Source: Myxococcales bacterium | Lineage (GTDB): Bacteria > Myxococcota_A > Polyangia > Polyangiales > Polyangiaceae | Assembly: GCA_903642325.1 (NCBI GenBank) | Contig: CAHJWM010000019.1 | Location: 1 to 64,000 of the forward strand | Reading direction: 5' to 3' | DNA length: 64,000 nucleotides | Shown here: in pieces, positions 1-64,000 of the stretch | How the letters are laid out: every line of letters begins with the position of its first letter | Position numbering within the stretch: position 1 is the stretch's first letter | The notes under the pieces: model-generated | What the model was told of the DNA's origin: nothing | The model's input: the letters and a program-made list of their open reading frames with translations, nothing else | Database searches by the model: none | Position numbers and translations under genes: made by a program

Positions 1-224
1 CTCGGACGCGGAGCCGACGGACAACGCGCCGTCATGCAGCGCCGCTCGAAATCGCGACCAAACAGCGTGCTTTAACTCGCGGAAATATTGATGAAGAAGC
101 AAAGCTCCGCGCGCCGCAGAGGGCTCTCGCCGCCCTTCTGCCTCAGCGGGGCAATCTGCCTTGGCCCCGAATCGGAACGATGTAGGATTTCGGACCACCT
201 TTATGCTATGTTTTAGCTTGCGCT

Positions 225-241
225 TCGGCACCCCTCTTGCC
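225..241 (+). promoter_or_regulatory. possible sigma-54 (-24/-12) promoter
   Basis: The sequence reads GGCAC, five bases, then TTGC. GG (227-228) and GC (239-240) have the exact 10-base separation of a sigma-54 promoter. A transcript would begin near 252, about 34 bases before the kinase start at 286. A match of this quality is expected roughly once by chance in a window this size, so the location rather than the motif carries the weight. The rest of 1-285 shows no gene I can support. Confidence 0.4.
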
Positions 242-285
242 TGGTGGTGGGCAGGGGCCTTGCGCCTGCACAACCGACTTAGACT

Positions 286-1689
286 ATGCAACCCAGCTCC
301 AGCCCGACGCCCACGCCACCTGAGTCGCCGCCTCAACTCGGCCCAGCGGTAGGGGCCATCATAGCCGGCAAGTACCGGATAGACGGCGTCTTGGGCACGG
401 GCGGCATGGGTGTGGTGTTCAGCGCCACGCACCTCGAGCTGGATGCCCCGGTTGCGATCAAAGTCGTGCGCGAAGATCTGGCGTCGAACGAGGAGGTCGT
501 CTCGCGCCTGCTATTCGAGGCACGGGCCGTCGCGCGCATGCGAGGTTTACACATCGTGCGCGTGCTCGATGTCGCGCGCCTGGATACGGGAACGCCGTAC
601 ATCGTGATGGAGCAGCTGCGGGGCTCTGATTTGGCCGTGCTCCTCGGCCAACGCGGGGCGCTCTCGATCCCGGAAGCCGTACGCTATGTGCTGCAAGCTT
701 GTGAGGGGTTGGCAGAAGCGCACGACCTCGGGATCATCCATCGTGACCTGAAGCCCGAAAATTTATTTTTAGCGAGCACGCCAGAAGGCGTAGTGATAAA
801 AATTCTGGACTTTGGAATTTCCAAAGAGGTCGGCACGTCTCGCCGCTCCGCAAATCCTTCTACGCTCACGAAGCAAGGGTTGGCGGTGGGCTCGCCGTAT
901 TACATGTCGCCCGAGCAGATGCGCGCCTCAGCGGACTTGGATACGCGCGCCGACATCTGGAGCCTAGGGGCGATTTTGTTCGAGCTCGTTTCGGGCAGGT
1001 GCCCATTCGAAGCGGACACGACGGCCCTCCTGTGCACGAAAATCATGCTCGAGCCCACCCCGTCTTTGCGCGCTTTCTCGAGCGCCGCTCCGGAACCGCT
1101 CGATGCCATCGTGCAGCGCTGCCTGCAAAAGGACCCGAACGCTCGCTTTCAAAGCGTGCGTGAATTGGCCGATGCGCTGCTCGCTTTCTCCGCCGCGGAA
1201 GAGCCAATTTCGCGGCGCGTTTCGTCGGGCATAGATTTTCGCGCGGGCTCGTCGCCGCCTATGCTGGCCACGCCCCTCTCCGCGGAGGACGAAAATCCGT
1301 TCGCGCGCAGGCGCACGGGCTTCGCCTTGTTTGGTGTGTGCACGTTGCTCCTGGTCGCGGGCGTCGCGTTTTGGGAGCTGATCATCCGCAGTGACGACGC
1401 CGAGCCCCGCACCGCCAGTCAGAACGTTCCGGGGCTCGCCCACCGGCCCGCACGACCAGCGCTGGCCGACAGCGTTGAAGTATCCGCGCCGTCGATCTCG
1501 GGCTTGCGCGCCGCCGACCCCGCGCCCGTGATTGGCACGCCCCTGAGCAATGCGCCCGCAGGCGTTCGGCCTGCGGCTCGCGCGCCCCGGGGCCCCGCGA
1601 ATTCCCCGAGCGTGATCGCGCCGGTAAGCCCATCGCGCCGCCCCACGCCCGCCGAGCCCGACAGCCCCGAGGCGCGTTACGGCTTGTGA
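286..1689 (+). CDS. membrane-anchored Ser/Thr protein kinase (PknB/Pkn family)
   Basis: A Hanks-type kinase of 467 residues, expected to phosphorylate Ser/Thr on proteins from the cytoplasmic side of the membrane. The catalytic domain covers about residues 30-300. It has a glycine loop GTGGMG (37-42), ATP-anchoring Lys59 in AIK, the catalytic loop HRDLKPEN (Asp154), DFG (175-177) and SPE (208-210), so it looks active. One membrane helix follows at about 345-366, then a Pro/Ala-rich tail of about 100 residues, presumably outside, with no recognisable sensor domain. The gene stands alone behind a possible sigma-54 promoter. Two PP2C phosphatases lie within 11 kb and could oppose it, but nothing in the sequence ties them together. 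The start was chosen because the N-terminal segment leads directly into the kinase fold. Confidence 0.93.
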   Translation: MQPSSSPTPTPPESPPQLGPAVGAIIAGKYRIDGVLGTGGMGVVFSATHLELDAPVAIKVVREDLASNEEVVSRLLFEARAVARMRGLHIVRVLDVARLDTGTPYIVMEQLRGSDLAVLLGQRGALSIPEAVRYVLQACEGLAEAHDLGIIHRDLKPENLFLASTPEGVVIKILDFGISKEVGTSRRSANPSTLTKQGLAVGSPYYMSPEQMRASADLDTRADIWSLGAILFELVSGRCPFEADTTALLCTKIMLEPTPSLRAFSSAAPEPLDAIVQRCLQKDPNARFQSVRELADALLAFSAAEEPISRRVSSGIDFRAGSSPPMLATPLSAEDENPFARRRTGFALFGVCTLLLVAGVAFWELIIRSDDAEPRTASQNVPGLAHRPARPALADSVEVSAPSISGLRAADPAPVIGTPLSNAPAGVRPAARAPRGPANSPSVIAPVSPSRRPTPAEPDSPEARYGL

Positions 1690-1694
1690 TGCAC

Positions 1695-1722
1695 CGGCAC
1701 GCGGGGCTGACGCACCGTGCCG
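1695..1722 (+). terminator. weak hairpin after the kinase gene
   Basis: CGGCACG (1695-1701) can pair with CGTGCCG (1716-1722) six bases after the kinase stop codon. The loop is 14 bases and no T-tract follows, so this is only a weak terminator candidate. Confidence 0.3.
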
Positions 1723-1940
1723 CCGAAGGCTGCGACGTCAGCGTTGCATACGGTGACCATGCCAACTTGATGCAGGAGCCGACACCAGGGTCGCCCTCAG
1801 CCCTACCGAGCGTGGCTGGGGTGCGCGCAGGTACGCGCTAGGCCTTCACTCGCCGCGCGCCGCCGGAAGTCGCGCCTGGCGTAGTGCGGCCCGGGTGCGA
1901 TTAGTTGAACCGTTTCGAGCGCGCTGATGATCTCGAGCGC

Positions 1941-3272
1941 ATGGGGTATTTCAGGACTGGTTCGCGCGCGGTCTGCCTCGGTGCTCCGCTCTTGGCCCTC
2001 GCGGGCATCGCAGCGGCCGGCTGCAGTTCCGATTCGGACAGCGGCGCGAGCGGCGGCGGCCCCGCCGTAGCGGGAACGGCGAGTAGACCGGGCTCCGCGG
2101 GCGAGTTGAACAGCGCGGGCGGCGCCGGCCCGACTACGGGCGACCAGCCGGGTGGGTCAGGTGCGGGCGGGGGCCTGAGCAGCGGCGGCACAGGCGGCCT
2201 GAGCAGCGGGGGCACAGGCGGCCTAAGCAGCGGCGGCACAGGCGGGCGTAGCCCGGCGAGCAGTGGAGGGCTGAGCGCAGGAGGCGCAAGCGGGGCGGCG
2301 GGCAGTGGCGCAGGGACAGGTTGCGCGATGGCCTGCGGCTTGAATTCGAAGTGTGAGGCGGCTACCAAGGCCTGCGTCTGTAATCCCGGCTTTGTCTCGC
2401 AAGCGGGAGCCTGCGCCGCCGCACCCGTGGGCGACCCGAGCACGCACACGCAAGCCGATGTCTGCAGCCAATGGAAGCAGGGCCACGTGATCACCGAGCC
2501 CAAACCATTGACTGCGAGCGGCTCCGAATGTGAACCGGGCACGTTGAAAGCCGGCGGCATCACCGACACGCTCGTGCGCATCAACATGTTTCGATGGTTC
2601 GAGGGGATGGCACCGGTGAGCGACGACCCACAATACGACCTGGACGCGCAAGCGTGCGCCAACCTCGAGGCGTGGTGGGATTTCACGAGCACCAGCAGCC
2701 CGCACATGCCGCCGGCTTCCAGCAAATGTTACACCGCTACTGGCGGCAGCACGGCGGGGCAAAGCAACATCAGCTGGGGCTCGAACGGTCCGGCCCAGTC
2801 CATCGATCAATACATGGAGGATAAAGGCAACGACACGACGCTCGGTCATCGGCGCTGGGTCGTGAATCCGCCGCTGAACCCCGTGGGGGTTGGCTATTGG
2901 CAAACAGGCGGCATGTACGGCAACGCCAGCTGTCTGCGCATCTTTGCGACCAAGGGCACCGGGCCAAAGCCCGCCTGGAACGCCGTGCCGCCAGCCGGCT
3001 TTGCGCCAATCGTGATGGCCAAGTATCCGCAGTGGAGCTTCGAGGGTTCGCTCGCTGGCATTGCCAAGGCCAGCGCCAGCGTGCTCCGTGTCGATGACAA
3101 CACGGCGCTCGCCGTGACCCCGCAAGCATTGTCACAGGGCTACGGCCAAGACACCATGAGCTTCAAGCCGAGCGGCTGGACTGCCGAGGCGGGCAAGACT
3201 TATCGAGTGACCATTAGCGGCCTGACCAGCGGCAACGTCGTGTATGACGTGAAGCCGGTCACTTGTGATTGA
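1941..3272 (+). CDS. CAP-domain lipoprotein with EGF-like module
   Basis: Surface lipoprotein of about 443 residues. The N-terminus is a lipoprotein signal with lipobox LAGIAAAGC. A Gly/Ser-rich linker with three near-identical LSSGGTGG repeats follows, then a short Cys-rich module (CGLNSKC...CVCNPGF) resembling an EGF domain. The C-terminal half looks like a CAP/SCP domain: it has a VRINMFRWFEG helix, an alternating CANLEAWW helix and the GHRRWVVNPPLNPVGVGY segment typical of bacterial CAP proteins. The role is unknown; bacterial CAP proteins are often secreted and some bind lipids or act on polymers. An upstream in-frame TTG at 1905 would add 12 residues before the signal, so the ATG at 1941 was preferred. 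It converges with the OsmC gene 9 bases away. Confidence 0.85.
   Translation: MGYFRTGSRAVCLGAPLLALAGIAAAGCSSDSDSGASGGGPAVAGTASRPGSAGELNSAGGAGPTTGDQPGGSGAGGGLSSGGTGGLSSGGTGGLSSGGTGGRSPASSGGLSAGGASGAAGSGAGTGCAMACGLNSKCEAATKACVCNPGFVSQAGACAAAPVGDPSTHTQADVCSQWKQGHVITEPKPLTASGSECEPGTLKAGGITDTLVRINMFRWFEGMAPVSDDPQYDLDAQACANLEAWWDFTSTSSPHMPPASSKCYTATGGSTAGQSNISWGSNGPAQSIDQYMEDKGNDTTLGHRRWVVNPPLNPVGVGYWQTGGMYGNASCLRIFATKGTGPKPAWNAVPPAGFAPIVMAKYPQWSFEGSLAGIAKASASVLRVDDNTALAVTPQALSQGYGQDTMSFKPSGWTAEAGKTYRVTISGLTSGNVVYDVKPVTCD
2173..2244 (+). repeat. three 24-bp tandem repeats in the lipoprotein linker
   Basis: Units 2173-2196, 2197-2220 and 2221-2244 differ by one base each and encode LSSGGTGG three times. 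Such in-frame repeats can change copy number and would lengthen the linker by 8 residues per unit. Confidence 0.95.
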
Positions 3273-3281
3273 ACGCGCTAT

Positions 3282-3716
3282 TCAGAGCAACTTAGCCGAC
3301 AGCGTGATGGGCGTGGCTGAGAGCGCTTTCGAGAGTGGGCAGCCCTTCTTCGCGCCCTCGGCGATGGCTTGGAACTTGGCGTCGTCCAATCCGGACACGC
3401 GCGCTTGCAGCGTGAGCGCGATGGTCTTGATCGCGAAGCCGCCCTCGACTTTCTGCAATTCGACCGCCGCCGAGACATGCAGCTCCTCCGGAGGATGACC
3501 TGCCTCGCTCAGGGCAAAGGACGTGGCCATGGCAAAGCAGCCGGCGTGCGCCGCGCCGAGCAACTCCTCTGGATTGGTACCGGCCTTACCGTCCTGACTT
3601 TCAAAGCGCGTTTTGAATGAATACGGCTGAGCGTCGAACACGCCGCTTTGCATGCTCAACTCGCCCGTGCCGTGCAGCCCATCGCCCTTCCAAAGCGCAG
3701 TACTGGTACGAATCAT
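3282..3716 (-). CDS. OsmC-family peroxiredoxin
   Basis: Protein of 144 residues, the normal size for OsmC proteins, which are cytoplasmic thiol peroxidases that reduce organic hydroperoxides. Both redox cysteines are visible: one in AAHAGCFAMA in the middle and one in KKGCPLSKAL near the C-terminus. The GTNPEELLGAAHAGCF segment is the OsmC signature and places it in the OsmC rather than the Ohr branch. It ends 9 bases from the CAP lipoprotein stop on the other strand. The next gene on this strand, a PP2C phosphatase, is separated by about 130 bases and a strong hairpin, so it is likely transcribed on its own. Confidence 0.93.
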   Translation of the reverse strand: MIRTSTALWKGDGLHGTGELSMQSGVFDAQPYSFKTRFESQDGKAGTNPEELLGAAHAGCFAMATSFALSEAGHPPEELHVSAAVELQKVEGGFAIKTIALTLQARVSGLDDAKFQAIAEGAKKGCPLSKALSATPITLSAKLL

Positions 3717-3820
3717 GATTCAGCTCCCGGTTAGAATGTGGGCGCAGTAAAGCTCAGTGCGGGGGCGGCCGCATCGGCAAATGATGGCACCGGCAGAGCC
3801 GCGGCAGATTGCCACACGCT

Positions 3821-3856
3821 CGGCCGCGCTCGAGCCGGCACCGGCTAGCGCGGCCG
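3821..3856 (-). terminator. hairpin across the PP2C stop codon
   Basis: CGGCCGCGCT (3821-3830) pairs perfectly with AGCGCGGCCG (3847-3856), and inside it GCCGG pairs with CCGGC. The stop codon (3845-3847) lies in the stem. No T-tract follows on the minus strand. Confidence 0.55.
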
Positions 3857-4720
3857 ACGGGCGTTCGGCGCGTAGTCCTTGATCACCTTGAAAGTCGCCG
3901 TCACGGTTTCAGCGGGGGACGGTGGCTCTAGCCGGCTGTCCTCGAACAATGCGACCACCGCGGTCAAGTTATCCGCGCCGCCGCGCTCATTGGCCAGCTC
4001 CACCAAGCGTTGACAGGCCACGCTCGGGTCATGGGCCTGCATGATCTCCCGTAGCTCGTCGGCAGACACGGCGTTGGATACACCATCCGAGCAGAGCAGC
4101 ATCTTGTCCCGTTGTCGCAGCAGCACGTGGCCAATGGCGGCGTGCACTTCCGGCGCGACGCCCATGGCCTGCAGCAAGATATTCTTCTGCGGCGAGCTCT
4201 CGGCTTGCTCGGGCGTACAGAGTCCAGTGTCTACCATCATCTGCACCAAGCTTTGGTCGTGGGTGAGCTGCTTCAGCTGGCCATTGCGCAACAAGTACGC
4301 TCGCGAGTCGCCCACCTCCGCAACGTATGCGCCGGTATCGTCGACCAAGACGGCGGTCAACGTCGCCCCCATACCGTGCTTGCGCTTGCGCACGGCGGTC
4401 GCGGCGACTTCTGCATTGGCCCCGCGGATCGCGGCTTCCAGCTTTTCCTCCGCGGGGCCGCCCACGCCCGCGGCCTGCAGCGATTGCCGCAAGCTCGTGA
4501 TCACGACATTGCTCGCGATCTCGCCGCCAGCGTGGCCGCCCATGCCATCGGACAGGGCGAGCAGAGCGCCACCCCGTCCCACCCTGAATGAGCCAACGGA
4601 AGGGCTCGCGTCGTACGTGGCTCCGCTCGAGAGATCGGTGATCTGAAACGCGTCCTCGTTGTTTTCGCGAGACAGCCCGACATCGGTCAGCGCGCCAAAA
4701 GAAATTGACATGTCACTCAT
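3845..4720 (-). CDS. PP2C-family protein Ser/Thr phosphatase
   Basis: Soluble metal-dependent phosphatase of about 291 residues. All core PP2C motifs are present: RENNEDAF near residue 20, SDGMGGHAGGE with metal ligands at about 58-59, VGDSRAYLL, LLCSDGVSN and ANERGGADNLT. It should remove phosphate from Ser/Thr on proteins and could oppose the kinase at 286-1689. The reading frame is open far upstream, but the PP2C fold begins at MSDMSISFGALTDVG. The ATG at 4720, preceded by CGGA about seven bases upstream, was chosen; ATGs at 4726 and 4711 are alternatives. It has no membrane segment, unlike its paralogue at 10554-11597, with which it shares long stretches around each motif. Confidence 0.92.
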   Translation of the reverse strand: MSDMSISFGALTDVGLSRENNEDAFQITDLSSGATYDASPSVGSFRVGRGGALLALSDGMGGHAGGEIASNVVITSLRQSLQAAGVGGPAEEKLEAAIRGANAEVAATAVRKRKHGMGATLTAVLVDDTGAYVAEVGDSRAYLLRNGQLKQLTHDQSLVQMMVDTGLCTPEQAESSPQKNILLQAMGVAPEVHAAIGHVLLRQRDKMLLCSDGVSNAVSADELREIMQAHDPSVACQRLVELANERGGADNLTAVVALFEDSRLEPPSPAETVTATFKVIKDYAPNARRPR

Positions 4721-4892
4721 GAGCATTCCGTTCGCGAATTCTGGTGCGCTGACCAAGCCGTGGGGGCAATGGCACACGCGCGCGCGGCGGGGGGCAAGTC
4801 CAAACGCGAGCCGCGCCAGTTGCATGCCGGCCGCGGCATAATGCCTCGCGAAAAGTCGCCATGTTTGCTGTATTCTCTGCCTGTAGTGAACG

Positions 4893-5486
4893 ATGCGTAG
4901 TCCGTTGAATCGCGTCCAGATGGGATTGGCCAAGTCGGCGCTGGTGCTGCTGCTCGGGGGCTGCAAACGCGCGCCCGACTGTCCGCCCTGCCCGTCATGC
5001 AAAGCCGTCGCGCAGGTCAGCGCTGCGCCGACGCCAGCGTCCGCCGCGCCCACGCCGGCGATGCCCACGTGGGCGTCTCTAATCAGCGGCAAGAGCCTTA
5101 CGTACAGCACGACTTACCCGGGCGATGGAGCTATCGCCGGCTCGCTGACATTCAACGAGCCGCGCATCTTGCCGGCCTCCAACGAGCGCTGGGCGGACTG
5201 GGTGGTGTTTGATTTGACGTTCGCCACCGACGCGGGCGACCCGGCGGACCGTTGGGTAGAAGCCGTCTCCGCCGCGCACGGAGAAGAACGACCCTGCAGA
5301 TTCGACCGCCTCAACCCATTCACTGGCTTACCCAAGGCCGGGCACAAGGTCACCGTCACCTTGTCTTGCCCAGACGTCTCCGACGTGGACGAGCTGGATT
5401 TCAGGAATGGGGCGCCGGTGGTGCTCGAGCTCACCGGAGGCAATTGGACCGCGCGTCCGAACCCGAATAGCGCGCCGGCTCCGTGA
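4893..5486 (+). CDS. small lipoprotein of unknown function
   Basis: Protein of 197 residues with a short signal and lipobox LLLLGGC, so it should be lipid-anchored. Right after the anchor is a cluster of cysteines (CKRAPDCPPCPSC), then an Ala/Pro-rich linker and a roughly 130-residue domain. That domain is rich in beta-forming and charged residues (TYSTTYPGDGAIAGSLTFNEP, VTVTLSCPDVSDVDELDF) and matches no family I recognise. It is divergent from the PP2C phosphatase (about 170 bases between starts) and converges with the receiver gene 20 bases after its stop. Confidence 0.75.
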   Translation: MRSPLNRVQMGLAKSALVLLLGGCKRAPDCPPCPSCKAVAQVSAAPTPASAAPTPAMPTWASLISGKSLTYSTTYPGDGAIAGSLTFNEPRILPASNERWADWVVFDLTFATDAGDPADRWVEAVSAAHGEERPCRFDRLNPFTGLPKAGHKVTVTLSCPDVSDVDELDFRNGAPVVLELTGGNWTARPNPNSAPAP

Positions 5487-5506
5487 AGAATCGGCAATTC
5501 GCCGGC

Positions 5507-5935
5507 TCAATTCCGCGAAACCGAACCCATCACCTCCACGTAGTCGAGCTCCAGGACGATGCTTTGCAACTTGCGCACGCTGACCGGCTTCACGAAGTGC
5601 GCATTGAAAATCGGCGCCTCGTGCTGCCGCCCGAGCGGCAAGTCGAAGCCAGTCACGGCGACGAACCGGCACTCGTCGAGCTCCGGTTTCGTGCGCAGCG
5701 CGCGCGCCAACTCGAAGCCGTCCATCCCGGGCAGCGCGATGTCGATCAGCGCAACCTGTGGCCGCAGCATCAGCGCAAGCTCGATCGCTTCCGTGGCGCT
5801 GTGCGCGACGCGCGTGTCGTGGCCCTCGGCGCGGAGCGCGTGATCCATCAACGCTGCCGCGTCGGGGTCGTCGTCGACGATTAGCACACGCCGGCAGCGG
5901 GCAGGGTCACGGCGTGCGTGTTCTCGGATGGTCAT
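5507..5935 (-). CDS. single-domain response regulator (CheY-like receiver)
   Basis: Receiver of about 142 residues without an output domain. The acidic pocket VLIVDDDPD is followed by the phospho-acceptor Asp65 in VALIDIALPGMDG, the Thr in FVAVTGF and the conserved Lys in HFVKPVS. The frame is open further upstream, but the ATG at 5935 gives a normal receiver N-terminus. It closely resembles the receiver at 59168-59602 (shared IDI-LPGMDG and VAVTG blocks), so the two are probably paralogues that accept phosphate from a kinase such as the hybrid or PAS kinases here. No cognate kinase is adjacent. Confidence 0.9.
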   Translation of the reverse strand: MTIREHARRDPARCRRVLIVDDDPDAAALMDHALRAEGHDTRVAHSATEAIELALMLRPQVALIDIALPGMDGFELARALRTKPELDECRFVAVTGFDLPLGRQHEAPIFNAHFVKPVSVRKLQSIVLELDYVEVMGSVSRN

Positions 5936-6027
5936 CGCAGCCCAGTTATTAACCGCGCCGGCCGTGAGTGCACACCGCAATTCAATGACGTTTGTGCCAC
6001 AGCCTAAGTGGTACTAATGCTGAGTCA

Positions 6028-7500
6028 ATGAGCACCGAAGGCATCGTTCAAGGGCGCGTGGGGCCGCGCTATCCGCACCTCGTGGTGCTGGTGGGCGCAA
6101 CCGGCGACCTGTCGCGGCGCAAGCTTCTGCCCGGCTTGTTCCACTTGGCGGGCTCCGGTTTCATCCCCGGCTGCCGCATCATCGGAGTGTCCCTCGATGA
6201 ACTGGACGCCGAGGGCTTCCGCGCGCTGGCCCGCTCGGCCCTGAACGAGTTTTCCACGCGCCCGGTGACGGAGGAAGCTTGGGCCACCTTCGCCGCGAGC
6301 CTGGACTACGTCCCTTTGAACGCCGGCAATAGTGCGTTGAAAGAAGCTGCAGAACGCGCGGAACGTACTTTTAGCGGTGAGAGCCGGCGGCTCCACTATC
6401 TGAGCGTCCCGCCGAGCGCGGCGCTTTCCGCCGCGCGCATGCTGGGCGAGGCCGGCCTGATCGAACGCTCGCGTGTGGTGATGGAGAAGCCCTTTGGCAC
6501 CGACCTGGCGAGCTCCGTTGCCTTGAACGCAAGCCTGCACGAGGTGTTCAGTGAGCAGCAAATCTTCCGCATCGATCACTTTTTGGGCAAGGAACCTGCA
6601 CAAAATATTCTTGCCTTTCGCTTCGGCAACGGCTTGTTCGAGCCCATCTGGAATCGCAATTTCATCGATCACGTTCAGATCGACGTTCCCGAAACGCTCG
6701 GCCTCGGCACGCGCGTCGGTTTCTATGAAACGGTGGGTGCCTTCCGCGACATGGTCGTCACGCACCTGTTTCAGATCCTTGCCTTCATGGCCATGGAACC
6801 GCCGACCTCGCTCGAGCCCACGCCGATCAGCGAAGAGAAGAACAAAGTTTTTCGCAGCATGCTGCCGATTGCGCCGAGCAACGTCGTGCGCGGTCAGTAT
6901 ATCGGCTATCGCGCCGAGGCTGGCGTGCACCCCGAGTCCGACACGGAGACCTTCATCGCCCTCAAGTGCTTCATCGACAATTGGCGTTGGGCGGGCGTGC
7001 CATTTTACATGCGTACGGGGAAGCGCTTGGCCGAGGGCCAGCGCATCATCTCGATCGCCTTTCGCGAGCCGCCGAAGAGCATGTTTCCGCCGGGCTCGGG
7101 CGTCGGCTCACAGGGCCCCGATCATCTCACCTTTGACCTTGCCGACGCGTCCAAAATGTCGCTTTCGTTTTATGGCAAGCGCCCCGGACCGGGCATGCGC
7201 CTCGATAAGCTGAGCTTACAATTTGCCATGCATGATACGGGCTACGCGGGGCAAGTGCTCGAAGCGTACGAACGGCTGATCCTCGACGCTATGCGCGGTG
7301 ACCGCACCCTGTTCACCGCCGCCGAAGGCATCGAGCAGCTTTGGGAAAAGTCGATGCCCCTGCTCGACGCGCCCCCACCGGTGCGCATGTACACGCCGGG
7401 CACCTGGGGCCCCAACGTGATCCATTCCTTGATCGCGCCTCACGCTTGGCGGCTGCCCTTCGAGCGCGCTTGGCGCGATCAAAATCCGACGACCGGCTAA
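6028..7500 (+). CDS. zwf: glucose-6-phosphate 1-dehydrogenase
   Basis: First enzyme of the oxidative pentose phosphate pathway, oxidising glucose 6-phosphate to 6-phosphogluconolactone with NADP. The 490-residue length is normal. The N-terminal Rossmann motif is GATGDLSRRKLLPGL, and the substrate-binding active-site block is RIDHFLGKEPAQNI with the catalytic His in DH. MEKPFGTD, NRNFIDHVQI and FYMRTGKRL are further family blocks. The TTG at 5992 would add 12 residues before MSTEG; the ATG at 6028 was preferred. The gene stands alone, with no pgl, gnd or opcA neighbour in view. Confidence 0.96.
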   Translation: MSTEGIVQGRVGPRYPHLVVLVGATGDLSRRKLLPGLFHLAGSGFIPGCRIIGVSLDELDAEGFRALARSALNEFSTRPVTEEAWATFAASLDYVPLNAGNSALKEAAERAERTFSGESRRLHYLSVPPSAALSAARMLGEAGLIERSRVVMEKPFGTDLASSVALNASLHEVFSEQQIFRIDHFLGKEPAQNILAFRFGNGLFEPIWNRNFIDHVQIDVPETLGLGTRVGFYETVGAFRDMVVTHLFQILAFMAMEPPTSLEPTPISEEKNKVFRSMLPIAPSNVVRGQYIGYRAEAGVHPESDTETFIALKCFIDNWRWAGVPFYMRTGKRLAEGQRIISIAFREPPKSMFPPGSGVGSQGPDHLTFDLADASKMSLSFYGKRPGPGMRLDKLSLQFAMHDTGYAGQVLEAYERLILDAMRGDRTLFTAAEGIEQLWEKSMPLLDAPPPVRMYTPGTWGPNVIHSLIAPHAWRLPFERAWRDQNPTTG

Positions 7501-7644
7501 GTAGCGCCGCCACACTGAGGCACTTGGCTGAATGCGCTTGAAAAGACGGCGCCGCCTGAGCGATGCCAGTCGAGCCGGCCACTTTCCGCTTGCTGGACGC
7601 GATCACGCGGAGCGGGTCGGCACGATCGATGCAGGTTCGCGCCC

Positions 7645-8406
7645 ATGGCTCCGTCTGCCCGAGCACTGCCCGCCGTAAACAACGATGTATATTCGACGCT
7701 TGGTGCGCGCTGGTACGACGCCGCCGACGATCCGGTTGCGCTACTTCGGGCCGAATCGAGATTGCGCAACCCTTGGCTCGCCGCCCACATCGCTCGAACC
7801 TTCGGCAACGAACCGTGTAGCGTGCTCGACATCGGCTGCGGTGGCGGGTTCCTCACCAACTACCTCGCGACGCTCGGCCATCGCGTCACCGGTTTGGACG
7901 AGGCGGCCGATAGCCTAGAAGTTGCTGCTCGTCACGATGGCTCGGGCGCCGTGACCTATGACCGTGGGGATGCCTTGAAGCTGCCCTACGATGACGCCTG
8001 CTTCGACGTTGTCTGCGCGATGGATTTCCTGGAGCATGTGGAGGACCCAGAGCGCGTCGTGAGTGAGGCGGCGCGCGTGCTGAAGCCGGCAGGCTTGTTC
8101 TTTTTCCATACCTTCAACCGGAACTGGTTGTCTTGGCTCGTGATCATCAAGGGCGTGGAGTGGTTCGTAAAAAACACGCCGCAAGACATGCACGTGCTGC
8201 ATCTGTTCTTGAAGCCCAAAGAGGTCGCGGCCATGTGCAAGCGCCAAGGCCTGGTAACTGGACAGGTGCTGGGCTCGCGGCCCAAGCTGAGCGGCGCTTT
8301 CTTCGAGATGCTCTTGAAGCGAGAGGTCCCCGCCGACTTCGCGTTCGTCTTCTCCGAATCCACCACGCTCGGGTTCACCGGATATGCGCGCAAGCTCCCG
8401 GCATGA
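7645..8406 (+). CDS. UbiG-like class I SAM methyltransferase
   Basis: Protein of 253 residues with the SAM-binding motif VLDIGCGGGFLTNYLA, an acidic post-II residue (GLDEA) and motif IV-like CFDVVCAMDFLEHVEDPE. The N-terminal NNDVYSTLGARWYDAADDP and the later TFNRNWLSWLVIIKGVEWF pattern match the UbiG family of O-methyltransferases acting on polyprenyl phenols. A myxobacterium makes menaquinone, so the true substrate may be another phenol; it should not be taken as ubiquinone biosynthesis. It follows zwf by 144 bases on the same strand but nothing links the two functionally. Confidence 0.88.
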   Translation: MAPSARALPAVNNDVYSTLGARWYDAADDPVALLRAESRLRNPWLAAHIARTFGNEPCSVLDIGCGGGFLTNYLATLGHRVTGLDEAADSLEVAARHDGSGAVTYDRGDALKLPYDDACFDVVCAMDFLEHVEDPERVVSEAARVLKPAGLFFFHTFNRNWLSWLVIIKGVEWFVKNTPQDMHVLHLFLKPKEVAAMCKRQGLVTGQVLGSRPKLSGAFFEMLLKREVPADFAFVFSESTTLGFTGYARKLPA

Positions 8407-8576
8407 TGCGTGGATGGGTATCAGCCGAACTCGCTGGGGCGTCGAGACGCGGATCTGATCGCGTGCGCCTTCCGTCTCGGTGCGAGGGCGCGCATCAGGT
8501 TTCGATACAGGGGCCCGGCGCTCTACGTGAGGAACCACAATGGAGGCCATTGCCGGCCGCGACGCGCGTCGCTGGC

Positions 8577-9728
8577 TCAAATATAGCGCGCCCAGCTGTG
8601 TTTATGCGCGGACTTGTAGCTGCGATAGGCATGGCACAATGGATAGAGCACGGTGATGACCCCAACCGCGCCCAGAAAGGCGCCGCCCATGCCCAGCTTA
8701 CTTTCCATGCCCAGTAATTTAGCGCTCAGCATGAGCATCGGGAAATGTAGAAGATAGAAGAACATGGGCGTTTGGCCGAGCACGAGCAGTGGATTAGAGC
8801 GACGCGGCGAGCGCTGCTTTGTCCAGCGGAAAAGTAGCGCGAGGCATAAAAAGCAAAGCCCGAGCTCTAGGCTGATGTAGGACAAGGCTGGCGGATATTT
8901 GCTGACGTGCAGCCACTGCACGAGCGAGTTTCCTCGACGGTAAAGCGCCATGTTTCCGTAGCGGTCGATGCCGCGGATCGCGGCGAAGCATGAAAGGGAA
9001 AGCGCGCCGAGCGCGAGCAACTTACGGCTTAGCTCCGCCGCGCTGTGCGGGCGCGCGATCAAATAATTACCCAGGCTCCAACCCAGCAACATCAATGCCA
9101 GCCAATGAAGCGTCGGATAAGCGACCACCAGTGGAGGAATATTGCCGGGCACTAGCAGCAACGTGGCCCACACCGGCGTGTGCCGACCCATGTGCGCTTG
9201 GCTGAGCTCACACGCCCGCTCGAGCGACAGCATTGCAAAAATAGCCAGGCCAAGCGTCACCTTGTTCGGCAGCCTGCGTAACGGAATCATACACAGATAG
9301 CTCGTACCAATCGCGTACAGCACCTGAAATAGGTACGCACCCTTGGGCATGACGAAGTACGAAATCCATAGTTCACAAGCCGCGAGCAAGAGCCCCCGCT
9401 TCAGCAGGTAACCGTCGATTTCGCGCTCCGGCCTGCCCAACGCCCGATCTTTCTTCACCGTGAACGAAAGCCCCACGCCGGCCAGAAAGAGAAACGTGGG
9501 CGCGCACAAGTGCGTCAGCCAACGCAGCAAGAACTGAGCGGCAGGTAGTGGCGAGCCCGGCCGATAAAAGCTCGCGCCGTCGGTAAACACGCGGCCACCG
9601 TTGAAGGCGTCCGAGCTGTGGTCGAGCGCCATCAGCATCATGACCAAGCCCCGCATCAAATCGAGCGCCGGCAGGCGATGCGGGTGCGCAGCCGGCGACA
9701 ATTTTTTAAAGTCGATGGGCTTCGGCAA
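8577..9728 (-). CDS. DUF1624-type membrane acyltransferase
   Basis: Integral membrane protein of 383 residues with about ten hydrophobic helices. The first helix carries ALDLMRGLVMMLMALDHSSDAF, the signature of the DUF1624/heparan-alpha-glucosaminide N-acetyltransferase-like family, with the conserved Arg and the DH pair. Proteins of this kind move an acyl group across the membrane onto a sugar or other acceptor; the acceptor here cannot be read from sequence. It apparently starts with TTG, preceded by AGGCGG at good spacing. It is divergent from the acetyltransferase at 9905-10474, sharing a 176-base intergenic region. Confidence 0.85.
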   Translation of the reverse strand: MPKPIDFKKLSPAAHPHRLPALDLMRGLVMMLMALDHSSDAFNGGRVFTDGASFYRPGSPLPAAQFLLRWLTHLCAPTFLFLAGVGLSFTVKKDRALGRPEREIDGYLLKRGLLLAACELWISYFVMPKGAYLFQVLYAIGTSYLCMIPLRRLPNKVTLGLAIFAMLSLERACELSQAHMGRHTPVWATLLLVPGNIPPLVVAYPTLHWLALMLLGWSLGNYLIARPHSAAELSRKLLALGALSLSCFAAIRGIDRYGNMALYRRGNSLVQWLHVSKYPPALSYISLELGLCFLCLALLFRWTKQRSPRRSNPLLVLGQTPMFFYLLHFPMLMLSAKLLGMESKLGMGGAFLGAVGVITVLYPLCHAYRSYKSAHKHSWARYI

Positions 9729-9904
9729 GGTCTGCCGCCTATACTACGGCGCACTGCGAAAGAAAGAGGTCCCGACCGAGACCGAGAGCAGGCCCGAAGG
9801 CGGCATGTCAGTTGGCTTTTGGCCCGAGACCGCACCCGCCCCTTTCGGAGGGCCGTATCAATGCTGACCTGCACCAATCACTCGAAAGGCTTCCAGGCTG
9901 GGCG

Positions 9905-10474
9905 ATGAAAGAGCTTGAAAAAATGCTAGCCGGGGAGCCCTACGACGCGACGGATGCGGAGCTGGTCGTGGCGCGTGACCGCGCGCGTGACTTGTGCCGT
10001 GAGCTCAATCTTAGTCGTGAATCCGAGCAACGAGACCGACGGCGAATCACCGAGCAACTATTCGGCGCCGGCGGCGACAGCGTGTGGCTGCAACCTCCGT
10101 TCTATTGCGACTATGGCGCGAACATCGAGCTCGGAGAGCGTGTGTACTTCAATTTCAACTGCGTCGTGCTCGACGTATGTCGGGTCACCATCGGCAGCTT
10201 CAGCTTGTTCGGACCCGCTGTACAAATTTACACGGCCTTGCATCCGCTGAACGCCGCCCTCCGCCGGCGTGAGGAATATGGACGGCCCGTGAGCATCGGC
10301 GCGGACGTATGGGTGGGCGGTGGCGCCAAAATTCTACCTGGCGTCAGCATCGGCTCACGTGCCGTGATCGGCGCCGGCAGTGTCGTCACGCGCGATGTGC
10401 CCGATGACGTGTTCGCTGCGGGAAACCCGTGCCGCGTCATTCGTTCCATCGCCGAAGCGAGCGACCGGACCTGA
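9905..10474 (+). CDS. maa: maltose O-acetyltransferase-type hexapeptide enzyme
   Basis: Protein of 189 residues, the usual length for Maa/NodL/LacA sugar acetyltransferases, which use acetyl-CoA. The N-terminal KMLAGEPYDATDAELV is the Mac domain signature. The left-handed beta-helix follows, with hexapeptide turns such as VSIGADVWVGGGAKILPGV and IGAGSVVTRDVPDDVFAAGNP, and the catalytic His in YTALHPL. An upstream open frame reaches 9812, but the Mac domain begins at the ATG at 9905. The true acceptor sugar is unknown. It is divergent from the membrane acyltransferase. Confidence 0.92.
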   Translation: MKELEKMLAGEPYDATDAELVVARDRARDLCRELNLSRESEQRDRRRITEQLFGAGGDSVWLQPPFYCDYGANIELGERVYFNFNCVVLDVCRVTIGSFSLFGPAVQIYTALHPLNAALRRREEYGRPVSIGADVWVGGGAKILPGVSIGSRAVIGAGSVVTRDVPDDVFAAGNPCRVIRSIAEASDRT

Positions 10475-10553
10475 TCGGCGCGAGCTTGCGCCCCTAGACG
10501 TGCAGGCCCTGGGCGCGCGCTAGCCCGTGGCGACGGAAGGTCAGGCTCCGAGC

Positions 10554-11597
10554 TCAGTGCACGAGCCAGCGCATCGCAACCACCGCAAGCACCAGGCTCG
10601 CGGTTAAAAGCAACGCTACGCGCGCCAATCCGCCGCGCAGCAGGGCTCGACCGAAGAAGGGCGCCATGGGCAAGCGGGCCTGAGGGCCCGCCAGAATCGA
10701 GTGGTGGTCCTGCCCCGCCGCGTGCACCACCTGTTCCGGTCCAGGAGGCAGGGCGCCAAACTGTTGCACGACCTGGAACGTTCCGGTCGGCGGTCGGCCC
10801 GGCAGCTCGAGACCCGCTCCCGTTAGCTCAGCGGCGATCACGGTCAGGTTATCCTTGCCGCCACGCTGGTTCGCGAGCTCGACCAAGTGCGCGCACGCGC
10901 CCGTTGGCGAGCTGCCCTGCACGATTTCCGCGAGCTCGTCGTCGGAGACAGCATTGGAGATACCATCCGAGCAGAGCAGGAGCTTGTCACCGCGGCGCAG
11001 CAACAGCTTGGCGATCGCCACTTGCACGTCGTCCTTCAAACCCATTGCTTGGAGTATTACGTTTCGCTGCGGAGAATGCTTTGCATCCTCGGGTGACAAC
11101 AGCCCGCCATCCACCAGCAGTTGAACGAGGCTCTGGTCGCGCGTCAGCTGACGCAGGCTTCCCTGGCGCAGCAAGTACGCACGCGAATCGCCCACCTCCG
11201 CGATGTACGCGTAATCGTGGCATACGAACACCGCCGTCAAAGTCGCTCCCATGCCCTGCTTGCCCTGCGACCGAGCCGCTTCGAAGACCGCGCTGTTGGC
11301 GCGATGCACGGCATGATCGAGTCGCTTCTCGAGCGGTTCCTTGGACGCGTGCGGCAGCTCGGCGCGCACGGAATCCAGAACGAGTCGACTGGCGACCTCG
11401 CCCGCCGCATGCCCGCCCATGCCGTCCGAGATGGCCAGCAGGGTGCCCGATTCAGACGTAGTAAAAACGCCTTGGTTGGACCCTGTCTCGATACGGGCTC
11501 CGCTCGTGAAGTCGCTGACGGTATAAGCGTCCTCATTCTTGGAGCGAGCTCGGCCCACGTCCGAGATCGCCGCCACCGTCAGTATTACGTCGTTCAC
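10554..11597 (-). CDS. PP2C-family phosphatase with C-terminal membrane helix
   Basis: About 347 residues. The catalytic domain has SKNEDAY, SDGMGGHAAGE, VGDSRAYLL, LLCSDGISN and ANQRGGKDNLT, so all metal-binding motifs are intact. After it come a linker and one C-terminal hydrophobic helix (VALLLTASLVLAVVAM) that should anchor it in the membrane facing the cytoplasm, which the paralogue at 3845-4720 lacks. The start is uncertain: a GTG at 11597 gives the normal PP2C beginning, while a TTG at 11681 would add 28 Cys-rich residues. It is divergent from the type III PKS operon with under 100 bases between. Confidence 0.9.
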   Translation of the reverse strand: MNDVILTVAAISDVGRARSKNEDAYTVSDFTSGARIETGSNQGVFTTSESGTLLAISDGMGGHAAGEVASRLVLDSVRAELPHASKEPLEKRLDHAVHRANSAVFEAARSQGKQGMGATLTAVFVCHDYAYIAEVGDSRAYLLRQGSLRQLTRDQSLVQLLVDGGLLSPEDAKHSPQRNVILQAMGLKDDVQVAIAKLLLRRGDKLLLCSDGISNAVSDDELAEIVQGSSPTGACAHLVELANQRGGKDNLTVIAAELTGAGLELPGRPPTGTFQVVQQFGALPPGPEQVVHAAGQDHHSILAGPQARLPMAPFFGRALLRGGLARVALLLTASLVLAVVAMRWLVH

Positions 11598-11691
11598 AAG
11601 CGCGCCCACACACGGCCGCTGCACGCACCGTGCCGGCGAATCAGGGCACGTGCCTTGCAACAATTGCACGCAACCTCGCAAAAGTTAGACA

Positions 11692-12840
11692 ATGTTAACG
11701 CTCAGCAATTTTTCGATCCAGCGGCCCCGCTATCAAATCCCGCAGGACGAAACGCTGGAATGGCTGACGCAAATCCACGCCACCGCGCAGGCAACGCTCG
11801 ATCACCTCGCCCCCGGCGAACGTGACGCATTTGCGGACCGCTTACGCAAAGTCATCCAACGCTGTGCGTGCGGACCGGAAAGGATCGGCTCGCGCGGTCA
11901 CGTGCTGGCCGACCTCGGCGCCACTAACGCGGAAAATCTGGCGCTATATGACGTCACGCGTCAGCCTCACGGCGGGGGTACCGCGGCCCGTTCGCGCATC
12001 TTTGCCGATGTCGTGAACGCCTACTTCGAACGCGAGTTCGTCGATGAAGTCAATGCCCCGAGCGACTTGATCCATGTCACGTGCACGGGCTACGTCGCCC
12101 CGAGCGGTGCGCAGCGCTTAGTCGGCAGCAAAGGTTGGAGCACACACGTCACCCACGCCTATCATATGGGCTGTTACGCGGCTTTTCCCGCGCTCCGAAT
12201 CGCCGCCGGTCAGCTCGCGCTAGCGGGACCTTTCGCCACAGCTGGCGCGGAACGGCGCGCGGACATCGTCCATACCGAGCTGTGTACACTCCATCTCGAC
12301 CCGACTGAGCATTCGGCGGAGCAACTCGTGGTGCAGAGCCTGTTCGCCGACGGCTTCATCCGTTACGCGCTACGGGATAACCAAACCGGGCCAGGCCTCG
12401 AGGTGCTGGCCATCAGCGAGCAGATCTTGCCGGGCTCGGCTGAAGCCATGGGCTGGGCCGCGGGGGACTTCGGGATGCACATGACACTGGCTCGGGACGT
12501 GCCCGAGCGCATCGCCACCGCGCTTCGTCCGTTCGTGAGCGGGCTCTTCGCAAAGTCGGGGCTCAGCTTGGGCGAATCCCTGCGCGGGGCGCTCGTCGCA
12601 GTCCACCCGGGCGGTCCGAAGATAATTGACGGCGTGCGGCAGGTGCTGGAGCTGGCGGAAGAGCAGGTCCAAACTAGTCGAGCTGTGCTGTTCGACTACG
12701 GAAACATGTCGTCTGCGACCCTGCCGCATGTGTGGGCCCGCATCGTCGATGATAGCGCCGTATGCGCTGGCACCCTGATTTTGAGCCTCGCGTTTGGGCC
12801 AGGGCTGAGCGTGTGCGGCGGTGTTTTTCGGAAGCTCTGA
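11692..12840 (+). CDS. type III polyketide synthase (chalcone/stilbene synthase family)
   Basis: Homodimeric condensing enzyme of 382 residues that would extend an acyl-CoA with malonyl-CoA and cyclise the product to a pyrone, resorcinol or similar phenol. The Cys-His-Asn triad is complete: Cys161 in HMGCYAAFPA, His305 in VHPGGPKII and Asn338 in YGNMSSATLP. CTGYVAPS and the GW-GDFGMHM region also match the family. The starter and product cannot be deduced. The stop overlaps the start of the next gene (TGATG), so the two should be translated together. Confidence 0.94.
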   Translation: MLTLSNFSIQRPRYQIPQDETLEWLTQIHATAQATLDHLAPGERDAFADRLRKVIQRCACGPERIGSRGHVLADLGATNAENLALYDVTRQPHGGGTAARSRIFADVVNAYFEREFVDEVNAPSDLIHVTCTGYVAPSGAQRLVGSKGWSTHVTHAYHMGCYAAFPALRIAAGQLALAGPFATAGAERRADIVHTELCTLHLDPTEHSAEQLVVQSLFADGFIRYALRDNQTGPGLEVLAISEQILPGSAEAMGWAAGDFGMHMTLARDVPERIATALRPFVSGLFAKSGLSLGESLRGALVAVHPGGPKIIDGVRQVLELAEEQVQTSRAVLFDYGNMSSATLPHVWARIVDDSAVCAGTLILSLAFGPGLSVCGGVFRKL

Positions 12841-13364
12841 TGCTGGTTCTCTTGCTGCTTCCCGCGGCATTGCAGATGCTCGCGATGGCGTGGGACGAGC
12901 TCGTGTTTCACCGTAGGCGCGGCCTTCCGCGTTGGGAGCGGCTGGGCCATCCCTTGGACACGTCGAGCGCCGCGCTTTGTTATGCTTGGGCGATCCTCAG
13001 CCCCCCTCATAGCCCGCGCGCCCTCACCGTTTACGTCGCATTGTGCGCATTTTCTTGCTTGCTCATCACGAAAGACGAGTTCGTCCACACCCGACTGTGT
13101 CAAGCGACGGAAACTTGGCTGCACGCCGTACTGTTCGTCCTCCACCCGATCGTCTTCTTGGGCTTCGGTGTAATCTGGCAGAGTGGCGGAGCCGCTTGGA
13201 CACTCGAGCTCGAGCTCGTGGGCACTCTCCTTTTGCTGCTGCATCAGGTGCTCTACTGGAGCGTGCTACGGCCGCGAACCGAGCCCGTGCGGAATGCTCG
13301 ACTCAGTGATGCGCGGCCTTCGCCGCAGCCGCCATCTGCACAGACCACTCGGCGGGGCGGGTAG
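12840..13364 (+). CDS. membrane protein coupled to the type III PKS
   Basis: A 174-residue protein with about four to five hydrophobic helices. Its ATG at 12840 uses the last base of the PKS stop codon. Charged residues and histidines cluster at helix ends: WDELVFHRRRGL, HPLDTSSAAL, KDEFVHTRL, ETWLHAVLFVLHP and LHQVLYW. The Asp/Glu/His spacing could suit a metal-dependent membrane enzyme, for example one modifying the phenolic product, but I recognise no family and this is speculation. The last 25 residues are Pro/Arg-rich and probably cytoplasmic. A hairpin at 13408-13438 closes the operon. Confidence 0.82.
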   Translation: MLVLLLLPAALQMLAMAWDELVFHRRRGLPRWERLGHPLDTSSAALCYAWAILSPPHSPRALTVYVALCAFSCLLITKDEFVHTRLCQATETWLHAVLFVLHPIVFLGFGVIWQSGGAAWTLELELVGTLLLLLHQVLYWSVLRPRTEPVRNARLSDARPSPQPPSAQTTRRGG

Positions 13365-13407
13365 ATGACTTCGAATGACTCTTGGCAGCTGCACTGAGCT
13401 GACGGCC

Positions 13408-13438
13408 GCTCGCGCAATGCGATTGCATGCGCTCGAGC
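13408..13438 (+). terminator. hairpin after the PKS operon
   Basis: GCTCGCGC then ATGC (13408-13420, one-base bulge) pairs with GCAT, GCGC and GAGC (13425-13438, two-base bulge) around a GATT loop. It lies 44 bases after the stop and before the peptidase gene. No T-tract follows. Confidence 0.5.
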
Positions 13439-13463
13439 ACTGGGCTTCAGTGAGCGTGCGAAC

Positions 13464-15116
13464 ATGACCCTTGGCTCTTGGCGCGCCGTGGCCGGCACTT
13501 TGTTTTCGCTCTTCTGTTCGGTCGGGCTGCTAACACACTGCGCGCGTCGCGCGGCGATTGCCAGCCCGCAGCCGTCACCCGGCGTGCCCCACGCCGCAAC
13601 GGCGGCTGATGGTCAAACCTTGCCTCCTCCGGCAAGGCCGAGCGCCACGGTCCTAGCCTATGGCGAGGTCGCGCGGCGCATCCGGGAGGCGAGCCTGGCC
13701 GACAAGGGCGCTTTTCAGAGGCTCAGCGAGCTGAGCGACGAAATCGGTCCGCGTTTGAGCGGTTCACCTGCGCTCGAGCGGGCGGTAATCTGGGCTAAAC
13801 AAACATTCGTCGCTGACGGTCAGGAGCGTGTCACGGTCGAGCCCGTGCGGGTGCCGCACTGGGTGCGCGGCGGACAATCCGTCGCAATTTTAAGCCCGTT
13901 CGTGCGCCCGCTCGACGTGTTGACCTTGGGCGGCAGCGTGGCAACGCCAGCCGCAGGCGTAACGGCAGAGCTAATGGTGGTGAGCACGTTCGACGAGCTC
14001 GAAATGCGCAAAGCAGAGGTGAGCGGAAAAATCGTGCTCTTCGATCATGTCATGAGGCGGGAAGGCGATGCCGGGACGAACTACGGCGAAGCTATTCCGT
14101 ACCGCACGACCGGTGCCGCGCGGGCGGCGCGCTTTGGCGCAGCCGCCGTGTTGGTTCGCTCGCTGACCGCGCGCAGCCTCGGCGCGCCGCACACCGGCAG
14201 CATGCGTTACATAGATCCCCAAGCCAAAAAAATTGCGGCCGCGGCCATCTCGGTGGAAAGCGCGGAGCTCCTCCATCGCCTGGTCGCACGAGGCGATCGA
14301 GTGACGCTTCGAGTCGCACTTTCGCCTCGAACTTTGCCCGACGTTGACTCCGCCAACGTCAGCGCCGAAATCCGCGGACGAGAGCTACCGGACGAGGTGG
14401 TGTTGATCGGCGCACACTTGGATTCCTGGGACGTGGGCCAAGGCGCTCAAGACGACGGCGCCGGCGTAGCCACGGTCGTGCAATCATTGAGCACGCTGCG
14501 TGCGCTTGGCCTGCGTCCGCGCCGCACAATCCGCGCCGTGCTCTTTACGAACGAAGAAAATGGCGCGCGCGGCGCTGCGCAGTACGCCAGTGACCACCTT
14601 TCGGAACGCCATGTGGCGGCCTTCGAAATGGACTCAGGCTCAGGCGCGCCAATCGGCTTCACGACCGACGGCGAACAACCCTTCCTGACCGAAGCACGCG
14701 AGATCGCCACGCTCCTCACTCCCATTGCGGCAAGCACCGTCAGCCCCGGCTTTGCAGGCGAAGACGTGCTGGCTCTCAAACTCACGGGCACCCCGCTGTT
14801 CGGCGTGCTCGTCGACACCGAACACTATTTCGACGTCCATCATTCAGCGGCTGACACGCTCGACAAGGTCGACCCCGAGCATCTCGAGAAAGCCGTCACC
14901 GCCCTGGCCACGATGGCCTTCGTGATCGCTGACCGCGCCGGAGCTTGGACATCCGCGCCCGTTTCAGCCGTGCCCCTGCCCTTGCTTTTAGCGCCGTCCG
15001 CGCCGGCCTTGCCCCCCGCTGCGGCGCCCCCCGCGGCCGTGCTGCACGCACCGTCGCACGCGGCTGCCCCGCCTTTGCCCGCACTCCCTATCGAACCATC
15101 GCCCACACATCCTTGA
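13464..15116 (+). CDS. M28-family metallopeptidase lipoprotein (carboxypeptidase Q-like)
   Basis: Exported zinc aminopeptidase or carboxypeptidase of 550 residues. The N-terminus is a signal with a plausible lipobox ending at Cys26 (GLLTHC). A protease-associated insert covers about 160-265. The di-zinc site is clear: GAHLDSWD (His318), GAQDDGAG (Asp331), FTNEENGARG (Glu364/365), FEMDSGSG (Asp390) and the last ligand in FDVHHSAADTLD. Length and order match carboxypeptidase Q/plasma glutamate carboxypeptidase relatives. The last 60 residues are a Pro/Ala-rich tail with no domain. The likely role is trimming peptides outside the cytoplasm, consistent with a predatory or proteolytic lifestyle. 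Confidence 0.9.
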   Translation: MTLGSWRAVAGTLFSLFCSVGLLTHCARRAAIASPQPSPGVPHAATAADGQTLPPPARPSATVLAYGEVARRIREASLADKGAFQRLSELSDEIGPRLSGSPALERAVIWAKQTFVADGQERVTVEPVRVPHWVRGGQSVAILSPFVRPLDVLTLGGSVATPAAGVTAELMVVSTFDELEMRKAEVSGKIVLFDHVMRREGDAGTNYGEAIPYRTTGAARAARFGAAAVLVRSLTARSLGAPHTGSMRYIDPQAKKIAAAAISVESAELLHRLVARGDRVTLRVALSPRTLPDVDSANVSAEIRGRELPDEVVLIGAHLDSWDVGQGAQDDGAGVATVVQSLSTLRALGLRPRRTIRAVLFTNEENGARGAAQYASDHLSERHVAAFEMDSGSGAPIGFTTDGEQPFLTEAREIATLLTPIAASTVSPGFAGEDVLALKLTGTPLFGVLVDTEHYFDVHHSAADTLDKVDPEHLEKAVTALATMAFVIADRAGAWTSAPVSAVPLPLLLAPSAPALPPAAAPPAAVLHAPSHAAAPPLPALPIEPSPTHP

Positions 15117-15470
15117 TGGGAGTCGGGCGCTCTCGATCCCGCCTCGCACCTCGCGCCGGGCCCGAATTGCCGCGAAGGTCGGCCGCGCCGGGCACTGGGA
15201 GCGGCGTGTATCGCATTTCGGCTCGACGTGCGGCACGTTCGAGAGATCTGGGCGCCGCTGGCCGCCGCACATTTCTCGGCGGCGCCAACTGCACTTCTTG
15301 CAGCTCAGTTGAGACGCTCGCGCTCGCGCGTAATTCGCAGGTTTGGCCGAGTGAGACCCTGCTCCCCGCCGTTGGAACGGCGCGTGTGGCATTTATGCGG
15401 TTGCTGCTCCTGCCCGCTGGAGCTCGCGAAGTTAGACGCGGCCAGTTGAGACAGGCGTAAGCTTCTCGCG
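15117..15470 (+). other. intergenic region upstream of the histidine kinase
   Basis: 354 bases without a gene I can support. A moderate inverted repeat (GGCGCC at 15251-15256 with GGCGCC at 15281-15286, and more pairing inside) lies 135 bases after the peptidase stop and may end that transcript. The promoter of the kinase-receiver pair must lie in the second half, but no clear motif stands out. Confidence 0.4.
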
Positions 15471-17078
15471 ATGCAAAATTCCGATCCGCCGCTGGTGGTC
15501 GTGATCGAGGATCACGACGACTCGAGGGAGTTGCTCGAGGAGTGTCTGCGTATGGAGGGATTCGATGTGCTTGGTTGTCGCTCGGCGGAAGAGGCAATAG
15601 ACACCATGCTGCAGACCCCGCCGGCTGCGGTCATTTCGGATTTCACTTTGCCCGGCATGAGCGGCGAACAGCTCGCGGAGCGCGTTCGCCAAGAACATTC
15701 GCTGGCGGCTGTGCCCATCATCGCGCTCAGTGGACGCAGTCTCGATCCGAAGCAGGCTCAGATCTTCGATGATGTACTGCTGAAACCAGCGGACGTACGA
15801 GTTTTGGGCGTTCGCGTCCGCAGCGCCATCGAGCGCGCCCGCCAAACAGCCCAGGCGGCCGTGAGCGAGTCGCAGTGGACACGCGATGTGCGGGCGCCAA
15901 GCGCGCAGTCGTTCGAGCTCAGTCCGTCCGCGAGGCGGGTAGCGAGCGCAGACCAACCGCTAATCGACGCATCACGCCCAGGTCGATCGAACGAGGCCGC
16001 CCTGCCCGATGACCAATATCGCCTGGTCCTCGATCACGCACCGACGATGATTTGGCGCGCGGGCACGGATACGGTGCGCACTTGGTTCAACGCAACGTGG
16101 CTCGAATTTTCGGGCCGGACCCTGGCCGAAGAGTGCGGCAACGGTTGGGCGGCCGGCGTTCATCTCGAGGACTTCGCTCCTTGCCGTAAGATCTACTTGG
16201 ATAGTTTCGAGCGGCGCCGGCCATTCGAGATGGAATACAGGCTCAAACGCCACGATGGTGTGTATCGCTGGATTCTGGAGCGAGGAGCGCCTTTTTTCCT
16301 GGACGACGGTGAGTTCGGGGGCGTGCTTGGTTCGTGCATCGACATCGAGGACCGGCGCCAGGCGGACCTGTCCAAGCGGCAATTCCTCACGTTCATGGCG
16401 CATGAGCTGCGTACGCCACTCACTCCGCTGCGTGCTTACATGCATCAGCTAACAAAAAAGTCCGCTGAGGGGGAGCCGCTAGGACAAGAGATGATTGCGC
16501 GCATCACGCGGCAAGTCGATCGCGTGGTGGCGCTTGCCGAGAGTCTGACTGACACTGCGCGCCTCGACGCGGGGACGGCGCTGGCGATCGAGCGCGAGGA
16601 CGTTGATCTGAGCGTCATGGTCCGGCGCATCATCGACGAGCGGTCGGCCGCCCTGGCACGTGGACCGAGCACGCGAGTACGGCCCACGCTGAGCCTGCAG
16701 GCCACCGGCGCCTGTCCGGCGTTTGCCGACCCGGTCCGCATCGAGCAGGCGTTCCAAAATGTGCTCGACAACGCCATCAAGTTCTCCCCCAAAGGCGAGT
16801 TCATTCGCGTGACCGTGGAAGAAGACGAAGGAGAAATTCGCATCGTGACCAGCGACCAAGGGATTGGCGTCCCCGCCGAAGAGCTAGACCGCTTAGGTAC
16901 CAAGTACTTTCGCGGCAGCAACGCGCCGCCTGCAAACTTCGCCGGCGTGGGCCTGGGTCTTGCATTGTGCAAAGAAATAATGATCGCGCACGGAGGCACG
17001 CTTTTGGCAGCCAGCAGCCCTCGAGGTGGCACGGTGATCACGCTCAGCCTGCCTCGCGTTCCGGGGCTGTTGCGATGA
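15471..17078 (+). CDS. REC-PAS sensor histidine kinase
   Basis: Soluble kinase of 535 residues with an unusual N-terminal receiver. The receiver (about 5-125) has VVVIEDHDDS, phospho-acceptor Asp57 in VISDFTLPGMSG and Lys in VLLKPAD. A PAS/PAC segment lies at about 180-295 (MIWRAGTDTVRTWFNATWLEFSG, YRLKRHDGVYRWI). The dimerisation H-box is FMAHELRTPLTPL with His311. The ATPase domain has the N box FQNVLDNAIKFS and glycine boxes DQGIGVP and GVGLGLAL. It lacks membrane helices, so it senses a cytoplasmic cue or is driven by phosphate arriving at its own receiver. Its stop overlaps the receiver gene start (ATGA), marking the likely partner. Confidence 0.93.
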   Translation: MQNSDPPLVVVIEDHDDSRELLEECLRMEGFDVLGCRSAEEAIDTMLQTPPAAVISDFTLPGMSGEQLAERVRQEHSLAAVPIIALSGRSLDPKQAQIFDDVLLKPADVRVLGVRVRSAIERARQTAQAAVSESQWTRDVRAPSAQSFELSPSARRVASADQPLIDASRPGRSNEAALPDDQYRLVLDHAPTMIWRAGTDTVRTWFNATWLEFSGRTLAEECGNGWAAGVHLEDFAPCRKIYLDSFERRRPFEMEYRLKRHDGVYRWILERGAPFFLDDGEFGGVLGSCIDIEDRRQADLSKRQFLTFMAHELRTPLTPLRAYMHQLTKKSAEGEPLGQEMIARITRQVDRVVALAESLTDTARLDAGTALAIEREDVDLSVMVRRIIDERSAALARGPSTRVRPTLSLQATGACPAFADPVRIEQAFQNVLDNAIKFSPKGEFIRVTVEEDEGEIRIVTSDQGIGVPAEELDRLGTKYFRGSNAPPANFAGVGLGLALCKEIMIAHGGTLLAASSPRGGTVITLSLPRVPGLLR

Positions 17079-17551
17079 GTCCCATTCTGATCATCGACGA
17101 CGACGTCGATATTCTGGACGCGCTGAGCATGGTGCTGGAAGAAAATTACGAGGTGGTAACTAGCTCGGGTGGCACGGACGCCTTGCGCTTACTTCAGAAA
17201 AGACATTTCGAGGCCGTGCTCGTGGACCTGATGATGCCGGAAATGGACGGCGAGTCCCTGGTGGACGCGATGCGGAAAATGGGCATCCATGTGCCCGTTC
17301 TACTGGCCTCAGCGGTGCCCGACCTGCATCACCGCGCGGTGCGACTCAATGTGCCGTGCATCTCGAAGCCGTACGATATCAATAAGCTGGAAGCGAAGCT
17401 TGCAGCTATCATCGGCAGGGGTAGCGGCGCGCCTGGAGCTCCCGCACGCGGCTCTCGACCCGACCCCGCATCGGAGCCGCCTCCGACCGCGGGAAGCGCT
17501 CCAGCCGGGCGGGGCCAGCAGCTCTCCGTGTCAACCACGCGCTTTGTCTGA
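17075..17551 (+). CDS. response regulator coupled to the PAS kinase
   Basis: Receiver of 158 residues beginning at an ATG that overlaps the kinase stop by four bases. LIIDDDVDI forms the acidic pocket, Asp51 in AVLVDLMMPEMDG is the phospho-acceptor, and the Lys is in CISKPYD. After the receiver (about 1-118) is a 40-residue Pro/Gly/Ala-rich tail with no output domain. It probably works by protein contact or phosphorelay. The last 21 bases overlap the end of the convergent DUF3253-DUF4385 gene. Confidence 0.93.
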   Translation: MSPILIIDDDVDILDALSMVLEENYEVVTSSGGTDALRLLQKRHFEAVLVDLMMPEMDGESLVDAMRKMGIHVPVLLASAVPDLHHRAVRLNVPCISKPYDINKLEAKLAAIIGRGSGAPGAPARGSRPDPASEPPPTAGSAPAGRGQQLSVSTTRFV

Positions 17552-18247
17552 GGGCTTCGAGATCGCGCCTCGACCGCGGGCCGAGCGCGAGCGCTGCTCC
17601 GCCCGCCAAGCGCGGTACGCAGGGTCCGCGTCGGCACGCTGCCAGAGCGCGCGAAAAATCGCCGCGCATTCGGCTTTCTCAGCGTCGGGCTCGCGCTCCC
17701 GCAGGCTGGCGTCTGCGGCGTACTTTCGACCTGATGCGTGATTTGCGTACCGACGAGAGCGTGTGAAGCCCATCTGTAAGAATTTGCGCGCCATGTCCAT
17801 TCCGATAAAGTCGCGTGCTTTCCGGTAGCGGACAAATGCCCTCCAAAGCGCTTGTGACGACTCACGTGCGATCGCCGGTGTGCGAAAGCGCCAAAGCGGA
17901 AGCAGCTCACTCTTGTAGGGTTCGGCTGACAGCACGCCCCGCTCGCCGCGGCCCACTCGGTAGGCTTCCGGATTTTTTCGAAAGTCGACGCCATGATAAC
18001 CCGGCAGAGCCAGGCGGATGGGGCCGCGGGCAGTCGACGGATCCACGGGCTCCCCCCGCTGCGTGATCAGGAGCCGGCCGCAGGCACGCAGTTGAGCGGC
18101 GACCTCGCGCACCGCGGGCATGAGGGCGCGAAATCCTTTCGGATCGAGCTCGCGTGCAACCTCCGAGGGACAGATCGTTTTGCCCGCGCGCGTCTCGAGC
18201 AAACGTTGGATCGAGCGTTCGATAGCGAGCTTGCTGGGCGTGGGCAC
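17531..18247 (-). CDS. DUF3253-DUF4385 fusion protein
   Basis: Protein of 238 residues joining two uncharacterised families. Residues about 6-82 match DUF3253 (GKTICPSEVAREL, ALMPAVREVAAQL, GPIRLALPG), a small winged-helix-like domain. Residues about 90-220 match DUF4385 (YRVGRGERGVLSAEPYKSEL, WRFRTP, FIGMDMARKFLQMG, RRYANHASGRKY). Both families normally occur as stand-alone proteins as far as I know. The DUF4385 block is rich in Arg/Lys/Tyr and could bind a nucleic acid or phosphate-bearing ligand, but no catalytic motif is evident. It converges with the receiver gene and overlaps it by 21 bases. Confidence 0.88.
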   Translation of the reverse strand: MPTPSKLAIERSIQRLLETRAGKTICPSEVARELDPKGFRALMPAVREVAAQLRACGRLLITQRGEPVDPSTARGPIRLALPGYHGVDFRKNPEAYRVGRGERGVLSAEPYKSELLPLWRFRTPAIARESSQALWRAFVRYRKARDFIGMDMARKFLQMGFTRSRRYANHASGRKYAADASLREREPDAEKAECAAIFRALWQRADADPAYRAWRAEQRSRSARGRGAISKPSDKARG

Positions 18248-18437
18248 TCGCCAGCATAATCCCTGGCCCGGCCTGACGCCGCCGCTTCAAGCATGCCTCT
18301 TCGACACGCTCTGGGGCTGACCGTCATCTGTGCTCTGGCGCCCGAGGGCGGGGTCGTTCGCAGCACTGGCTTGATCAACATCGCTTCGAGGCCTGGCTTT
18401 CGCGCCAACCAGTTCGTGATCGGGCTATGATTTGGCG

Positions 18438-19328
18438 GTGTCGGACCGCTACGAGCAAGCCGTGGCCGCGCTTTATCAGGCGCCGCATGAGTCGTTTATT
18501 CTGGAGCGCAAACGGCTGGCGGCGGAGCTCAAAGGAGAGGGCGACAAAACTGGTGCCGCCACCTTCGTCAAGTTAGGTCGGCCGACGCTCTCTGCCTGGG
18601 CCGTGAATCAGCTGTGGTGGCGCGCGCGCGAGTCGTTCGATGAGCTATTTGAGACCGCTGATCGGCTGCGCAAGGGGGAGCTGACGGCGAGCACTGCACA
18701 TCGCCGGGCCGTGGCGAAGCTGACCGCCACTGCGCAAAAGCTACTCAGCGCGAGCGGTCACGCAACCGGAGATGCAACGCTCCGCCGCGTGACCATGACC
18801 CTGACGGGGTTAGCGGCCTCCGGCGGTTTCGCTCCCGAGCCGCCCGGCGCCCTGACGAGGGACCGCGACCCACCGGGGTTCGAGGCGTTCGGAATCGCGA
18901 GCCTCGGCGGCGAGCTCGCCCCGGCGGAAAGCCCGGAAAAGACGCGTCGCAGCTCGTCGAAAGCATGGGGAGCTCGGCGCGGCCCTGCCGGCGAAAAGCA
19001 CGCCACAGAAAAGCACGCCACAGAAAAGCACGCCGCAGAAAAGCACGCCGCAGATAAAGACGCGGCCCACAAACGCGCGGCAGCGGAGGCCAAGCGCCGT
19101 GCGGCGGAAGCCGAGGAAGCGCGCGCTAAGGAGGCCCAGCGGGCACGGCGTGAAGCCAAACGTCGCGAGCTGGAAGCTGCGATGCGCGCAACCGAGGGGG
19201 AGCTCGCGACTGCAGAACGCGCCCGCGATCGCTTGGCCAAGGAGCTCGCCGCGACCGAACGGCTCGTGGCGCACACGCGCACCGAGCTCGAGCACGCGGT
19301 GCAGCGCCTCACAGCGCTTGGAGACTGA
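18438..19328 (+). CDS. coiled-coil protein of unknown function
   Basis: About 296 residues with no signal or membrane segment. Residues 1-150 form a helical domain (RYEQAVAALYQAPHESF, ERKRLAAELK, LGRPTLSAWAVNQLWW, DRDPPGFEAFGI) that I associate with an unnamed family of GC-rich bacteria. A linker with four EKHAT/EKHAA repeats follows. The last 100 residues are a very charged Ala/Glu/Arg/Lys helix with heptad spacing, certainly a coiled coil. An in-frame stop at 18429 limits the start to TTG 18432 or GTG 18438; the GTG was chosen. A structural or nucleoid-type role is possible; there is no direct evidence. Confidence 0.8.
   Translation: MSDRYEQAVAALYQAPHESFILERKRLAAELKGEGDKTGAATFVKLGRPTLSAWAVNQLWWRARESFDELFETADRLRKGELTASTAHRRAVAKLTATAQKLLSASGHATGDATLRRVTMTLTGLAASGGFAPEPPGALTRDRDPPGFEAFGIASLGGELAPAESPEKTRRSSSKAWGARRGPAGEKHATEKHATEKHAAEKHAADKDAAHKRAAAEAKRRAAEAEEARAKEAQRARREAKRRELEAAMRATEGELATAERARDRLAKELAATERLVAHTRTELEHAVQRLTALGD
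18993..19052 (+). repeat. four 15-bp tandem repeats
   Basis: Units of GAAAAGCACGCC plus ACA or GCA repeat four times (18993, 19008, 19023, 19038) and encode EKHAT or EKHAA. A degraded fifth unit follows (DKDAA). It is in frame within the coiled-coil protein. Confidence 0.95.
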
Positions 19329-19607
19329 GCGGACAGCAGCCCAGTTGAATCCCGGACTACCCGAGAGCTGCTCACTAACAGTAGGCTCGCGAGAGCACGA
19401 CCGCCCACGGAATGAAGTCGCGGTCTCGCCGCCATGAATGCGTCGCAGCGTCTGTGTCAATCTGCCTCGCGTCGTGCGCTAGCTGTCGCCGAAAAACGCG
19501 CCTATGACCGCGATAGCTAACCCGGCTCCGAAATCGGCTAAAAAAGTCGCGCCGGGACGCGGGGTGCCACTGTCTAACGTTGGAACGGGGGCTGCATACG
19601 CAGACGC

Positions 19608-21545
19608 ATGAAATTGGCCGACGCGCGCTCCTGGCTCGCAACTATCGGACGGCGGGCGCCCTTCAATTGGCCAGTGAAACGTAAAGTGCGTTGGGCCGTG
19701 GCGCTCATGTTGGTGCTGCTCGCGTACCCGGTGCTGGTGACCGCCGCCCTAGAGACGGGCCTGGTCGAGAAGCTACTCGCTTCAGAGGACCTGCGAGTCG
19801 AGATCCAAAACCCGGCTTACACCATTTGGCCTGGAAAGATCCGCATGAAGCACGTGCGCATCCTCGTGAACGGGACGACGCAGTTCATCTTGGAGGGGGA
19901 AGATTTAGTTCTGAACCTGCGCCTGCTGGAGCTCGTCAAGCGCCACGTGCACGTCACGGAGCTAGCTGCCCACAACGTGCTCTACCAAATGCGAGTGCAG
20001 GTCAAGGACACCAAAGGCATCGAGAAACGGGTCGCGGCTTATCCGCCCTTGGACGGGCTGCCCGGCAAGAATGTGATTCACGAGGCGACGGCGAAGCAGA
20101 CGGAAAAAGACGAGCCGGATTGGACGGTATTGGTCGGGGGCTTGGACATCGCAGTTCGCGAGCTCTGGTTCTTCGAGTACCGCTATCTAGGTAAAGGGCG
20201 GCTGCGCGGAGGGTTCACCGTCGGCCCCCACGTGATGGAGGTGAGTACTGCAGTGCAAGAGTTAGGTCCGGGCGAGCTCCGCTTCGGTGGAGAGCAGGTC
20301 GTGGCCACCAGCCTGCGCGGTCAGATCACCGCCAACATACCCAAAGTCGATCCCGACGCGCACGCTGATGCCAGCTTCATGGAGCTCGTGACCGCACGCG
20401 TGAATATGCGGGCGGACGTGCAGTCACTTAGCATTGCCGGCGCCTATGCGCCGAACTTGGACATCAGCAAGGGAGACGGCCCGCTCACGGTCGACCTGTA
20501 CCTGGATAAAGGCAAGCTCGGCAGCAAAAGTCACCTGGACTTTCATACCGATGCAGTTCGCCTCAAAGGTGATGGCTATGGCGTAGGGACGGACTGGCAA
20601 CTCAATTTCGATGCCGCGGGCTCCGCCGAGCAGTTACCGTTGATCACCTCTGCCTCGAAGTCGACCTACGTTTCACTCGCACGCGGCAACAAGTCCTTCA
20701 CCGTCCAAATGCACGGTCATCGCGAAGAAGCGAAGCTCGATACGATTCAACTGAGCCGCTCTACCGACTTGAAGGCAGCGTCGGTCCGCATGCCTAACAT
20801 CGTTTGCTCGGACTTGAAGGACGTGCCGGCCGTGCTCGCGCCCGACGGGCCGGTGAAAATCAAGAGCGGCACCGCCAACGCTTCCTTGAACCTCGATATG
20901 GATCACGAATACTGGGCACACGGGCCGCTCACGACCACGACGAAAGATTTGGACCTCGACGTAGCCGGCGTGGACGTTGCGAGCAACGTGAAACTGAGCA
21001 CTGAAGTCAGGCTAAATCCCAAGCTCAAAACTAACCTCCTGCAGAACATGGCCTTTACTCTGCGTGACCTGAGCATGCATGCAGGCAGTCGCTCGGTCAC
21101 GGGCTGGTGGATGAACGTCGACAGCAAACGCCTGACTTATTGGAATAACGATCCGTCCCGCTTCGAGGGCACGCTCGCCATCCGCGCCCGGGACTTGGAT
21201 CCCGTGTTGAAGGCCTTAGCGGAAAAAGACGTCATAAGTGGTCTGATCCCGATGTTCGTGAGCCTGAATGACTTTCGCGCCGGAACGACGATTCGCACGT
21301 CCGGCGAGATGACGGACATCGTGCTCTCGTCCGATAGTCAAATCTGGGACGCGGCTGGGCGAATCTATAAAAATGGGAACAAGTCGCAAATGGCGCTCGT
21401 AGTGGGCGGCCAAGCGGTCTCAGTCGGCATCGCCAGTAAGGATGGCCACTTGGAGATCATGCCCTTCGCCAAAACTGGGTGGCTCAACGATCACTTGCGT
21501 GAGTTCCCGGGGCCCGTGGAAGTGATGAAGCATCCAAAGCCGTAG
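19608..21545 (+). CDS. AsmA-like single-pass envelope protein
   Basis: Protein of 645 residues. A cytoplasmic N-terminus with basic residues is followed by one helix at about 33-52 (WAVALMLVLLAYPVLVTAAL), and the rest is a long beta-rich periplasmic region. IQNPAYTIWPGKIRMKHVRI, repeated sheet-forming segments and DIVLSSDSQIWDAAG near the end resemble AsmA/DUF748-type proteins, which form long grooves implicated in phospholipid transport or outer membrane assembly. The assignment rests on topology and general pattern, not on a diagnostic motif. It stands alone, with a hairpin between it and the convergent aldo/keto reductase gene. Confidence 0.82.
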   Translation: MKLADARSWLATIGRRAPFNWPVKRKVRWAVALMLVLLAYPVLVTAALETGLVEKLLASEDLRVEIQNPAYTIWPGKIRMKHVRILVNGTTQFILEGEDLVLNLRLLELVKRHVHVTELAAHNVLYQMRVQVKDTKGIEKRVAAYPPLDGLPGKNVIHEATAKQTEKDEPDWTVLVGGLDIAVRELWFFEYRYLGKGRLRGGFTVGPHVMEVSTAVQELGPGELRFGGEQVVATSLRGQITANIPKVDPDAHADASFMELVTARVNMRADVQSLSIAGAYAPNLDISKGDGPLTVDLYLDKGKLGSKSHLDFHTDAVRLKGDGYGVGTDWQLNFDAAGSAEQLPLITSASKSTYVSLARGNKSFTVQMHGHREEAKLDTIQLSRSTDLKAASVRMPNIVCSDLKDVPAVLAPDGPVKIKSGTANASLNLDMDHEYWAHGPLTTTTKDLDLDVAGVDVASNVKLSTEVRLNPKLKTNLLQNMAFTLRDLSMHAGSRSVTGWWMNVDSKRLTYWNNDPSRFEGTLAIRARDLDPVLKALAEKDVISGLIPMFVSLNDFRAGTTIRTSGEMTDIVLSSDSQIWDAAGRIYKNGNKSQMALVVGGQAVSVGIASKDGHLEIMPFAKTGWLNDHLREFPGPVEVMKHPKP

Positions 21546-21628
21546 CCAGCTAAGGTACGAACCCCGAGCTCGGCGCTCTGGCGAGGCGTTGCTCGGCTTG
21601 CAGCGTGCGGCGCCAAGCTTGCCTCGCT

Positions 21629-21652
21629 GTAGCGACCCGAACATCGGGCTAC
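21629..21652. terminator. hairpin between convergent genes
   Basis: GTAG (21629-21632) and CCCGA (21636-21640) pair with TCGGG and CTAC (21644-21652) with a three-base bulge. It lies 86 bases after the AsmA-like gene and 30 bases after the reductase gene and could serve both. Confidence 0.5.
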
Positions 21653-21681
21653 GGCCGCGTGAGCAAGGTTGTCCGTGCGAC

Positions 21682-22779
21682 TCAGATTTCTGCGCTTTCC
21701 AACCACTTCGGATTCTTTGCCGTACCGTCGTATTTTTGGGCGGTTTTGAATAGCTCGTGCTTTCCGTCTTTGGCTTCCGGAGCGCTCCGAGCGAGCAGGC
21801 TTTGCCGTTCCTCAGCCGAAAGGGGTACGAAATTCTGCGCGAGCTTCAACGCCTGATCCAGAATCTCCTTCCCGTCGATGCCGGTGATGACTACGGAAGT
21901 CGGCAGGCTGAGCGCGTAGCGCAGACACTCCACCGGTTGCACGACACCGCTTTTGAGAATGTCGCCGGACCCCATCGATTTCATGCCCAGGACGCCGATA
22001 CCGTGTTGCACCAAAACTGGCAGCACGGCTTGCTCGAAGCTCTTGTAATGCGCGTCCATCACGTTCAGCGGCATTTGCACGGTGTCAAAAGTGAAGCCGG
22101 CTTTGCGGGCCGTCGCCAACATGTGTAAGTGGATCGCCGGGTCCTTGTGGCCCGTAAAGCCGATGTGGCGAATTTTTCCAGCTTTTTTGGCCGCCTGAAG
22201 AGTGCCGATCACGCCGTCCGACGCAAAGGCTCGCTCGGGGTCGGTCATGCGGATCACTTCGTGCACTTGCACCAAGTCGATGACGTCGGTCTGAAGCTGC
22301 TTGAGCGACTGCTCGAGTTGACCATTGGCGGCCTTAGCCGTTCTGCCGTCCAACTTGGTCATCAAGAAGACGCGTTTCCGGTAGCCATCGCGGAGCGCCT
22401 TACCCATACGCTCCTGACTTAAGCCCTCGTTGTAGTCCCAGCAGTTGTCGAAAAAAGTGATGCCGCCCTCAATGGCGTCGCGCATCAGTTGAATGCTTTC
22501 GTCGTCGCTGAGGTTCTTCTGACCGATGTGCGAGCCGCCCAAGCCGAGCATGGACACCATCTCGCCCGTGGAGCCGAGCTTGCGCTTGGGAACTCCCTGT
22601 GGTGCCGGCACCGGCGGAGCCGATCCGACGGACTGCGCGGCCTGTGGACCCTGTGCTGCGCTGTCCGCACCCGCGGTGGCTTTCTGCCCCGGCCCGGACC
22701 GCTGCCGACACGCGGCGAGCCCGACTAATCCGCTAAATGAAAGGCGACAGAATTCCGCGCGGCTGAGCTCATTCTTCAT
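21682..22779 (-). CDS. exported aldo/keto reductase
   Basis: NAD(P)-dependent oxidoreductase of 365 residues, longer than the usual 310-330 because of an N-terminal extension. The first 25 residues read as a signal ending in the lipobox-like GLVGLAAC, preceded by SRAEFCR, which looks like a Tat motif SRRxFLK with the second Arg lost. A Pro/Ala/Gln-rich linker follows. The catalytic tetrad is visible: Asp and Tyr in FFDNCWDYNEG, Lys in MTKLDG and His in VQVHEV. VVITGIDGKEILDQAL is the C-terminal cofactor segment. The next gene on this strand is 42 bases upstream. Confidence 0.9.
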   Translation of the reverse strand: MKNELSRAEFCRLSFSGLVGLAACRQRSGPGQKATAGADSAAQGPQAAQSVGSAPPVPAPQGVPKRKLGSTGEMVSMLGLGGSHIGQKNLSDDESIQLMRDAIEGGITFFDNCWDYNEGLSQERMGKALRDGYRKRVFLMTKLDGRTAKAANGQLEQSLKQLQTDVIDLVQVHEVIRMTDPERAFASDGVIGTLQAAKKAGKIRHIGFTGHKDPAIHLHMLATARKAGFTFDTVQMPLNVMDAHYKSFEQAVLPVLVQHGIGVLGMKSMGSGDILKSGVVQPVECLRYALSLPTSVVITGIDGKEILDQALKLAQNFVPLSAEERQSLLARSAPEAKDGKHELFKTAQKYDGTAKNPKWLESAEI

Positions 22780-22821
22780 ATGGGCGCGAGTGCAACGCCC
22801 ATGCCGGCGGGAGCATACGCA

Positions 22822-23289
22822 TCACGGCTTGTCGGCTTTCGCGCGGCGAAGCTTTGGCTCGTCCGTGATGTCGCGTACCACGATTGTGGGAGCGGTAGGC
22901 GACGTTAAATCGCCGCGCTCTGCGGTCACCTGATCAATCAGGTCGAGGGTGCGCGTGATGAGCCGGGCCAATTCGGCCTCGAGACTGCGCGGGTCCCGAC
23001 CTTGGGCGGTCGTTATGATGCCGTGGGTCATGGTGCGGATCTGGCTTGCCGCCGCCAAGAGTGCACGGCGCTGCGCCGGAGTGGGCGTAGCGGACTGATG
23101 TTGCGATAAAGCGCTTGCCATCTCGTTGGCCGCGCGAATCATCAGCAGCAGCGGCCCAGGCACGGTCCCCCGCCGCAGCTGCTGTAGGTAAGCCACGGAG
23201 CTATCGAGCAAACCCAGAGAGCGACGCGCGAGCTCTCGCGGTCCGTGCAAGCGGCTCACGCGTAGCGCTCGCTGGCCAAGCTCAGCCAT
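22822..23289 (-). CDS. helical protein of unknown function
   Basis: A 155-residue hydrophilic protein that seems entirely alpha-helical (LARRSLGLLDSSVAYLQQL, LLLMIRAANEMASALSQH, EAELARLITRTLDLIDQV). It has no signal, membrane segment or recognisable motif. It lies 42 bases upstream of the aldo/keto reductase in the same direction, so the two are probably cotranscribed. The frame is consistently GC-rich at third positions, which supports it being coding. Confidence 0.65.
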   Translation of the reverse strand: MAELGQRALRVSRLHGPRELARRSLGLLDSSVAYLQQLRRGTVPGPLLLMIRAANEMASALSQHQSATPTPAQRRALLAAASQIRTMTHGIITTAQGRDPRSLEAELARLITRTLDLIDQVTAERGDLTSPTAPTIVVRDITDEPKLRRAKADKP

Positions 23290-23526
23290 CGACGACTCGC
23301 ATGCGAAAGGTGCTTACCTGCATGTGTCATCCGTGCAGTATAGCGTGCCCCGCGCTTGACCGGTGCGCCCCGCGATCGTGACCCCGCGAACTCGACTCTT
23401 CAGCTGGCCGCGGCGACGAGCAATAGGCGCCTCTCTCGATGGCAAGCTTGCTGCTTCTGGTTGATGGGTGCTCATGCTCAGCTACGCTGCGGCGTGGAAG
23501 CACTGCTCCCGTCACCGCCGCCAAAG

Positions 23527-24411
23527 ATGCGGAGGCGAAGTCTCTGGCGGATTATGGCGGCCCCGCTGCGCGCATGGCACCTGCTCTCCCTGGATGCACC
23601 GACGGTCGCGGCGACTTGGTGCTTCGCGTTTGCACGTGCCGCGGGCCTGCCCCGTTCAGCGTGGCCATTGAAGTGCTCGGTTGCATTCCTCTGCATTGCG
23701 TGTTGGCTGTGCTACGTGGGCGACCGCATTCTGGATGCACGCACCGCGCGCGCCGGCTTGCGCGAACGCCATCGATTTTACGGGCGGCTGTGGCGTCGGG
23801 GGCGCACCGGGTTGCTGGCCGCACTGTCCTTCGCGTCGCTCGCGTGCGCGGCCTGTGCGGTGCTTGGTCTACCGCGCCCGGTGTTCATTTCGTACGCACT
23901 GCTCACGACTTGTGCGCTCGTTTACTTCCGGTGGGTGCATTGGGGGGCCCCTCACTCAGCTCGCGCAGTTGCGAAGGAAACGGTTGTGGCGAGTCTGTTT
24001 GCGTTGGCATGCGTTATCCCAACCTGGAGCGCGGCTTCTCCGGTTCTGCACACGAGCCTTGCACTTTTCGGCGTCCTCTTCGCTGCTTTGTGCTGGTTGA
24101 ATTGTGTTGCCATCGAGCGTTGGGAGAGCGGAGGCCGGCTCGGCGCGGACGCTCACACGTCCACGCGTTGGGCCGCGCAGCACCTTTTTACGCTGCTCGC
24201 GATTGGCGTACTCACGGCGGGAGGGTCCGCTCTGTTCGGGCGAGCTGGCGGACCTGCACGGCGGATCGCCCCGTCCCTAGCCAGCGCGTTCCTTCTTTTG
24301 GCGGCGCTCGAGCGTTTTCGAGTTCGCCTCTCGAGCGAAGCGCTGCGAATTCTAGCCGACTTGGCCCTGCTGACCCCCGTTGGTTGGTGGTTAATCGGCA
24401 ACCTTCCTTGA
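23527..24411 (+). CDS. UbiA-like polytopic membrane protein
   Basis: About 294 residues with seven to nine hydrophobic helices. LLSLDAPTVAATW opens the first helix, and WLCYVGDRILDART ends the second with an acidic pattern recalling the first Asp-rich motif of UbiA prenyltransferases. A second conserved patch is WLNCVAIERWES. The Asp motifs are not canonical, so prenyl transfer is only a possibility. The frame is open back to 23356, but that segment is not membrane-like and the ATG at 23527 was chosen (ATG 23554 or GTG 23494 are possible). Its stop codon overlaps the TTG start of the methyltransferase gene (TTGA). Confidence 0.8.
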   Translation: MRRRSLWRIMAAPLRAWHLLSLDAPTVAATWCFAFARAAGLPRSAWPLKCSVAFLCIACWLCYVGDRILDARTARAGLRERHRFYGRLWRRGRTGLLAALSFASLACAACAVLGLPRPVFISYALLTTCALVYFRWVHWGAPHSARAVAKETVVASLFALACVIPTWSAASPVLHTSLALFGVLFAALCWLNCVAIERWESGGRLGADAHTSTRWAAQHLFTLLAIGVLTAGGSALFGRAGGPARRIAPSLASAFLLLAALERFRVRLSSEALRILADLALLTPVGWWLIGNLP

Positions 24412-25220
24412 GATCCCGACTAAAATCGCCTAATTTCGACCGCTTGGCGCGCATTTATGCGCCCCTCGAACGACTGAGCTTTGGTGGCGCGTTGATGCGA
24501 CGCCGGGAGTGTTTCCTTGAGCATCCGCGCCTAGCGAGCGCACGGCGGGCGCTCATTTTGGGCGATGGGGATGGCCGTTTCTGCGCCGCGCTCCTCCGCC
24601 GCTACCCGGACCTTGAAGTGACTGCCGTGGACGTTAGCGCAGCTATGCTCGCCGCACTTTCGCATCGTGTAGCGCGTGGCACCCCAGACGCTGCGCTGAG
24701 TCTCGAATGTGCAGACGCGCGCTCATGGACTCCGGCACCCCGCAGCTATGACCTGCTGATCGCTCACTTCTTCTTCGACTGCTTCTCGAGCAACGACGCC
24801 GCAAGCCTCATTGCGCGAATGGATCCCGCTGCCGCGCCTGACGCGTGCTGGGTGATCTCTGACTTTGCCGTGCCCGATCGCGGGTTAGCTTCCCTATTCG
24901 CTCCTGTTTTGATTCGAACGCTTTATTATGTCTTCAAAGTCCTCACCGGGCTGTCGGTTACTCGGCTCCCGAGCTACGGAGGCCCGCTCGTGCGCGCTGG
25001 ATATTCCCTACGCGCAGTCGAGACGGCGCTTGGCGGCGCGCTACGGTCTGAGCTGTGGGAGCGGGAGCTCGGTTTGACTGGATCTCCCGAGCCCCCCGAG
25101 GGCTCCCTGACGACACCGCACAGCAAGCTCACTGAGCTACAAGTCACACAGCAGCGCGGCGACCGCCGAACCTGCCAACCAGAAAGAGCACCAACAACGC
25201 TCCGGCAACGCTACCGATAA
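24408..25220 (+). CDS. class I SAM methyltransferase coupled to the UbiA-like gene
   Basis: About 270 residues starting with TTG inside the TTGA overlap with the preceding gene. NFDRLARIYAPLERLSFGG opens the fold. The SAM motif is ALILGDGDGRFCAALL, followed by VTAVDVSAAMLAAL and DLLIAHFFFDCFS. WVISDFAVPD and the hydrophobic LFAPVLIRTLYYVFKVLTGL resemble menaquinone/UbiE-like and lipid methyltransferases. The substrate is probably a lipid-soluble compound handled by its membrane partner; this is inference. The last 26 codons run antisense over the end of the GlsB-like gene, so the true functional C-terminus may be shorter. Confidence 0.85.
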   Translation: MRSRLKSPNFDRLARIYAPLERLSFGGALMRRRECFLEHPRLASARRALILGDGDGRFCAALLRRYPDLEVTAVDVSAAMLAALSHRVARGTPDAALSLECADARSWTPAPRSYDLLIAHFFFDCFSSNDAASLIARMDPAAAPDACWVISDFAVPDRGLASLFAPVLIRTLYYVFKVLTGLSVTRLPSYGGPLVRAGYSLRAVETALGGALRSELWERELGLTGSPEPPEGSLTTPHSKLTELQVTQQRGDRRTCQPERAPTTLRQRYR

Positions 25221-25407
25221 TGCCCGAAGTGTTGAGGTCCATCACGCGGTTGTTGGTGATCAACGACACCAGGAACCCGCCGACGAACGAGCCTGCAATT
25301 CCGAGCAGCGCCGTCGCGACGAGCCCCATGCTCTGAGTCCCGGGCATAATGGCGCGCGCAAGAAAACCAACAACCAAGCCAAAAACGACAAACAGTAAAA
25401 TGCTCAT
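25144..25407 (-). CDS. GlsB/YeaQ/YmgE-family membrane protein
   Basis: Small membrane protein of 87 residues with three glycine-rich helices (LLFVVFGLVVGFLARAIMPG, ATALLGIAGSFVGGFL, GSVAGALLVLFLVG), the exact pattern of the transglycosylase-associated/GlsB family induced by general stress in many bacteria. The molecular function is unknown. The ATG at 25407 follows a good ribosome site (GGAGGAG, five to eight bases upstream), so the frame's further extension was rejected. Its 3' end overlaps the methyltransferase gene by 77 bases. Confidence 0.92.
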   Translation of the reverse strand: MSILLFVVFGLVVGFLARAIMPGTQSMGLVATALLGIAGSFVGGFLVSLITNNRVMDLNTSGIIGSVAGALLVLFLVGRFGGRRAAV

Positions 25408-25834
25408 TTGCTCTCCTCCGAGGCCGGCTACCGCGCGCAGCCGAGACGGTGCGGCGTGCTGACGGGCCCGTATTGGCAACTATTGCGCCAACTCGAGCGA
25501 GCGGCGTTCGCGCGACTTTTGCGTCGATTTCTCGTCGCGTAAATCGCGAAAACGGGGCGGTCTGCTACGGCTGATGGAGCAGATTACACTTCTGCCGCTC
25601 GCCCGCGTTTCGCCCGTCAGGCGAACGTCTCGTCGGAGCGTCTACAATCTCGTCAGAGCTTGAAAATACCGAGACAACTGCCCGACCGCTGAGCGTTGCT
25701 CGAAATGCGGTCGCCGGCTCATAGTTCGCAGCCTGGAGCCCGCTTTGCTCCGACATAGGCTGACCATCAGGCGCATTCCTTGCACTGGGTCGGCTCAGCG
25801 GGCGCCGTATCGGCGCAACGCGGGGACCAACCGA
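25408..25834. promoter_or_regulatory. divergent regulatory region with direct repeats
   Basis: 427 bases between the GlsB-like gene and a divergent lipoprotein gene. TCTCGTCGGAGC (25628-25639) recurs as TCTCGTCAGAGC at 25648-25659, exactly 20 bases on, with one mismatch. That is two helical turns, as for an activator binding one face of the DNA. CGATTT and AAATCG form a further short dyad near 25527-25548. No gene is supported here. Confidence 0.35.
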
Positions 25835-26329
<495 letters not shown>

Positions 26330-26380
26330 ACCGGTAATTGACCGGCTCGATCCAGACCACTCGATTCGAAAAGGAACCCA

Positions 26381-26665
26381 ATGCCATCACCATTAGATAT
26401 GTTGCTCGATGCGGTAAAAAATTCCATTGGTGACCACGCCGGTCAACAGTCGCACACGGGGTTCGATCCAAGCGCCCTACTCAACCAGGTTACTAGTATC
26501 TTCGGCCAACATCAGGCGCAATACGGCAACCCAGGCGCCCCCAAGCCCGCGAGCCAAGATCCATACGGTGACCCAGGCGCGGTGGGTTCCTCCGTTGGCC
26601 GAGTGCCAGGCAATGTGAAGCCTGCGAGCGCTGATCCATACGGTGACCCGGCCGACCAGAAATAA
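26381..26665 (+). CDS. small protein with DPYGDP repeats
   Basis: 94 residues, no signal or membrane segment. The first half is amphipathic (MLLDAVKNSIGDHAGQQ, FDPSALLNQVTSIFGQHQ). The second is Pro/Gly-rich with two copies of KPAS-DPYGDP and ends in ADQK. Function unknown. It is the second gene of a probable two-gene unit with the lipoprotein at 25835. A T-tract terminator lies just beyond its stop, inside the convergent gene. Confidence 0.72.
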   Translation: MPSPLDMLLDAVKNSIGDHAGQQSHTGFDPSALLNQVTSIFGQHQAQYGNPGAPKPASQDPYGDPGAVGSSVGRVPGNVKPASADPYGDPADQK

Positions 26666-26684
26666 AGTCAGCGAGGTCCGGCCA

Positions 26685-26705
26685 CCCCAGCGATGACCGC
26701 TGGGG
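26685..26705. terminator. hairpin between convergent genes
   Basis: CCCCAGCG (26685-26692) and CGCTGGGG (26698-26705) form a perfect 8-bp stem with a five-base loop, 20 bases after the DPYGDP protein stop and 12 bases beyond the end of the peptidoglycan-binding gene on the other strand. Confidence 0.6.
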
Positions 26706-26716
26706 GGCAGGGCGAC

Positions 26717-26980
26717 TTAGGCCGAAGGCGCCGCGCCTTCGGTCGCCTTTTTTTGTAACTCGTCCATGAGTGACTGGCGAGTCTGGGAACCGACGATCCC
26801 GTCGATTTGAATCGACAAGCTGGCTTGAAACTCGCGCACGGCCTTTTGCGTCGCTGGACCGTCCTTGCCGTCAGCGGCGCCCGCATCGTGGCCGAGGGCA
26901 GTGAGTGCTTTCTGCACTCCAGCTACTGATTCTAAGTTGATGTATCCGAATTTATCGGAGTTGTGCTCGAATTTGGGCAT
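26717..26980 (-). CDS. peptidoglycan-binding domain protein
   Basis: 87-residue protein consisting of one PG_binding_1 domain: VAGVQKALTALGHDAGAADG, KDGPATQKAVREFQASLSI, and IDGIVGSQTRQSLMDELQ. These domains bind cell-wall peptidoglycan or act as small modules for it. There is no signal, so either it is cytoplasmic or it leaves by another route. The ATG at 26980 has GGAG at six bases and was chosen over a TTG at 26995. It lies 11 bases after the coiled-coil lipoprotein gene, probably as one operon. Confidence 0.85.
   Translation of the reverse strand: MPKFEHNSDKFGYINLESVAGVQKALTALGHDAGAADGKDGPATQKAVREFQASLSIQIDGIVGSQTRQSLMDELQKKATEGAAPSA
26722..26754 (+). terminator. intrinsic terminator with T-tract
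   Basis: CCGAAGGCG (26722-26730) pairs with CGCCTTCGG (26734-26742) over a three-base loop, and seven T follow (26748-26754). This is the only hairpin in the window with a proper T-tract. It serves the plus-strand gene ending at 26665, yet lies within the last codons of the minus-strand gene. Confidence 0.75.
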
Positions 26981-26991
26981 CGGGTCTCCGC

Positions 26992-27477
26992 TCAATGAGT
27001 CAGGGTGGTGTCAAAGGCGTCGAGCGCAGTCTTCACTGAATCCACGTCGCGTTGCGCCTGGGCCTTCAAGTTGTCCCAAGCATCGCCGCTAGCGCTGTTC
27101 AGGCCTTCGAGATCGTGCTCGGCCGCAGTGCGCCGCTTGTCGTATTCTGTGGAAGCCGCTTGCGCATTCAACTTCTTTTTCCCCGTCGCTTTTGCAGCGC
27201 GCTCCTTGAGGTCGACAGCCTTCCGGTCATCGGCCGCTAAATCTTTCTGAATCGAAGCGCGTGCGTCAGCGCGTGCCGCGTCCGCCTTTGCCTTGGCGTC
27301 CGCAAGGTCGTGCTCCGCAGCCGCCTTCTTGTCGTTCGCCTCCCGCTCGGCGTCGGCGACCTTGGTGGCCGCCTCGCGCTTCGCGGTGTCCAACTTCGCC
27401 TGATCCTCCCCTTTGTTACACGCCATAAGCCCGAAACCGGACAAACACACCAAACACAATACACGGGTCATTTTCAT
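26992..27477 (-). CDS. coiled-coil lipoprotein
   Basis: About 161 residues. The signal ends in lipobox SGFGLMAC and is followed by an Ala/Lys/Glu/Asp-rich helix across the whole protein (AKREAATKVADAEREANDKK, ADAKAKADAARADARAS), a long coiled coil like stress-induced or Lpp-type periplasmic spacers. The frame opens upstream to 27615, but the signal starts at the ATG at 27477. It is followed at once by the peptidoglycan-binding gene, suggesting a joint role in envelope maintenance. Confidence 0.85.
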   Translation of the reverse strand: MKMTRVLCLVCLSGFGLMACNKGEDQAKLDTAKREAATKVADAEREANDKKAAAEHDLADAKAKADAARADARASIQKDLAADDRKAVDLKERAAKATGKKKLNAQAASTEYDKRRTAAEHDLEGLNSASGDAWDNLKAQAQRDVDSVKTALDAFDTTLTH

Positions 27478-28223
27478 GCGCGCCCCTATACAAGTTGCGC
27501 GCCAACCCGTCCGCGCTCGGCGATCCCTCGCCGAAACATTGGTTTTGCGATGAGAGATCGGAGAGCGGCCGAACCGCATGAGGCTGACTGCCCCAAAGCT
27601 CACCTTCGGACGCAATAAGCATCAGGTTTGCCGGATGGCGACGAGCACTTGCTTTAGCGTCAATCCACGAAATCGTTTGCTTTTTCGCGCTTGTTAGACT
27701 GAGCGTTTCAGGAATCCCTGCAGCGCGCTGCGGATGCGAAGGGCGGTGGGGCGCAACTAGCCTCCTCGCACGCCCTTGGGCCTTTGAGCGCGTGGTCGCT
27801 TGGGCACCCTCTTTACCGATTGCGTGCGTGCGGCTCGTCAGGCCGTGAACCTCGAGCCGCGCGTCCGGTGGCGGGATGCCTGATCTGACGCACGTGATGA
27901 ACATCACGAGGTTATCGAGCGTTAAGAGAGCCAGTCCACCCTGTTGGCGGTCCGCGTTTCGGAGGCCGCTGATGTTTGAAATGATTATGGATTGGCCCTC
28001 GCTTTTGCGCCTCTCGTTGATGCGCATCCGAGTGATACTCGACGGGTACACTCCCCGCGCCAAGGCCGATTAACCTCAGCGTCATAGTTCTGCGCATGTA
28101 AGCGAGGCCGCGGGCGACCCATCCCGTCATGGTAAGGAATGCGATTGCGGGACCGAAAGTGGTTGTCGAACTAAGACCACGAGTCATACTGGCTCCGTCT
28201 CGCCCACGCCGAAGGAGTAATCT
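27478..28223. other. long divergent intergenic region
   Basis: 746 bases between the coiled-coil lipoprotein and the Cys-rich lipoprotein. Open frames here, including one of 215 codons on the minus strand (27416-28063), have no family signature and atypical composition, so I do not call a gene. One clean dyad, CGTGAT-gaac-ATCACG at 27893-27908, could be an operator. The plus-strand gene has a good ribosome site just before 28224. Confidence 0.4.
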
Positions 28224-29273
28224 ATGCAGCGCTTTGCGGCTCTCTTTTTAGGGGTTGTGCTGTCTATCGCGCTCGGAGCTTGTGAGCTCGAGCCCAACTA
28301 CCGGCACCACCATGGTTATGGAGACGACGCGGCGTTTTGTTTCTATGATGATGATTGCCCCTATCACAGCTACTGTTCCTTCGACGGAATTTGCCTGAGC
28401 GATGGCAGCGGCGATGGGGACTGGAATCACGGCGGCCACGCCGGTGGGCACGGTTCGGGAAGTGCGGGGAGTGCTGGCCGCGGGCTAGTCGAGACCGCGG
28501 GCGCCGGGGGTGATGAAGGCGAGGCCGACGGTGAGGCGGGCGCGGTGGGTGACACGTCCGCTGGCCTCGGCGGCTCGGGCAAAAATGGCAGTGGTGGCAA
28601 CACGGCGGGCTCTGGTAGCTCCAGCTCGTCCGCCGGCGGCACCGCTTCCGCGGCCGGTGCCAGCGGCACCCATCCTGCGCAATCCTGCATGGCGACTTCA
28701 GATTGTGGAACTGGTAACTGCTGCGTCTCGGGCATGTGCCAGGCGACGCCCAGTGAACCGCCGCAATGCCAGTTCAATAGCGAATGCGGCGCGAATGGTC
28801 GGTGCGCCAACGGAATCTGTGAGGCGCCCTGCGCCACGACGGCATCTTGCGGTGCCGGGGATGCGTGCGTGGCGGGCTTCTGCCAGCCCAATCCCGCATC
28901 CGGCGGTGAGTGCCTCTATAACAGTTCTTGTCCAAAGCCCGGGTCAGTGTGTGAGAACGGTACGTGCCTCCTGCCGTGCGCCACGAGCGCGCAATGCGGC
29001 GCCCACGACCTTTGTCTGAACGGCACTTGTCAGGCCAACCATGGTCCAACCCCTGGGTGCTCAGCGAGCGCGGGCTGCAGCGGAGGGCAAGTGTGCGTGA
29101 ACGCGGTTTGCCGCAGCCAATGTCAAAGCAGCGCGGACTGTTGTACATGCGCGGCGGCTAGCGTCTGCCAAGCAGGGTTGTGCGTCACACCGGGTGAAGC
29201 GGAACCGCAATGCTCTTCGTCGAGCTCGTGCGCGAAGGGGGTCTGCCTGGACGCCCTATGCACCGCCGGGTGA
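28224..29273 (+). CDS. Cys-rich repeat lipoprotein
   Basis: 349 residues. The signal ends in lipobox SIALGAC, after which a short Cys module (CFYDDDCPYHSYCSFDGIC) and a Gly/Ser/Ala linker of about 90 residues occur. The C-terminal half has at least five Cys repeats of the form C..SSCG..DVCVNG.C (for example CQFNSECGANGRCANGIC and CATSAQCGAHDLCLNGTC), resembling the Dickkopf/EGF-like repeats common on the surface of Polyangiales. Many disulphides are expected. Function is unknown; adhesion or extracellular binding is a guess. AAGGAG lies seven bases before the ATG. Confidence 0.85.
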   Translation: MQRFAALFLGVVLSIALGACELEPNYRHHHGYGDDAAFCFYDDDCPYHSYCSFDGICLSDGSGDGDWNHGGHAGGHGSGSAGSAGRGLVETAGAGGDEGEADGEAGAVGDTSAGLGGSGKNGSGGNTAGSGSSSSSAGGTASAAGASGTHPAQSCMATSDCGTGNCCVSGMCQATPSEPPQCQFNSECGANGRCANGICEAPCATTASCGAGDACVAGFCQPNPASGGECLYNSSCPKPGSVCENGTCLLPCATSAQCGAHDLCLNGTCQANHGPTPGCSASAGCSGGQVCVNAVCRSQCQSSADCCTCAAASVCQAGLCVTPGEAEPQCSSSSSCAKGVCLDALCTAG

Positions 29274-29288
29274 GGCCTATAATCGTCT

Positions 29289-29316
29289 GCGGGGGAGTGC
29301 CCGCGTCGCGGACGCG
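29289..29316. terminator. paired hairpins between convergent genes
   Basis: GCGGG/CCCGC (29289-29304) and CGCGTC-gcg-GACGCG (29302-29316) are alternative stems in the 63-base gap between the Cys-rich lipoprotein and the VOC gene. Confidence 0.4.
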
Positions 29317-29336
29317 CCCAAGTTGGTGAGCTGAGC

Positions 29337-29744
29337 TTAGCGCGATGAGTGCGCTAGGTTCAGCTGCCAGGCAACGCCGAACCGGTCGCTCACCCAACCG
29401 AACTTTTTGCTAAAGCCGTGCCCATCCAACGGCATCAGCACCGTACCCCCAGCGGACAGCGCGGCGAACAGACTGACGAGTTGGGCTTCACTGGTACAGT
29501 CGACGAACAGCGAGCTTGTCGGGGTGAAGCCCACGCCGTGAGTCTCGGCGCTGTCCGCGCAAAGCAAGCGTTGACCGCCGAGCCAGAATTCGGCCCGGAG
29601 CACGCTTCCTTCGGCGCCTCCTTCGCCAGCCTGGTAGCGCTCGATGTGCATCAGCTTCGAGTCTTCGAAGAGTGACAAGTAGTACTTGATCGCCTCTTCC
29701 GCGCGCCCAGTGAACATCAACAGCGGGGTGACTTGCGTTTCCAT
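29337..29744 (-). CDS. VOC-family protein (PhnB/YjdN-type)
   Basis: 135-residue protein of the glyoxalase/bleomycin-resistance fold. TPLLMFTGRAEEAIKYYLSLF is the characteristic first strand-helix. HIERY, RAEFWLGGQRLLCAD, SSLFVDC and KFGWVSDRFGVAWQLN complete the PhnB-like (3-demethylubiquinone methyltransferase-like) type. Substrate unknown; the family includes both enzymes and binding proteins. The gene downstream-proximal on this strand is the vicinal outlier; the deaminase-like gene ends 64 bases upstream of its start. Confidence 0.9.
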   Translation of the reverse strand: METQVTPLLMFTGRAEEAIKYYLSLFEDSKLMHIERYQAGEGGAEGSVLRAEFWLGGQRLLCADSAETHGVGFTPTSSLFVDCTSEAQLVSLFAALSAGGTVLMPLDGHGFSKKFGWVSDRFGVAWQLNLAHSSR

Positions 29745-29807
29745 GCGTGGCTTAGGCTGAGGGGGGCGCGGCTATGTCGCTTGCTCGCCGGGCCGCACGT
29801 CACGACT

Positions 29808-31253
29808 TCAGGAAGAGAGGGCCCGTTGAGCCTGGATGGGCCGCGCGCAGGCTAGCTCTGCAATCGCGTCGATGTCGTAATAGCGGCACGCTTCCATGAG
29901 CATGCGACATTCGGTCCAAATGTCGCCATCGACCATGGGCATGAACAGATCGTGGACGTTGTCCACTCCAAGGTAGCATTGAACGCCTGCGCTTCGCAAT
30001 TTGGGATAAGGCGCTATCGAGTTGTGCAAGGGGGCGTTCATGGGCAGCTGCTTCATGCTCAAAGCTGCGGAAGGGCAAATGATGATGCCCAACTGCGCTT
30101 CCACTACCTGTTCGATGATCCGATCTTGTTCGCGTTCTTCCTTTGCGCTGACCGAGATGGCATGGACACCGAATACGCGGCCTTTCATGCCGTGCTCGAT
30201 CGTCTTCATCGCCAAGAGCTCGGTCTCGCTCTCGTTGGGATTGTTTTCCTGGTCGACGTGCACGTCGACCGGTTTGCCGAGTTTTTTAGCGAGCTGAAGC
30301 ACTACATCCAAATGTTTTTCCGGCTGCAGATGATCCCTCGAAGGAAGACCGCCGCAATAGTCCGCGAGTGAACAAGCCTCCGCATACTGCTCGTATGACG
30401 CCGGCTCGAGCACACCCTGTAACGGCTGCACCCCGACTTCGAGCGTGATCTTGTCGGCGTAACGCCGCTTCACCTCGACCGCGGCTCGAATGGGCAGCAA
30501 GCCCACCGTGCTATCGGCATCGACCATGGTTCGGCAATAGGTCACCCCTTGCTGGATCATCACGTCGACACCCCGCGAGATCCGCTCGATCAGATCATCG
30601 TAGGTGTAATTCTCCTTGAGATATCGGTAGAGCTCCCATTTCTTGCGCATGTCGACCTGACTCAACCGCAAGTTCTCTGGCGTGATGAGATATGCCTTGT
30701 CGAAATGGGCGTGATGGCTGGCGAGGCCCCCGAGGCGTTCCGCGTTACTCAAGAATTGAAGCTTGAGATTCCATGGCTCGGTGCCGCTGGCAATTCGATA
30801 TCGGTAGGTACCACCTTCCGCGTCTGCCACTACTTTCCCGAGCGTGGCAATAGCGACGTCGCAATCGGTGATCAAAGGGATGCCACCCTCGATCGAAAGC
30901 TTACGGATCAGCTTGGCGTCGGACGTCTCGTCGTAGTCCTCATCACCCGTCAAGATGTTGATCACGAGGTCGAAGCGATCTGCTTTCAAGAAGCCGAGGA
31001 TATTCGGGGAGCGCCCGTCGGCAATCTTGTGGATTTCGTTGCTGCTCACCCGGTTCTGGGCCAGATAGCGATGCGTACCCGGCGTCGCATACAAGTCCAC
31101 GCCGAGGGCCAGTAGCGGAAGTATCGCCGGCAACATTCGGCTCTTATCCGTCTCCCTGCCCGCGCTCACCAAGACCTTTTTGCGGCTTCTCGAGCCGAGG
31201 AGCTTCAGGTTGAAGGACAACATTTCCAGCGATGTTGCTGTCGGCATCGTCAT
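29808..31253 (-). CDS. MGS-like domain fused to cytosine-deaminase-like amidohydrolase
   Basis: 481 residues with two domains that are normally separate. Residues about 25-140 match the methylglyoxal-synthase-like fold found at the C-terminus of carbamoyl-phosphate synthase: VLVSAGRETDKSRMLP, LGVDLYATPGTHRYL, RPNIL-like SPNILGFLKADRFDLVIN, and GIPLITDCDVAIATLG. Residues about 175-475 are a metal-dependent hydrolase of the cytosine deaminase group: HxH in HHAHFDKAYLI, VDVHVDQENNPNE, FGVHAISVS and LGVDNVHDLFMP. The MGS part may sense a nucleotide or phosphate ligand that controls deamination or ring opening by the other. The frame extends to 31298; the ATG at 31253 has AGGAG well placed. Confidence 0.88.
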   Translation of the reverse strand: MTMPTATSLEMLSFNLKLLGSRSRKKVLVSAGRETDKSRMLPAILPLLALGVDLYATPGTHRYLAQNRVSSNEIHKIADGRSPNILGFLKADRFDLVINILTGDEDYDETSDAKLIRKLSIEGGIPLITDCDVAIATLGKVVADAEGGTYRYRIASGTEPWNLKLQFLSNAERLGGLASHHAHFDKAYLITPENLRLSQVDMRKKWELYRYLKENYTYDDLIERISRGVDVMIQQGVTYCRTMVDADSTVGLLPIRAAVEVKRRYADKITLEVGVQPLQGVLEPASYEQYAEACSLADYCGGLPSRDHLQPEKHLDVVLQLAKKLGKPVDVHVDQENNPNESETELLAMKTIEHGMKGRVFGVHAISVSAKEEREQDRIIEQVVEAQLGIIICPSAALSMKQLPMNAPLHNSIAPYPKLRSAGVQCYLGVDNVHDLFMPMVDGDIWTECRMLMEACRYYDIDAIAELACARPIQAQRALSS

Positions 31254-31379
31254 GGTTGCTCCTGCATGGCCCGATGGATATACCACGCGACATGCCAACC
31301 CTGGGCCCTTCCCGCCGCGCGGCCCTGAACGCCCGGCCGACCCCCCTGTAAACGTAGCCGGTCGGGAGGTAGCGGCCGA

Positions 31380-31769
31380 CTACGCGCGAACGGACGCGGC
31401 GGGTTTGCCGAATAGGGTGCGTAGCTCGTCTTTCGCGCGCTCCAGCTTGCGGCGCTGGCTGGCTGAAATGTTTTTGCCGCCCCGGTTGATGTAAAACGTC
31501 AGCATGGAAATCGCGGCTCGATAGGGCGGTGACTTCCGTCGGTTGCTGCGCTCCGCCGACCGTTTGATTGACGCGGCAATGGCGCGTGCACTTCCCTGCT
31601 TGAAGACATGGTCTTTCAGATCCATGGCGTCGCTCGTTTCGTTCACCCGTTGCGACCACTTCTTGGTGGCGGGGGGGCGCTTGGCCTTTTTGCGCACGTT
31701 GCCAGCTCGCGTAGGGCTGGGCTTTCCGGGGGCTGTAGTCTTACTGGGGCGCGGCTTTTCGATCGTCAT
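31380..31769 (-). CDS. DUF3175 protein
   Basis: About 129 residues, very basic. After a Lys/Pro-rich N-terminal tail come KKWSQRVNETSDAMDL, IAASIKRSAERSNRRK, YRAAISMLTFYINRGGKN and LERAKDELRTLFGK, the DUF3175 signature in order. The family has no known function; basic charge and small size suggest nucleic-acid binding. The ATG at 31769 was preferred over one at 31784. It lies 31 bases downstream of the large hybrid kinase on the same strand? No: the kinase gene ends upstream at 31816, so the two form a tandem pair with the kinase transcribed first. Confidence 0.9.
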   Translation of the reverse strand: MTIEKPRPSKTTAPGKPSPTRAGNVRKKAKRPPATKKWSQRVNETSDAMDLKDHVFKQGSARAIAASIKRSAERSNRRKSPPYRAAISMLTFYINRGGKNISASQRRKLERAKDELRTLFGKPAASVRA

Positions 31770-31815
31770 GAGCGCGTAACGCATGCATTACGAATGCCAG
31801 CGCTCAGCAACGCCT

Positions 31816-34347
31816 CTACCGTGCGACTTCGATCGACGGCGCGTTCAGCACTTCACGCACCTTGCGAGCTAAGGAGTCGGGGGTGAAGGGCTTTTGCAGG
31901 AACGCAACTCCGCTTTCGAGCACGCCGTGGCGGATCACGCTGTCGTCCGTATAGCCCGACATGCACAAGATCTTGGTGCTCGGGCGCGTGACGGCGATGC
32001 GTCTGGCCAAGTCGGCGCCGCTCAGGTGAGGCATCACGACATCCGTCAACAGCAAATGGATCACGCCGGGTTGGCTTTCGCAGAGCAGCAATGCTTCACC
32101 GGCGTTTTGCGCCACGATGACGCGATAGCCTTGCCGCTTGAGAATGCCGAGCGCCGCCGCGCGCACCTGTTCTTGGTCTTCGACTAGCAAAATCGTTTCA
32201 GAGCCGCGGAGGGTGCCTGGGTCGAGCCGCGGCTTGGCCGCTTGCACTTCGCCGTCGACAAGCGGAAAGTAGACTTTGAGCGTCGTACCTTTGCCAACCT
32301 CGCTGTAAACCCACACGCTGCCGCCTGCTTGCTGAGCGATGCCGAACACGGTGGAGAGGCCTAAACCGGTGCCCCGCCCCACGTCCTTGGTCGTAAAAAA
32401 CGGCTCGAAAATGCGGGCTTGGGTCGCGCGCTCCATGCCCGTGCCGGTGTCACTCACGGCCAGCATCACGTGCGGCCCCGGCCTTGAGCCCAAGTGTTGG
32501 CGCGCGTACTCTTGGTCGAGCTCCACGTTGTCGGTCTCGATGGTAAGCTTGCCACCGGTGGGCATCGCATCGCGCGCATTGACAGCTAAGTTCATGACTA
32601 CTTGTTCGACATTGCCGGGATCGACTAGGACGCGGCCAAGGCGCGGCGCCAAGGCGGAGACCAAGCTCACGTCCTCGCCCAAGATTCGGCGCAGCATCTT
32701 ATCCATGGCGCTTATCACATCGTTCAAGTCCAAGACTTGCGGCGCGATGACCTGCTGACGGCTGAACACGAGCAGCTGACGGGTGAGCTCAGCTGCGCTC
32801 TGCGCGGCTCGGCTGATTTCGGCGATATCGGCGCTAGCTGGATCCGAAGGGCTGAGGTCGGAAGCCACCAGATCGGCGTAACTTAGGATGACGGATAGAA
32901 GGTTGTTGAAGTCGTGCGCAATGCCACCTGCAAGACGGCCTACTGCATCCATCTTTTGAGCCTGGCGTAGTTGTTCCTCGGTGCGTCGAAGGGTCTCTTC
33001 GGCCGCGCGCTGCGCCGAAAGATCACGAGCGGTCTTCGATGCGCCCACCACCTGGCCGCTCGGGTCACGGATCGGCGCGAGCGCGACCGAAACTGCAACC
33101 GCAGTGCCGTCTTTTTTGCAGCGGACCGTGTCATACGGGTCGACGGCCTCGCCGGCGGCGAGGCGCGGCAATTGAAGCTCTTCCTCGAACCGACGGTCAC
33201 TGGGAATGATGAGGCTGATCGGTTTGCCAATCACCTGCTCCGCCTCGTGTCCAAACAGGCGCTCGGCGGCTCGGTTCCAACTCGTGATGGTGCCATCCAG
33301 GCGTTTGCTGACAATGGCGTCGTTCGACGATTCCACGATCGCGGCGAGCAGCGCGCGCGCCTGCTCTGCTTCGAAGCGCGCGGTGGCGTCGTTCACCACG
33401 CTGATCCGCGCCTGATGCCCGGCAAACGAAAGTGGTCGGGTCGTGTACTCCGCGATCAGCTGCGTACCATTCTTCCGCACGTGCCGACTGCGTCCGCTAA
33501 CTTCACCGGTTGGCATCGCAGAAATCCTGCTTTTGACCGAGTCTTCGCCGTCGCCGCTGAGCACGGAGATCTTCTGAGACATCATCTCCTCTCGAGTGTA
33601 ACCATACAGATTGAGCGCAGCGTCGTTCACCGCGAGCGTCGCGAGCGTCGCTACGTCGAAAACCACGAGCGGCACGGGGCTCGCGTCGAACAGCAGCCGG
33701 TGTGCTTCTTCCGATTCATGCAGGGCCGCATTGGCTGCCACTGCCGCATCGCGCGCGCCGCGCTCTGCGGCATAAGACCGGGCGTTGGCGATCGCGATGG
33801 CGGCATGGTGCACCACACTTCGAACCAGGTTCAAGTCGTCTTCGGTGTAGGGATGCTCGGCTCCAGATCGCAGCAGCATCGCAACTCCCACCACATGCTC
33901 CCGGCAGACCATGGGTACCGCAAGCACGCTGCGCACGTTCAGGCGCGCCAAAAACTCCCGATACTCTTCGGGCGCGGACGCCGCAAATTCATGTTCGGCA
34001 AGGCTCGGCAAAAACAGCGGCTGGCGCGAGGCGGCAACCCGCCCCGTAACGCCTTCACCCACGCGCTGCGGCAGACGCATCGACGTTTGCCGGAGCCATG
34101 CAACCGCTTCCTGATCGTGATGGTGCACCTCACCGGTCTCGAGCCAAAGCCCATCCTCACTCACGGCGCGAATGGCGCAAAGATCGCCCATGGTGTCGCT
34201 GATCCGACGTGCGATCACCGCTAACAAGCGGGCGTAATCGCCGGTAGCCTCTGAGAAATCGTTGGCCGCGTCTGCGAGCAATCTCAAGCGCGCGGCCATG
34301 CGTTCGCGCTCGTGTACATCGCCCACGGATGTAGTGACGAGATTCAT
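31816..34347 (-). CDS. GAF-PAS-PAS hybrid histidine kinase with C-terminal receiver
   Basis: Cytoplasmic kinase of 843 residues without membrane helices. The order is a GAF domain (about 20-190, VLAVPMVCREHVVGVAML), two PAS domains (about 215-330 with FDASPVPLVVFD, and 338-455 with SSNDAIVSKRLDGTITSWN), and an H-box GRLAGGIAHDFNNLLSV that marks the HisKA class with a DFNN block. The ATPase domain has VMNLAVNARDAM and SDTGTGM. A receiver at about 718-840 has LLVEDQEQVR, Asp in LLTDVVMPHLSG and Lys in FLQKPF. It should pass phosphate to its own receiver and then to another protein. It is followed by the DUF3175 gene and is divergent from the alcohol dehydrogenase. Confidence 0.95.
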   Translation of the reverse strand: MNLVTTSVGDVHERERMAARLRLLADAANDFSEATGDYARLLAVIARRISDTMGDLCAIRAVSEDGLWLETGEVHHHDQEAVAWLRQTSMRLPQRVGEGVTGRVAASRQPLFLPSLAEHEFAASAPEEYREFLARLNVRSVLAVPMVCREHVVGVAMLLRSGAEHPYTEDDLNLVRSVVHHAAIAIANARSYAAERGARDAAVAANAALHESEEAHRLLFDASPVPLVVFDVATLATLAVNDAALNLYGYTREEMMSQKISVLSGDGEDSVKSRISAMPTGEVSGRSRHVRKNGTQLIAEYTTRPLSFAGHQARISVVNDATARFEAEQARALLAAIVESSNDAIVSKRLDGTITSWNRAAERLFGHEAEQVIGKPISLIIPSDRRFEEELQLPRLAAGEAVDPYDTVRCKKDGTAVAVSVALAPIRDPSGQVVGASKTARDLSAQRAAEETLRRTEEQLRQAQKMDAVGRLAGGIAHDFNNLLSVILSYADLVASDLSPSDPASADIAEISRAAQSAAELTRQLLVFSRQQVIAPQVLDLNDVISAMDKMLRRILGEDVSLVSALAPRLGRVLVDPGNVEQVVMNLAVNARDAMPTGGKLTIETDNVELDQEYARQHLGSRPGPHVMLAVSDTGTGMERATQARIFEPFFTTKDVGRGTGLGLSTVFGIAQQAGGSVWVYSEVGKGTTLKVYFPLVDGEVQAAKPRLDPGTLRGSETILLVEDQEQVRAAALGILKRQGYRVIVAQNAGEALLLCESQPGVIHLLLTDVVMPHLSGADLARRIAVTRPSTKILCMSGYTDDSVIRHGVLESGVAFLQKPFTPDSLARKVREVLNAPSIEVAR

Positions 34348-34621
34348 GCCGAAGCTAAGCTTAACGCGTAAGCGAAATGGTGCGCGCAGCGATGTGTTGT
34401 TTAAAGCCGTGTTGCAATTATGTACATCGGTGCTCAGCCGCCGCCGTCGGCGATGAAATACGGGCCGCGCGCGTCCTCCTCGTGGGTCCGTCTGGCGCTG
34501 GCTACCCCTTAACCATCAGCCGGAATGGCTGACCACGTGCGCCGTCGCGGCCCGCGGCAAGAGCCGCTTTTGCTGACACGGTCCAGACGTGGTCCAGTCG
34601 GCCCCGGCACCCTCTCCCGCT

Positions 34622-34658
34622 GGTCTTGGGCTTCCGGTCACGGACGGAAGACAAGACC
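34622..34658 (+). promoter_or_regulatory. leader hairpin upstream of the alcohol dehydrogenase
   Basis: GGTCTTG (34622-34628) pairs with CAAGACC (34652-34658), and CTTCCG (34631-34636) with CGGAAG (34645-34650), around an eight-base loop. This 13-bp interrupted stem ends 109 bases before the ATG. It lies in the 420-base region between the divergent kinase and dehydrogenase genes, where I see no gene. It could shape a leader RNA or mark a terminator. Confidence 0.35.
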
Positions 34659-34767
34659 GGTGGAGGAGGCGCTAGGGGCGGCTGTCGCCACCAGGTATGG
34701 CGCGAGACTCCGCTCCGGAACGGCACGTTCGATGCTTTGGACGGCCATTGAAGGAGATACGGAAATC

Positions 34768-35940
34768 ATGAAGGCACTCTGTTGGCATGGGCATGGGGAT
34801 GTGCGGGTAGATTCGGTCGCGGATCCGGTCATCAAGGACCCTACCGACGTGATCATCAAGGTCACGGCAAGTGGAATTTGCGGCTCGGATCTCCACTTAC
34901 TGGACGGCTACATGCCGACCATGGAGTCAGGCGATATCCTGGGACACGAGCCCATGGGCATCGTGGTGGAAGTGGGCAGCGCGGTGAAGCGCGTGAAGAA
35001 GGGCGACCGGGTCGTCATTCCGTTTACGATCGCCTGCGGAAGTTGCTTCTTCTGTAACAAGGGTTTGTGGGCGGCGTGCGACAACACCAATCCCAACGCG
35101 GCGATGGCGGCAAAAATGATGGGGCACTCCCCCGCCGGTCTCTTCGGGTACTCGCATTTGACGGGCGGATACGCAGGCGGTCAGGCCGAGTACCTACGCG
35201 TGCCCTTCGCCGATGTCGGCTGTCTGGTGATTGAGTCCGATCTCCCCGATGAAAAGGTGCTTTTTCTATCCGACATCTTTCCCACGGGGTACATGGCCGC
35301 CGAAAACGCGGACATAGAACAGGGCGACACGGTGGCCGTTTGGGGCTGTGGTCCGGTCGGGCAGTTCGCTATCCAAAGCGCATGGATGTTCGGCGCAGGC
35401 CGAGTGATCGCAATCGACTGCGTCGAGGAGCGCATGGCAATGGCGCGCACCCATGGCAAAGCCGAGACCATCGACTTCACCAAGGAGGAAGTTTACGATC
35501 GACTGCAGGAGATGACCAACGGCCGGGGCCCGGACCGCTGCATCGACGCCGTGGGCGCGGAAGCCCATGGCACCGGAGGCGTAGACGCTGTAATCGACAA
35601 GGTCAAAGCCGCCGTCAGTTTGACCACCGACCGCGCGCATGCTCTTCGGCAGGCAATTTATTGCTGTCGCAAAGCAGGGAGCATCTCCGTGCCAGGCGTG
35701 TACATCGGCTTTCCGGACAAGATCCCGATGGGCGCCTTCATGAACAAGGGCCTGACCATGAAAACCGGCCAAACCCACATGCATCGGTACATGAAGCCGC
35801 TGCTTGCAAAAATCGAGGCCGGTGAGATCGATCCCTCCTTCGTAGTCACGCATCGTCTGAAGCTCGAACAGGCGCCGGCGGGGTATGCAACGTTTCGTGA
35901 CAAAAAGGATGGCTGCATCAAGATCGTGCTGCAGCCCTAA
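34768..35940 (+). CDS. zinc-dependent alcohol/formaldehyde dehydrogenase
   Basis: Medium-chain dehydrogenase of 390 residues. Catalytic zinc ligands are Cys in GICGSDLH and His/Glu in LGHEPMG. The structural zinc loop is [16 protein letters not shown]. The Rossmann motif is [15 protein letters not shown]. The long central region ([29 protein letters not shown]) matches the glutathione-independent formaldehyde dehydrogenase-like branch. It oxidises an aldehyde or alcohol with NAD(P). AAGGAG lies upstream of the ATG at 34768; the frame runs back to 34525, but that stretch is not conserved protein. It is divergent from the hybrid kinase. Confidence 0.93.
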
Positions 35941-35971
35941 CCTGCAACCGTTCGCTCTGCCGACCGCTAAT

Positions 35972-35992
35972 GGCCGGCGGAGCGCTCCGGCC
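35972..35992 (+). terminator. hairpin after the dehydrogenase gene
   Basis: GGCCGG (35972-35977) pairs with CCGGCC (35987-35992), nine-base loop, 31 bases after the stop. No T-tract. Confidence 0.4.
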
Positions 35993-36151
35993 ACCGATGG
36001 CCGCCGCAGTGCCGAAAACTCAACGCCACCGATTGGATCGAGGTGCCGCCGTGGCGATTAGACACGACGCGAAGCGATGCACGGCGGCCGTCGGCTCGAA
36101 TGCCACGAGGCGAAAACGCACGCACGCCAGTGCCAAGAACGCAAACTCGGA

Positions 36152-36181
36152 GTTCGAGCGAACGCAGCACGTTGCTCGAAC
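36152..36181. terminator. strong hairpin in the convergent gap
   Basis: GTTCGAGC (36152-36159) and AACG (36161-36164) pair with CGTT and GCTCGAAC (36170-36181): a 12-bp stem with one bulged G and a five-base loop. It is 211 bases from one stop and 124 from the other, rather far for a simple terminator. Confidence 0.5.
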
Positions 36182-36304
36182 ATAGCTCTTCGCGATCGCC
36201 GGCGAGCGACACTGTGAGCTAAGGTCACTGCTTTCGCTGCATTCGCGCCAAGCCCATCATGCTGGCTCTGCGCTTAGGCGCGCGCGAGCTTGGGGGACCC
36301 TCGA

Positions 36305-37255
36305 CTAGCCGAGAGGGATTTCAAAACCGACCGGGGCCCGATTGCTGACTTCCGACAAACGGCGGAGCTCGTCGGCGCTGAGCTCGAGGTTGGCGGATTC
36401 GAAGAAAGGACGGAGATGGTCGAGGGTCCGCGCGCTTGCGATCGGCGAACCCACCATGGGCTGGGCCCGTAACCAAGACAGCGACACGGCCGCAAGAGCG
36501 ACGTCATGCGCGTCCGCGATCTCGTCCAACAGCGCGAGCAGGGAAACGTTGCGTGGCTCGTCGAGATAAACACTCGCACCTCGTGCACGGGCCGAATCGA
36601 CAACGTTACCGGGACGGTACTTACCGCTCAAAAAACCAGACGCGAGTGAGTAGTACGGTAATTCGGTTATGCCCTCTTTTTTCAGGGTCGGCAGGAGCGT
36701 GGTCTCGATACCGCGCTCGACCAGGCTCCAGGGATCCTGCGAAAACTCAAACGCGGCCAGGCCGTTTTCACGACTGAGCCGTAACGCAGACGAGAGGCGC
36801 GGGGCGCTGAAGTTGGACGCGCCGAGCGCGCGAACTTTGCCCTCCCTCACCAGCTGATCGAAGGCTCGCAAGTATTCCTCCTGCGGCACACTCGGGTCAT
36901 CCTCATGAGCGTAGTAAAGGTCGATATAATCGGTACGTAGGCGACGTAGAGAGCCCTCGATCGCGGCCTGAATGTTGGCCGTCGAAAGCCCTGGCTGGCG
37001 CTGCCACTTGGCGACTTTGGTCGCGATTTTAACGCGCGTTCGCTGACCGCGCGCGGCCAGCCAGTCGCCGATCAGTTGCTCGGATTCACCGCCCTCTCGC
37101 CCGGCGGCCCAAGCCGGGTAGACATCGGCGGTATCGATCGTCAGGCCGCCGTAGTCGACGAATGCGTCGAAGATATGGAATGCCGCTTCGCGCTCCACGG
37201 TCCAGCCGAACACGTTCCCGCCCAGGATCACGGGGCCCATCGCGCTATTGGTCAT
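36305..37255 (-). CDS. aldo/keto reductase
   Basis: Cytoplasmic NAD(P)-dependent oxidoreductase of 316 residues. The tetrad is in place: Asp in TIDTADVY with Tyr, Lys in IATKVAKW, and His in YYAHEDD. GKVRALGASNFSA, LPYYSLASGFLSGKY and VGSPIASARTLDHLRP are the remaining conserved blocks. The type resembles the YajO/Tas group of general stress reductases. Its ATG overlaps the stop of the metallophosphoesterase gene (ATGA), so both proteins should be made from one message in similar amounts. Confidence 0.95.
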   Translation of the reverse strand: MTNSAMGPVILGGNVFGWTVEREAAFHIFDAFVDYGGLTIDTADVYPAWAAGREGGESEQLIGDWLAARGQRTRVKIATKVAKWQRQPGLSTANIQAAIEGSLRRLRTDYIDLYYAHEDDPSVPQEEYLRAFDQLVREGKVRALGASNFSAPRLSSALRLSRENGLAAFEFSQDPWSLVERGIETTLLPTLKKEGITELPYYSLASGFLSGKYRPGNVVDSARARGASVYLDEPRNVSLLALLDEIADAHDVALAAVSLSWLRAQPMVGSPIASARTLDHLRPFFESANLELSADELRRLSEVSNRAPVGFEIPLG

Positions 37256-39144
37256 GCACCGTCGCTAGCACTAGACGGCACGTCAGGCGATAGTGGCGCG
37301 TTTGCGCACGTACTCAGCACCTCGAAGATCAATGTGAAGGAATTGCTCCGATTGTCTGCCGCCCGCAACGTCATTGTTCCGAGCTCGAAGGGTGCCCCCG
37401 GAGCCTCGGAGACGCGCGGCAAAAACATGAAAGCCCAGGGCATGGCGTCGTCCGGGTCGAAGTACGAGCCAAGGTCCCGTTCGATGGCGTGGCACCACAG
37501 CTCACCATCCAGCGCGGGATCGACGGTCAGCGTGCTGCCCAGGGGGACCACCTGACCGTTTCGCACGCCTCGTTGCTCTGAATGCAGGCTTACGTGATCG
37601 ACGCCGAAAAACAACGTCAGCTCGGCACCGTTGCGAGAGTCGCCTTCGTCGATGCGCTCGATGCGGCACTCCGAAAAATGGACGCGCTGCTTTACGGGAA
37701 ACGAGGACTCGGGCCTGACACTATCGGTGATGTCGACCGAGAACATCGGTCCGAAATCTTCGGCCATGAGGTGGCCGGTCCAGGTTTCGAAGCGGCGTCG
37801 ATCGCCGCTCGCGAGCTCGCTATCCTGGTAACAAAAGACCATCGTGTAGCCGCGTAAGCGCCCGAATGTGCCGCCCTCCCCCGCGTCGAGCCGCGTGCGC
37901 CACGTGCCGGTATCGAGAAAATACGCTTCGCCCCCGGGGGCTCCGAGTTTGCGTTGCCCCGGTAATGCAACGTGGTCAGGTTGGTGGGTGTGGCCGGCGA
38001 TGACGAGGTAGACGTCGCCCGAGTCGAGATCGAGCTCGGCCTGCGCTGTTCGCGAGGGGCGGCCGGTTTCGCTGTGACTCATCGCTACCTCGAGCACGGA
38101 GACGAGCTGGGCCATGTGATGGGCGGAGCCGCTGTTCATGAAAAGCTTGATCAACTCTGCGACGGGCGACAGCAGCCCGCTCGCGAGCCCCGCGACCTGA
38201 GCCATGAAGAAGGGATCGTGCTGAACGCTCTCGACGACGTCGCGCAGCACCGGCCGGAGGATCTCGAACGTGCGACGCTCGCTCGCCCCCACGTAGTCGA
38301 TGAGGTAACGCACGATCATGCTCTGTGGGCGCACGTCGTCGAACTCTGTGAGCGCGGCATAGATGCGCCGGTAGGGCTCCCCAGGTACGCCCGGAACGCG
38401 CAGCTCGCGCGCATAAAAGACGCGAAACGCCAGAGCTAACCTGGTCGCGACCTCGACCGTCGCGCAGTCACCGAAGGTTGGCTTGTCGTAAGCCAAGCTC
38501 GCCGAAGGGCGCTTGGGATCGAACGGCTCGGAAAAATTCGCCGGGTCGTATTCGTGACCGTGCCGGATGCGAACGCCATATCCCGCGGCCCGCTTCCACT
38601 CGAGCTGGTGCGGGAACGGGGCGTCGGCAGGCACCAGTCCGGTGCCCAGGCACAGCAGCCGACGAACGCGCTGACGGGTGGAGGGCCAAAGCTGGCACAG
38701 CCGATCGTGATTGCCGGGAATGTAATGCGTGACGACGATGGCAGGCCGAGCGCCAGCGTGACCGCCGATGCCTCGCTTCACGAACTCCCTCAGGGTGTCG
38801 AAGAAGTCCTGATTATCGAGCTCAATCGCGCTCAAGATCTCGTGCACCTTGGCTTCGAGCTCTAAAGACTCCGCCCCCGGGTGCACGGTCGGACGCCGAG
38901 TCTCACCGTTCGAGAACCAGAGTGGGGTACGGTGCAGCTCGAAGATGTCTCCAGCGAGCACGAGCTGCACGTCGGTCGCGCCGGAGCGCTCTACGTTCTC
39001 CGTGATCTCGGCGAAGAGCAAGGAGAGCGCGCCAGCGTTCACGTTTCGGACGACACGGGTCTCCAACACCCGCCCGTTCTCGTTCCGCCGAATGACGTCG
39101 TGCTTCGTGTGCTGCAAGTGTAAATCGCTGATGACGACAATCAT
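37252..39144 (-). CDS. metallophosphoesterase with extra C-terminal domain
   Basis: 630-residue calcineurin-like enzyme, far longer than a minimal phosphoesterase. Metal-binding motifs appear in order: SDLHLQHTKH (residues 6-10), LAGDIFELH (about 65), PGNHDR, RHGHEYD and AGHTHQPDH. A helical insertion of about 200 residues lies between GNHD and the last GHTH motif. From about residue 450 a beta-rich region (VHFSECRIERIDEG, DGELWCHAIERDLGSYF, FELGTMTLRAADNRSNSF) looks like a separate C2- or jelly-roll-like domain I cannot name. It could cleave phosphodiesters in nucleotides or lipids. It is coupled to the aldo/keto reductase by ATGA. Confidence 0.9.
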   Translation of the reverse strand: MIVVISDLHLQHTKHDVIRRNENGRVLETRVVRNVNAGALSLLFAEITENVERSGATDVQLVLAGDIFELHRTPLWFSNGETRRPTVHPGAESLELEAKVHEILSAIELDNQDFFDTLREFVKRGIGGHAGARPAIVVTHYIPGNHDRLCQLWPSTRQRVRRLLCLGTGLVPADAPFPHQLEWKRAAGYGVRIRHGHEYDPANFSEPFDPKRPSASLAYDKPTFGDCATVEVATRLALAFRVFYARELRVPGVPGEPYRRIYAALTEFDDVRPQSMIVRYLIDYVGASERRTFEILRPVLRDVVESVQHDPFFMAQVAGLASGLLSPVAELIKLFMNSGSAHHMAQLVSVLEVAMSHSETGRPSRTAQAELDLDSGDVYLVIAGHTHQPDHVALPGQRKLGAPGGEAYFLDTGTWRTRLDAGEGGTFGRLRGYTMVFCYQDSELASGDRRRFETWTGHLMAEDFGPMFSVDITDSVRPESSFPVKQRVHFSECRIERIDEGDSRNGAELTLFFGVDHVSLHSEQRGVRNGQVVPLGSTLTVDPALDGELWCHAIERDLGSYFDPDDAMPWAFMFLPRVSEAPGAPFELGTMTLRAADNRSNSFTLIFEVLSTCANAPLSPDVPSSASDGA

Positions 39145-39257
39145 TGGGCCTGCCTGAGGGAGGATTCAGATGAGAGCATGACGAACTTTCGGACGGGAAG
39201 TGCGCTCGAGAAATCGCTAGGCGGGGGCTGCGGTCCGTAGCAGCATCGGTGCCGCTC

Positions 39258-40112
39258 ATGCCGCTCGAGCTTGCCATCCGCCCGCGCATTCGTTTGCACG
39301 AGGGTTTTTCGGTACCCAAACCGCGACGCGGTTTTCGGGTGCCTCGGTTTGCGTTGCCCGTGCTGGCTTATTGGGCGGTCGTCGGGGGTGTCTGCCACGC
39401 GCTCCTCCACGCGCAGCCCGATCAAGGCCCGCGCTCCACCGCGCTCTCGGCCTCAGAAGTGGCGGGGCCGCTCCCGGCCGAGCCCAGCGACCTCTCCCAG
39501 AACCCCGGGCTCCCGGCCAAGGCTAGCGAGCCCAGCGAATTGACAGACTTGACCACGCCCCAGGACCAACGGGCTGCGCGCCTCGACCGCGAGCAATCCG
39601 ACGATCGGGGTGGCGACAGCTCGCCTGGCCGCAGCGGGTACCGACATGCAGACCGGCTCGGTGACGCCGTCGCTCATGCCCAAGCCGCCGGCCTCGCCGC
39701 GCTCACTGCGCCGAGCGCCCCATTCACTGCGCCGAGCGCCCCGCTCACTGCGCCGAGCGCCCCATTCACTGAGCCAAGCGGCGCGCGCAGGGGCGCTGAC
39801 CTTCCGACCTGCGAGGCTGCTTCTGCAGCAGCGGTGCAAGACCTCGATTTTTCCAGCAGCGATCGCACCGCCGATTTACCCAGTGCGGTGATCGCGGGTG
39901 TGCTCGAAAATGGCGCCTGGGTGAGCACATGCCATGTACCTCCCAGCACGCACTTCGGCGTCTGTGTCGCCATTCGACGAGGCCAAGTAACCGCCGTCAC
40001 CGTCACCACCCGCCCGCCCGACGCCGCCCTAGGAGCCTGCATTAGACAGCGAGCGGCCGCTCTCCAGTTCCCCTATAGCGCCCGCCTCGATATCGCTCGC
40101 ACCCAATTCTAA
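39258..40112 (+). CDS. single-pass protein with TonB/AgmX-type C-terminal domain
   Basis: About 284 residues. A basic N-terminus precedes one helix (FALPVLAYWAVVGGVCHALL), then comes a long Pro/Ala/Ser-rich region with four APSAP repeats and a compact C-terminal domain. Its end, ALGACIRQRAAALQFPYS followed by RLDIARTQF, matches the C-terminal domain common in myxobacterial AgmX/PglI and TonB-like gliding and envelope proteins. The two Cys in STCHVPPSTHFGVCVAI may pair. The likely place is the inner membrane with the tail in the periplasm. A GTG at 39249 is an alternative start. A strong hairpin follows the stop. Confidence 0.8.
   Translation: MPLELAIRPRIRLHEGFSVPKPRRGFRVPRFALPVLAYWAVVGGVCHALLHAQPDQGPRSTALSASEVAGPLPAEPSDLSQNPGLPAKASEPSELTDLTTPQDQRAARLDREQSDDRGGDSSPGRSGYRHADRLGDAVAHAQAAGLAALTAPSAPFTAPSAPLTAPSAPFTEPSGARRGADLPTCEAASAAAVQDLDFSSSDRTADLPSAVIAGVLENGAWVSTCHVPPSTHFGVCVAIRRGQVTAVTVTTRPPDAALGACIRQRAAALQFPYSARLDIARTQF
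39702..39785 (+). repeat. 21-bp tandem repeats
   Basis: Four units start at 39702, 39723, 39744 and 39765, encoding LTAPSAP, FTAPSAP, LTAPSAP and FTEPSGA. The first three are nearly identical; the last is degraded. All are in frame. Confidence 0.93.
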
Positions 40113-40138
40113 CCCCGCGCGCGTCTTAGCGGAATCGG

Positions 40139-40163
40139 CGCGCCGCGGCATCACCGCGGCGCG
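40139..40163 (+). terminator. perfect 10-bp hairpin
   Basis: CGCGCCGCGG (40139-40148) pairs with CCGCGGCGCG (40154-40163), five-base loop, 26 bases after the stop at 40112. No T-tract. Confidence 0.6.
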
Positions 40164-40261
40164 AGATCATAGCCGCAGGCGGCACGCCGCGGAGCGTATA
40201 CAACCGTACAAATGGCCGTGCGCGACTTGACGAGCGCGACCGCAACTCGCATCACTAGTGT

Positions 40262-41935
40262 GTGCGAGCCCTGGCAGATCTCGATGTTCTGATCATCGAT
40301 TGCCAAACAACAGGCGCAAGCCCCGCGTTCGGCTCGGTGCTCGAGCTGGGTTGGGGCGTCACGCGGGCAAGCGACGCAGAAACGCGAGCGCTGCAAGCGC
40401 ACTGGATTACTCTGCCGCAGGGTCACAGCGTGCCGCTGCAGGTCCAAAAGCTCACCGGCTACGATCCGATGCACGTGCCGGACGGCATCTCCGACGGCGA
40501 CGCCTGGCAACGGCTGCGCAGCACCGTGGCGTCGAGCACGTTCGCGCCAACGGCTATCCACTACGCGCGCTTCGAGCTCTCCTTCTTGCGCGACTGGGCC
40601 GCTCGCCTCGTGCCGGACGCGCCATTCCCAATCGACGCGGTGTGCGTTCATGCCATCGCGACGCGCTTGTACCCGGAGTTGCCGCGCCAATCGCTGCGCG
40701 CGCTCGCAGGCTACCTGGGCCACGGCTTGGATCTCACGCGGCGCTCGCTGGGGCACGTCGAAGCCACCGCCTTCGTCTGGCGCAAGCTGTGCGCGGGGTT
40801 GGCTAACCGGGGCATCGAGAGCTGGGAGCAGCTGCAAGCCTGGCTCGCCGAGCGCGCCCCGTCCAAGCCGCGGCCGAAAAAACCCAAGTACCCAATAGCG
40901 CCCGAGCGGTACAAAACTTTGCCTGACGCGCCTGGGGTCTACAAATTTTTACGGAGCAACGGGGACGTGTTGTACGTCGGCAAAGCCGCTAGCTTGAAGA
41001 AACGCGCGGCCAGTCACTTCGGGGCGCGTGGCGGCACGCCGCAAGCGCCCGAGATGCTGACTCAGGTCAGCGAAATCGAAGTCACCGTCGTGGCTAGCGC
41101 GCTGGAAGCCGCGCTCCTCGAGAATGAAACCATAAAAACACTTCAACCACCGTACAACGTCCAACTCACGGTGGGCGACCCACGCGTTTGGTACAGCACC
41201 GCCACGTTCGAGCACGCGGCCGCCACGCCAGATGACGAGCACACGCTCGGTCCTGTTCCATCGGAGTACTCCCTGCGACCCTTGGCGGCGTTGATTGCGC
41301 TCGCAGCGGGCGCGCCCTGCAGCGCGGCCTTACGCAGCAGTGCGGTGGGGGTATCCGCCTTGTGGCCGCCGAGTCCCGAGGTGTTCACAACGGGCTGGGC
41401 CGAGTTTTCAGGGCGCCATCGTGCTGCGCTAATCGGCGCGCCCCGCTTCGCCGTATTGCGCCTCGCTCACGCGTTACTGCTCAGCCGGGCCGGGGAAAAG
41501 CCGGCCGAAGACTTGGAGAGCGCCGAAACCACCCTTAAAACGAATGTCTGGGACTCAGAGCGGGTTGCTCGCCACCTCGAGCGCGCCGCCGCCCAGGCCT
41601 ATCAAACTTATCGCCGAGCGCGCTGGCTTCAGCTCATTCACGACAGCAACATCATCTATCGTGAGCCGGAGAGCTCGCGCGCCAGGCTGCTTCTCGTCCG
41701 GGGCGGCGATTTGCTCGAAGCCAGCGACGCACCGAGCGAGTTGGCCGCAATGCCCCACCCGCGCGCTAGGCGCCGCCCGCGCGCCACGTTCGACCGCAAC
41801 AAGTACGACCGGCTGCGCATCCTCACCACCGAGCTCAAACGTATCAAACGCGACCGCGGGGATATCTCGGTGCTGTGGGGGCATGGCCGCCTCGTTCTGC
41901 CGCGTTTTTTGCACGGGATTTTGCGCGTAGTGTGA
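40262..41935 (+). CDS. GIY-YIG nuclease with degenerate DEDD exonuclease domain
   Basis: 557-residue fusion similar in layout to actinobacterial exonuclease/UvrC-like proteins. Residues 5-180 are a DnaQ-type fold, but the catalytic set is largely lost: IIDCQTTG keeps Asp13 while the Glu is Gln15, HYARFELSFL has Glu105 for Asp, and the ExoIII region RRSLGHVEATA has His165 where the last Asp belongs. Residues 218-305 are a GIY-YIG domain with GVY (225-227), YVG (238-240), Arg248 and Glu287 in LLENETIK, so endonuclease activity looks intact. The last 250 residues resemble no UvrC domain I know. It probably incises damaged DNA, with the first domain as a binding module. GTG start. Confidence 0.9.
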   Translation: MRALADLDVLIIDCQTTGASPAFGSVLELGWGVTRASDAETRALQAHWITLPQGHSVPLQVQKLTGYDPMHVPDGISDGDAWQRLRSTVASSTFAPTAIHYARFELSFLRDWAARLVPDAPFPIDAVCVHAIATRLYPELPRQSLRALAGYLGHGLDLTRRSLGHVEATAFVWRKLCAGLANRGIESWEQLQAWLAERAPSKPRPKKPKYPIAPERYKTLPDAPGVYKFLRSNGDVLYVGKAASLKKRAASHFGARGGTPQAPEMLTQVSEIEVTVVASALEAALLENETIKTLQPPYNVQLTVGDPRVWYSTATFEHAAATPDDEHTLGPVPSEYSLRPLAALIALAAGAPCSAALRSSAVGVSALWPPSPEVFTTGWAEFSGRHRAALIGAPRFAVLRLAHALLLSRAGEKPAEDLESAETTLKTNVWDSERVARHLERAAAQAYQTYRRARWLQLIHDSNIIYREPESSRARLLLVRGGDLLEASDAPSELAAMPHPRARRRPRATFDRNKYDRLRILTTELKRIKRDRGDISVLWGHGRLVLPRFLHGILRVV

Positions 41936-42004
41936 GTCTCACGGCGGCCGTCTGCGAGCGCACTTTCGGCACACCATTTGCTTGGTCATCTTCGGAGGTC
42001 GTCA

Positions 42005-42526
42005 ATGTCAAATCCCATCGAAGATATTGCAGCCAAGGCCATGGGCACGGTGAAAGCGGTGAGTGCTGGGTTCAAGGGCCTGCGTGGCGTGTTTTTACAC
42101 TTGGCGGAAGAGCATGGCGAGGTCGGCGCGCTCATGAAGCGGCTCAGCAAGAGCAGCGACGCGCAGGTCCGCCGCGAGCACTTTCCACACATCCGCGCCG
42201 AGCTGCTGTCCCATGAAAAAGGGGAGTTAGCCGAGGTGTACTCGTTGCTCGCCAACTACGAGCAAATGCGTGAGGTCGTGGTGAAACACAACGACGAAGC
42301 ACACACGCTGGAAAAGGCGATCGCCGAGGTGGATGCGCAGGACTACTCGAGTGAGGAGTGGGGCCTATCGTTCAACCGTTTGTTCTCCTTGGTCCAGTCC
42401 CACGTCGAGGAGGAGGAGAACGACTTCTTTCCGAGGGCTCAGCAGGTCGTGGACGAAGCGGAGTCCAAACAAATATTAGAGCGTTACGAAGCGGCCAAGA
42501 AAGCAGTTAAACAGCACGTGCAGTGA
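42005..42526 (+). CDS. hemerythrin HHE-domain protein
   Basis: 173-residue four-helix bundle of the hemerythrin type, a di-iron protein linked to oxygen, nitric oxide or oxidative stress sensing. Ligands are in place: HLAEEHGEVGALM, HIRAELLSHEKGELAEVY, VVKHNDEAH and VQSHVEEEENDFFPRA. A basic tail with EAAKKAVKQHVQ closes it. GGAGG lies eight bases before the ATG at 42005, which rules out the in-frame start at 41978. No partner gene adjoins; the upstream nuclease is on the same strand, 69 bases away. Confidence 0.93.
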   Translation: MSNPIEDIAAKAMGTVKAVSAGFKGLRGVFLHLAEEHGEVGALMKRLSKSSDAQVRREHFPHIRAELLSHEKGELAEVYSLLANYEQMREVVVKHNDEAHTLEKAIAEVDAQDYSSEEWGLSFNRLFSLVQSHVEEEENDFFPRAQQVVDEAESKQILERYEAAKKAVKQHVQ

Positions 42527-42551
42527 GCCCGAACGTTACACATATCGACGG

Positions 42552-42583
42552 AGCTGACTCTCTTTCGTACCAGGGAGTCAGCT
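42552..42583 (+). terminator. 12-bp hairpin after the hemerythrin gene
   Basis: AGCTGACTCTCT (42552-42563) pairs with AGGGAGTCAGCT (42572-42583), one wobble, eight-base loop, 25 bases after the stop. No T-tract. Confidence 0.6.
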
Positions 42584-42802
42584 GGGCCGCTTGCGCGTGA
42601 GCAAGGCTAGCGCCGCCGAGCGAGGCACGAACGCTCCCGCGGCAAACCGAGCCGAGTTGCAGAATTAGAGGCAGTGCGGGAGCAAGCCGCAGCAACGCAC
42701 AATGTGGGCGCCATTAAAGCGCCTGTCGATGCTTAACCGCAGCTCAGGGGAGCCGTTCGAGCCTGCTGAAGCGCGTTGCTTCCAGATCCCGCGGAGCCTG
42801 AC

Positions 42803-43054
42803 TTGAGACTTATCGCACGTTATGCCGGCATTTTGTGGGTAGCTCTTTCAGCACTAACCGTCGGGTGCGGTAACGACGCAGATTCAACAGCCAAAGACAA
42901 CGCCGGCGGCTCAGCGGGCGCGTCGGATCGGTCTGGCTCGTCGGGTCGCTCTGGCTCGAACAACGGCAATGGGGGCGTCGGGCATGATGTTCCTGGCGGA
43001 ACGTCGAGCTCGCAAACGACTGGGGTCGTGAAACTTACCTTGAAGGTCAAGTGA
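42803..43054 (+). CDS. small lipoprotein
   Basis: About 83 residues. The start is TTG with GCGGAG seven bases before it. A signal ends in lipobox ALTVGC, then comes a Gly/Ser/Asn-rich linker (SSGRSGSNNGNGG), and the last residues VVKLTLKVK look like a single beta strand. There is no room for a domain, so it may be a peptide that pairs with the secreted protein encoded seven bases downstream, or the remnant of a larger lipoprotein. Signal and spacing support it as real. Confidence 0.65.
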   Translation: MRLIARYAGILWVALSALTVGCGNDADSTAKDNAGGSAGASDRSGSSGRSGSNNGNGGVGHDVPGGTSSSQTTGVVKLTLKVK

Positions 43055-43061
43055 GGGGCTC

Positions 43062-44255
43062 ATGAAGCACAGCACTAGACTTCGAAGCTGTTCAGTTGCT
43101 TGCGCCGCGTTGAGCGCCGTCCTGGGCTGGAGCGCCCTCACCCATGCCATGCCCGGCGAAGTGAGCTTCACGCCGACTGGCTTCAAGCTGTCCGTCATGC
43201 GCATCGTGCTCTCGGCAACCGATGCCAACGGTAATCCAACCTCTCAGGCCGTGCTCTATTCGTGCCCAGCGTCCACTGAGGAAGAGTGTTTGGTCGACGT
43301 CACCGACCAAGCCTCGCTCGACTCAATCGCGGCCGCGGCTGGGTCTGCAAAAGTCCACGTCGGCACCTACGACAGCGTGTCGATGGAAATGTGCGCCGCA
43401 GGCAAGAACGGTATGACGCCCGCGCCCGGCTTCATCCGTGGCAGCTTCACCATCGCGAGCGAGCACAAGACGTACGTGACGAGCGCGGATGCCGCGGACG
43501 CGCAGGGCATTCGGAGCTTGGCGGAGGGGGACAGCGTCAATCCGGACTTTACGAAAATAGGCAATTGGTCCTGCAACACAAAGACCGTACATTTACCAAA
43601 GCCCGTCACCGTTAGCGCCGGGACTCCAACGGATTTGACGGTCGTCGTCGACCCGAAGCTGATCGCATTCTCCACGCCGAATACATCGGGCGGCATGGGC
43701 GGCTGCCGCGGCCAGGAGGACGGTCGAGCGCGCGGTTTCTGCGTCTCTTATCCGTCGATCATCTCGCTCGTCAGTGAAGGCGCGCCGGAGCTCGACCGCT
43801 TCTTGGTCGCACACCACCGCACCGACCCGGCGCTGATCGACGATAGCAAAGCAAATGCGTACGTGGTGGTCGTGCGCAGCGCCACGACCCTAGACCCCAT
43901 CACCGCTTTCGTGCGCCCATATTACAGCGAGACCTCCGCCAGCGCGTCTTCGAACATGGTGCAGGACATGGTTTACGGCGGGCCGGCCTACTTCGGCGAA
44001 ACGTTGGTCGGCAGCGTGCACGTGACGCCAACCGGGGGCATCGACTTCGTCACGGGCGGAAGCCTGGACGGCAACTCCGCCATGTTCAAAAACTTTACCG
44101 TGGATGACCACAAAGGAGTGGTCGACACTCGAGAGCTCGGCAGCTATCAGTATCACGCCATTCCGATCTCCCCAGGTGAGGGCGGCGCGGGCGGCGTCAG
44201 CGGGGCGGAAGGCGGTTCCGGCGGCGCGGGCGGCGAAAGCGGCGAGGGCGGTTGA
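43062..44255 (+). CDS. secreted beta-rich protein of unknown function
   Basis: 397 residues. A cleavable signal ends near ALTHA-MPGEV, and there is no lipobox. The mature part has a beta-rich region of about 180 residues (FKLSVMRIVLSATDANGNPTSQ, VHVGTYDSVSMEMC) that loosely recalls DUF4382-type extracellular domains. A second domain of about 140 residues (VVVVRSATTLDPITAFVRPY, GGIDFVTGGSLDGNSAMF) follows, then a Gly-rich tail (GGAGGVSGAEGGSGGAGG). Six or more Cys suggest disulphides. GAGGGG before the ATG and the seven-base gap tie it to the small lipoprotein. The function is unknown. Confidence 0.8.
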   Translation: MKHSTRLRSCSVACAALSAVLGWSALTHAMPGEVSFTPTGFKLSVMRIVLSATDANGNPTSQAVLYSCPASTEEECLVDVTDQASLDSIAAAAGSAKVHVGTYDSVSMEMCAAGKNGMTPAPGFIRGSFTIASEHKTYVTSADAADAQGIRSLAEGDSVNPDFTKIGNWSCNTKTVHLPKPVTVSAGTPTDLTVVVDPKLIAFSTPNTSGGMGGCRGQEDGRARGFCVSYPSIISLVSEGAPELDRFLVAHHRTDPALIDDSKANAYVVVVRSATTLDPITAFVRPYYSETSASASSNMVQDMVYGGPAYFGETLVGSVHVTPTGGIDFVTGGSLDGNSAMFKNFTVDDHKGVVDTRELGSYQYHAIPISPGEGGAGGVSGAEGGSGGAGGESGEGG

Positions 44256-44416
44256 GGGGCGCGCACGCGGCTTAGCGCTCGCTCCAAAAAGGGCCCCGGT
44301 GACGCCCCCTGCCTGGCGGTCGCGGCGGCACTGCGCCGAGCACGAACCCTGCATGTGGGGACGTCGAAACCGCGCCCCGCGATATGTGGCGCGATCACGC
44401 ACCAAGGAGCCGTCAT

Positions 44417-44770
44417 ATGACCGAGATCAAGCGACGCGACGCCACGGGCCACCTGGACCCCGAGTATCAGAAGAAGCTGCTCGACAGCGCCCGCGAGAAT
44501 AAAAATCAGGACGGCAGCGACAAGGCGTTCTTGAACATGCCCCGCACTGGAGAGCCAATCGGCGAGGACATGGGCGAGGCTTTCTTGGAAGCGGCCACAT
44601 CCGGTGAGGACACCGAATCGGACCGGCACGACCAAGTGACCGAAGAAGAGCGCGGCGGCCCATTCGTCACGACGACCGCAGGTGAAGAGTTCGCTGGTGG
44701 CACGGACGAATCGAACATCCTCGAGGCAACTCGCGAGCCGTTCCCCACGACGTCTAAATCCGGCACCTGA
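44417..44770 (+). CDS. conserved small acidic protein of unknown function
   Basis: 117 residues, hydrophilic and acidic. KRRDATGHLDPEYQKKLL at the start and GGPFVTTTAGEEFAGGTDESN followed by ATREPFPTT at the end are blocks I recognise from small conserved proteins scattered in proteobacteria, without a known role. AAGGAG precedes the ATG at 44417; the frame extends to 44384. It ends three bases before a long hairpin. Confidence 0.82.
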   Translation: MTEIKRRDATGHLDPEYQKKLLDSARENKNQDGSDKAFLNMPRTGEPIGEDMGEAFLEAATSGEDTESDRHDQVTEEERGGPFVTTTAGEEFAGGTDESNILEATREPFPTTSKSGT

Positions 44771-44772
44771 GC

Positions 44773-44829
44773 CGGGACCCGGAATTCAAACCTCGGTTGC
44801 CCAGCGGAGGTTGGGCGCCCGGGGTCCCG
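44773..44829. terminator. two-tier hairpin between convergent genes
   Basis: CGGGACCC (44773-44780) pairs with GGGTCCCG (44822-44829). Inside, AACCTC (44789-44794) pairs with GAGGTT (44807-44812). It sits between the stop at 44770 and the end of the transporter gene at 44897 and may end both transcripts. Confidence 0.6.
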
Positions 44830-44896
44830 CAACGCACCTCGTGCAGCGGTCTCGTACCCGCGCTGAACGATCCTAGTGTAACGCCGGCGCGCCGCG

Positions 44897-46504
44897 TCAA
44901 TGGCCGACCGCAGCCGCGCCCGCCCTTGGGCGCTTCATGATGAACGCAAGGGGGGCCATGAGCCCGCACGCCCAGGCCAGGAGATACAGTACATCCACGT
45001 ACGCAAGCGTCTGAGCTTGCTGAATCACGGTCCGATAGAGCGCGCGGTAGGCTTCGAGCGTCGCGTCACTCGCGCTCGCCCCGGAGTGCTGCAACGCACG
45101 CGTGATGCTTGTCAGCCGGTCACGAAAAGGCGCATCGAACAGGGAAGTGTGAGCCACGAGGTCCACTTGATGATGCTGAGTACGCCGCGCCAGTAGCGTG
45201 GTGACGAGCGCGATGCCGACATCCCCGCCCATGTTGCGAGCGAGGTTGACCAGCCCGGAGACCGCATTGCCTTGCTCTGGCGGCGTTCCGACGTAGGCGA
45301 GGGTATTGATGGGCACGAACAAAAAGGCCAAACCGAACGCCTGATACATGCGAAGCAGAACTGCGTGCTTGAAATCGATACCGAGGTACAATCGGTGCGA
45401 CATGTAAAAAAGCGAGACCGAGAGCGAGAAAAATCCGAACGCGATCATCTTGCGAGCGTCTATCTTGCCCATGAATTTGCCGATGAAAGGCATCATGCAC
45501 AGGATCAATAGCCCGCCGGGCGAGAGCGCCATGCCTGCCTGCGCGGCCGAGTATCCCAGTAGTGATTGCGTATACTGCGGCAGCAGCACGGTCGTGCCGA
45601 AGAGCGTGATGCCGAGCATGAACATCATCGCACTGGCCATGGCAAAAGTGCGGTTCTTGAACAGCCGTACGTCGATCACGGGGTGCTCGGTGTGCAGCTC
45701 CCACAGCACGAGGGCGACGAGCGAGACAACGGCCGTGATCGTGAATCCGACGACGAATGAGGAGTGAAACCAATCGTCTTCCTGGCCCTTGTCCAGCACC
45801 ATCTCCAAGCTGCCCAGCCCGATCGTGATTAGGCCTAAGCCAACCACGTCGATCGGCCCGGTTTTGCCTTTCATTTTCGTGAGCCAGGGCGGGTCGGTAA
45901 CCATCCGGTTGGACAGAAACAGCGACAACAGACCGACGGGTACGTTGATGAAAAATACCCAGCGCCATGAATAATTATCAGTGATGAAGCCGCCCAAGGT
46001 CGGACCGAGCGCGGGCGCGAGCACCACAGCCATGCCGTAGATGGCGAAGGCCATCCCCCGCTTTTCCGGCGGAAAGGTATCGGCTAAAATCGACTGCTCG
46101 CTTGGCCCGAGGCCGCCGCCGCCGATGCCCTGCAGCACCCGGAAGAAGATCAGGGCTCCCAGGTTCGGGGCGATCCCGCACAAGAACGAGCTCGTGGTGA
46201 ACAGCGCCACGCACGCCATGTAAAAGCGCTTGCGCCCGAAGCGCGTGGCCAACCAGCCACTGATCGGCAGCACGATGGCGTTCGAAACCAAGTACGACGT
46301 GAGCACCCACGTGCTTTGGTCCTGGCTCACGGACAGATTGCCGGCCATGTGGGGCAGAGCCACGTTCGCAATGCTGGTGTCCAGCACTTCCATAAAAGTG
46401 GCCATCGTAACCGTCAGCGCAATCAGCCACGGGTTATGGCCGGGGTGCCAGCCTTCGGCCGTGATTTGCGCGCGGTCGGCTTCCGCCGGCCCGCCGTCGC
46501 TCAT
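44897..46504 (-). CDS. DHA2-type MFS drug efflux transporter (EmrB-like)
   Basis: Inner membrane proton antiporter of 535 residues with about 14 helices. TMATFMEVLDTSIANVALPH is the DHA2 first-helix signature with the conserved Asp, LATRFGRKRFYM is the loop 2-3 motif A, and VLAPALGPTLGGFI is motif C. It would export hydrophobic toxins through the adaptor encoded just upstream. The stop of the adaptor overlaps its ATG at 46504 (ATGA), which fixes the start; the frame extends much further upstream inside the adaptor gene. Confidence 0.94.
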   Translation of the reverse strand: MSDGGPAEADRAQITAEGWHPGHNPWLIALTVTMATFMEVLDTSIANVALPHMAGNLSVSQDQSTWVLTSYLVSNAIVLPISGWLATRFGRKRFYMACVALFTTSSFLCGIAPNLGALIFFRVLQGIGGGGLGPSEQSILADTFPPEKRGMAFAIYGMAVVLAPALGPTLGGFITDNYSWRWVFFINVPVGLLSLFLSNRMVTDPPWLTKMKGKTGPIDVVGLGLITIGLGSLEMVLDKGQEDDWFHSSFVVGFTITAVVSLVALVLWELHTEHPVIDVRLFKNRTFAMASAMMFMLGITLFGTTVLLPQYTQSLLGYSAAQAGMALSPGGLLILCMMPFIGKFMGKIDARKMIAFGFFSLSVSLFYMSHRLYLGIDFKHAVLLRMYQAFGLAFLFVPINTLAYVGTPPEQGNAVSGLVNLARNMGGDVGIALVTTLLARRTQHHQVDLVAHTSLFDAPFRDRLTSITRALQHSGASASDATLEAYRALYRTVIQQAQTLAYVDVLYLLAWACGLMAPLAFIMKRPRAGAAAVGH

Positions 46505-47874
46505 TTCACGCGCACCTTCGGCTCGACTGACATTCCGGGACGGAGCAGCTCGAGGCCTGCTTGCTTTGGCGTCAGACGAATTCGCGTGGGTAAGCGCTGC
46601 ACGACCTTCACGTAGTTGCCGCTGGCGTTCTCGGGCGGGAGCACACTGTATCGCGAGCCGGTCGCGGCCGCGATGCTCTCGAGCTCCCCGTCGAAATCGC
46701 GGCCCAGCGCGTCCACGTGCATCGTCACGCGCTGCCCGACGTGCATGTGACGAACTTGAGTTTCGCGAAAGTTGGCCGTCACCCACAGCCTCTCGACCTG
46801 CGTGATGCCCAGCAACGCCTGGCCCACTGTTACTCGATCCCCGACGTTCACCGAACGCTTGCCGACGATGCCCTTGACGGGGGCGCTGAGCGTGGCGTAG
46901 CCGACGTTGAGCTCGGCTTGCTCCAACGCCGCACGCGCAGCGTCTACGCTCGCTCTACGGAGGTCTACGGTCGCGCGCTTGGCTTCGAGCACGTCGGGCG
47001 CGTTCTGCTTTGCGTCGTGCAAGCGGCTGGAAGCGGCTTGCGCCTTGGCGGCCTCCGCATCGACACGCCTGCGCGCAGCGCCGACGCCCTCGCGCTGCGC
47101 AACGAGGGTGGCGGCCGCCGACTCCGCCGCAGCGGTCTTACTGTCGAGCTCTGCACGCGCGACCGCTCCCGAATCGAAGAGCTGTAAGGCCCGCGCTTGC
47201 TCGATCTGCGCGAGCGCCGCATTGGCCTCGGCCTGCTTGATCTGTGCCTGGGCTTGAGCCACGGATTGCTGCGCCTCGGCCACACCCGCCCGCCCGGAGG
47301 CCACGTCGCTCGAGCTGGTCGAGACCAGGGTCTCGTTCGTGGTTTCGGTCACCGAGGCGTTCGATTGCTCGGACCGAAGCTGTGCTTCCGCCTGCGCGAG
47401 CGCGGCTTTCGCTTGATCCCGCTCGACACGCAGATCGGTCGGATCCAGGTCAATCAACCGTTGCTGCTCGCGCACGGTCTGATTGTCATCGACGTATACG
47501 GCCGTCACCGTTCCGGCCACCCGTGACGAGACGCTCGAAATGTAGCCGTCGATCTGGGCGTCGTCCGTGTCCTCGAAGAATGTCCCGTAGTACCACCAGC
47601 CGACGGCGCCCAAAACCAGTACTAGTCCGCCGCCTAGCAACGCCAGCCGCTTGCCTTTGCTGAGCGGCTTTTTTTCGGGCTTTTGCTCAGGCTTGGCCGC
47701 TTCTTTTTTATCGCTACCCGCATTCGGCTGGGCGGGGGCGGCTTCGGCTTTCGGGACCTCCTGCGTTTCGTTCTTCTTACGCGGCGCGGAGTCCGGAACA
47801 GGCGTGGGGGTCTCTGTGTCGGCGTGCTCGTCGGCGTCTCCGGCCGGGCCCCCCTGCGTGGCGTCTGCAGGCAT
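46501..47874 (-). CDS. HlyD/EmrA-type membrane fusion protein
   Basis: About 457 residues. A Pro/Lys/Glu-rich cytoplasmic head of about 75 residues, longer than usual, precedes one helix (LALLGGGLVLVLGAVGWWYY). TDDAQIDGYISSVSSRVAGTV is the biotinyl-lipoyl entry, a long Ala/Gln-rich coiled-coil hairpin follows, and LSAPVKGIVGKRSVNVGDRVT returns to the barrel. It should bridge the EmrB-like pump to an outer membrane channel, whose gene is not in the window. The start at 47874 gives a sensible N-terminus; a TTG-type extension to 47907 is possible. A perfect inverted repeat lies just upstream. Confidence 0.93.
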   Translation of the reverse strand: MPADATQGGPAGDADEHADTETPTPVPDSAPRKKNETQEVPKAEAAPAQPNAGSDKKEAAKPEQKPEKKPLSKGKRLALLGGGLVLVLGAVGWWYYGTFFEDTDDAQIDGYISSVSSRVAGTVTAVYVDDNQTVREQQRLIDLDPTDLRVERDQAKAALAQAEAQLRSEQSNASVTETTNETLVSTSSSDVASGRAGVAEAQQSVAQAQAQIKQAEANAALAQIEQARALQLFDSGAVARAELDSKTAAAESAAATLVAQREGVGAARRRVDAEAAKAQAASSRLHDAKQNAPDVLEAKRATVDLRRASVDAARAALEQAELNVGYATLSAPVKGIVGKRSVNVGDRVTVGQALLGITQVERLWVTANFRETQVRHMHVGQRVTMHVDALGRDFDGELESIAAATGSRYSVLPPENASGNYVKVVQRLPTRIRLTPKQAGLELLRPGMSVEPKVRVK

Positions 47875-47898
47875 CGACCGAGACAATGCGATTGCCGT

Positions 47899-47936
47899 GC
47901 CACGCAAAATAGCCTCAAATAAGCCGGTTGCGTGGC
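47899..47936 (-). promoter_or_regulatory. perfect 9-bp inverted repeat before the efflux operon
   Basis: GCCACGCAA (47899-47907) and TTGCGTGGC (47928-47936) are perfect inverted copies with a 20-base spacer, 25-62 bases before the adaptor start. This is where a repressor operator would lie, and efflux operons are often controlled this way. No regulator gene adjoins. It could instead be a distant terminator of the ABC gene. Confidence 0.5.
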
Positions 47937-48106
47937 CTTAACTGTGGCGTGACAGATCGCTCCGGTGAGGTCGCTTCGTTCGCAGTCGATCTCTTGTCGC
48001 TGGAAACCCGACCGAAGCGCTATCGGCTCACGCCCCCGACCATACCGGGCGCTTTAGCAGTCTGGTGGCCGCGCTCAGCGCATGGGGCAAGACCATCCTT
48101 CGGCGA

Positions 48107-50026
48107 TCATTCCGCGCCAGCCAGGCTGTTACGCGGGCGGCTGCGACTCCGATGAGACTCGGGCGAGCGATCCGCGTCTTGGAATTGGCGCTCGAACATG
48201 GTCGCGTACGCGCCACCGCGACGCAATAGCGATTCGTGGGTACCCACTTCGAGGATCTCCCCATGATCGAGGACGACGATCACGTCCGCGCGGGTGATGG
48301 TGCTCAGCCGGTGCGCGATGATGAACGTGGTGCGATTTGCAAGCAGCCGTTGCATCGAGGCTTGAATTAGCTGCTCGCTCTCGGTGTCGAGGTTGCTGGT
48401 GGCCTCGTCCAAGATCAAAATCTCGGGCGCCGCTAGTAGCGCGCGCGCGATGGACAAGCGCTGACGCTGGCCACCGGACAGCTTCACCCCGCGTTCGCCG
48501 ACGAGCGTCGCGTAGCCTTCCGGAAGCTCACGAATGAAGTCGTGCGCGTGGGCCGAGCGCGCGGCCTCCTCGACCTCCGCATCGCTGGCCTCGCCGCGGC
48601 CGTAGGCGATGTTGTCCCGGACGCTACCGTCGAACAGGAACACCTCCTGCTGCACGATGCCGAGCAGCTTTCGGTAACTGCGCAGCCGAATATCACGGAT
48701 GTCGATGCCGTTGAGGCGGATTGCGCCGCTCGTGGGATCGTGAAATCGGGCCACGAGATCGGTGAGCGTGGTCTTACCTGCGCCGCTCGCACCGACCAAC
48801 GCCACCACGGAGCCACCCGGGACGCGCAGCTCGAAATCGCGCAGCACGGGCATACCCTTACGGTAGCCAAAGTACACGTGGTTCAGGTGGATCTCGTGCA
48901 CCCGCTCCGGCGCGTCCACGGCCTTTGGGCGGTCTGGCTTTTCTTCGGGCTTGTCCAAGACGTCCCACACGCGATCCAACGCCGCCAGGCCACGCTGCGT
49001 GTCACTGATCGATTTGACGAGCTCGTTGATGGGGTCGATCACTCGCCACAGATAGCCTTGGAACGCGATCAATGTGCCGACCGTGGTCTGCCCGCGCAGC
49101 ACCAAGTAGCCACCGAACCACAGAATGGTGACCTGAGTGAGCGGCATCACTAGATCCCAAACCAGCGCCACGCTCCGCTGCGTGTTGGTCGCCAGGCTGT
49201 GCTTGCGCACCACCGTGTGCTGACCAAGCGTATACGAGCTTTCCTCGCTTCGTTCGCGGGCGAACCCGCGCACCACGCGCAGGCCGTTCAGGCCCTCGCT
49301 GACGCGAGCATCGATCTCGGAGCGATCCTCGCCCATCGACTTCCAGATCGCGCGGCTGCGGCGAAGCCAAAAATTCTGGGCAATCACGATCGGTGGCACG
49401 GCGATCAAAACTGCCGCCGCGATCCGCCAATCGAGGGTGAAAATGACGCACAGGGTGACCAGCAAGCGGACGCCGGAAAGCAGCGGATTGACCAGTGCCA
49501 TCTGCAACAAGCTGGTCGTATTGTCGACGTCGTTCGAAAGCCGCGATACGACGCCTCCCGTCTTGAGCTCGCTGATCTCGGCCATGGGCAGCCGGAGGAT
49601 GCGACGGAATAGCCGCGCGCGAAGCGCGGACGAGAAGCGCGAGTCGAGCAGCTGAGTGCGGAAGCTCCGCAACATGTCGAGCAAGGAATTGGCAACGAAT
49701 AGTAGAGCGATGCTTGCCGAGATGACGGCCAGGCGTCGGATCTTCAGCGCGACCGGCATGCCGGTCTGCAGAATCACTTGGTCCACCATGTACCGGGACG
49801 CGAGCGGCCACAGCATGTCGATAGCGACGCTGGACAAGCCCAAGGCTGCGATGGCGAGCAGTGTGCGCCGGTGTGGGCGTAGCCAGACGAGAGCCGACCG
49901 CAAACGACCGCGGGGGCGCTCACTACTTCGCAGATCCGGGTCGACGACGAACGCCGCGCCCCGCTTCCGGTTCAATTCGCGAAATGCTCGAAAGCGTTGC
50001 TTAGAAGTGGTCAGAACCCGGCCCAT
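48107..50026 (-). CDS. ABC exporter, fused permease and ATPase
   Basis: 639-residue half-transporter that works as a dimer. Six helices cover about 60-340 (for example LAIAALGLSSVAIDMLWPLA). The ATPase has Walker A VALVGASGAGKTTL, Q loop GIVQQEVFLFDG, signature LSGGQRQRLSIARALL, Walker B ILILDEATSNLD and the H loop IIAHRLSTI. The layout is that of MsbA/lipid or drug exporters; the substrate is unknown. A basic N-terminal extension of about 50 residues precedes the first helix. It is upstream of, and probably separate from, the EmrAB-type operon (232-base gap). Confidence 0.95.
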   Translation of the reverse strand: MGRVLTTSKQRFRAFRELNRKRGAAFVVDPDLRSSERPRGRLRSALVWLRPHRRTLLAIAALGLSSVAIDMLWPLASRYMVDQVILQTGMPVALKIRRLAVISASIALLFVANSLLDMLRSFRTQLLDSRFSSALRARLFRRILRLPMAEISELKTGGVVSRLSNDVDNTTSLLQMALVNPLLSGVRLLVTLCVIFTLDWRIAAAVLIAVPPIVIAQNFWLRRSRAIWKSMGEDRSEIDARVSEGLNGLRVVRGFARERSEESSYTLGQHTVVRKHSLATNTQRSVALVWDLVMPLTQVTILWFGGYLVLRGQTTVGTLIAFQGYLWRVIDPINELVKSISDTQRGLAALDRVWDVLDKPEEKPDRPKAVDAPERVHEIHLNHVYFGYRKGMPVLRDFELRVPGGSVVALVGASGAGKTTLTDLVARFHDPTSGAIRLNGIDIRDIRLRSYRKLLGIVQQEVFLFDGSVRDNIAYGRGEASDAEVEEAARSAHAHDFIRELPEGYATLVGERGVKLSGGQRQRLSIARALLAAPEILILDEATSNLDTESEQLIQASMQRLLANRTTFIIAHRLSTITRADVIVVLDHGEILEVGTHESLLRRGGAYATMFERQFQDADRSPESHRSRSRPRNSLAGAE

Positions 50027-50239
50027 GACGTTGATACGTGCGCGCGACCGAACTCTTGCCCCGCGCGCAGCTTGATTTCAAGGGCTCGACATTTGGTGAA
50101 GGTTCAAGATTCTATCTCGTGGGGCTTGTCGGCGCACCTGGCGCAAAATGCCTCAGTTGCGCGCCCGCGGCACGGGGCTCAGCGATTGCCCCGTCGCCGG
50201 CCTTGCCAAGCAGGGCTCCGACCCCCATGGTCCCGGCCC

Positions 50240-50956
50240 ATGAGCGCCAGCAGTACGGAGTGGCAGGTTCTACCCCATGAGCCAATTCAGGAGCTGAGTG
50301 AAAACCTTTGGCGAGTGGAAGGCGAGCTACCGCACTTCTCGATGAAACGAGTCATGACCGTGGTGCGGCTCCAGACCGGAGGGCTGCTTATCCATAGCGC
50401 CATTGCCATGAATGAGGCGTCCGTGGCGCGGCTCGAAGCCTGGGGTCGGCCCGAGGTCATGCTGATTCCGCACGTACGTCATCGTATGGACGCGGCACGT
50501 TTCAAGCATCGATACCCGGCGCTGCGTGTTTTCGCGCCGCCCGGGGTGATGGCGAAAGCCAAAGCCGTTGTGCGCGTTGACGGCACCTATGCAGAAGTGC
50601 CCAATGACCCCGCGCTGTCGCTCGAGCTCCTCGACGGGACTGGCGAGGCGGAGGGCGCGCTGCTCGTACGCTCCCACGACGGTACGAGCGTCGTGCTGAC
50701 GGAGGTGATGTTCGATCTCGAACCGCCGAAAAGCGCCCTCGGTCGGGCTGCGGTAAAGATCGCCGGGCTCGGTCCGGGTCCCCGCGTCACTCCGTTCGTC
50801 AAGTTCGAGATGGTCAAAGACCGAGTCGCCTTGGCGGCCCACTTGCGCCGCCTCGCCGGCATCCCCGATCTAGTGCGTGTGATCGTCGGGCACAGCCGGA
50901 TGTCGGTTGGCGAAACTGCCGCCCAGGCCTTGCATCAGGCCGCGGCGAGCCTCTAG
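50240..50956 (+). CDS. DUF4336-like protein with metallo-beta-lactamase-type fold
   Basis: About 238 residues. ENLWRVEGELPHFSMKRVMTVV and LQTGGLLIHSAIAMNE recall the first strands of the metallo-beta-lactamase fold. The zinc motif HxHxDH is absent: the equivalent place reads IPHVRHRMDAARFK. This matches DUF4336 proteins, MBL relatives with unknown activity. The frame extends to 49997; the ATG at 50240 was chosen since the fold begins there. It is divergent from the ABC exporter. A 22-base perfect palindrome overlaps its stop. Confidence 0.8.
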   Translation: MSASSTEWQVLPHEPIQELSENLWRVEGELPHFSMKRVMTVVRLQTGGLLIHSAIAMNEASVARLEAWGRPEVMLIPHVRHRMDAARFKHRYPALRVFAPPGVMAKAKAVVRVDGTYAEVPNDPALSLELLDGTGEAEGALLVRSHDGTSVVLTEVMFDLEPPKSALGRAAVKIAGLGPGPRVTPFVKFEMVKDRVALAAHLRRLAGIPDLVRVIVGHSRMSVGETAAQALHQAAASL

Positions 50957-50965
50957 AGGCTCGCC
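50944..50965. terminator. 22-bp perfect palindrome across a stop codon
   Basis: GGCGAGCC-TCTAGA-GGCTCGCC is its own reverse complement. The stop codon of the DUF4336 gene (50954-50956) is at its centre. It can form the same hairpin in both transcripts of the convergent pair. Confidence 0.6.
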
Positions 50966-51018
50966 CGTCGGCCGGGGCAGCGCCAGTACGCGCCAGCCCC
51001 AGAGCGTCGTGTGGTCGA

Positions 51019-52092
<1,074 letters not shown>

Positions 52093-52272
52093 GGTGATAT
52101 CGGGCTCTCGTAGCACATTTTGGCACGCCCGTGGGAGCCGAGAATCCGCCGAGGCGCGTAGCCCGGCCGACCGCGAAAATCCGAAACGACACTGAAATCA
52201 GCGGGCGGAGTGGACGGTGCGCACCGGGCTAGCCCTCGCGTTGCTTGCCCGTGCGGTGCGCTGATCGCCCTG

Positions 52273-52298
52273 GCACGGGCGCGCATCGAGCCCCGTGC
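52273..52298 (-). terminator. hairpin after the GDPD gene
   Basis: GCACGGG (52273-52279) pairs with CCCGTGC (52292-52298), 24 bases beyond the stop at 52322 on the minus strand. No T-tract. Confidence 0.5.
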
Positions 52299-52321
52299 TC
52301 ATTGTCAGCCCGCGGAGGCGA

Positions 52322-53815
52322 TTAGCGCCCATACCCCTTGATAAATTCCGCGCGCGCGGCCACGGCCGTGTTGCTGAAGTCTGAGAATACGCCATCCACG
52401 CCCGCGTTGAAGAACGCCAAGTACTCGGCCCTGGGGTCCCCGTTGTACGCGCCAGCCAGGTACTTCTTCTCGTTTCGAAACGTGTACACGTGCACGAACA
52501 AGCCCGCCGCATGAGCGTCGGAGATCAGGCTGGTCGGGGTCACGCGATTGACCGCGCCCAGACCGTCACCGGCCGTGTATGGAGAGGACTTCAAGCGCAT
52601 GACCTGCGGCTTCCAGGGTCCGATGCCGTCGGCATACTTGGCGATGTCGGCCAAGCCCTTGGGCGTGAGCAAGTCGCCAAAAAACCGCCCATCGCCCGCG
52701 ACCGTCCAACTGTACGGCCGCCCGTCCACGAAATTGTAAACATCATCGGTTTTGTAAATCATCTCGCCGGTTTCGTAGTTTACATCATTGCCGTCCACGA
52801 GCTGCACCACCCGCGTCTTGAGCCCGACCGAGCGCAGATACTTGAGGCTCGCAGGGTCGAAGCTCTGAACGAGCAGCGGCGCGTCCACCGTGTTCATTTG
52901 ATTGTCTTTGATGAGCTTCAGGATCGCGTCTTCGAATGGGTGCGTGCCACTGCCGCAGCCATTGGCGATGGCCTGTGCGTTGTTCCAGTATGGGTTCTTG
53001 GCTTCTGGGTAGACCGAGATCGGGCGCCCGCTCGCTGCGCTCTTGGCCTTGGCGATGTCGATGATCTCCTGCATCGTGAGCACGGGAAATTTGCCGTTTT
53101 CCGCCGTCGGGCGCTCGTCTTTCGCGTCGTAAGTGGTTCCGGCTACCCACATTTTTAGCTCCGCCACGCTAAAGTCGGTGATCGACCAGTCGTTCGTGTG
53201 GTCTTCGCCGTCGACGACCAGCGACTTCAAGACCGACTTGGGGTCTGCTGGATCGGTCAGATCGCTCAAGTACTGAGCTGGCCCGCCGTACGTGGCGACC
53301 GAGTATTTGACGTCGACCAGCACACCCGGCGCGGTGCGCTTGCGTGCGGCAACCGCAGCGTTCGTAGCGGCGACGGTAGTGATGTTCGTATTGTCGCTGA
53401 GCCAGGGGTTGTGACGCGCAACCAGCACGCAATCTTTGGTGAGGTGGAGGTCTTCCTCCAACGAATCTGCGCCCGCGTCAGCCGCGCCGTCATAGGAGGG
53501 TTCCGTCTCTTCCGGATGCAGGCCCGGCAAGCCGCGGTGGCCGATCACCAGCGGCGCCGCGCCGTTCAACGTCGGTAGCTGTGTGTCACCGGCGGCGCCC
53601 GCCAGGTCGCCCGCGCCGGCCGTGTCCGCGGCAGCGCCCTCGCCGGCGGCACCGCCGGCTTGTGAGCCCGCGTGCCCACTCCCCTTACCGCCCGAGCCTG
53701 CGCCGCCCGAGCCTGCGCCGCCCGAGGGCGCTAGCGTGTCGTCATCGGAACCGCAGCCGGCCATGGCGCTGAGCGCCGAACAAAACGAGACCAAGATCAA
53801 AGATCGAATACGCAT
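52322..53815 (-). CDS. glycerophosphodiester phosphodiesterase lipoprotein
   Basis: 497 residues, GlpQ type, releasing glycerol 3-phosphate from phospholipid head groups outside the cytoplasm. The signal ends in lipobox SAMAGC and is followed by a Gly/Ala/Ser-rich linker of about 65 residues. The TIM barrel has APLVIGHRGLPGLHPEETEPS with the catalytic His, LEEDLHLTKDCVLVARHNPWL, ISVYPEAKNPYW and AGLFVHVYTFRNEK. AGGAGG is placed just before the ATG. With the PAP2 and mscL genes it hints at envelope lipid turnover, though the genes are not in one operon. Confidence 0.94.
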   Translation of the reverse strand: MRIRSLILVSFCSALSAMAGCGSDDDTLAPSGGAGSGGAGSGGKGSGHAGSQAGGAAGEGAAADTAGAGDLAGAAGDTQLPTLNGAAPLVIGHRGLPGLHPEETEPSYDGAADAGADSLEEDLHLTKDCVLVARHNPWLSDNTNITTVAATNAAVAARKRTAPGVLVDVKYSVATYGGPAQYLSDLTDPADPKSVLKSLVVDGEDHTNDWSITDFSVAELKMWVAGTTYDAKDERPTAENGKFPVLTMQEIIDIAKAKSAASGRPISVYPEAKNPYWNNAQAIANGCGSGTHPFEDAILKLIKDNQMNTVDAPLLVQSFDPASLKYLRSVGLKTRVVQLVDGNDVNYETGEMIYKTDDVYNFVDGRPYSWTVAGDGRFFGDLLTPKGLADIAKYADGIGPWKPQVMRLKSSPYTAGDGLGAVNRVTPTSLISDAHAAGLFVHVYTFRNEKKYLAGAYNGDPRAEYLAFFNAGVDGVFSDFSNTAVAARAEFIKGYGR

Positions 53816-54182
53816 GGGTTATCTCCTCCGAAGGAGGCGGTATGCTGCACTCGACGATGCCTTGGGTGACGAAACCCGAACCTTTTGGCGATGAGAAAGC
53901 AACGAGTCAACGACGACCAAGCGAACCGCCAACTGTCGCCGACGAGCTCGCGACTTTCACTGCCGCGAATCTTTTGGTGCCTCACGAAAGGGCGGCGCAC
54001 GGAGACTCGAGCCGGAGCTAGCAGGCGAAGCCTGCGAAACTCGCGGCGCGGGTCCCGCGATCGCCCAACAAAACTAACGAGGGCGGCACGCCGCCTGTCA
54101 TGAGGACCGCCGGCAACCGCATAAATTGGCCGCAGAGCAAAACGCGCTTCCGCCTTATCGCTTGGACGAATAGGACATCGCC
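53816..54182. other. divergent intergenic region
   Basis: 367 bases between the GDPD lipoprotein and mscL. I see small hairpins (GCAGGC-gaa-GCCTGC at 54021-54035) and no supported gene. TAGGAC lies seven to ten bases before the mscL ATG. Confidence 0.4.
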
Positions 54183-54581
54183 ATGAAGCTACTCACGGAA
54201 TTCAAGGAATTTGCCGTCAAGGGCAATGTCGTCGATCTCGCCGTTGGCGTCATCATCGGGGCCGCCTTCGGCAAAATCGTCAGCTCCTTCGTGGGCGACG
54301 TGATCATGCCGCCGCTCGGCCTGCTGACGGGCGGGGTCGACTTCAAAGACCTCGGTTGGGTGCTCAAGCCGGCGGTCGGAACGAACCCGCCGGTGATTTT
54401 GAAGTACGGCGCGTTCCTGCAAAGTGTGTTCGACTTTTTGTTGATCGCGCTCGCGATCTTCATGATGATCCAGCTGATTAATCGGCTGAGGCACAAGGCA
54501 CCTCAGGCCGCGCCGGAAGCTCCCAGGCAAGAAGTACTGCTCGCAGAGATCCGCGACGCACTCCGCGCACCGCGCCCGTAA
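54183..54581 (+). CDS. mscL: large-conductance mechanosensitive channel
   Basis: 132 residues, typical for MscL, the pentameric emergency valve opened by membrane tension during hypo-osmotic shock. The first helix is [23 protein letters not shown] with the gate region, followed by [16 protein letters not shown]. The second helix is [15 protein letters not shown], and the C-terminal bundle is [11 protein letters not shown]. The start agrees with the conserved [13 protein letters not shown]. It converges with the PAP2 gene. Confidence 0.97.
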
Positions 54582-54672
54582 ATGTTTCGAGCTCGCCCGG
54601 GTCGTCACTGTCATCGGAGCGCGGACCAGTCTGCAAGCCGCGCGTAGCGCCAGGGCTACTCAGCCATGCGCA

Positions 54673-55563
54673 CTAGAAAGTGCCGCTGATACTGGGGGCG
54701 AACGGAACACTCGGCATCAGAGTCTGACCTGCCTGTGCGCTCGGAGCCTCGCTGCGCACCTTACCGTAATGAAAGAGGGTAGGCAGACCATAGCCCAGCG
54801 CGAAACCGATCACCGCTCCCATCCAGACGTCCGTAGCGTAGTGGCGGTCGCCCACCACCCGCAGCGTTCCGGTTGCCGCCGCTAGCGAGATTTCCCCGGC
54901 GCACGCCAGCCTGTCAGCCAGCAGATTGCCATATAGCCCCGCGTGCAAATGATGAGCGCAGGACAAGCCGGCCGCGGTAAAGGCCGCCGTCGTATGCCCG
55001 CTTGGAAAGGAGGCGGTGATGCTCGAATTGCACAGCGGCTCGAAGAGCGGATTGTGGTGGCAGTCGGCGTACGATGGCCGAGCACGGCCGACCAGCTTGG
55101 AAGTCAAGTTGGAGACGAGCAAACTGAACGCAAAGGCCTCCGCGTCCAGTGACGTGAGTTGACCTGCGACGTCGGCACTGCGGCGCGCGATTGGGACGAT
55201 CATGGAATCGATGGCGATCACCCAGCCCATCGAGGAGAGTGCGGTGATGTCGCTCGCGGTACGCGCGGCGTGGCGACCTTCCGGCGTGCGCGCTCGCAAG
55301 CTGTCGCGCAGGATGTCGTCCAGGAATATGCCACCCGTCCAATGCGGCTGCTTAGCCCCGGGTACGTAAAAATAGATGGCAAAGTCCGCGACTCCGAGCA
55401 CGCCCGTGAGCGCATATTCAGAGCTGCGGAATCGGCGCCAGGCCGGGTCCCACGTGAACGGCCCAGTGTATTGCGGGTCCGCCGCGCGCGCGTGCGGCCC
55501 GAGCGTGAGACACGCGGCCGCCGCGGCCAACCCGGCCAGCGCGCGCAGGACGGTCCGCTTCAC
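54673..55563 (-). CDS. PAP2-family phosphatase
   Basis: About 296 residues. The three PAP2 motifs are present: KLVGRARPSYAD, SFPSGHTTAAF and RVVGDRHYATDVWMG, with the catalytic His residues. A signal-like N-terminus (RALAGLAAAAACLTLGPHARA) and a few hydrophobic helices suggest a membrane or periplasmic enzyme that dephosphorylates lipid phosphates such as undecaprenyl pyrophosphate or phosphatidate. The GTG at 55563 with AGAGGG seven bases before it is favoured over a start at 55638. Confidence 0.9.
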   Translation of the reverse strand: MKRTVLRALAGLAAAAACLTLGPHARAADPQYTGPFTWDPAWRRFRSSEYALTGVLGVADFAIYFYVPGAKQPHWTGGIFLDDILRDSLRARTPEGRHAARTASDITALSSMGWVIAIDSMIVPIARRSADVAGQLTSLDAEAFAFSLLVSNLTSKLVGRARPSYADCHHNPLFEPLCNSSITASFPSGHTTAAFTAAGLSCAHHLHAGLYGNLLADRLACAGEISLAAATGTLRVVGDRHYATDVWMGAVIGFALGYGLPTLFHYGKVRSEAPSAQAGQTLMPSVPFAPSISGTF

Positions 55564-55685
55564 CGAGTGCCCTCTGCCGCGTGCGAGCGTCGAACAGCTA
55601 TCATCGATTCGAACGCAATCCTGCACCGGGCTCGGCAACGAGTAAAACCGTGCCGATTGTCTTGCCCGTGGCCTGAGAGAGCCCT

Positions 55686-56327
55686 ATGGACAGCGTAGCA
55701 ATGGAAAAAGATCGTTTTTGGTTGGGGGTCGAGCACTGGCGCGCCGTTCGGCGCGCGGCGTTGTTGCTGCTCGCCATGGCGCTCGGTTCATCGACCGTGG
55801 GCTGCGGCTACAATGACATCATCGACCGCGATGAGCAGGTGAAGGCAAGCTTTGCCGAGGTGCAGAACCAATACAAACGGCGCGCGGATTTGGTACCGAA
55901 CCTGGTCGCCACCGTGAAAGCCGCGGGTCAGTTCGAGCAAGACACCTTGACCAAGGTGGTCGAGGCGCGCTCCAAAGTGGCCGGCTTGAAGGTCGACAGC
56001 TCCACCATCGACGATCCGGAAAAATTGAAGAAATTCGAGGCGGCGCAAAATGAGCTCTCCGGCTCGCTCTCCCGCCTGCTGGTGGTCGCCGAGCAGTATC
56101 CCACGCTGAAGGCCACCGATGCCTATCGCGATCTCCAAGCCCAGCTGGAGGGCACCGAGAACCGCATCACCGTCGCTCGCAAGCGGTACATCGACGATGT
56201 CGCGGAATACAACGCGGTCGTTCAAAAGTTTCCGACCAGCATCGGCGCTTCCATGCGTGGGCGCGGCGTCCGGCCCACGTTCGAAGCGGCACCAGGCGCG
56301 GAGAATGCGCCGGAAGTAAAGTTCTGA
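55686..56327 (+). CDS. lemA: LemA family protein
   Basis: 213 residues. After a hydrophobic N-terminus that ends in a lipobox-like SSTVGC comes the LemA helical bundle: CGYNDIIDRDEQVKASFAEVQ, YKRRADLVPNLVATVKA, FEAAQNELSGSLSRLLVV, YPTLKA and GTENRITVARKRYIDDVAEYN. LemA proteins commonly sit beside TPM-domain proteins, as here. Their role is envelope related but undefined. The stop (56325-56327) overlaps the apparent CTG start of the next gene (CTGA). Confidence 0.94.
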   Translation: MDSVAMEKDRFWLGVEHWRAVRRAALLLLAMALGSSTVGCGYNDIIDRDEQVKASFAEVQNQYKRRADLVPNLVATVKAAGQFEQDTLTKVVEARSKVAGLKVDSSTIDDPEKLKKFEAAQNELSGSLSRLLVVAEQYPTLKATDAYRDLQAQLEGTENRITVARKRYIDDVAEYNAVVQKFPTSIGASMRGRGVRPTFEAAPGAENAPEVKF

Positions 56328-57121
56328 GACTCTTTTTCTGCTTCGCCTGGCTGTTCGGCGCGTGGCTTTTGCTCCTGCCGGCCAGCGCTTTCGCGCTCGA
56401 CGTGCCGCCCTTGCAAGCGCACGTCAACGACACCGCCAGCCTGCTGTCCGGTGAGGAGCGTGCCCAGCTCGAAGAGCAGCTCGCCGATTATGAGCGGAAA
56501 ACGGGCCGGCAATTCGTGCTGCTCACGGTCGCCTCTCTTTCGGGGGACGCGCTCGAAAGCTTCTCGATTCGCGTGGTCGAGTCATGGAAGCTCGGTCAGA
56601 AGGGGAAAGACAGTGGCTTGCTCCTGCTCGTGGTCAAGGACGAGCACAAGCTGCGCATCGAGGTCGGCTATGGCCTCGAGGGCACCGTCACGGATGCGTT
56701 TTCGGCTCGTCTCATTCGCGACGTGCTTGCGCCGGCAATGCGTGCGGGCAAGGTCTTCGCCGGGCTCGCACAGGCCTTCGATCAGCTGCAGCGCCAGGCC
56801 GCCGGCGAAGACGTGGCCAAACCTCCGCCCGCCGCCGATCCCGACGCTGGCGACCGGAGCGGCGGAGGGCTGTCGACCTTGCTCGTGTTGCTTCTTGTCG
56901 GCGCCCCGATTTTGATTCCTCTTTTGCTCGCCTCTCGTGGAGGTCGCGGCGGAGGTGGCTTTGGCGGCGGTGGCTTTGGCGGCGGTGGCTTTGGCGGCGG
57001 TGGTTGGGGCGGAGGTGGAGGTTTCGGAGGTGGAGGTTTCGGAGGTGGGGGCGGTGGGGGCGGTGGTTATTCGGGCGGCGGCGGAAACTTTGGGGGCGGA
57101 GGCAGCTCCGGGTCGTGGTGA
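56324..57121 (+). CDS. TPM-domain protein with Gly-rich tail, apparent CTG start
   Basis: About 265 residues. Without a nearby ATG or GTG, the best start is CTG at 56324, overlapping the lemA stop and preceded by GGAAG at a normal distance. This gives a complete signal (RLFFCFAWLFGAWLLLLP, then ASAFA). The next option, TTG at 56369, would cut the signal in half. The TPM domain spans about 30-150 (VNDTASLLSGEERAQLEEQL, ERKTGRQFVLLTVASL, RIEVGYGLEGTVTDAFS). A helix (LLVLLLVGAPILIPLLLA) follows, then a tail of over 60 residues, mostly glycine in GGGGFGGGGFGG patterns. The stop overlaps the next gene's GTG. Confidence 0.88.
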   Translation: MRLFFCFAWLFGAWLLLLPASAFALDVPPLQAHVNDTASLLSGEERAQLEEQLADYERKTGRQFVLLTVASLSGDALESFSIRVVESWKLGQKGKDSGLLLLVVKDEHKLRIEVGYGLEGTVTDAFSARLIRDVLAPAMRAGKVFAGLAQAFDQLQRQAAGEDVAKPPPAADPDAGDRSGGGLSTLLVLLLVGAPILIPLLLASRGGRGGGGFGGGGFGGGGFGGGGWGGGGGFGGGGFGGGGGGGGGYSGGGGNFGGGGSSGSW

Positions 57122-57738
57122 CATCGCTATTTTCAGAAGCGGATGCACGAGCCGTAGAAGCCGCCATCGCGCGCGTCGAGCAGCACAGCTCAGCCGAGCT
57201 AGTCGTCGCGGTGCTGCCGCGCAGCGCTGATCACTGGCGCGGCCGCGTCGCCGTCGCGCTCGCGTGGTCGCTGGCGGCAGCGCTGGCCGCGCTGCATTTC
57301 TTGCCTTGGAAGGCCGCGGATGCGGCGCTGGTGGCCCAAGTCATCGTTGGCGCGGCAACGTTCATTGCGCTCGGGTGGCCGCCGCTACAACGATTCTTCG
57401 TTTCGCCGGCCGGCGCACAGCGCGCGGCCCACGCTCGCGCATTTCAACTATTTGCCGAACGCGGCCTGTACGGCACACAAGGACGCACCGCGCTGTTGAT
57501 TTTCGTCACGGAGCTCGAACGGCGCGTCGTGTTGCTCGGCGACGCCACGATTCACGCGGAGCTCGGTCAGTCCGGCTGGCAGCGGGAGGTCGCGCGGCTC
57601 GTCGAGCGCATTCGGCAAGGGCGGCTCCGGGACGGTTTGATGGAAGTGATCGCTGAGCTCGAACCGCGCCTGGCCGCGGTGGCCCCAGCTCATGCAGGAA
57701 AACGCAACGAGCTTCCCGACGCCATCATTCGCGACTGA
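57118..57738 (+). CDS. second TPM-domain protein of the lemA operon
   Basis: 206 residues starting with GTG in the GTGA overlap with the previous gene. FSEADARAVEAAIARVEQHSSAELVVAVLP is the TPM start. Two hydrophobic helices follow (VALAWSLAAALAALHFLPW and LVAQVIVGAATFIALGW), and the domain resumes with FAERGLYGTQGRTALLIFVTELERRVVLLGD split around them. There is no signal. With LemA and the first TPM protein it forms a three-gene unit seen in many Gram-negatives and thought to act on the envelope. A hairpin lies 62 bases after the stop. Confidence 0.9.
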   Translation: MTSLFSEADARAVEAAIARVEQHSSAELVVAVLPRSADHWRGRVAVALAWSLAAALAALHFLPWKAADAALVAQVIVGAATFIALGWPPLQRFFVSPAGAQRAAHARAFQLFAERGLYGTQGRTALLIFVTELERRVVLLGDATIHAELGQSGWQREVARLVERIRQGRLRDGLMEVIAELEPRLAAVAPAHAGKRNELPDAIIRD

Positions 57739-57800
57739 GCGGGCGCAGCAAGCGCTGGGCTGCGCGGCCATGCCGGCGTGAGCGGCGTGAGCGGCGTCGA

Positions 57801-57827
57801 CGCGACAGAGTGCGATTCACTCTCGCG
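57801..57827. terminator. hairpin between convergent genes
   Basis: CGCG and AGAGTG (57801-57812, two-base bulge) pair with CACTCT and CGCG (57818-57827) around a five-base loop. It closes the lemA operon and may serve the convergent gene too. Confidence 0.55.
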
Positions 57828-57844
57828 ATGGGGCTTCCGCGGAC

Positions 57845-58627
57845 TCAAAACACGAGCTGTAGCGAGCTTTTGAGCTCCAAATCGGCGCCCTTCACGTCCG
57901 AGGGCGTGAAGCTTTCGTAGCGTGCCGTCACATCGATCCGGCTTTGCAAATGGGTCGTGATCGTGAATGCAACGCTGCTCACGCTCAGCAGTTTGTAGTC
58001 GGCAAAACGAGTGGCCCGCGGTTGCACATAGTCGACCGTACTGAGCAGGATGCGGTCATCGGGTTTGAACGTGGCTGCGACGTAGGTGCTGAGGCGCTCC
58101 ACCGTCCCCTGCCCGCGCGCACCGACGTCTGCGCTGTCGAGCTGCGTGTGCTCGAACAGATATGAGATACCCACGAAGAGCTCGAACGCTTCGCTCTGCC
58201 AGAGGGCGACGCGCGGCCCGGTGCCGAGTAGCTCGCGCAGCTGAACGCGCCGAAAGCGGTCGCTCTCGATTTGCCCGTACTCTTCCCACCAGATCCCCTT
58301 CCGGAGCTCGAAATTATGGCGCAGATGAGCAAACCATTTTGCCACGCTGACCGTGGCGTTGAGCCGCGAGTAATCCCCGGAAACATCGAGGTATCCGAAA
58401 TTCCGCGCCGTTCGCCCGCCCATCAGCGCTGAACCGCCGAAGACGACGCCTTGTGTGTTGCCCGCGTAGGTGGATGTCGAGGCACTGATGTGGGCGCCAA
58501 ACTTGCGCGCGGTGACCTGTTGTCGCAGCGGTTCCACATTCACTTGTGCTTGCGCCCGACGAGTGGACAAGGACACGTACGCGAAGAGAAGCAAGAAAAG
58601 GAGCACTCGAGAAGCGCAGGCAGCCAT
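57845..58627 (-). CDS. DUF481-like outer membrane beta-barrel protein
   Basis: About 260 residues. A signal (VLLFLLLFAYVSLSTRRAQA) precedes VNVEPLRQQV. The rest is alternating strands ending in a C-terminal aromatic residue (LELKSSLQLVF), as in outer membrane barrels. FGYLDVSGDYSRLNATVSVAK, FAHLRHNFELRKGIWWEEYGQ and RVALWQSEAFELFVGISYLFEH match the DUF481 pattern. The role is unknown. The ATG at 58627 begins the signal; the frame extends to 58714. Confidence 0.82.
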   Translation of the reverse strand: MAACASRVLLFLLLFAYVSLSTRRAQAQVNVEPLRQQVTARKFGAHISASTSTYAGNTQGVVFGGSALMGGRTARNFGYLDVSGDYSRLNATVSVAKWFAHLRHNFELRKGIWWEEYGQIESDRFRRVQLRELLGTGPRVALWQSEAFELFVGISYLFEHTQLDSADVGARGQGTVERLSTYVAATFKPDDRILLSTVDYVQPRATRFADYKLLSVSSVAFTITTHLQSRIDVTARYESFTPSDVKGADLELKSSLQLVF

Positions 58628-58722
58628 GGCGGAGTCAGGTCGGAGCGTGGCCGGCGAGGCACCTTGCAGCTCGTGCGCCCAATGCTTCAAAGTACTCATT
58701 ATTTTTCCGGGCAAGGAGCAAC

Positions 58723-59013
58723 ATGTTCGTGATCGAGCTGGTTTATAAAGTCGACCTAGCCCAAATCGACGCGCACATGAAGGCGCACGTGGTCTTTCTG
58801 ACCAAACACTACAAGGCAGGCACGTTCCTGATTTCTGGCCGGAAGATCCCCCGCGATGGCGGCATCATTCTGGCGGTTGGCAAGACCAGAGCGCAGCTCT
58901 CCCGGATCATGGAGCAAGACCCGTTTCACCGGCACGGCCTGGCTGAATTTCGGATTATCGAATTCCGCGCGAGCCAGCGCGCTGAAGACATTCCCAAGCG
59001 CGTGGAAGACTGA
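58723..59013 (+). CDS. YciI family protein
   Basis: 96 residues, the normal YciI length. FVIELVYKVDLAQIDAHMKAHVVFL contains the conserved His, GTFLISGRKIPRDGGIILAVG the central strand pair, and FHRHGLAEFRIIEFRAS the C-terminal block. YciI proteins have a ferredoxin-like fold with a His/Asp site; their reaction is mostly unknown. CAAGGAGCAAC directly before the ATG at 58723 rejects the earlier open frame. It is divergent from the barrel protein. Confidence 0.93.
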   Translation: MFVIELVYKVDLAQIDAHMKAHVVFLTKHYKAGTFLISGRKIPRDGGIILAVGKTRAQLSRIMEQDPFHRHGLAEFRIIEFRASQRAEDIPKRVED

Positions 59014-59038
59014 GCTCCCGACGTTCGACGTCGGGCTC
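59012..59038 (+). terminator. hairpin starting in the YciI stop codon
   Basis: CCCGACGT (59017-59024) and ACGTCGGG (59028-59035) form a perfect 8-bp stem with a three-base loop, extended by GAG/CTC with a two-base bulge. No T-tract follows. Confidence 0.65.
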
Positions 59039-59167
59039 AATCCGGTACCCGCCAGCGAGACGCGGCTTGGCTACCTAGAAATCAACCACCGCAATCTACC
59101 TACCCCTGCAAAGCCAAGCTGAGAGGCAACCGAGTGGCGAGGGCCTGAGCCACTTGGGGCCGCTGGC

Positions 59168-59602
59168 TTAGGCCGTTGCGGGCGTAGCCGCATCGAGCTC
59201 GAGGTCAACGGCCTGCCCTGCCAGCTCGATCACCCGTGAAAGATCGACGGGCTTCACTAGGTGATCGTCGAAGCCGCGCAGGCCGGGGACCGCGGCGAGC
59301 TCGGCATAGCCAGTCACGGCAACGAACTTACAGCCCTGAAGCTCTGGCAACGAGCGCAGTATTCCTAGGAGCGCGTAACCGTCCATGCCCGGCAAGCCGA
59401 TATCGATGAAGGCTAGCGTGGGAAGAAATTGGATGGCAGCGCCGATCGCTTCTTCCGGATGATGCACGACACAGGCCTCATGACCTTGCCGCTCGAGCAC
59501 GAGGGACAATAGCTCCGCCGAGTCATGGTTGTCGTCCACGATCAGTACGCGCCGTGTGTCTGACCGCGTCCGAAAGCCCGAGTCACGCCTTGCATTCAGC
59601 AC
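59168..59602 (-). CDS. single-domain response regulator
   Basis: 144-residue CheY-like receiver, without an output domain. VLIVDDNHDSAELL holds the acidic pocket, Asp67 in LAFIDIGLPGMDGYALL is phosphorylated, and Thr in FVAVTGYA with Lys in HLVKPVD completes the switch. It closely resembles the receiver at 5507-5935. No kinase adjoins. It probably takes phosphate from one of the orphan hybrid kinases. Confidence 0.92.
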   Translation of the reverse strand: MLNARRDSGFRTRSDTRRVLIVDDNHDSAELLSLVLERQGHEACVVHHPEEAIGAAIQFLPTLAFIDIGLPGMDGYALLGILRSLPELQGCKFVAVTGYAELAAVPGLRGFDDHLVKPVDLSRVIELAGQAVDLELDAATPATA

Positions 59603-60232
59603 GCTCAGAGCTTTGCTCCGCGCGCCACGCGGGGCAAGCCCGAACTCGGTGACGTTTTGCGTAAGGAACGAAGGGTGTCGAGGTATCCGACTGGGATCTA
59701 CTCCAGTCGCGATGCAGAATGGTAGCTGTCTAAGACTACGTGGAGACGGGGAAACGCGAAGCGGAGCTGACCCGAAACGCTACACGGGGATTTCGCGGCC
59801 TCATTTACTTTGAATGTCTACGGGCTCGCGCTCGTCGACCCATTGTTTCAAACATTCCGACGGCGCCTCGCGAAGCCTCGTCGAGGGCCACCTCGGTTTG
59901 GTTTGCCCAACTGGTGGCGCTCGTAGCCGACCGGCAATTTAGACAGCAGCGCGTTGCACCGTTGCGCTGCCGAGCTTGCTCCGACGTGATGGGCACGAAC
60001 CTGCGAGGACGATCGGGGCGGTCGATCAGCGGCGGGTCGATTCAGAGGTCGACCGACGCGTGAGTAGACAGGGCCCGGTACACCAACTTCGGTGTGTTTC
60101 CGCCGTCCAGCGAAACCATGAACGTCGAGGCCGTGCTTGCGACCCCAACTCCGATGCAGCCGCCAACGCGCAACTAATCGGTTGCCGATTGAGACGCGGC
60201 CGGTTAGATAGGCAACCAAGGAGTTGCTCATC
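59603..60232. other. long divergent intergenic region
   Basis: 630 bases between the receiver and the ArsR gene. Reading frames here (such as 59848-60492 minus) lack any family signature. CGACTGG (59688-59694) and CCAGTCG (59703-59709) form a 7-bp inverted repeat 86 bases before the receiver start. The dyad before the ArsR gene is listed separately. Confidence 0.4.
60176..60190. promoter_or_regulatory. operator-like dyad before the ArsR gene
   Basis: AATCGG-TTG-CCGATT is a perfect 6-bp dyad, 42 bases before the ATG. Overlapping it, GGTTGCC (60180-60186) recurs inverted as GGCAACC (60211-60217), just before the AAGGAG ribosome site. ArsR regulators typically bind such dyads in their own promoter. 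Confidence 0.45.
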
Positions 60233-60628
60233 ATGGATCCCGTCAGCGATGCTGGGGCGGTCAGGTCCGGAACATTGAAAAATATGTCTCGCCGTAACTC
60301 GACTGCCAACCTAACAGAAGCGGCACCGTTGTTCGCGGCGCTCGGGGACCAGACACGCCTGAACCTGGTTTCACGGCTCTGTAGTGAAGGGCCGCTGTCC
60401 ATCGTTCGCCTGAGCGAAGGCACCGACATCACTCGGCAAGCCATCACCAAGCACCTGCGGGCGCTAGCGGGAGCGGGCTTGGTCCGCCACACGCGTCAAG
60501 GCCGCGAGCGCATCTGGGAGGCGGAACCGCGTCGTATACTCCGGGCTCGGCAATGCTTGGAGCAGATCTCGAAGCAATGGGATACAGCCGCCGAGCGCTT
60601 GCAGGCGTTTCTCGAGGAGCGTCCCTGA
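60233..60628 (+). CDS. ArsR-family winged-helix transcriptional regulator
   Basis: About 131 residues. EAAPLFAALGDQTRLNLVSRL is the ArsR opening, and SIVRLSEGTDITRQAITKHLRAL is the recognition helix-turn-helix, followed by the wing GLVRHTRQGRERIWEAEP. There is no Cys metal site, so it is likely of the subgroup that senses other cues (SdpR/PagR type). AAGGAG and the ATG at 60233 set the start; a downstream ATG at 60284 is possible. A dyad upstream suggests self-repression. A strong hairpin separates it from the beta-oxidation genes. Confidence 0.92.
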   Translation: MDPVSDAGAVRSGTLKNMSRRNSTANLTEAAPLFAALGDQTRLNLVSRLCSEGPLSIVRLSEGTDITRQAITKHLRALAGAGLVRHTRQGRERIWEAEPRRILRARQCLEQISKQWDTAAERLQAFLEERP

Positions 60629-60639
60629 CGCCCTGGTGC

Positions 60640-60678
60640 GCCCTGCCCGTGCGAGACACTGTAGGTCTCGCGCAGGGC
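60640..60678 (+). terminator. strong hairpin after the ArsR gene
   Basis: GCCCTGC and GCGAGAC (60640-60657, four-base bulge) pair perfectly with GTCTCGC and GCAGGGC (60665-60678), 14 bp in all, with a seven-base loop, 12 bases after the stop. No T-tract. Confidence 0.7.
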
Positions 60679-60756
60679 TCCGCGTCAGATGGAACTCCGT
60701 GAGGCAAGCTTTGCCACTAGCCTGCGCCTTCGTCTAGCCTCAAGGTAAGAGGCAAG

Positions 60757-63132
60757 ATGGCTGAACGAATTCAAACCGCAGGCGTCATCGGGGCAGGGGT
60801 AATGGGCGCGGCGATCGCCGCGCATTTCGCCGGTGCGGGTATCCGAGCTCATTTGCTGGACATCGTGCCGCCGGACCTAAAACCGGATCAGCGGAGTGAG
60901 CCCAAGGCGCGCAACCGCTTCGCGGACGCCGGCCTCGACAAAGCGCTCAAAGCCAAGCCTGCCGCGTTCTTTACGCCGGACGCCGCACGCTTGGTCACCA
61001 CCGGCAACTTGGAGGATCACCTCGAGCGCCTGAGAGAGTGCGATTTGATTGTGGAGGCGGTGGTCGAAAATCTCGAGATCAAGCGGAAGCTGTTCGAGCG
61101 CATCGCGCCCTTCGTGCGGCCCGACGCCATCCTGGCGTCGAACACCAGCGGGCTCAGCATCGCGAGCATGAGCGAGGTGTTGCCGGCGGAGCTCAAGCAC
61201 CGTTTCTTGGTGCTGCACTTCTTCAATCCCGTTCGCTACATGCATCTGCTGGAGCTGGCCAAGGCCCCGGACACCGACCCCAACGTGATGCAACGCATGG
61301 CAGAGTTTGGCGAGCTCCTGGGCAAGGGCGCGGTCATTGCGAAAGACACGCCAAACTTCGTGGCCAATCGCATCGGCGTGTACTCGATGATGCTCACGAT
61401 GCATCAAATGATCGAATTCGAGCTGAGCATCGAAGCGGTGGATAAGATCACAGGGCAACCGATGGGCAGGCCAAGCAGCGCCGCCTTTGGCACTGCCGAT
61501 CTCGTGGGCATCGATACCTTGCTGCACGTGGCCCAAAATTGCCTCGATTCGCTGCCCAAAGACGAGGCTCGGATGACCTTCGAGATCCCCGATTTCGTTT
61601 CCGACCTCGTCGCCGCCGGCCGCTTGGGCCGAAAGACTTCGGCCGGTTTTTACAAGAAGACAGGCGCGGACTTGCTCGTCTACGACGTGAGGAGCAAGGA
61701 GTACCGCGCCCAAGAAAAAGTGCGTTTCGACTCCCTGGGCGCGCTCAAAGGCGAAGAAGACCCCAAGAAGCGCTTGAAGAAGCTGGTCTTTTCGGACGAC
61801 GTGGCCGGCAGATTTGCCTGGACGGTGCTGGCGAAGACCCTCATCTACAGCGCGCGCCGGTTGGGCGAGATCGCCGACGACATCGTCAGCATCGACGAGG
61901 CCATGCGTTGGGGCTTCAACTGGGAGCTCGGTCCGTTCGAAGCGTGGGATGCCATCGGCGTTGCCGAATCCGTAGCGCGCATGAAGACCGAGGGACTTGC
62001 GATTCCGGAATGGGTGGAGAACATGCTCGCCTCCGGGCGCCCCACCTTCTACGCAGGGGGCCCGGCTGCGCCCAACTACTTCGATTCGGGTGCGCGCGCG
62101 CCGAAGCCCGTAGCCACGAGCTCGAAAGTCATTCGCTTGGATTCGCTGAAGAGCGACCCCACGCGGCTGGTGAAGAAGAACCACGGCGCGTCGCTCGTCG
62201 ACATGGGCGACGGAGTGTTGTGCGTCGAATTTCACACCAAGCTGAACACGCTCGACAACGACGTGATCGCCCTGCTCGCCGAAGCCGCAGACGTCGCCGA
62301 GCAATCTTTCCAGGCGATCGTGATCGGCAACCAAGGCGCGCACTTCTGTGCCGGCGCCAACTTGATGTTGATTGCCATGGCAGCACAGCAGAAGGCCTGG
62401 TCGCAGATCGAAAGTGTGGTTAGCAATTTACAAAAGGCCACCCAGCGTTTGCGCTACGCCAAGGTACCGGTAGTCGCGGCCCCCTTCCAATACACGCTTG
62501 GCGGCGGCTGCGAGGTCGCCATGGCCGCCGATGCCTGTCAGGCGCAAGCCGAGACGTACATGGGGTTGGTCGAGGTCGGGGTGGGATTGATTCCGGCGGG
62601 CGGGGGCTGCTTACGCATGGTCGAGCGCTACACTGGTGAGTCGAGCGGAGTGAGCGGGGTGGATTTATTGCCGTTCATCGGTCAAGCGTCCCTCAACATC
62701 GCCATGGCCAAGGTCGCCACCAGCGCCGAAGAGGCAAAGGCGCTCAAATATCTGCGCCAAACCGACGGTATTTCGCTGAGCTCGGGGCGCCAGTTATTCG
62801 AAGCCAAGCAGCGCGCTCTAGGCCTCGCAGGCGCGGGTTATCGCCCGCCTCTGCCGCCGTTGCTCGCGGCCGCCGGCTACGACGCGGAGAAGACCATCGG
62901 CGCGCGCGTCTGGGGCATGGTCGAGGGCGGCTTTGCTTCCGCTCACGACGCGTTGATCGCCAACAAGGTCGCGCACATCTTGTGCGGCGGGCCAGTGCCC
63001 GCCGGTACGTTGCTGCCCGAGCAACATTTCTTGGACCTCGAGCGTGAAGCGTTTCTGTCCTTGTGCGGCGAGCAGAAGAGCCAGGAGCGGGTGCAATTCA
63101 TGCTGATGAACAACAAGCCGCTCCGCAATTGA
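60757..63132 (+). CDS. 3-hydroxyacyl-CoA dehydrogenase/enoyl-CoA hydratase (FadN type)
   Basis: 791-residue enzyme of fatty acid beta-oxidation. In contrast to FadB, the dehydrogenase comes first: AGVIGAGVMGAAIAAHFAGAG binds NAD, and ILASNTSGLSIASM, HFFNPVRYMHLLELA and GKTSAGFYKK are typical of it. The enoyl-CoA hydratase part occupies about 470-700 (IVIGNQGAHFCAGANLMLI, YTLGGGCEVAMAADA, VGVGLIPAGGGC). Length and order match FadN of Bacillus. It hydrates enoyl-CoA and oxidises the 3-hydroxyacyl-CoA. AAGAGG precedes the ATG. The thiolase gene follows after 25 bases. Confidence 0.95.
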   Translation: MAERIQTAGVIGAGVMGAAIAAHFAGAGIRAHLLDIVPPDLKPDQRSEPKARNRFADAGLDKALKAKPAAFFTPDAARLVTTGNLEDHLERLRECDLIVEAVVENLEIKRKLFERIAPFVRPDAILASNTSGLSIASMSEVLPAELKHRFLVLHFFNPVRYMHLLELAKAPDTDPNVMQRMAEFGELLGKGAVIAKDTPNFVANRIGVYSMMLTMHQMIEFELSIEAVDKITGQPMGRPSSAAFGTADLVGIDTLLHVAQNCLDSLPKDEARMTFEIPDFVSDLVAAGRLGRKTSAGFYKKTGADLLVYDVRSKEYRAQEKVRFDSLGALKGEEDPKKRLKKLVFSDDVAGRFAWTVLAKTLIYSARRLGEIADDIVSIDEAMRWGFNWELGPFEAWDAIGVAESVARMKTEGLAIPEWVENMLASGRPTFYAGGPAAPNYFDSGARAPKPVATSSKVIRLDSLKSDPTRLVKKNHGASLVDMGDGVLCVEFHTKLNTLDNDVIALLAEAADVAEQSFQAIVIGNQGAHFCAGANLMLIAMAAQQKAWSQIESVVSNLQKATQRLRYAKVPVVAAPFQYTLGGGCEVAMAADACQAQAETYMGLVEVGVGLIPAGGGCLRMVERYTGESSGVSGVDLLPFIGQASLNIAMAKVATSAEEAKALKYLRQTDGISLSSGRQLFEAKQRALGLAGAGYRPPLPPLLAAAGYDAEKTIGARVWGMVEGGFASAHDALIANKVAHILCGGPVPAGTLLPEQHFLDLEREAFLSLCGEQKSQERVQFMLMNNKPLRN

Positions 63133-63157
63133 GCGATCTCGAAGAACGGAACCTCAA

Positions 63158-64000
63158 ATGGCATTCCCTCTCAATGTGATCATCGCCTCCGCCGTGCGTA
63201 CGCCGGTGGGCCGCGCGCTGAAGGGCACCCTGCGCAGCACGCGTCCGGAAGACTTGGCGGCCGCCGCCATGAATGGCGCGCTTGCGCGCGTGCCCGGTTT
63301 GAAAGCGGAAGACGTGGACGACGTACTGCTCGGCTGCGCCATGCCTGAGGCCGAGCAAGGCCTGAACATCGCAAGAAACGCGGTCTTTCTCGCAAAATGG
63401 CCGAACACCGTGCCGGCTGAAACCATCAACCGCTTTTGCTCGAGTGGTCTACAAGCCATCGCGCACGCGGCGATGAGTGTGCAGGCGGGCCTCACGCAGG
63501 TGTCGGTGGCGGGTGGCGTAGAATCCATGTCCATGGTGCCCATGAGCGGCAACAAAGTGAGCTTGAACCCGAAGCTGATGGACGAATTTCCCGAAGCATA
63601 CATCGCCATGGGCCACACGGCGGAGCGCGTTGCCGCCCGCTTCGGTGTCACGCGCGCCGAGCAAGACGCCTTTGCCGTGCGCTCGCACGAGCGCGCTTTG
63701 GCGGCCATCGCGTCGGGTCGTTTCAACGACGAGATCGTGCCGGTCAAAGCTCGTGTGCTCGAGGGCCAGAGCGTGACCGAGCTCCTGTTCAGCGTGGACG
63801 AATGCCCGCGACCCGGTACGACACTCGAGGTGCTGGGCAAGCTGAAGCCCGTGTTCAAAGTGGGCGGCTCGGTCACGGCGGGCAATAGCTCCCCCACGAA
63901 CGACGGGGCGGCCGCCGCGGGCTTGTTGTCCGCCCGAAAGGCGGCGGAATTGGGCGTGACGCCACTTGGCCGCATGCGCGGATTCGCACTCGCGGGCGTC
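63158..64000 (+). CDS. acetyl-CoA acyltransferase (thiolase), cut by window end
   Basis: The first 281 residues of a thiolase, which cleaves 3-ketoacyl-CoA in the last step of beta-oxidation. VIIASAVRTPVGRALKGTLR is the usual start, the nucleophilic Cys lies in NRFCSSGLQAIA, and GGVESMSMVPMSG and GHTAERVAARFGVTRAEQD are family blocks. VGGSVTAGNSSPTNDGAAA is the second signature. The last part with the GHP and CGGGG motifs lies beyond the window. With the FadN-type protein 25 bases upstream it forms a trifunctional system. Confidence 0.95.
   Translation, partial: MAFPLNVIIASAVRTPVGRALKGTLRSTRPEDLAAAAMNGALARVPGLKAEDVDDVLLGCAMPEAEQGLNIARNAVFLAKWPNTVPAETINRFCSSGLQAIAHAAMSVQAGLTQVSVAGGVESMSMVPMSGNKVSLNPKLMDEFPEAYIAMGHTAERVAARFGVTRAEQDAFAVRSHERALAAIASGRFNDEIVPVKARVLEGQSVTELLFSVDECPRPGTTLEVLGKLKPVFKVGGSVTAGNSSPTNDGAAAAGLLSARKAAELGVTPLGRMRGFALAGV

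Follow-up and report, generated by a model that had tools for sequence, protein, structure and literature searches.

A protein encoded in the window, a 64,000-nt stretch of a Myxococcales genome, very probably replaces both aspartate carbamoyltransferase (ATCase, PyrB) and dihydroorotase (PyrC) in de novo pyrimidine synthesis and supplies dihydroorotate. It joins a methylglyoxal synthase (MGS)-like domain to an amidohydrolase, and its gene is found almost only in genomes that have neither enzyme and keep the later steps of the pathway, for which reason dihydroorotate is its probable product. Beyond this pattern of co-occurrence, the claim draws on a stand-alone form of the hydrolase in an operon with a pyrE-like gene, a broken pyrBC junction, the predicted folds and a set of invariant residues. 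The features of the gene are as follows.

29808..31253, minus strand: whole gene, 481 aa, MGS-like domain plus CodA/AtzC-type amidohydrolase (open reading frame, profile matches, homologues)
31253, minus strand: ATG start codon, with the stop codon at 29808-29810 (reading of the open reading frame)
31259..31263, minus strand: Shine–Dalgarno-like AGGAG a few bases 5′ of the ATG (sequence)
30816..31178, minus strand: MGS-like domain, residues 26-146, of the type of the carbamoyl-phosphate synthase (CPSase) allosteric domain (PF02142 and structure model)
29847..30770, minus strand: amidohydrolase domain, residues 162-469 (NF005365/PRK06886; profile and fold)
30957..31166, minus strand: putative UMP/IMP-site stretch with S30, K37, T57, T60, K76 and N99 (alignments to E. 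coli CarB)
30696..30713, minus strand: metal motif H181-A-H183 and K186, the latter at Lys65 of AtzC and Thr66 of CodA (alignment)
30249..30260, minus strand: metal ligand H332, with D334 and Q335, the latter in the slot of CodA Glu217 (alignment)
30162..30164, minus strand: H364, at the position of catalytic His246 in CodA and His249 in AtzC (alignment)
29958..29963, minus strand: metal ligand D431 and N432, aligned to Asp303-Asn304 of AtzC and Asp313-Asp314 of CodA

Both halves of the protein were recognized by profile searches. PF02142 (MGS) matched residues 42–129 (E 1.1e-12; 48.3 bits versus a cut-off of 24.1), PF01979 (Amidohydro_1) scored above its cut-off, and NF005365 (PRK06886), a model named 'hypothetical protein' in NCBIfam, covered residues 162–469 (E 3e-131; 437.3 bits versus a curated cut-off of 340). 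No match to the transcarbamylase domains PF02729 and PF00185 was found with Pfam. AlphaFold modelled residues 1–150 with a pLDDT of 82.9 and the full-length chain with a mean pLDDT of 77.6 and a pTM of 0.63, at which the placement of the two domains relative to each other is unsure. The best match of the N-terminal model was the MGS domain of E. coli CPSase (Z 16.5, rmsd 2.5), with methylglyoxal synthase (MgsA) at Z 14.5 and PurH at Z about 10, and the best matches of the model of residues ∼154–481 were cytosine deaminase (Z 34.8) and AtzC (Z 33.9). Dihydroorotase was absent among the best structural matches listed for the hydrolase part, which is no evidence either way. An earlier sequence-only reading of the gene had described an N-terminal MGS domain of the CPSase type and a C-terminal hydrolase resembling cytosine deaminase. 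The profile match and the models agree with both: the N-terminal part is predicted to take the MGS fold, with CPSase as its closest match, and cytosine deaminase is the closest structure to the remainder. The motifs quoted in that reading (LYATPGTHRYL, DLVIN, GIPLIT, VHVDQ and LGVDN) are all present in the protein, the HxH motif being HHAH.

Within the MGS part, S30, K37, T57, T60, K76 and N99 align to S948, K954, T974, T977, K993 and N1015 of CarB, which we take to be its UMP/IMP contacts, and all six positions are invariant in our alignments of the fused family. Their retention would fit UMP feedback at the putative committed step, and we infer that the domain may bind UMP (or IMP) and exert end-product control as on CPSase. 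The allosteric domain of the CPSase large subunit thus has the fold and the six nucleotide-site positions in common with the fused protein, but it lies at the C-terminus of CarB, whereas here it precedes the hydrolase at the N-terminus.

The metal ligands of the hydrolase part (H181, H183, H332, H364 and D431) are invariant in 34 sequences and are those of amidohydrolase subtype III (mononuclear; HxH, H, H, D); position 186 is K or R in all. Fused proteins and their stand-alone relatives are 33–36% identical and have all metal ligands in common, together with D185, D245, D247, Q276, D307, D334, Q335, N337, E343, E345, H410, N411, N432 and D435, D334 and Q335 being invariant across both forms. 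CodA, which recognizes cytosine via Gln156 and Glu217, is alike in fold and metal ligands but differs from the window protein at all four active-site positions compared, Thr66, Gln156, Glu217 and Asp314 being replaced by K186, L278, Q335 and N432, respectively; L278 and Q335 are invariant. Cytosine deaminase models scored 61.8–87.3 bits on the fused protein, far under their cut-offs of 403–483. We reject a role as cytosine deaminase in view of the replaced residues, these low scores and the genomic context.

AtzC, the N-isopropylammelide isopropylaminohydrolase, was compared as well. It differs from CodA at Lys65/Thr66 and Asn304/Asp314 (PMC4577212), and the fused family shows the AtzC state at both positions (K or R at 186, N432). 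The likeness extends to the subtype III metal site, the HxHxDK motif and the Asp-Asn pair of strand 8, at an overall identity of 23%. On the other hand, His219, Gln160 and Trp309 of AtzC correspond to Gln335, Leu278 and Phe437 of the window protein, and AtzC is without an MGS domain. The combination of an MGS regulatory domain and an amidohydrolase-fold enzyme in one chain is familiar from CAD, which acts in early pyrimidine synthesis. The present hydrolase is of the CodA/AtzC type rather than the dihydroorotase type, however, and the chain includes no CPSase or ATCase domain; the three activities of CAD are CPSase, ATCase and dihydroorotase (PMC8508918).

A scan of 84,980 species genomes yielded 21 loci with homologues. 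The full fusion is present at 51–80% identity in all of them except L020, where the MGS domain is missing, and L016 and L022, where it is partial. Carriers include Hyphomicrobium, Rhodomicrobium, Magnetospirillum, Caulobacter sp. SLTY, Phycisphaerae, Desulfobacterales, Deltaproteobacteria, Campylobacterales and a Terriglobia metagenome-assembled genome (MAG); the isolates among carriers of either form are H. zavarzinii ATCC 27496, Hyphomicrobium sp. LHD-15, two Rhodomicrobium, Caulobacter sp. SLTY and Turicimonas muris YL45. The fusion defines an old family, conserved across six phyla or more, and since fused homologues (full or partial) occur in 19 other loci, it is neither an assembly accident nor coding by chance. 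Proteins with both domains, which the sequence-only reading had suggested listing, therefore exist, and no described family was found among them. The fused gene was present in 6 of 249 sampled genomes from the order of H. zavarzinii, and among the 59 genomes nearest to that of the window the only real match was in the window's own genome, one other being 20% identical. In the tree, the window protein nests inside an alphaproteobacterial clade (support 97/98), and its gene has a GC content of 0.57 compared with 0.63 for the window, which together point to horizontal acquisition. Misassembly or contamination of the contig is an unlikely source of the gene, as it would leave the missing PyrB and PyrC unexplained and the neighbouring genes are of host-like GC. 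No carbamoyltransferase was found beside the fused gene in the window. Across genera the gene has no conserved neighbours, synteny being confined to Hyphomicrobium, so that the fused form has no operon partner; the only arg or pyr genes detected by tblastn in the flanks of the fused loci were an ornithine carbamoyltransferase (OTC) gene at L002 and the remains of pyrBC at L010.

We searched carriers, controls and non-carriers for the two enzymes. No match to TIGR00857 (dihydroorotase type I) at E ≤ 1e-20 was obtained in 14 of 17 fused carriers, among them the window's genome. Two Phycisphaerae carriers have only sub-threshold matches, of which at least one copy in each adjoins a PreA-like gene, and the PyrC of the Terriglobia carrier (G065) is truncated at its 5′ end; hence none of the 17 has an intact PyrC. 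Type II dihydroorotase was absent from all carriers tested. By comparison, TIGR00857 had a match in every one of the 14 control genomes, as well as in 58 of 58 relatives of the window's genome, seven of these relatives being from the same genus. For TIGR00670 (aspartate carbamoyltransferase), none of 20 fused carriers scored over the cut-off, as against 14 of 14 controls and 58 of 61 non-carriers. T. muris (G074), the one stand-alone carrier in which PyrB and PyrC were tested, likewise gave no TIGR00857 match and no TIGR00670 match over the cut-off. Close relatives show the same contrast: the window's genome is 98.97% complete and has neither enzyme, genomes of its genus have both, and PyrB is kept in 27 of 29 relatives tested; similarly, the control Caulobacter vibrioides has both and the carrier Caulobacter sp. 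SLTY neither. The association of PyrB loss with carriage has a Fisher P of 6e-15 (21 carriers including G074, with G065 counted against the claim), in a test that ignores shared ancestry, the carriers spanning at least six phyla. Most carriers are MAGs of unstated completeness and the absences come from profile searches, so that any single absence is weak. Three non-carriers (G013, G018 and G104) are also without PyrB, and PyrB loss must therefore have other causes too.

The weak TIGR00670 matches in carriers turned out to be ornithine carbamoyltransferases by motif or model. Of four carrier carbamoyltransferases run against NCBIfam, three passed the cut-off of TIGR00658 and the remaining one (L048) that of NF011379. 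The DxxxSMG and HCLP motifs of OTCs (PMC6022934) are present in nearly all the others. The L048 gene (L048:1489-2421), the sole carbamoyltransferase found in its genome (G069), is without the ornithine motifs of OTCs, reading HDMP for HCLP, though NF011379 (PRK14804) denotes an OTC, and it may use a different acceptor.

The later steps of the pathway are retained. Among 19 fused carriers tested, 17 gave strong PyrD matches (≥180 bits), as did G074, whereas only a weak, PreA-like match was obtained in the two Phycisphaerae carriers. Each of the 18 carrier genomes tested for PyrE had a match of that type; it exceeded the cut-off in 11 of them, with a model that misses its own cut-off in 4 of 14 controls. 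Keeping PyrD and PyrE speaks against a switch to salvage. What looks like real pathway loss is seen in G018, which has neither PyrB nor a PyrD match. This genome is 100% complete and probably belongs to a pyrimidine auxotroph; G013 and G104 keep PyrD. These observations bear on the role proposed in the sequence-only reading, that of a self-regulated nucleobase salvage or degradation enzyme. In such a role, a deaminase acting on cytosine or a related base under UMP control could allow cells to live without de novo synthesis. Cytosine deaminases are indeed the closest structures, and PyrB and PyrC could be dispensable to an organism dependent on salvage. However, the carriers keep PyrD and PyrE, unlike G018, the residues that recognize cytosine are replaced, the stand-alone form is paired with an orotate-type phosphoribosyltransferase, and Hyphomicrobium grows on mineral medium. 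With the replaced residues, the sub-cut-off models and genomes that point to de novo synthesis, we consider this role highly improbable and the idea of a nucleobase salvage or degradation enzyme not upheld; what survives of it is nucleotide self-regulation, which is reasonable in view of the six invariant CarB positions. In the two Phycisphaerae genomes (G066 and G067), no canonical PyrD was found, and the PreA-like one lies beside a dihydropyrimidinase-like gene.

The Terriglobia locus L010 (G065) offers a view of the proposed replacement at the sequence level. Its gene order is pyrR, a pyrB fragment, three unrelated genes, the fused gene and a clipped pyrC, with one segment standing out.

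L010, 4658-12146: low-GC segment of four genes, inserted in pyrR-pyrB-pyrC

The inserted segment has a GC content of 0.53–0.57, compared with 0.61–0.65 for the pyr genes. The pyrB gene stops after 203 codons, with most of the Asp/Orn-binding domain gone, and pyrC is without the first ∼15 codons of its relatives. With this pyrB truncated, an intact PyrB is missing from every fused carrier tested. The fused gene lies at the very place where pyrB breaks off and pyrC is clipped; a misassembly may be the cause, but one at this point would be a remarkable coincidence. The other genes of the segment encode a TIR-like protein without a Pfam match, an unknown protein and a protein with a weak methyltransferase match.

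NF005365 members without the MGS domain scored above the curated cut-off in 40 of the 67 genomes searched from Sutterellaceae, the family to which T. muris belongs. The Sutterellaceae members that we read are stand-alone hydrolases of the same family as the window protein, which adds the MGS domain, and in all 30 loci read a pyrE-like gene follows 13–87 bp downstream in the same orientation. The partner is an orotate-type phosphoribosyltransferase by its best model, PRK00455, although under that model's cut-off; TIGR00336 gave 97.9 bits versus a cut-off of 106.8. T. muris has two orotate-phosphoribosyltransferase-like genes (L145:7686-8360 and G074:C16:157916-158470), the one in the hydrolase operon being of the lower-scoring type.

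The most conservative role for an amidohydrolase in this setting is that of a new, unrelated dihydroorotase, with carbamoyl-aspartate coming from an unrecognized ATCase or a promiscuous OTC and the MGS domain as a UMP sensor. The absence of PyrC in carriers, the cyclic-amide amidohydrolase fold and the pyrE operon of the stand-alone form would all agree with it. It does not account for the joint loss of PyrB and PyrC in all carriers tested: the fused gene is not accompanied by another conserved gene and arrived alone in the window's genome, the transcarbamylases of the carriers are of the OTC type only, mostly one each, and no dihydroorotase model (TIGR00857 or TIGR00856) matches the fused protein in NCBIfam searches at E ≤ 10. 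We therefore regard it as rather unlikely. Much less likely still is a bifunctional protein whose MGS domain binds carbamoyl phosphate and acts as the ATCase while the hydrolase acts as the dihydroorotase. One gene coinciding with the loss of two enzymes would be explained directly, MGS folds bind small phosphates, and Y107, D108 and E109 are further invariant residues of the MGS part. Yet T. muris, in which only a hydrolase without the MGS domain was seen, is also without PyrB, the MGS part keeps the nucleotide-site residues of CPSase, and we know of no MGS domain that transfers carbamoyl groups.

We instead favour replacement of both steps by the fused protein. If one transferred gene, with no linked carbamoyltransferase, makes up for two lost enzymes, its substrate must hold both the carbamoyl carbon and aspartate. 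Argininosuccinate, which is known to close to cyclic anhydrides, is a candidate. In the proposed route, ArgF would load carbamoyl phosphate onto ornithine to give citrulline, ArgG would join citrulline to aspartate, and the resulting argininosuccinate would close to a six-membered cyclic form. The hydrolase domain would then cut the exocyclic C–N bond to ornithine, much as AtzC hydrolyses a ring C–N bond and releases an alkyl amine (isopropylamine from a triazine). The products would be dihydroorotate for PyrD and PyrE and ornithine for recycling, and one added gene would bypass two enzymes. The AtzC-like K186 and N432, the OTC-type transcarbamylases, the presence of ArgG (19 of 20 fused carriers and most stand-alone carriers), the extra OTC gene adjoining the fused gene at L002 and the short distance between argG and pyrE (no more than about 2 kb) in the two Phycisphaerae carriers are consistent with this chemistry. 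ArgG was not found in G068 or in the stand-alone carriers G335 and G372, and in some other genomes it is in pieces (missing or fragmentary in the stand-alone carrier G324, for example), the assemblies being fragmented. ArgF and ArgG are common anyway, so their retention is not decisive. Against the chemistry, the route would cost an extra ATP-to-AMP conversion per pyrimidine, position 335 is Gln in contrast to the His of AtzC, and the G069 carbamoyltransferase deviates from the ornithine motif of OTCs. Replacement of both steps through argininosuccinate with UMP control by the MGS domain has, in our estimate, at best an even chance of being right, and the wider picture, in which a pathway without ATCase and dihydroorotase runs via argininosuccinate and a UMP-controlled aminohydrolase whose gene spreads between phyla as a pyrBC replacement, is somewhat more doubtful. 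At the Phycisphaerae loci L182 and L183 (G066 and G067), an SDR gene accompanies argG next to the divergently transcribed pyrE.

Full-text searches of the literature returned no description of an MGS-amidohydrolase fusion, of a pathway without PyrB and PyrC, or of a reaction from argininosuccinate to dihydroorotate. If the proposal is true, it adds a new route to an essential metabolite whose early steps (carbamoyl phosphate, carbamoyl-aspartate, dihydroorotate) are generally taught to be almost universal, in Hyphomicrobium, Rhodomicrobium, a Caulobacter strain and, without the MGS domain, gut Sutterellaceae. It would also explain the apparent pathway gaps in carrier genomes, assign a role to a family now labelled hypothetical, make a one-gene complementation test possible and represent a clear case of a single transferred gene displacing two unrelated ancestral enzymes.

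Two other genes of the window are worth recording. Immediately 5′ of the fused gene and in the same orientation, positions 31380-31784 (minus strand) encode a DUF3175 protein that shows no sign of belonging to the system. Further away, positions 37252-39144 (minus strand) encode a 630-aa protein with no Pfam match at 1e-5 and a phosphoesterase-like start (SDLHLQH, GNHDR).
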